A stretch of DNA of 16,039 nucleotides from Gammaproteobacteria bacterium (lineage in GTDB: Bacteria > Pseudomonadota > Gammaproteobacteria > SZUA-229): positions 1 through 16,039 of the forward strand of contig DAOWLL010000004.1 in NCBI GenBank assembly GCA_030641945.1. Reading direction: 5' to 3'. Positions 1-16,039 of this stretch are shown here, in pieces. The first letter of the stretch is position 1. Each line of letters starts with the position of its first letter. The notes beneath the pieces are model-generated. The model did not search any database, was not told where the DNA came from, and saw only the letters and a program-made list of their open reading frames with translations. The position numbers and the translations under genes are program-made.

Positions 1-147
1 AAGGACCCGGACAAGACCGTTGGCGCCTTGCTCAAGGATGAAGGCGCAAACGTGACGGGTTTTGTACGCTATGAAGTCGGTGAAGGTATTGAGAAGAAAC
101 AGGAAAACTTCGCTGACGAAGTAATGGCACAAGTTAACGCTAGTTAA
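1..147 (+). CDS. tsf: Elongation factor Ts, C-terminal end (partial)
   Basis: This is the last 48 codons of a gene that begins before the window, read in frame 1 and ending at TAA 145-147. The tail contains [19 protein letters not shown], which matches the very conserved C-terminal end of EF-Ts, the guanine nucleotide exchange factor that recycles EF-Tu in the cytoplasm. The identity is supported by context: tsf (usually after rpsB) directly precedes pyrH and frr in many proteobacteria. The gene is followed by an intrinsic terminator, so it probably closes an rpsB-tsf transcription unit. Only the end is visible, so domain content cannot be judged. Confidence 0.93.
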
Positions 148-171
148 GCTTAAGATGATTTGCTACTGAAC

Positions 172-202
172 AAAAAACCGGGATCTCCTTTCCCGGTTTT
201 TT
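172..202 (+). terminator. Intrinsic terminator after tsf
   Basis: A-tract 172-177, then CCGGGA (178-183), a 7-nt loop, TCCCGG (191-196) and six T residues (197-202). The perfect 6-bp G+C-rich stem is extended by six A-T pairs, a classical Rho-independent terminator that is partly symmetrical and may work on both strands. It lies between the tsf stop and the pyrH start, so pyrH needs read-through or its own promoter in this short gap. I could not pick out a convincing promoter there. Confidence 0.9.
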
Positions 203-220
203 GCGGCTGGAATAATAATA

Positions 221-955
221 ATGACTACAAACAATCCACCTTACAAACGAGTTTTGCTCAAACTTAGCGGCGAAGCACTGATGGGCAGCCTGGATTTCGG
301 CATTCAGCCGGCTATGATGTCGCGGGTTGCAGGGGAAATAGCTGAAGTAGCTGATATGGGCATAGAGGTTGCCCTGGTGATCGGCGGCGGCAACATTTTC
401 AGAGGCCAGGGCCTGGCAGAGTCAGGAATTGACCGTGTCACTGGCGATCATATGGGCATGCTGGCAACTGTGATGAATTCGCTGGCGATGCAGGATGCAC
501 TTGAAAAAATCGGCAAGCAATGCCGTGTAATGTCTGCTATACGTATTAATCGTGTTTGTGAAGAATATGTGCGTCGACGTGCGATGCGCCATCTTGAAAA
601 GGGCAGAATCGTCATTTTCGCTGCAGGTACAGGTAACCCGTTTTTTACCACTGACACCGCCGGTTGCCTGCGGGCTATTGAAATAGAAGCGGATGTCCTG
701 ATCAAGGCAACCAAGGTTGATGGCGTGTTCGATTCAGACCCGGCAAAGAACCCGGATGCAAAACGCTACCAAACCTTGACTTACTCTGAAGCCATTGAAA
801 AAAACCTTGGCGTTATGGATATGACTGCGATTGTTATGTGCCGTGACAATAATTTACCGTTGCGCGTATTTAATCTTAATCAAGAAGGCGCCTTACCCGC
901 AACAATGAATGACCACAGTATTGGCACGACTGTTGTACTGGAGGAAACAGCATGA
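221..955 (+). CDS. pyrH: UMP kinase
   Basis: Cytoplasmic uridylate kinase of the amino acid kinase family, which converts UMP to UDP with ATP in pyrimidine nucleotide synthesis. At 244 residues it has normal bacterial length. Family signatures in order: [13 protein letters not shown] near the N-terminus (phosphate-binding lysine and glycine loop), [12 protein letters not shown], the [15 protein letters not shown] segment in the middle (UMP/ATP binding), and [12 protein letters not shown]. The ATG at 221 fits the start of family members; the ribosome site is weak (GGA at 209-211, then an AAT repeat). The 3' end overlaps frr by four bases (ATGA), so the two genes are probably translationally coupled. 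Confidence 0.97.
940..944 (+). promoter_or_regulatory. Shine-Dalgarno site of frr
   Basis: GGAGG lies inside the last codons of pyrH, seven bases before the frr ATG at 952. It is among the strongest ribosome binding sites in the window and, with the ATGA overlap, fixes the frr start. Confidence 0.75.
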
Positions 956-1509
956 TTGACGAAATTATTAAAGATGCAGAAGTCCGTATGGGCAAGAGCA
1001 TTGACTCTTTGCATACTGACTTAACTAAAATAAGAACAGGTCGAGCGCACCCCAGCCTGCTGGACCATGTCCAGGTTGATTATTATGGTACAGGCACACC
1101 GATAAAGCAGGTCGCAAATGTGACGGTTGAAGATTCCAGAACACTGGTTGTTACTCCCTGGGAAAAGGACATGGTTGCGAAAGTCGAAAAGGCAATAATG
1201 GGGTCCAGTCTTGGACTGAACCCGGCAACTTCAGGTACTGTTATCCGTATTCCGATGCCACCTTTAACGGAAGAACGGCGCAAAGACCTGGTCAAGGTTG
1301 TCAGACACGAAGCCGAACAGGCACGAGTAGCTATCAGGAATATCCGCCGGGATGCTAATAGTGATTTCAAGGATTTATTGAAAGAAAAAGAAATCTCTGA
1401 GGACGAGGAGCGCAAAGCGGAAGAAAACATCCAGAAGCTGACTGATGCCTATGTTGGCAAGATTGACAAGGTGCTGGCTGATAAGGAAGCTGAGTTGATG
1501 GAAGTGTAG
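952..1509 (+). CDS. frr: Ribosome recycling factor
   Basis: Cytoplasmic factor that acts with EF-G to split the post-termination ribosome. Its 185 residues match the family's usual length. The N-terminal helix ([15 protein letters not shown]), the [15 protein letters not shown] segment, the middle domain with [14 protein letters not shown], and the C-terminal helices with [21 protein letters not shown] are all characteristic. The start is set by a strong GGAGG site and by the ATGA overlap with pyrH. A gap of 72 bases follows before uppS, the longest inside this gene string; I saw no clear terminator or promoter in it. Confidence 0.97.
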
Positions 1510-1581
1510 GCCTTCAGACTATCGTGATCCGGTAGTTATACCTGTATCAGGGATTTAGTTTCATACCGGCTTCTTCAGTAA

Positions 1582-2346
1582 ATGACTACAGAACAAAAAG
1601 ATATTCAAAAAATTCTGCCCCAGCATGTTGCTGTGGTGATGGATGGTAATGGCCGTTGGGCCAAAAAGCGCTTTCTTCCAAGAACAGCCGGGCACAAAGC
1701 CGGCGTCAAGTCGACACGGCGCCTCGTCGAGTTATGTTCAATAAAAGGAATAGGTGCGTTAACGCTTTTCGCCTTCAGCAGCGAGAACTGGAGTCGACCC
1801 GATCAGGAAGTCAGCAGCCTGATGTCCCTGTTTCTATCCACGCTTAACTCAGAGTTAAACAAGCTGCACGAGCAGGGTGTACGTATACGCTTTATTGGAG
1901 ATCGCACCCGGTTTTCTGAAAAGCTTCAGGCAAGTATCACGGCTGCAGAAAAGAAAACGGAAGCGAACTCGAAACTCAAACTTAATATCGCTGCAAATTA
2001 TGGCGGACGCTGGGATATTGTCAATGCTGCCCGCATCTTGTCACGAAAGCTTGTTAATGGCGATATTACTGAAAACCAGATAACCGAACAGGCATTGACG
2101 CGACAATTGTGTCTGGTCGATCTGCCAGAGCCTGATTTGTTTATACGTACAGGCGGTGAACAGAGGATCAGTAATTTCCTGTTGTGGCAAATTGCCTATA
2201 CAGAACTCTTCTTCACCGATACGCTTTGGCCTGAATTTAATGATGCCGCATTCGATGAAGCACTGGACTGGTATGCCACGCGGCAACGCCGTTTTGGTAA
2301 GACAGGTGACCAGGTGAAAGGCACACCGGGAAGACAGACGGGGTAA
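1582..2346 (+). CDS. uppS: Undecaprenyl diphosphate synthase (cis-prenyltransferase)
   Basis: Makes undecaprenyl diphosphate from farnesyl diphosphate and isopentenyl diphosphate at the inner face of the cytoplasmic membrane. The product is the lipid carrier for peptidoglycan and O-antigen. The protein has 254 residues. Visible signatures: VVMDGNGRWA with the catalytic Asp at residue 21, FAFSSENWSRP, LNIAANYGGRWDI, and the C-terminal block LPEPDLFIRTGGEQRISNF followed by the aromatic YTELFF stretch. The ATG at 1582 has no good ribosome site, but translation from here gives the usual N-terminal length before the MDGNGR motif. cdsA follows after eight bases, the standard order. Confidence 0.96.
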   Translation: MTTEQKDIQKILPQHVAVVMDGNGRWAKKRFLPRTAGHKAGVKSTRRLVELCSIKGIGALTLFAFSSENWSRPDQEVSSLMSLFLSTLNSELNKLHEQGVRIRFIGDRTRFSEKLQASITAAEKKTEANSKLKLNIAANYGGRWDIVNAARILSRKLVNGDITENQITEQALTRQLCLVDLPEPDLFIRTGGEQRISNFLLWQIAYTELFFTDTLWPEFNDAAFDEALDWYATRQRRFGKTGDQVKGTPGRQTG

Positions 2347-2354
2347 AGCCGACT

Positions 2355-3176
2355 ATGTTGCTGCAACGTGTACTTACTGCTATTCCGCTCGCCATCGGCG
2401 TTATCTGGATCATCCTGTTCCAGCCGGGCCATGTTTTTTTCTGGCTGACGATGGTTATCACTGCAGTGGCGGCCTACGAGTGGGCAAAACTGGCCGGATT
2501 GAAGCCAGCGGGCCAGATCGTCTATCTGTTGCTGATGTGCGCAATTGCCTGGGTGGTCATCAATCATGCAGGCCAGTACATGCAGTTTTACATTTATGCT
2601 GGCGTAATCTGGTGGCTTGCCATCTGTGTGTATCTAACCAGGGCGCAGCCAAAGAACGTCAGCAGCAAGCTATCACCACTTAAACTGCTTGCCGGCATAC
2701 TGGTCATACCTGCTGCTGTGTTAGCCATGAATGCTATACATGCACAGCCAAATGGCCCCGAATGGCTGCTTTATGGCCTGATGCTGGTATGGGTGGCTGA
2801 TATTGGCGCCTATTTCAGTGGCAAGCGATTTGGCCGGCACAAACTTGCGCCCGCTATCAGTCCCGGCAAAACACGTGAGGGTTTATACGGCGCTGTTGCT
2901 GCCGTGTGCGTGTATACGGCCATTGCGGCGTATTACTTCGGCCTCGATATGACGAACACGGCTTACCTGCTGTTGCTGGCTGTGGTGCTCACACTGGTCT
3001 CGGTTGCCGGTGACCTGTACGAGAGTGTGTTGAAGCGTGAGCATGGCGTCAAGGACAGTGGTGCGATACTGCCTGGCCATGGCGGTATTCTCGACAGAAT
3101 TGACAGCGTGCTGGCTGCCATGCCTGTATTCATGGCCGGGCTTGGATTGTTGCTGCAGCCGGTATTTAACCCATGA
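2355..3176 (+). CDS. cdsA: Phosphatidate cytidylyltransferase (CDP-diacylglycerol synthase)
   Basis: Integral inner membrane enzyme that makes CDP-diacylglycerol from CTP and phosphatidic acid, the branch point of phospholipid synthesis. The 273 residues consist largely of hydrophobic segments (about eight by eye). The C-terminal family signature is complete: [13 protein letters not shown] followed by [12 protein letters not shown] with the conserved Lys-Asp and Asp-Arg pairs. An internal [21 protein letters not shown] block, SPGKTREG and [10 protein letters not shown] also match. The stop overlaps the dxr start as ATGA (3173-3176). The product feeds the phospholipid supply beside the isoprenoid and lipid A genes in this cluster. 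Confidence 0.96.
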
Positions 3177-4366
3177 ATGCGAGCAGAGCTTTAACTATTC
3201 TGGGCTCGACGGGAAGTATCGGGCAAAACACGCTGGATGTGGTTTCACGTCATCAGGACAAATACAGAATTGTCGCTTTAACAGCAAATACAGATGTTGA
3301 TGCGATCGAGCAGCAATGCCTGCAATGGCAACCGGAATATGCCGTGATGAGTGACCAGGGCTGTGCACAACAACTTTCCGATCGATTGAAAGCCAGGGCA
3401 ATGGATACGCAGGTACTTGCAGGTGTAGAGGGTCTGAAAAAAGTCTCCAGTCTGGACCAGGTCGATACCGTGGTTGCCGGTATCGTTGGCGCCGCCGGTT
3501 TGCTGCCTACATTATCTGCAGCCGAGTCGGGAAAACGTGTGCTGCTTGCGAATAAGGAAGCGCTGGTTATGTCAGGGCGCTTATTCATGGATACTGTACG
3601 AAATAGCGGAGCGATACTGCTGCCGGTAGACAGTGAGCATAATGCTATTTTCCAGTGTATGCCGCAACAGCCTCCACAGGCGCCAGAGCATTCAGGTATC
3701 AACAGGATCTTGCTGACAGCCAGCGGTGGACCCTTTAGAACAACACCGCTCGAACAATTTCAGAGCATAACGCCAGAACAGGCGGTCAGCCACCCAAACT
3801 GGGTAATGGGGCAAAAAATCTCGGTTGATTCGGCCACGATGATGAATAAGGGCCTGGAAGTGATCGAAGCGCATTGGCTGTTCAATGTGCCGCACGATCT
3901 CATCGAAGTCGTGATTCATCCTCAAAGTATTATTCATTCGATGGTTTCATATGCAGACGGCTCGATACTGGCTCAGCTGGGTAATCCTGATATGCGTACC
4001 CCGATTGCACATTGCCTGGCCTGGCCAGAACGAATAGATTCCGGAGTTGAACCTCTTGATATTTTTGATGTCGCAAAATTAGAGTTTGAAAAACCCGATT
4101 TGCAACGATTTCCATGCCTTAAATTATGTTACCAGGCAATACAGGCTGGAAGCGCGGCATGTATTGCGTTGAATGCTGCCAATGAAATTGCTGTTGAGGC
4201 GTTTCTGCAGAAAAACATCGCATTTACAGCAATTGCGGCATTAATAGAAAGCGTTTTAAGCGAAATAACAATAACAGATGCGAACACACTCGATGAAATC
4301 CTGGCTGCAGACCAGTCAGCCCGGGAAATCGCACGATCACATATAAACAATCTACAGACTGTTTGA
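3173..4366 (+). CDS. dxr: 1-deoxy-D-xylulose 5-phosphate reductoisomerase
   Basis: Second enzyme of the MEP (non-mevalonate) isoprenoid pathway; it converts DXP to 2-C-methyl-D-erythritol 4-phosphate with NADPH in the cytoplasm. Its 397 residues are the normal length. In order: the N-terminal NADPH loop [24 protein letters not shown], the metal-binding [13 protein letters not shown] (Asp about 153 and Glu about 155), [27 protein letters not shown] with the following [11 protein letters not shown], and [10 protein letters not shown]. The presence of the MEP pathway agrees with a Gram-negative bacterium. The gene overlaps cdsA by four bases and is followed by rseP after three bases. Alternative symbol: ispC. 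Confidence 0.97.
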
Positions 4367-4369
4367 GCC

Positions 4370-5737
4370 ATGAGCATATTACATAATATCTTCTTTTTTA
4401 TCGTTGCCATTGGCGTTCTTGTCACTTTTCATGAGTTCGGTCATTTCTGGGTAGCGCGCAAGCTGGGTGTAAAAGTATTACGGTTTTCTGTCGGATTCGG
4501 CAAGCCGCTGTTTACATGGAGGCGTAAAAATGACAGTGACAATGTCGAGTATGTAATTGCAGCGATACCGCTGGGTGGCTATGTCAAAATGCTTGATGAG
4601 CGTGAAGGCAATGTCCCCGATGAAGAATTAAACCGCGCTTTCAACAGGCAGCCGGTTTTGAAACGCTCCCTGATTGTATTCGCTGGACCCGCGTTTAATT
4701 TTATTCTTGCTGTTTTTCTGTATTGGCTGGTATTCGTCATCGGCACAACTGCGCAACGTCCGCTGCTTGGTGAACCGGTGGCAGAATCGTTTGTCGCACA
4801 GGCGGGCTTTTCGGTTAAGGATGAAATTCTGCAGGTAGGTGAATCCGAGGTCGCTTCATGGAATACTTTTCGCATTGCCCTGATTGACCAGGGCCTCGAT
4901 GGCGGCCAGATGGACATCAAGGTGCGTGATATCGATGGTTATGAAGTTGTTCGGTCGCTTCAACTGGGCGATACCAGGGTGCTGGAAGATCAGACAGACA
5001 TCGTTACCAAGCTCGGTTTCGAGATGTGGCAGCCCAGCTTGCCGGCAGAAATTGGTGGTGTGATGGAGGACGGCGCAGCCAGTCAGGCGGGGCTGGCCAG
5101 GGGAGACATAATACTTTCGATAAATGCGACTGCTGTGAATAAGTGGAGTGAAATTGTCGAGCTGGTCCGTGAAAGCCCGAACCAGTTGTTGAAATTTACT
5201 CTCGACAGGGGCGGTAAACAAATTGAGATCGATGTGATTCCCGGCAGCAGAAAGCTCAATAACGAGCAGGTCGGTTATATCGGTGCATATCAGAACATAC
5301 CTGACGAAGTCAGAGATGAGATGATCGTTGAACTCAAGTATGGAGTTATCGAGTCAATCCCAAAAGCGGCGATTAAAACCTGGGACATGTCGCTGTTGAC
5401 ACTGCGGGTGCTATGGAAGATGGTGACGGGGGAAGCATCACTCAATAATATCTCCGGCCCGATAACAATAGCCCAGTACGCCGGTGTTACAGCCACCATT
5501 GGATTTACCACCTTTATCGGTTTTCTTGCCATCATCTCGGTCAGCCTGGGTGTGCTGAATCTGCTGCCGATACCGATGCTCGATGGCGGCCACCTGTTTT
5601 ACTATCTGATCGAGGTCATTAAAGGCGGGCCAGTATCAGAAACCTTCGAAGCCAGGGGGCAGCAAATTGGCGTAATGATACTCGCGCTTCTTATGATGAT
5701 TGCCCTGTTCAATGATTTTCAGCGGTTATTGCAATGA
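4370..5737 (+). CDS. rseP: RIP zinc metalloprotease RseP (site-2 protease)
   Basis: Inner membrane M50-family intramembrane protease that cleaves anti-sigma factor RseA after DegS has cut it, releasing sigma-E during envelope stress. It also removes remnant signal peptides. It has 455 residues. The first membrane segment carries the zinc motif HEFGH (residues 21-25); the third zinc ligand is the Asp of PMLDGGH (residue 405). Between them are two periplasmic PDZ-type domains, the second marked by GAASQAGLARGDIILSIN. The start at 4370 places HEFGH where E. coli RseP has it. The stop codon overlaps the bamA ribosome site, so translation of the two is probably linked. Confidence 0.96.
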   Translation: MSILHNIFFFIVAIGVLVTFHEFGHFWVARKLGVKVLRFSVGFGKPLFTWRRKNDSDNVEYVIAAIPLGGYVKMLDEREGNVPDEELNRAFNRQPVLKRSLIVFAGPAFNFILAVFLYWLVFVIGTTAQRPLLGEPVAESFVAQAGFSVKDEILQVGESEVASWNTFRIALIDQGLDGGQMDIKVRDIDGYEVVRSLQLGDTRVLEDQTDIVTKLGFEMWQPSLPAEIGGVMEDGAASQAGLARGDIILSINATAVNKWSEIVELVRESPNQLLKFTLDRGGKQIEIDVIPGSRKLNNEQVGYIGAYQNIPDEVRDEMIVELKYGVIESIPKAAIKTWDMSLLTLRVLWKMVTGEASLNNISGPITIAQYAGVTATIGFTTFIGFLAIISVSLGVLNLLPIPMLDGGHLFYYLIEVIKGGPVSETFEARGQQIGVMILALLMMIALFNDFQRLLQ

Positions 5738-5743
5738 GGTGAT
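5736..5743 (+). promoter_or_regulatory. Ribosome binding site that sets the bamA start
   Basis: GAGGTGAT overlaps the TGA stop of rseP and stands directly before the ATG at 5745. It favours this ATG over the in-frame ATG at 5700, which has no such site and would put 15 extra residues in front of an otherwise normal signal peptide. Confidence 0.7.
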
Positions 5744-5744
5744 A

Positions 5745-8069
5745 ATGCAAAATTGCTGTAATTCGCTACGTATACTTTCCCTGATAATTTTACTGAGTGT
5801 TGCTTCAATTGTTGAGGCAGCGCAGAGTTTTATCGTCAGCGATATCCGGCTTGAAGGCCTGGAAAAAATTCCTGAAGGTACACTGCTGAATTATTTGCCC
5901 GTTATCCAGGGCGATCCTCTTGATAGCAAGCAGGTGATTTTTGCGATCAAGGAACTGTACAAAACCGGATTCTTTGCAGACGTGCAACTATTCAGGGATG
6001 GAGATGCGCTGGTTGTACGTGTAAAAGAGCGCCCTTCGATCACTGATATAACCTTCGATGGAAACTCGGATATTGACGATGAAACCCTGGAAGAGGCGAT
6101 GAAAGGCGTTGGTCTCGCAAAGGGACGAATTTTTAATCGTACCCTGCTAGAGAAGCTCACCCAGGAGCTGGAAGGCGTCTATTTCAGCCAGGGTAAATAC
6201 AATGTGAAAATCGATGCCGAAGTCGAGGAACTTGACATGAACCGGGTAAATATCGATATCACCATCTCGGAAGGCATCAAATCTCGTATCAAGCAAATCA
6301 ACATCATTGGCAACAAGGTGTTCGATGATGAAAAATTACTTGATGAAATTCAGCTGGGAATACCTTCAGCATTGGCATTCTTTTCAAGTACTGATGAGTA
6401 TTCAAAACCGAAATTACAGGCCGATCTGGAAACAATACGTTCCTACTATCTGGATCGTGGATATATCAAATTCAATGTTGACTCTACCCAGGTATCGATC
6501 ACGCCTGACAAGAAAGATATCTATGTGACAATCAATGTCAGCGAAGGCGAAAAATATACGGTCGGTGATGTTCTGTTGACCGGTGATATGGTTATTAACA
6601 AGAAAGTACTGGATCTGCTTATCTCGACTAAATCCGGAGATACATTTTCCAGGAAACTGATGACTCAATCCCAAAAGTCGATTGAAGACCGTGTAGGTAT
6701 GACAGGTTATGCATTCGCTAAAGTATCAGTGCTGCCCGAGATCAATGACGAAGACCGTACTATCAGCCTTACATATAACCTGGATCCTGGCAGGAAAGTA
6801 TATGTTCGCCGTATCACATTTTTCGGCAATTTCAAAACCAGGGATGAAGTTCTAAGACGTGAAATGAGACTCATGGAAGGGTCTGTATTGGCAAGCAATA
6901 AGCTTGAGCGCTCCAAGATTCGAATACAACGTTTGTCCTATGTTGAAGAAATCGAGCTGGAAACAAGGCCTGTTCCGGGTACTGATAACCAGATTGATAT
7001 TGATGTAACTGTTACAGAGCGATTGTCTGGCAGCTTTAATATTGGTGCTGGTTTTTCACAGGCGCAGGGTCTTTTGTTTAATGTCGGTCTTACCCAGGAA
7101 AACCTGATGGGCACAGGGCAGTCATTATCACTTAATGTAAACACGGACAGGGCAAATACTGTTTACAGTATTTCACATACGGATCCATATGCCACAGTCG
7201 ATGGCATCAGCAGAACGATTAGCGCATCGTATAGAAAACGTGATGCTGCACAGGAAGAAATCGCGAATTACCTGTCCAATTCATATGGCGTTAACCTTTC
7301 CTATGGCATACCTATGACTGAAGTAAATACTTTACGACTGGGTATTGGTTACAATGCAATTGATTTGAGGGTAGGCTCATCGCCATCACTCGATGTGATC
7401 GAATTTATAGCAAAAAACGGCAATGAGTTTGATAACTTTTCATTTACCGCAAGCTTTTCACATGACACACGAAACCGTACTGTTTTTGCCACCAGGGGCA
7501 GTGCACAGACGGTAGCTTCAAATATCACTGTTCCAGGTAGTGACCTTGAGTATTACAAGCTCAGTTATGACACCAAGTTTTACTTCTCGATGACACAAAG
7601 TCTTACTTTGCTGCTGCACTCTGATCTCGCCTATGGTGACGGCTACGGTGAAACTGACGAGCTGCCGTTCTTTGAACGTTATTTTGCAGGTGGATTGAGA
7701 ACAGTCAGGGCATACAATACCAACTCTCTGGGTCCACGTGATCTGCTCTCAAATGACCCTATAGGTGGTAATTTGCGCGTTGTAGGTGGTGCCGATGTGA
7801 TATTTCCTATACCATTCATGGAAAAGCCGCCGAGCTCAGTACGTCTAAGCGCATTTTTCGATATTGGTAACGTATTTCTTGACAAGGCGCCCACATTTAA
7901 TTCGACAGAAAATGGTTTTGATGCAGGTCAGCTCCGAACGTCAGCTGGCCTGTCTTTTGTCTGGCTAGCGCCAATCGGACCACTCAGGTTCAGCTATGGT
8001 ACAGCGCTTAATGATGTGCCGGGCGACGACTTGCGTCCCTTCCAGTTTAGTATTGGTTCATTCTTTTAA
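5745..8069 (+). CDS. bamA: Outer membrane protein assembly factor BamA
   Basis: Core of the BAM complex, an Omp85-family outer membrane protein that folds and inserts beta-barrel proteins. From the ATG at 5745 the product has 774 residues, close to the family norm. A Sec signal peptide (LSLIILLSVASIVEA, cleavage likely before AQS) is followed by five POTRA repeats over roughly residues 23-420 (the first begins FIVSDIRLEGLEKI), then a C-terminal barrel ending FQFSIGSFF with the expected terminal phenylalanine. GAGFSQAQGL and NLMGTGQSLSLNV are typical of the first strands. The loop-6 motif, usually VRG(F/Y), reads VRAY at residues 654-657. skp follows, so chaperone and insertase are made together. 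Confidence 0.96.
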   Translation: MQNCCNSLRILSLIILLSVASIVEAAQSFIVSDIRLEGLEKIPEGTLLNYLPVIQGDPLDSKQVIFAIKELYKTGFFADVQLFRDGDALVVRVKERPSITDITFDGNSDIDDETLEEAMKGVGLAKGRIFNRTLLEKLTQELEGVYFSQGKYNVKIDAEVEELDMNRVNIDITISEGIKSRIKQINIIGNKVFDDEKLLDEIQLGIPSALAFFSSTDEYSKPKLQADLETIRSYYLDRGYIKFNVDSTQVSITPDKKDIYVTINVSEGEKYTVGDVLLTGDMVINKKVLDLLISTKSGDTFSRKLMTQSQKSIEDRVGMTGYAFAKVSVLPEINDEDRTISLTYNLDPGRKVYVRRITFFGNFKTRDEVLRREMRLMEGSVLASNKLERSKIRIQRLSYVEEIELETRPVPGTDNQIDIDVTVTERLSGSFNIGAGFSQAQGLLFNVGLTQENLMGTGQSLSLNVNTDRANTVYSISHTDPYATVDGISRTISASYRKRDAAQEEIANYLSNSYGVNLSYGIPMTEVNTLRLGIGYNAIDLRVGSSPSLDVIEFIAKNGNEFDNFSFTASFSHDTRNRTVFATRGSAQTVASNITVPGSDLEYYKLSYDTKFYFSMTQSLTLLLHSDLAYGDGYGETDELPFFERYFAGGLRTVRAYNTNSLGPRDLLSNDPIGGNLRVVGGADVIFPIPFMEKPPSSVRLSAFFDIGNVFLDKAPTFNSTENGFDAGQLRTSAGLSFVWLAPIGPLRFSYGTALNDVPGDDLRPFQFSIGSFF

Positions 8070-8080
8070 GAGGAGTATTT

Positions 8081-8593
8081 ATGAAAACTTTAGTTACATC
8101 ATTAATGATCTTGATGTTTGCTTCAGCAAACGCAATGGCGGCTGGCGCCCCTAAAATAGGTTATGTCAGTGTCGAAAAAATCCTGACAGAAGCACCGCAG
8201 GTGCAGGCAGTCAATGACTCCATGTTAGAGCGATTCGGCGGGCGTAAAACCGAACTACAGGAAGCGGAAAAAGCAATCAATGAAATGCAGGAAAATTACA
8301 AGCGTAACGAACTGGTGATGACCGAAGACAAGCTCAACGAGCTTAAAAACGGCATCATTGCCAAGATACAGGAATTCAAACAAAAAGAGGCTGTATTGCA
8401 GCAGGAAGTGGCAACCGTTAGAAATCAGGAACTCGCCGTGTTGCAGCAATCTGTAAGAAGCATAATCCAGGATATTGCAAAAGCTGATAAATATGACCTG
8501 ATATTGACCAGCGAAGGCGTAGCTTATGCGAATGAAGATCTGGATATCTCAAACAAGGTGCTGGAGCGTATGAAGAAGGCCTACAAGAAATAA
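8081..8593 (+). CDS. skp: Periplasmic chaperone Skp/OmpH
   Basis: Trimeric periplasmic chaperone that holds unfolded outer membrane proteins on their way to BamA. Its 170 residues match the family. The N-terminus is a signal peptide (MKTLVTSLMILMFASANAMA, cleaved before AGAPKIG), followed by the conserved KIGYVSVEKIL strand and a long charged, helical segment (about residues 55-130, rich in Glu, Lys and Gln) that would form the coiled-coil tentacle. The C-terminal strand YDLILTSEGVAYANEDLDIS is typical. A strong AAGAGGAG ribosome site (8067-8074) sets the ATG at 8081. The gene lies 11 bases after bamA and 12 before lpxD, the usual order. Confidence 0.93.
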   Translation: MKTLVTSLMILMFASANAMAAGAPKIGYVSVEKILTEAPQVQAVNDSMLERFGGRKTELQEAEKAINEMQENYKRNELVMTEDKLNELKNGIIAKIQEFKQKEAVLQQEVATVRNQELAVLQQSVRSIIQDIAKADKYDLILTSEGVAYANEDLDISNKVLERMKKAYKK

Positions 8594-8605
8594 TCAATCA
8601 CGTTA

Positions 8606-9619
8606 ATGAGATACACGCTTTCCGAACTGGCTGAAACAACCGGAGCCTGCCTGCATGGCTCCGGTGATACTGTTATCGAAAAAGTTGCAGATATCACCAG
8701 CGGAGAACAAGGCAGTATCGTCTTTGTTTTAAATAAAAAATATACAAAACACCTGAAAACAACTGATGCATCTGCAGTAATCATCACTGAAGAAATGCTG
8801 CAGGCTTGTGACAAGCCTGCACTTGTTGCTGACAATCCGCGTGTCGTATTTTCAAAAATAGCACTGCTGCTGAATCCGCTGCCGACGGTGGAACCATGGA
8901 TTTCACCGCACGCAGTTATCGCTGAAGATGCAGATGTTGATCCATCTGCAAGGATCGAAGCCTGTGTTGTTATACAAAGTGGTGCTTCAATTGGACCCGG
9001 CGCCTGGTTATCGCCAGGATGTGTGATTGAGAAAAATGCAGCAATAGGCGCAAATACCCGGCTATTTGCCAATGTTACGATAGGCGATAATTGTACGCTT
9101 GGCGATAATAATATTTTACACTCCGGTGTGGTTATCGGAGCTGATGGCTTCGGTTTTGTCTGGGACCAGGACTCATATGTGAAAGTGCCGCAACTGGGCA
9201 CTGTAAGAATCGGCAACGATGTTGAGATCGGCGCCAATACATCCATCGATCGTGGCGCGATAGGCGATACGATCGTGGAAGACGGGGTGAAAATAGATAA
9301 CCAGATTCAGCTTGGTCACAATGATCATGTTGGCGAGCACACAACAATCTCTGGTCAAAGCGGCCTTGCTGGTTCGGTAAAAATCGGCAAAAGATGCATT
9401 CTTGGTGGTGGTGTGGCTGTCAGTGATAACATTGAAATTACTGATAATGTCATCCTGGCGGGCAGGTCGAATGTGGCTAACTCGATCAAGGAACCCGGTA
9501 TGTATGCATCCGTGATACCTGTGGTTGAAGCAGGCAAATGGCGAAGAATACTGGCCCGTATCAAACAGCTGGATGAGCTGGCAAAACGTATAAAAGCCCT
9601 GGAATTAAAAGATAAATAA
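8606..9619 (+). CDS. lpxD: UDP-3-O-(3-hydroxyacyl)glucosamine N-acyltransferase
   Basis: Third enzyme of the lipid A (Raetz) pathway; it transfers a 3-hydroxyacyl chain from acyl-ACP to the 2-amino group of UDP-3-O-acyl-glucosamine in the cytoplasm. Its 337 residues are the usual length. The N-terminal UDP-binding domain (about residues 1-100) starts YTLSELAETTGACLHGSG. The middle is a left-handed beta-helix of isoleucine-patch hexapeptides (for example IGANTRLFANVTIGDNCTLG). The catalytic His is in QLGHND (residue 238), followed by SGQSGLAGSVKIGKRC. The C-terminus is a charged helix. The ATG at 8606 lacks a clear ribosome site and may depend on translation of skp 12 bases upstream. Confidence 0.96.
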   Translation: MRYTLSELAETTGACLHGSGDTVIEKVADITSGEQGSIVFVLNKKYTKHLKTTDASAVIITEEMLQACDKPALVADNPRVVFSKIALLLNPLPTVEPWISPHAVIAEDADVDPSARIEACVVIQSGASIGPGAWLSPGCVIEKNAAIGANTRLFANVTIGDNCTLGDNNILHSGVVIGADGFGFVWDQDSYVKVPQLGTVRIGNDVEIGANTSIDRGAIGDTIVEDGVKIDNQIQLGHNDHVGEHTTISGQSGLAGSVKIGKRCILGGGVAVSDNIEITDNVILAGRSNVANSIKEPGMYASVIPVVEAGKWRRILARIKQLDELAKRIKALELKDK

Positions 9620-9640
9620 AAATCATGCTGGAGATGCACT

Positions 9641-10087
9641 GTGAGTGAGATGTTGTCTGAAGAAGTCAAACAATTTTTACCCCATCGTTATCCTTTTCTA
9701 ATGGTGGATCGGGTGCTTGAATGCACGCCTGGAGAATCACTTACTGCAATTAAAAACGTAACCGTGAATGAGCCTTTCTTTCAGGGGCATTTTCCACAGA
9801 AAGCGATAATGCCGGGTGTGCTCATTATTGAAGCATTGGCACAGGCGACCGGCTTGCTGGGTTTCCGCACAATGAGCGAAACACCAAGAGATGATCTGCT
9901 GTACATGCTCGTGGGCGTTGATAACGTACGTTTCAAGCGTCAGGTTATACCCGGCGATCAGTTGGTGCTTAAAGTAGAGCTGGTAAAAAGAACGAGAATT
10001 ATCTGGAAGTTTACTTGTGAAGCAACTGTAGATGGTGAACTGGTGACTTCGGCCAATATGCTATGTGCAGCAACTGAAAAGGAATAA
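9641..10087 (+). CDS. fabZ: 3-hydroxyacyl-[acyl-carrier-protein] dehydratase FabZ
   Basis: Cytoplasmic hotdog-fold enzyme that dehydrates 3-hydroxyacyl-ACP in type II fatty acid synthesis and competes with LpxA and LpxD for the same substrate pool. The product has 148 residues. The active-site segment is [22 protein letters not shown], with catalytic His50 and Glu64; [15 protein letters not shown] near the N-terminus is also typical. I chose the GTG at 9641 because GGAG (9630-9633) stands seven bases before it; an in-frame ATG at 9650 would shorten the protein by three residues and cannot be excluded. It lies between lpxD and lpxA, the standard arrangement, which helps balance phospholipid against lipid A. 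Confidence 0.95.
10078..10082 (+). promoter_or_regulatory. Ribosome binding site that sets the lpxA GTG start
   Basis: AAAGG lies inside the last codons of fabZ, nine bases before the GTG at 10092. It supports that GTG as the lpxA start over the GTG at 10065, which lies deep in fabZ and would add nine residues not expected in the family. Confidence 0.6.
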
Positions 10088-10091
10088 ATCA

Positions 10092-10862
10092 GTGATACAC
10101 GAAACAGCAATCATCGACGAATCAGCTGTGATTGCAAGCGATGTGCAAATAGGGCCTTACACTGTCATTGGCGCCGATGTGGAAATCGGTGCCGGCACTG
10201 TAATCGGCCCGCATGTTGTTATCAAAGGATCGACGCAAATAGGAAAAGACAATCGTATTTTTCAGTTCGCATCGATCGGCGAGGATCCACAGGACCTCAA
10301 GTTTCATGGCGAACAATCGAGACTCATCATAGGTGACAGGAATACGATCCGTGAGTGTGTCACCATGCATCGTGGCACCGAGGAAGACAGCAGTCTAACG
10401 CAAATTGGTAATGACAACCTGTTCATGGCTTATGTACATATCGCCCATGACTGTGTCATCGGTAATAACATTATTTTCGCCAATAACGCGACCCTGGCCG
10501 GACATGTGATCGTTGGGGATTATGCAATTCTCGGTGGTTTCACTGCAGTGCACCAGTTTACACGCCTGGGTCCATACTGTTTTACCGGTTTTGCAACGGC
10601 GCTGGACCGGGACGTTCTGCCATATTTTACTGTTGCAGGTAACAGGGCGAGAGCCCGGGGCATCAACAAAGAAGGCCTGGTGCGCAAAGGTTTCAAATCA
10701 GAAACCATTCGCGCCCTGCAGGACACCTACAAAATCCTGGTCAAATCCAAAGGAACGTTAAAGGAAAAACTCGAACGTGTGAATGAACTCGCGGCAGTGC
10801 ATCCTGAAGTCAGGCAGGTAACCGATTTCCTCGATAAAAGCGAACGCGGCTGGACGAGGTAA
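10092..10862 (+). CDS. lpxA: Acyl-[ACP]--UDP-N-acetylglucosamine O-acyltransferase
   Basis: First enzyme of lipid A synthesis; it moves a 3-hydroxyacyl chain from ACP to the 3-OH of UDP-GlcNAc in the cytoplasm. From the GTG at 10092 the product has 256 residues, close to E. coli LpxA (262), and begins (M)IHETAIIDESAVIASDVQIG, as family members do. Left-handed beta-helix hexapeptides run over most of the first 190 residues. Other signatures: FQFASIGEDPQDLKFHGE, RECVTMHRGT, and HIAHDC with the likely catalytic His at residue 119. The C-terminal helical domain has the family's GLVRKGF pattern. The gene starts four bases after fabZ. Unusually, lpxB does not follow; the string of conserved genes ends here. 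Confidence 0.96.
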   Translation: MIHETAIIDESAVIASDVQIGPYTVIGADVEIGAGTVIGPHVVIKGSTQIGKDNRIFQFASIGEDPQDLKFHGEQSRLIIGDRNTIRECVTMHRGTEEDSSLTQIGNDNLFMAYVHIAHDCVIGNNIIFANNATLAGHVIVGDYAILGGFTAVHQFTRLGPYCFTGFATALDRDVLPYFTVAGNRARARGINKEGLVRKGFKSETIRALQDTYKILVKSKGTLKEKLERVNELAAVHPEVRQVTDFLDKSERGWTR

Positions 10863-11041
10863 GGGACCAGGGACTAAGTACCTAGGGTGAGGAAAATCAG
10901 AAGGCTTGTCATTTAATGGTGGATTACGTGTGGTAGCTCAGACTTCATCTGATAGATTGTCATACTGATTTCGATATACCCTGACAGTTGGTAATTGGCT
11001 CAAACTACCTGTAAGCGGACATACATAGTTTTGGCCCAACT
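10863..11041 (+). other. Intergenic stretch after lpxA with no recognisable gene
   Basis: No open frame with family resemblance is visible. There is a small dyad TCAGA-CTTCA-TCTGA at 10938-10952, without a T-tract, and CCTAGG near 10881. I see no convincing intrinsic terminator for the long upstream operon. This is the point where lpxB would be expected in most Gammaproteobacteria. Confidence 0.5.
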
Positions 11042-11215
11042 TCAGAAACCGCCCCATTCCTGTAGTTGAATTTGCCTATGGCGCAGCTTATACATATCGA
11101 CTGGGAAAGCAGCATGCGCATAGAGACAGGAATGCCTCCTGGCTCCATCGGCATCGTGCTGCAGTCTACGGGTGAAGATAGAGTACACAAATTAAAGAAT
11201 AATTATGTCGCTTGA
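11042..11215 (+). pseudogene. Decayed fragment of an AraC-type regulator N-terminal domain
   Basis: The frame starting TTG 11066 encodes a peptide nearly the same as residues 48-78 of the ORF at 15108: both share the LNLP, AQL, HI, WES, MRIETG and PPGSIGIV blocks. By hand I count 81 of 93 identical bases (11066-11158 against 15249-15341) and 26 of 31 identical residues. Just upstream, the Ser-Glu pair (11042-11047) also lines up without a gap, and the TAG at 11063-11065 stands where the other copy has CAG (Gln), an in-frame nonsense change. No upstream start or ribosome site remains. The frame runs on past the homology as LQSTGEDRVHKLKN, which still looks like an AraC N-terminal domain, and stops at 11215 inside gltS. 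Confidence 0.75.
11066..11094 (+). promoter_or_regulatory. Candidate sigma-70 promoter for gltS inside the pseudogene
   Basis: TTGAAT (11066-11071), a 17-base spacer and TATACA (11089-11094) match the consensus at four of six positions in each box with ideal spacing. It would start transcription about 100 bases before gltS. The homologous place in the downstream copy reads TTAAAT and TACACA, so two substitutions improved both boxes here. Inferred only from sequence. Confidence 0.35.
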
Positions 11216-12422
11216 TTTTGGTCCAACCCAGACACTGGGGTTTGCCGTGCTGATACTCTACATCGGCATGTTTCTCATATCACGTCTGCGTTTTCTCAGC
11301 GACAATAATATCCCTGTTCCTGTTGTCGGCGGTTTCCTGTTCGCACTTATCGCCAGTCTGTTACTGGGACAGTTTGGTGTACGCTTTGGTTTTGATATGA
11401 CAATGAAAGAGCCGATGATGCTGGCTTTCTTTTCATGTGTCGGTCTCGGTGCTGATATGCGCATGTTATCTACCGGCGGTAAACAATTGCTGCTGTTTAT
11501 CGTGGCCTGCCTGCTCTACCTGATCATACAGGACGGCATCGGCCTGATGACCGCGGTAAGTTTAGACATGCATCCGCTGGTGGGCCTGTTGAGCGGTTCG
11601 ATAACACTCTCTGGCGGTCACGCAACGGGGGCGGCATACGCCCATCAATTTCATGGCAGTAGCAATATTGCCGGTGCTATGGAACTGGCGATGGCGGTCG
11701 CCACCTTTGGCCTGATCCTGGGCGGCATTATCGGCGGACCGGTGGCTGGCCGATTGATCAAAAAACATAATATACCTTTACCCCATAAAGCAGATAACGA
11801 ACATGGTGACGTACTGCAGCATGATGATAGTGAATATGCGCCTGTTGATGAAGACAGCTTCCTGCTTTCATTTTTTTATATATTACTCTGTATCATCTTC
11901 GGAAAAATAATTTCTGCCTGGTTTGCAGAAAATGTCATGACACTGCCGGATATCTTCTGGTGTATGTTTGTTGGTGTTATCATCCGCAATACAACCATCC
12001 ATGACAAACTTCCCAGTGGGCATCAGCCCAGTGTCGACTTAATCGGCAATATATCGTTGTCGCTGTTTCTGGTTATGGCACTAATGTCACTGAACCTGTG
12101 GGGCATGATAAGCATCGCCGGTCCGCTGCTTGTTTTACTGGGTACCCAGCTTGTTGGTATGGTGATATTTTCCAGTTATATCACCTGGCGCATCATGGGC
12201 CGGGACTATAATGCGGCCATAATTGCGGGTGGTCATTGTGGATTTGGTTTAGGTGCAACACCGACCGCGGTGGCCAACATGAGTGCGCTGACCAAACGTT
12301 TTGGACCTGCACCACAGGCATTTATCGTCGTGCCGTTGATGGGCGCATTCTTTATTGATCTGCTGAATGCAATCGTCATTCAGGTCTATTTAGCACTACC
12401 GATATTTGGCCTGGGTAACTGA
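11205..12422 (+). CDS. gltS: Sodium/glutamate symporter, GltS (ESS) family
   Basis: Inner membrane secondary transporter that, in the family, takes up glutamate with Na+. The 405 residues are mostly hydrophobic segments (about ten or more). Two inverted structural repeats are marked by equivalent re-entrant loops, LSGGHATGAAYAHQF in the first half and GGHCGFGLGATPTAVANM in the second. Both are near copies of the E. coli GltS motifs; NISLSLFLVMALMSLNLW and VPLMGAFFIDLLNA also match. A hydrophilic loop (about residues 195-218, rich in His, Asp and Glu) separates the halves. The ribosome site before the ATG at 11205 is weak. The TAXI lipoprotein gene begins one base after the stop, so the two are almost certainly co-translated and probably act together. 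Substrate is inferred from the family. Confidence 0.93.
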   Translation: MSLDFGPTQTLGFAVLILYIGMFLISRLRFLSDNNIPVPVVGGFLFALIASLLLGQFGVRFGFDMTMKEPMMLAFFSCVGLGADMRMLSTGGKQLLLFIVACLLYLIIQDGIGLMTAVSLDMHPLVGLLSGSITLSGGHATGAAYAHQFHGSSNIAGAMELAMAVATFGLILGGIIGGPVAGRLIKKHNIPLPHKADNEHGDVLQHDDSEYAPVDEDSFLLSFFYILLCIIFGKIISAWFAENVMTLPDIFWCMFVGVIIRNTTIHDKLPSGHQPSVDLIGNISLSLFLVMALMSLNLWGMISIAGPLLVLLGTQLVGMVIFSSYITWRIMGRDYNAAIIAGGHCGFGLGATPTAVANMSALTKRFGPAPQAFIVVPLMGAFFIDLLNAIVIQVYLALPIFGLGN

Positions 12423-12423
12423 A

Positions 12424-13968
12424 ATGCGTTATTTACAATACATTATGGTGATTGTACTGCTTGTCATATTGAGTGCCTGCAGCCGTGGCCCCGATGATGA
12501 AACGTTAAAATCAGAAATTCAACAAAGGCTGGATCAACAGTTTGCTGATAAATTATTCAAGAGTGTAAAACTGACACGTAAAGGTTCGGCGCCACGACTT
12601 GATGGCGTTGATGGTATCTATGTTTATTACAATATCGAACTCGAGTTTTTACGTGAATACAACCTGGTCTCCTGGCGCGGGCTTAATGTCGGAACCCTGG
12701 CCGCGGTCCTTGGTGCGACGACGACCGGTATCGAAGGTTTTAACAGTGGCGGTAATAAAAAAGGTGATCGCCTGTTTATCCGTGGCAGACTTGGATACCA
12801 GTTAACTGAAGATCAATGGATGGCAAACACTTTTACACCTATACAGACAGAAGAAGCAGCTGTTGTAGAAACGCTGGATACACCATCACCTGGTGCCATT
12901 ATCGAAAACATAAAGAAACTTCTTGATCACGATATTGCTGCGACCCGATCAAAAAAAGACAGGGTGACGCTTAACGAACTGCGTCGTTCGATGGCCCGTA
13001 TCGATCTGGGCCATGCAACGCTAGATCAGTATTATACTTTAGGTACAGGTTGGCCGACCGGATCATATTACAAGTTTGGCAAGGCATTTACTGAGTATGC
13101 CAATAAACATGGCTTAAAAATCTTTAATTATGCTTCCGAGGGTAGCCTTGAAAATGGCTACCGTGTTAACACCGGTCGTATCGATTTTGCCATTTTGCAG
13201 AGTGACGTTGCCGAGGTGCTGTACAAGGGCTGGATCGAAGAAGGTCAGTTGCCCTCATCCGATTTGCGTGCGATAGCGAGTCTGTGGCCGGAAGCGGTCC
13301 ATGTAATTACCCTGGAAAAAAATGGCATAAAAGATTTGTCTGATATCGAAGGCAGGCAGGTTGCGATCGGCAGCATACGATCAGGAACTCGTTTTACTGC
13401 CGCTCGTATCTGGCTGGCTGCTGGTTTTGAACGGCTGGACCAAAAAAACGTCAAGGTGCTCGGCCGTGGAAACGCCATCAAGGCATTGGAGGGTGGTGAA
13501 GTCGATGCGATTGTGATCGTGGGAGCAATCCCTGATCCAGCGATACAGGGTCTGGTGCAAAGACGTGATGATATTCGTTTTGTGCCGCTGTATCAGTCAA
13601 CGATAAGCAAGCTGGTCGAGCAAAACTTTGCCTATTATGGCTTACCGATCCCGGCAAAAACATATCCCGGTCAGAGCGAGTCAGTACTGACACTAGGCAT
13701 GACGGCACTGTTAACGACCAGTGTGCACACCTCAGATGAAGTGGTTATGCAGTATATGGAATTGATGCAACAGGGGACGGAAGAGATCGCTCAACAATTT
13801 TACCAGGCTGGTTTTATCACTTACAAAACAGCCCGGCTTGGCATCTCGATGCCATTGCATCCGGCCGCGAAGAAATACTATGAGCAGATACAGCAACAGC
13901 AACAGCAACAGCGGGAACAGGTGCCTGGTGTAGAAAAAGAGTTGGCGGGTGAGGGTGAATCTGAGTGA
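12424..13968 (+). CDS. TAXI-family solute-binding lipoprotein with N-terminal extension
   Basis: The ATG at 12424 gives 514 residues starting with a lipoprotein signal peptide (IMVIVLLVILSAC, lipobox LSAC, lipidated Cys19). The C-terminal part (about residues 203-495) is a TAXI-type substrate-binding domain, as used by TRAP transporters: LGTGWPTGSYYKFGKAF, ASEGSLENGYRVNTGRIDFA, LQSDVAEVLYKGW, GRQVAIGSIRSGTRFTA and LEGGEVDAIVIVGA, ending near LHPAAKKYYEQ. Residues 20-200 are an extension I do not recognise. The extreme C-terminus is low complexity (seven Gln, then acidic). No DctQ/DctM-type TRAP subunit is nearby; the partner appears to be GltS, whose stop is one base upstream. Some TAXI proteins bind glutamate or glutamine, which suits this pairing. 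Function is inferred. Confidence 0.85.
   Translation: MRYLQYIMVIVLLVILSACSRGPDDETLKSEIQQRLDQQFADKLFKSVKLTRKGSAPRLDGVDGIYVYYNIELEFLREYNLVSWRGLNVGTLAAVLGATTTGIEGFNSGGNKKGDRLFIRGRLGYQLTEDQWMANTFTPIQTEEAAVVETLDTPSPGAIIENIKKLLDHDIAATRSKKDRVTLNELRRSMARIDLGHATLDQYYTLGTGWPTGSYYKFGKAFTEYANKHGLKIFNYASEGSLENGYRVNTGRIDFAILQSDVAEVLYKGWIEEGQLPSSDLRAIASLWPEAVHVITLEKNGIKDLSDIEGRQVAIGSIRSGTRFTAARIWLAAGFERLDQKNVKVLGRGNAIKALEGGEVDAIVIVGAIPDPAIQGLVQRRDDIRFVPLYQSTISKLVEQNFAYYGLPIPAKTYPGQSESVLTLGMTALLTTSVHTSDEVVMQYMELMQQGTEEIAQQFYQAGFITYKTARLGISMPLHPAAKKYYEQIQQQQQQQREQVPGVEKELAGEGESE
13891..13911 (+). repeat. (CAGCAA)3CAG hexanucleotide repeat
   Basis: Three copies of CAGCAA plus CAG encode seven consecutive glutamines near the C-terminus of the TAXI lipoprotein, in a stretch that continues Arg-Glu-Gln. 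Repeat number could change by slippage without breaking the frame. Confidence 0.85.
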
Positions 13969-14076
13969 CTGCAATTGAAGGCTAGCCCGTATTAGATCAA
14001 ACTTGACCAGACAGTGGATGCCTGAAATCAGATAACTGTTGTTGAGCCTTAGCCGACCTTAAAAAGCTAAAGGATT

Positions 14077-14138
14077 GTCCGCAAATAACGCAAATTAAAA
14101 CCGCAATAAAGCATTATTATTTTGCTTTTTTCGCGGAC
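14077..14138. repeat. Long imperfect inverted repeat with CGCAAAT iterations
   Basis: GTCCGC (14077-14082) pairs exactly with GCGGAC (14133-14138). Continuing inward, 12 of the next 16 positions also pair (including GCAAA 14090-14094 with TTTGC 14121-14125), giving about 18 pairs in 22 around a loop of some 18 bases. The left arm is built of spaced units: CGCAAATAA, CGCAAATTA and CCGCAATAA. It lies between the convergent ends of the TAXI gene and the minus-strand lipoprotein gene, and carries a T-run in its right arm. It could be a bidirectional terminator or a small dispersed repeat element; which one cannot be told from a single copy. Confidence 0.55.
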
Positions 14139-14177
14139 TAACCGTTTTTAATTATTTGACTATTTTTTGAACGTCGC

Positions 14178-14199
14178 CGCTGAAGGCAGGCATTCAGCG
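14178..14199. repeat. Hairpin-forming inverted repeat CGCTGAA/TTCAGCG
   Basis: A perfect 7-bp stem (14178-14184 with 14193-14199) and an 8-base loop lie about 50 bases from the 3' end of the minus-strand lipoprotein gene. No T-tract follows on either strand, so it is not a standard Rho-independent terminator. It may stabilise the 3' end of that gene's transcript. Confidence 0.4.
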
Positions 14200-14246
14200 A
14201 GGTATAATGTTCGACATCTAAAGCAACAGCTTCTTCATTTTCATAA

Positions 14247-14837
14247 CTATTCACACTTCTTTGGTAACTTGTATTCTTCACGAATGCTCATGAGCTTGTC
14301 CTGAAGCTGCAGCAAACTTGTTCTTGCTTCTGTCTCACTGTTAGTGTCCCAGTCTTTTTTCACTACGCCAGGCATCAATTCTTTTGTTTTGCTGTTGTTA
14401 CCCTGGTCTGCATAACTCAGTACTTCCAGCCAGTAACCTGAGACGGCAAAGTTTGGATTAGTGGACTGTTTAGCTTTGGCTGCATCTTGCAATGCATCCT
14501 GATGATCGCAGGTCACCAGAGCGCTTAAACCTTTGAATGCATCATCACCTATCTTTGCACGAATCTTTTCAGCTTTTGCGTTTCGCTGCTCTTCAATTTT
14601 TGTATCGACTTTGCTGCCACCTATCGCGCCCGCCGTAGCTCCGACAGCACCACCATATACCGCGCCTCTTGCCGCTGCTTCAGCCGGATCACCACCAAAT
14701 ACAAGCGCGCTGACGAGACCACCGACCGCACCAGAAGCAGCACCAACAGTGGCGCCTTCACCGGCACCCTTTGCTGCATACTCGCCACAACTTGTAACTA
14801 GTAAAGCTAGACTCAAAATTATTATCGAAAACTTCAT
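14247..14837 (-). CDS. Glycine-zipper lipoprotein of unknown function
   Basis: The 196-residue product starts with a lipoprotein signal peptide (IIILSLALLVTSC, lipidated Cys17). Residues 24-74 form a glycine/alanine-rich segment of the glycine-zipper type (repeated GxxxG such as GAASGAVGG and GAVGATAGAIGG), interrupted by a short acidic piece. This kind of segment is often found in envelope lipoproteins and may insert into or span a membrane. The remainder (80-196) is a charged, mostly helical domain with two cysteines (110 and 195) that could form a disulfide in the periplasm. AGAGA about seven bases before the ATG supports the start. I do not recognise the C-terminal domain or a specific role. 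It is convergent with the TAXI gene. Confidence 0.8.
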   Translation of the reverse strand: MKFSIIILSLALLVTSCGEYAAKGAGEGATVGAASGAVGGLVSALVFGGDPAEAAARGAVYGGAVGATAGAIGGSKVDTKIEEQRNAKAEKIRAKIGDDAFKGLSALVTCDHQDALQDAAKAKQSTNPNFAVSGYWLEVLSYADQGNNSKTKELMPGVVKKDWDTNSETEARTSLLQLQDKLMSIREEYKLPKKCE

Positions 14838-15107
14838 TGGTATCTCTTATTAGCCTCTTATGAAAATTCGCAGCGTTATTTAATAAACGACTAAAGCAAT
14901 GATATCAGATTTTACTACAGGAAAATTAGAGGGATCGGAGTAAAAACTTATGACAGTCTGTTGTTGACGTTTCAGTTATCGATAAAGATGAGTTCATATA
15001 CGGACATAGAGTGGAATGCAAAATTCGGCTCTATATAAGAGTTTTCCTTTTAGTTATAATCACGAGTATAACGTCGATAAACACAGTCAGAAATACGAGG
15101 TTATCGT
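14838..15107. other. Divergent intergenic region between the lipoprotein and the AraC/ADH-like ORF
   Basis: An A+T-rich stretch between two genes transcribed away from each other, so it should hold promoters for both. On the + strand there is a TATAAT at 15055-15060, but the best-placed -35 is poor. A 10-base palindrome, TTATCGATAA (14976-14985), lies upstream as a possible operator. I found no convincing promoter on the minus strand and no coding frame. Confidence 0.4.
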
Positions 15108-15109
15108 AT
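15093..15109. repeat. Dyad over the ribosome site and start codon
   Basis: ATACGA-GGTTA-TCGTAT is a perfect 6-bp inverted repeat with a 5-base loop. The GAGG ribosome site spans the stem-loop edge, and the second arm runs into the ATG at 15108. It could fold in the mRNA and limit translation, or serve as a protein binding site. Confidence 0.5.
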
Positions 15110-15506
15110 GAGTCATATATTCGATTCCGGCTTGCTCTCCACAAACAGCTTCCACGACTTCGACCAGATGGCTGCCGTTGCTGCATCGGTTTGGGATCAA
15201 CGCTACCGAAAACTGGGGAAGGGATCTGAATTCGGATTCGCCCACCAGTTAAATTTGCCAACGGCGCAGCTTACACATATCGGTTGGGAAAGCGGTATGC
15301 GCATCGAAACAGGAACGCCTCCTGGCTCCATCGGCATTGTGCGTACACTACGCAACAAGGAGGTGCAGCGTATGTGGGACGTCGTCGTCACCCACGAATT
15401 CCCGATGACGGAAGCGGAAGATACCTTCAAGATTTCGGCGACGCAACTGTGCGGCAAGATCCTGCTCTACCCGCATGGTCTTCCAGACACACAAAGCGCT
15501 GACTAA
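15108..15506 (+). CDS. Possible chimeric ORF: AraC-type N-terminus joined to alcohol dehydrogenase tail
   Basis: An open 132-codon frame with a good ribosome site (GAGG, seven bases before the ATG). Residues 14-78 (FHDFDQMAAVAASVWDQRY, then LGKGSEF and GTPPGSIGIV) resemble the N-terminal ligand-binding region of a group of AraC-type regulators. Residues 92-121 (VVVTHEFPMTEAEDTFKIS, then GKILLYP) resemble the C-terminal end of zinc-type medium-chain alcohol dehydrogenases, which typically read VTHRFPLxEAxEAF...GKVxLxP. No DNA-binding helix-turn-helix and no catalytic or NAD-binding domain is present. The similarity to the fragment at 11042 stops exactly at residue 78, marking the joint. It is most likely a deletion remnant of two genes that happens to be in frame; whether it is expressed is unknown. 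Confidence 0.55.
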   Translation: MSHIFDSGLLSTNSFHDFDQMAAVAASVWDQRYRKLGKGSEFGFAHQLNLPTAQLTHIGWESGMRIETGTPPGSIGIVRTLRNKEVQRMWDVVVTHEFPMTEAEDTFKISATQLCGKILLYPHGLPDTQSAD

Positions 15507-16027
15507 TGGCTGATAACTCGCAAGCTAAGGTGCCGGCCGCGGGGTGGCAGCTCAAGCTCGGCGTTGCCTTGTTTGGTCTCAGTATTTTGTTACCCGTACT
15601 CGGGATACCGCTGGTTGCCTTAATCGGACTGTCGGCCGAGACCGTGGCCACGGTTTCCGGTGTCATGCTGGTAGCTGCAGAAGTGCTTGGTCTCGTTGCC
15701 GTCGCCGTTATGGGCAAGGACGGTTACGCTTATATCAAGAACCGCGTCTTCGGCTTCCTCAAGCAGTACGGGCCACCGGATGAGGTCAGCCGCACCCGCT
15801 ACACTATCGGCCTCGTGATGTTCGCCGTGCCTGTTGTTTTCGGCTGGCTTGCGCCGTATGTGGCCGATTGGGTTCCTCGCTACTCAGGTAACGAGATCAG
15901 CTATGGCATTGCCGGTGACCTGTTGTTGCTGGTTAGCCTGTTCGTCCTGGGTGGTGATTTTTGGGACAAACTGCGCGCACTGTTTATCCACGGGGCAAAG
16001 GCGGTGTCTCCGAAAACGTGCGGATGA
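15506..16027 (+). CDS. Small membrane protein, transporter suffix domain type
   Basis: The 173-residue product has about four hydrophobic segments (roughly residues 15-35, 45-70, 98-120 and 130-150) with a conserved-looking cytoplasmic stretch between the pairs (GKDGYAYIKNRVFGFLKQYG) and LGGDFWDKLRALF near the end. This agrees with my memory of proteins named 'transporter suffix domain-containing', which also occur as C-terminal additions to larger transporters; the biochemical role is unknown to me. The ATG shares one base with the TAA of the preceding ORF (TAATG) and has no ribosome site of its own, so it probably depends on translation of that ORF. G+C is clearly higher than in the conserved genes upstream, which suggests separate ancestry. 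Confidence 0.65.
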   Translation: MADNSQAKVPAAGWQLKLGVALFGLSILLPVLGIPLVALIGLSAETVATVSGVMLVAAEVLGLVAVAVMGKDGYAYIKNRVFGFLKQYGPPDEVSRTRYTIGLVMFAVPVVFGWLAPYVADWVPRYSGNEISYGIAGDLLLLVSLFVLGGDFWDKLRALFIHGAKAVSPKTCG

Positions 16028-16039
16028 GTGGATGGTGCC

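Follow-up and report, generated by a model that had tools for sequence, protein, structure and literature searches.

Known and proposed systems in which a binding protein serves a secondary transporter

Until TAXI-GltS was published in 2025, the only known cases of secondary transport dependent on a solute-binding protein (SBP) were, to our knowledge, the TRAP and TTT systems. The TAXI-GltS class was described in August 2025 by Jaques et al. from the BP0402/BP0403 pair of Bordetella pertussis (PMC12344293). Its features are nanomolar binding of L-glutamate (Kd 180 nM for the SBP domain of BP0403), a dimer formed via a helical domain and an N-terminal domain (NTD) with a PilO-like fold; TAXI-GltS fusions are reported from Lachnospiraceae. 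By the paper's own statement, the functional coupling of TAXI to GltS is an inference. According to the same authors most TAXI proteins serve TRAP transporters, TAXI systems use fused membrane proteins, and other TAXI ligands include 2-oxoglutarate and phthalate (both cited in PMC12344293).

A gltS gene followed by an elongated TAXI gene

The window that we analysed is a stretch of 16,039 nucleotides from an uncultured member of the Gammaproteobacteria. Two of its genes, on the same strand, are separated by a single base (12423):

11205..12422, + strand: gltS, sodium/glutamate symporter (ESS family), membrane component, 405 aa, ATG to TGA
12424..13968, + strand: elongated TAXI solute-binding lipoprotein gene, 514 aa, identified by translation, TIGR02122 and PF16868

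The GltS protein matches PF03616 (414 bits, cut-off 26) and, over residues 7-399, lies above the cut-off of the gltS equivalog TIGR00210 (439.8 bits versus 310.75). In the lipoprotein, TIGR02122 TRAP_TAXI covers residues 197-488 (207.8 bits, cut-off 84.35) and PF16868 covers residues 206-487 (166.7 bits, cut-off 27). The first-pass annotation, which had described a complete gltS, one intervening base and a lipoprotein with a C-terminal TAXI domain, is thus borne out by the coordinates and profile matches. Its other statement about the window, the lack of any DctM/DctQ-like gene, agrees with a Pfam scan of all 16 likely genes, where neither family was matched. A hydrophobic open reading frame of 173 aa (15506-16027) had no family at E 0.01, and its sole match at E up to 1 was DUF2627, below cut-off.

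The ORF lister gave a TTG start for the lipoprotein at 12406, overlapping gltS. We prefer the ATG at 12424 because the signal peptide begins there and because the same one-base spacing between the gltS stop and an ATG is found in L006, a close relative. With a gap of one base, the two genes are close enough that their translation could be coupled.

Domains and ligand site of the TAXI lipoprotein

The AlphaFold2 model of the lipoprotein (pLDDT 86.6, pTM 0.79) shows three parts, an alpha/beta NTD, a helical domain and a TAXI domain, in the following order:

12424..12480, + strand: signal peptide of the lipoprotein with its lipobox, LSAC with Cys19 (residues 1-19; identified by visual inspection)
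12481..12828, + strand: N-terminal alpha/beta domain, NTD (residues 20-135; AlphaFold2 model)
12889..13023, + strand: helical domain with two helices, 156-167 and 177-200 (residues 156-200; AlphaFold2 model)
13024..13893, + strand: TAXI solute-binding domain (residues 201-490; TIGR02122, Foldseek)
13066..13068, + strand: Tyr215, equivalent to VcGluP Y45 by alignment and to BP0403 Y219 by spacing
13198..13200, + strand: Gln259, equivalent to VcGluP Q93 by alignment and to BP0403 Q263 by spacing

Cys19 is at least 90% conserved in an alignment of 90 rows. In the model the NTD is composed of a helix (25-39) and five strands (45-57, 65-75, 98-104, 116-128 and 131-134), and its conservation equals that of the SBP domain. 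Foldseek found no PDB match to its fold at E ≤0.001, and a further search gave weak rows only. A search for stand-alone NTDs, which sees only proteins of about 100-318 aa, returned 13 proteins; none of the seven read was a convincing case of an NTD without a TAXI domain, the other six lying on contigs of 778-3043 bases. Four of those read (P0178, P0180, P0181 and P0182) are N-terminal pieces continuing into a TAXI domain, P0188 is a short fragment from a contig of 802 bases, and P0189 and P0190, whose ends are unrelated, appear to be chimeras. By analogy with BP0403 (PMC12344293), the helical domain is likely the dimerisation region.

The best structural matches of the lipoprotein in Foldseek are TAXI structures containing glutamate (1us4, 9ibo and 8u79, E 1.3e-24 to 1.5e-24). 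Tyr215 and Gln259 are invariant (90/90 aligned proteins) and stand 44 residues apart, the same spacing as Y219 and Q263 of BP0403.

Is the ligand then glutamate? A system of the same kind for another substrate (glutamine, pyroglutamate, 2-oxoglutarate or a dicarboxylate) appears improbable to us. It would be consistent with the 2-oxoglutarate and phthalate carried by some TAXI systems and with the residues Y200 and M201 of VcGluP, which, on our reading of the alignment, are not retained in the window protein. However, PMC11574862 reports effects of only 3.5- and 2.1-fold for Y200A and M201A, and the ligand Tyr and Gln are conserved at 78% and 54% in its TAXI alignment, against 90/90 for both decisive residues here. 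The membrane partner being a GltS equivalog also argues for glutamate.

TRAP membrane genes in the draft genome

Since most TAXI proteins serve TRAP transporters, the lipoprotein could work with a TRAP membrane component encoded elsewhere, its position beside gltS being incidental. A spare DctQM gene of this kind, which the first-pass annotation had named as a possible partner, was not found in the draft genome of the source bacterium (86% complete, 634 contigs). The only two DctM genes detected with Pfam each lie beside their own DctP and DctQ, so that no TRAP membrane gene in this draft is left unclaimed. Moreover, their DctQ is separate, unlike the fused membrane proteins of TAXI systems (PMC12344293). 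The combination of DctQ/DctM with an SBP that characterises a TRAP transporter (2.A.56) was therefore seen for the TAXI gene neither in its vicinity nor in the draft genome. A TAXI-type TRAP membrane gene may be missing because the genome is an incomplete draft in many contigs, but 17 of 19 related loci also have gltS next to the TAXI gene (the remaining two are cut at contig edges), and we regard a distant TRAP partner as highly improbable. Only one GltS and one TAXI gene were found in this genome.

Conservation of the gene pair

In the 17 loci just mentioned, gltS immediately precedes the elongated TAXI gene on the same strand; the remaining two (L019 and L024) start at a contig edge, so that their upstream side is missing. 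This recurrence argues that the arrangement is not due to chance. The first candidate start lies 0-12 bases after the gltS stop in 14 of the 17 gltS-bearing loci, the other three giving no clean value. Conventional TAXI loci of the same class differ: none of 28 has GltS in the flanking sequence covered, which extends to about 1.5 kb in each direction, and a DctM-like gene adjoins 23 of them (21 by a DctM-like frame, two more by position). A conserved pairing of gltS and TAXI, one of the checks proposed in the first-pass annotation, is thus seen.

Flanking frames are shared by only 7 of 171 locus pairs, six of these within one close group; the comparison excluded the gene pair itself, where antisense frames inflate sharing (120/190 locus pairs). 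Both gltS and the TAXI gene are under purifying selection, with dN well below dS for each (the comparison with L008 was unusable, dS being saturated). The two-gene unit is kept in uncultured Gammaproteobacteria, Halieaceae and Myxococcota. Its distribution is patchy, since three same-family genomes examined lack both genes. Among plasmids, 328 records match, and none has a place covering more than 80% of the query among the matches listed (30 of 328). P0113, a GltS piece continuing into an elongated TAXI piece, has the appearance of a locus altered by a frameshift or a deletion.

A clade of TAXI-paired GltS

In a tree of GltS proteins, the 16 TAXI-paired sequences, including that of the window, fall on one side of a branch and 21 without a neighbouring TAXI on the other (support 100/100), a single clade that partly reflects our choice of the paired set by similarity to the window's TAXI protein. 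Left out of the tree were loci with a partial gltS (L006, L014) or with none seen (L019, L024), loci from genomes already represented (L059, same genome as L026; L005, same genome as the window) and short or distant sequences (L079-L083); L015, L070 and L078 dropped out because their gltS was split over two frames, was not recovered and gave a short match, respectively. The GltS sequences of L011 and L026 are identical. Warnings for long branches (L077, L076, L061, L068 and L071) and odd composition all concerned solo rows.

Twenty-two GltS positions differ between paired and solo rows. An apparent difference in the C-terminal tail of paired GltS was abandoned, since local matching had shortened the first alignment and many rows had escaped the motif search.

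It is conceivable that the lipoprotein binds glutamate without gating transport, as a co-expressed envelope sensor or buffer, and that GltS needs no partner, as is the case in E. coli. A TAXI-like frame was seen close by in three of the 30 GltS loci retrieved from the class, one of the three being only a relic; the other 27 showed none, and the lipoprotein could therefore be an accessory and not a requirement. Moreover, a need for the lipoprotein in transport, or an enhancement of transport by it, is what we infer, as do Jaques et al. (PMC12344293). We nevertheless consider a sensor or buffer unlikely, given the linkage of just these two genes amid mostly differing flanks, the separate clade of paired GltS and the fusions in Lachnospiraceae.

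Proposed mechanism and origin

We favour with good confidence a TAXI-GltS glutamate uptake system, in which the lipid-anchored protein very probably captures glutamate and passes it to GltS. In the tri-domain lipoprotein, the two lobes of the C-terminal domain would hold L-glutamate captured in the periplasm. The protein would probably dimerise via its helical hairpins and may dock on the GltS dimer with the NTD and the loaded binding domain. An elevator movement of GltS would then bring glutamate into the cell together with sodium.

More tentatively, and with somewhat less than even confidence, we suggest that TAXI-paired GltS forms a branch of single origin that now depends on the binding protein, the NTD being a dock purpose-built for this branch. 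Such a role is suggested by three features of the NTD: it is conserved like the ligand domain, no convincing case among the proteins read lacks a TAXI domain, and its inheritance follows that of the GltS clade. If true, the paired branch would be one more evolutionary path, in addition to those of TRAP and TTT, along which dependence on an SBP arose in an elevator transporter. Paired and solo GltS proteins offer natural contrasts for testing the causes of a transporter's reliance on its binding protein.

Comparison with known systems

With the TAXI-TRAP system VcGluP/VcGluQM (PMC11574862), the window protein shares the fold of the SBP domain and the glutamate residues; it differs in its added NTD and helical domain, in its GltS neighbour and in having no DctQM partner found. 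The window GltS is a full-length equivalog of the same family as the solo symporters (ESS, TIGR00210; 2.A.27), presumably with the same sodium-glutamate chemistry, but it falls in a distinct clade; in the present set, which was collected through TAXI, every member of that clade lies beside an elongated TAXI gene.

The closest likeness is to BP0402/BP0403 (PMC12344293): gltS lies upstream with an SBP lipoprotein directly downstream, the lipoprotein has about 500 residues arranged as NTD, helical domain and C-terminal TAXI domain, its Tyr and Gln are 44 residues apart, and no TRAP membrane gene is nearby. The differences are a one-base gap versus a 3-bp overlap, 514 aa versus 503 aa, and another lineage, that of uncultured Gammaproteobacteria; BP0403 is biochemically characterised, whereas the window pair is known here from sequence and predicted structure alone. 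The first-pass annotation had proposed a binding-protein-dependent secondary transporter outside the known classes: the type of transporter fits the published TAXI-GltS class, but the novelty falls away, the class having been known since August 2025. On its architecture, spacing and context, set against the published description of BP0403, with adjacent genes, a tri-domain lipoprotein, the Tyr/Gln pair and no TRAP membrane partner in the 86% complete draft, the window pair is a further, well-conserved member of TAXI-GltS and not a new class.

A gltS-TAXI pair without a TRAP membrane gene

The first-pass annotation described a GltS gene followed by a TAXI lipoprotein gene with no TRAP membrane gene in the window. 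This description is correct: the coordinates hold, residues 197-488 of the lipoprotein match TIGR02122 at 207.8 bits (cut-off 84.35), and a Pfam scan of the 16 likely window genes gave no match to DctM or DctQ. Upstream lies a run of ordinary envelope and lipid A genes (Pfam families, in order):

Families 1-5: amino acid kinase, RRF, undecaprenyl diphosphate synthase, cytidylyltransferase, DXP reductoisomerase
Next: peptidase M50 with PDZ, Omp85 with POTRA, OmpH, LpxD, FabA-like
Last of the run: LpxA-like acyltransferase, then gltS
11205-12422: gltS, after the envelope/lipid A run
12424-13968: TAXI lipoprotein gene, 514 residues, ATG 1 base past gltS

From gene order, we take the kinase gene to be pyrH and the cytidylyltransferase gene to be cdsA. 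A small ORF at 15108-15506 has a decayed copy just upstream of gltS (10991-11164). The copy is interrupted by two internal stops; its protein identity is 50% over residues 23-80, and 96 bases agree at 88%, so that direct repeats (11064-11159 and 15247-15342) bracket the gltS-TAXI pair. The draft genome showed no other copy. Another small ORF, lipoprotein-like (14247-14837, minus strand), has a weak glycine-zipper match (17.6 bits, below the cut-off of 27).

In the draft genome, 86% complete, TAXI and GltS genes occur once each and DctM genes twice, and each DctM gene comes after DctP and a separate DctQ (Pfam). Since TAXI systems have fused membrane proteins (PMC12344293), these two do not fit as partners, and no spare TRAP membrane partner for the TAXI protein was found in this 86% complete draft.

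Linkage across related loci

Scanning genome contigs with the TAXI alignment (A1) gave 19 elongated-TAXI loci. In 17 of them the gene immediately upstream, on the same strand, is gltS; L019 and L024 start at a contig edge. The contigs of L006 and L014 contain only the gltS end, and in L015 gltS is split over two frames. In 14 loci (L006-L014, L016-L018, L020, L022) the first candidate TAXI start, which in some loci is preceded by a TTG, falls 0-12 bases past the gltS stop, a count that leaves out L021 and L023 (no clean value) and the frame-shifted L015. One binned genome, C4.bin.17, has two gltS-TAXI loci on separate contigs (L006 and L007), whose TAXI proteins share 90% and 76% identity with that of the window, reflecting either a duplication or a mixed bin. 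Two elongated TAXI proteins, P0129 and P0140, come from records labelled Candidatus Cloacimonetes and Deltaproteobacteria; the elongated architecture therefore seems to extend beyond Pseudomonadota.

In a survey of 369 genomes of the class, scoring at most four candidates per genome, 84 matched the TAXI alignment, and the full elongated length occurred only in the window's genome and in G153. The elongated TAXI gene of G153 also adjoins gltS, but G153 and L011 encode identical GltS proteins, so this locus does not count as a further independent case. Of the 30 loci fetched in this survey, the remaining 28 are conventional TAXI. GltS is absent from all of their fetched flanks; 21 carry a DctM-like frame, in two more (L031, L035) DctM is adjacent by position, and only two of the 28 genomes have any GltS. 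Conversely, Glt_symporter matched in 37 of the 369 genomes (34 above cut-off), and a TAXI-like frame was nearby in three of 30 fetched GltS loci: the window, G153 and G196. The last (L081, 1-960) looks like a relic of the pair: gltS is broken and continues into what is left of the TAXI C-terminus, as if both genes had been lost in one deletion. In this sample, therefore, elongated TAXI comes with gltS and gltS comes mostly without TAXI. Three same-family genomes within the survey have neither.

Phylogeny and selection

In a tree of 37 GltS proteins, 21 of which have no neighbouring TAXI gene, the 16 paired members, which include Myxococcota, Halieaceae and other Gammaproteobacteria, are set apart from the rest by one branch (support 100/100; 100% of 200 bootstrap trees). 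Similarity to the window TAXI was the basis on which the paired loci were chosen, which places separate origins of pairing, for instance in Bordetella or Lachnospiraceae, outside the tree's scope. With the pair cut out, a flanking frame was common to only 7 of 171 locus pairs (19 loci, several with short or absent flanks), six of them among L012, L013, L015 and L017. Substitution rates suggest purifying selection on both genes: between the window and L007, dN is 0.019 and dS 1.08 for gltS, and 0.145 and 1.65 for TAXI, dS values above 1 being near saturation; for TAXI against L006, dN is 0.041 and dS 0.175. L008 yielded no dS.

Architecture of the lipoprotein

An AlphaFold2 model built from a 90-row alignment (mean pLDDT 86.6, pTM 0.79) divides the lipoprotein as follows:

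Residues 25-135: alpha/beta N-terminal domain (NTD)
Residues 141-153: linker, low confidence
Residues 156-167 and 177-200: two helices
Residues ~201-490: solute-binding (SBP) domain

The closest PDB structures to the model (1us4, 9ibo, 8u79) are TAXI proteins solved with glutamate; sequence matches to solved structures cover residues 194-489 only. For GltS, no solved relative was found by sequence (best E 0.54, an unrelated protein). Tyr215 and Gln259 are invariant in all 90 aligned rows, against 78% and 54% conservation in the TAXI alignment of PMC11574862. A glutamine run encoded by CAG/CAA repeats (13885-13920) lies near the protein end, and no other part varies as much among homologues as this tail.

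By mean majority frequency per column, the NTD (0.68) is about as conserved as the SBP domain (0.69), and the helical domain is lower (0.56). The NTD plus the helical part, used as a query, brought up 13 short proteins; seven of these were read, and no convincing case of an NTD without TAXI was among them. This absence, together with the conservation of the domain, suggests a dedicated protein contact for the NTD, whose putative partner is plausibly GltS. By fold, Foldseek gave the NTD no PDB match at E 0.001 or better, and a second look yielded weak matches only.

Comparison with the TAXI-GltS class

The one precedent found among open-licence papers is BP0403 of Bordetella pertussis (Jaques et al., Commun Biol 2025;8:1201, PMC12344293), a tri-domain TAXI lipoprotein of 503 residues whose gene overlaps the gltS end by 3 bp. 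Its binding of L-glutamate, with a Kd of 180 nM in the SBP domain, requires Y219 and Q263, and the protein dimerises through its helical domain. The same source describes fused TAXI-GltS proteins in Lachnospiraceae as well as TAXI genes of conventional size that adjoin gltS, and its authors state that functional coupling still awaits experimental verification. A TAXI lipoprotein that would feed glutamate or a related acid to GltS, as a putative binding-protein-dependent secondary transporter outside the TRAP and tripartite tricarboxylate classes, was proposed by the first-pass annotation and is the best explanation of the pair. Compared by its published features, BP0403 shares the anatomy of the window locus, and the spacing of Tyr215 and Gln259 is exactly that of Y219 and Q263; on four defining features (adjacency, tri-domain lipoprotein, Tyr/Gln site and lack of a TRAP partner in the draft genome) the locus fits the TAXI-GltS class, to which our analysis adds a linkage count, a paired GltS clade and the conservation of the NTD.
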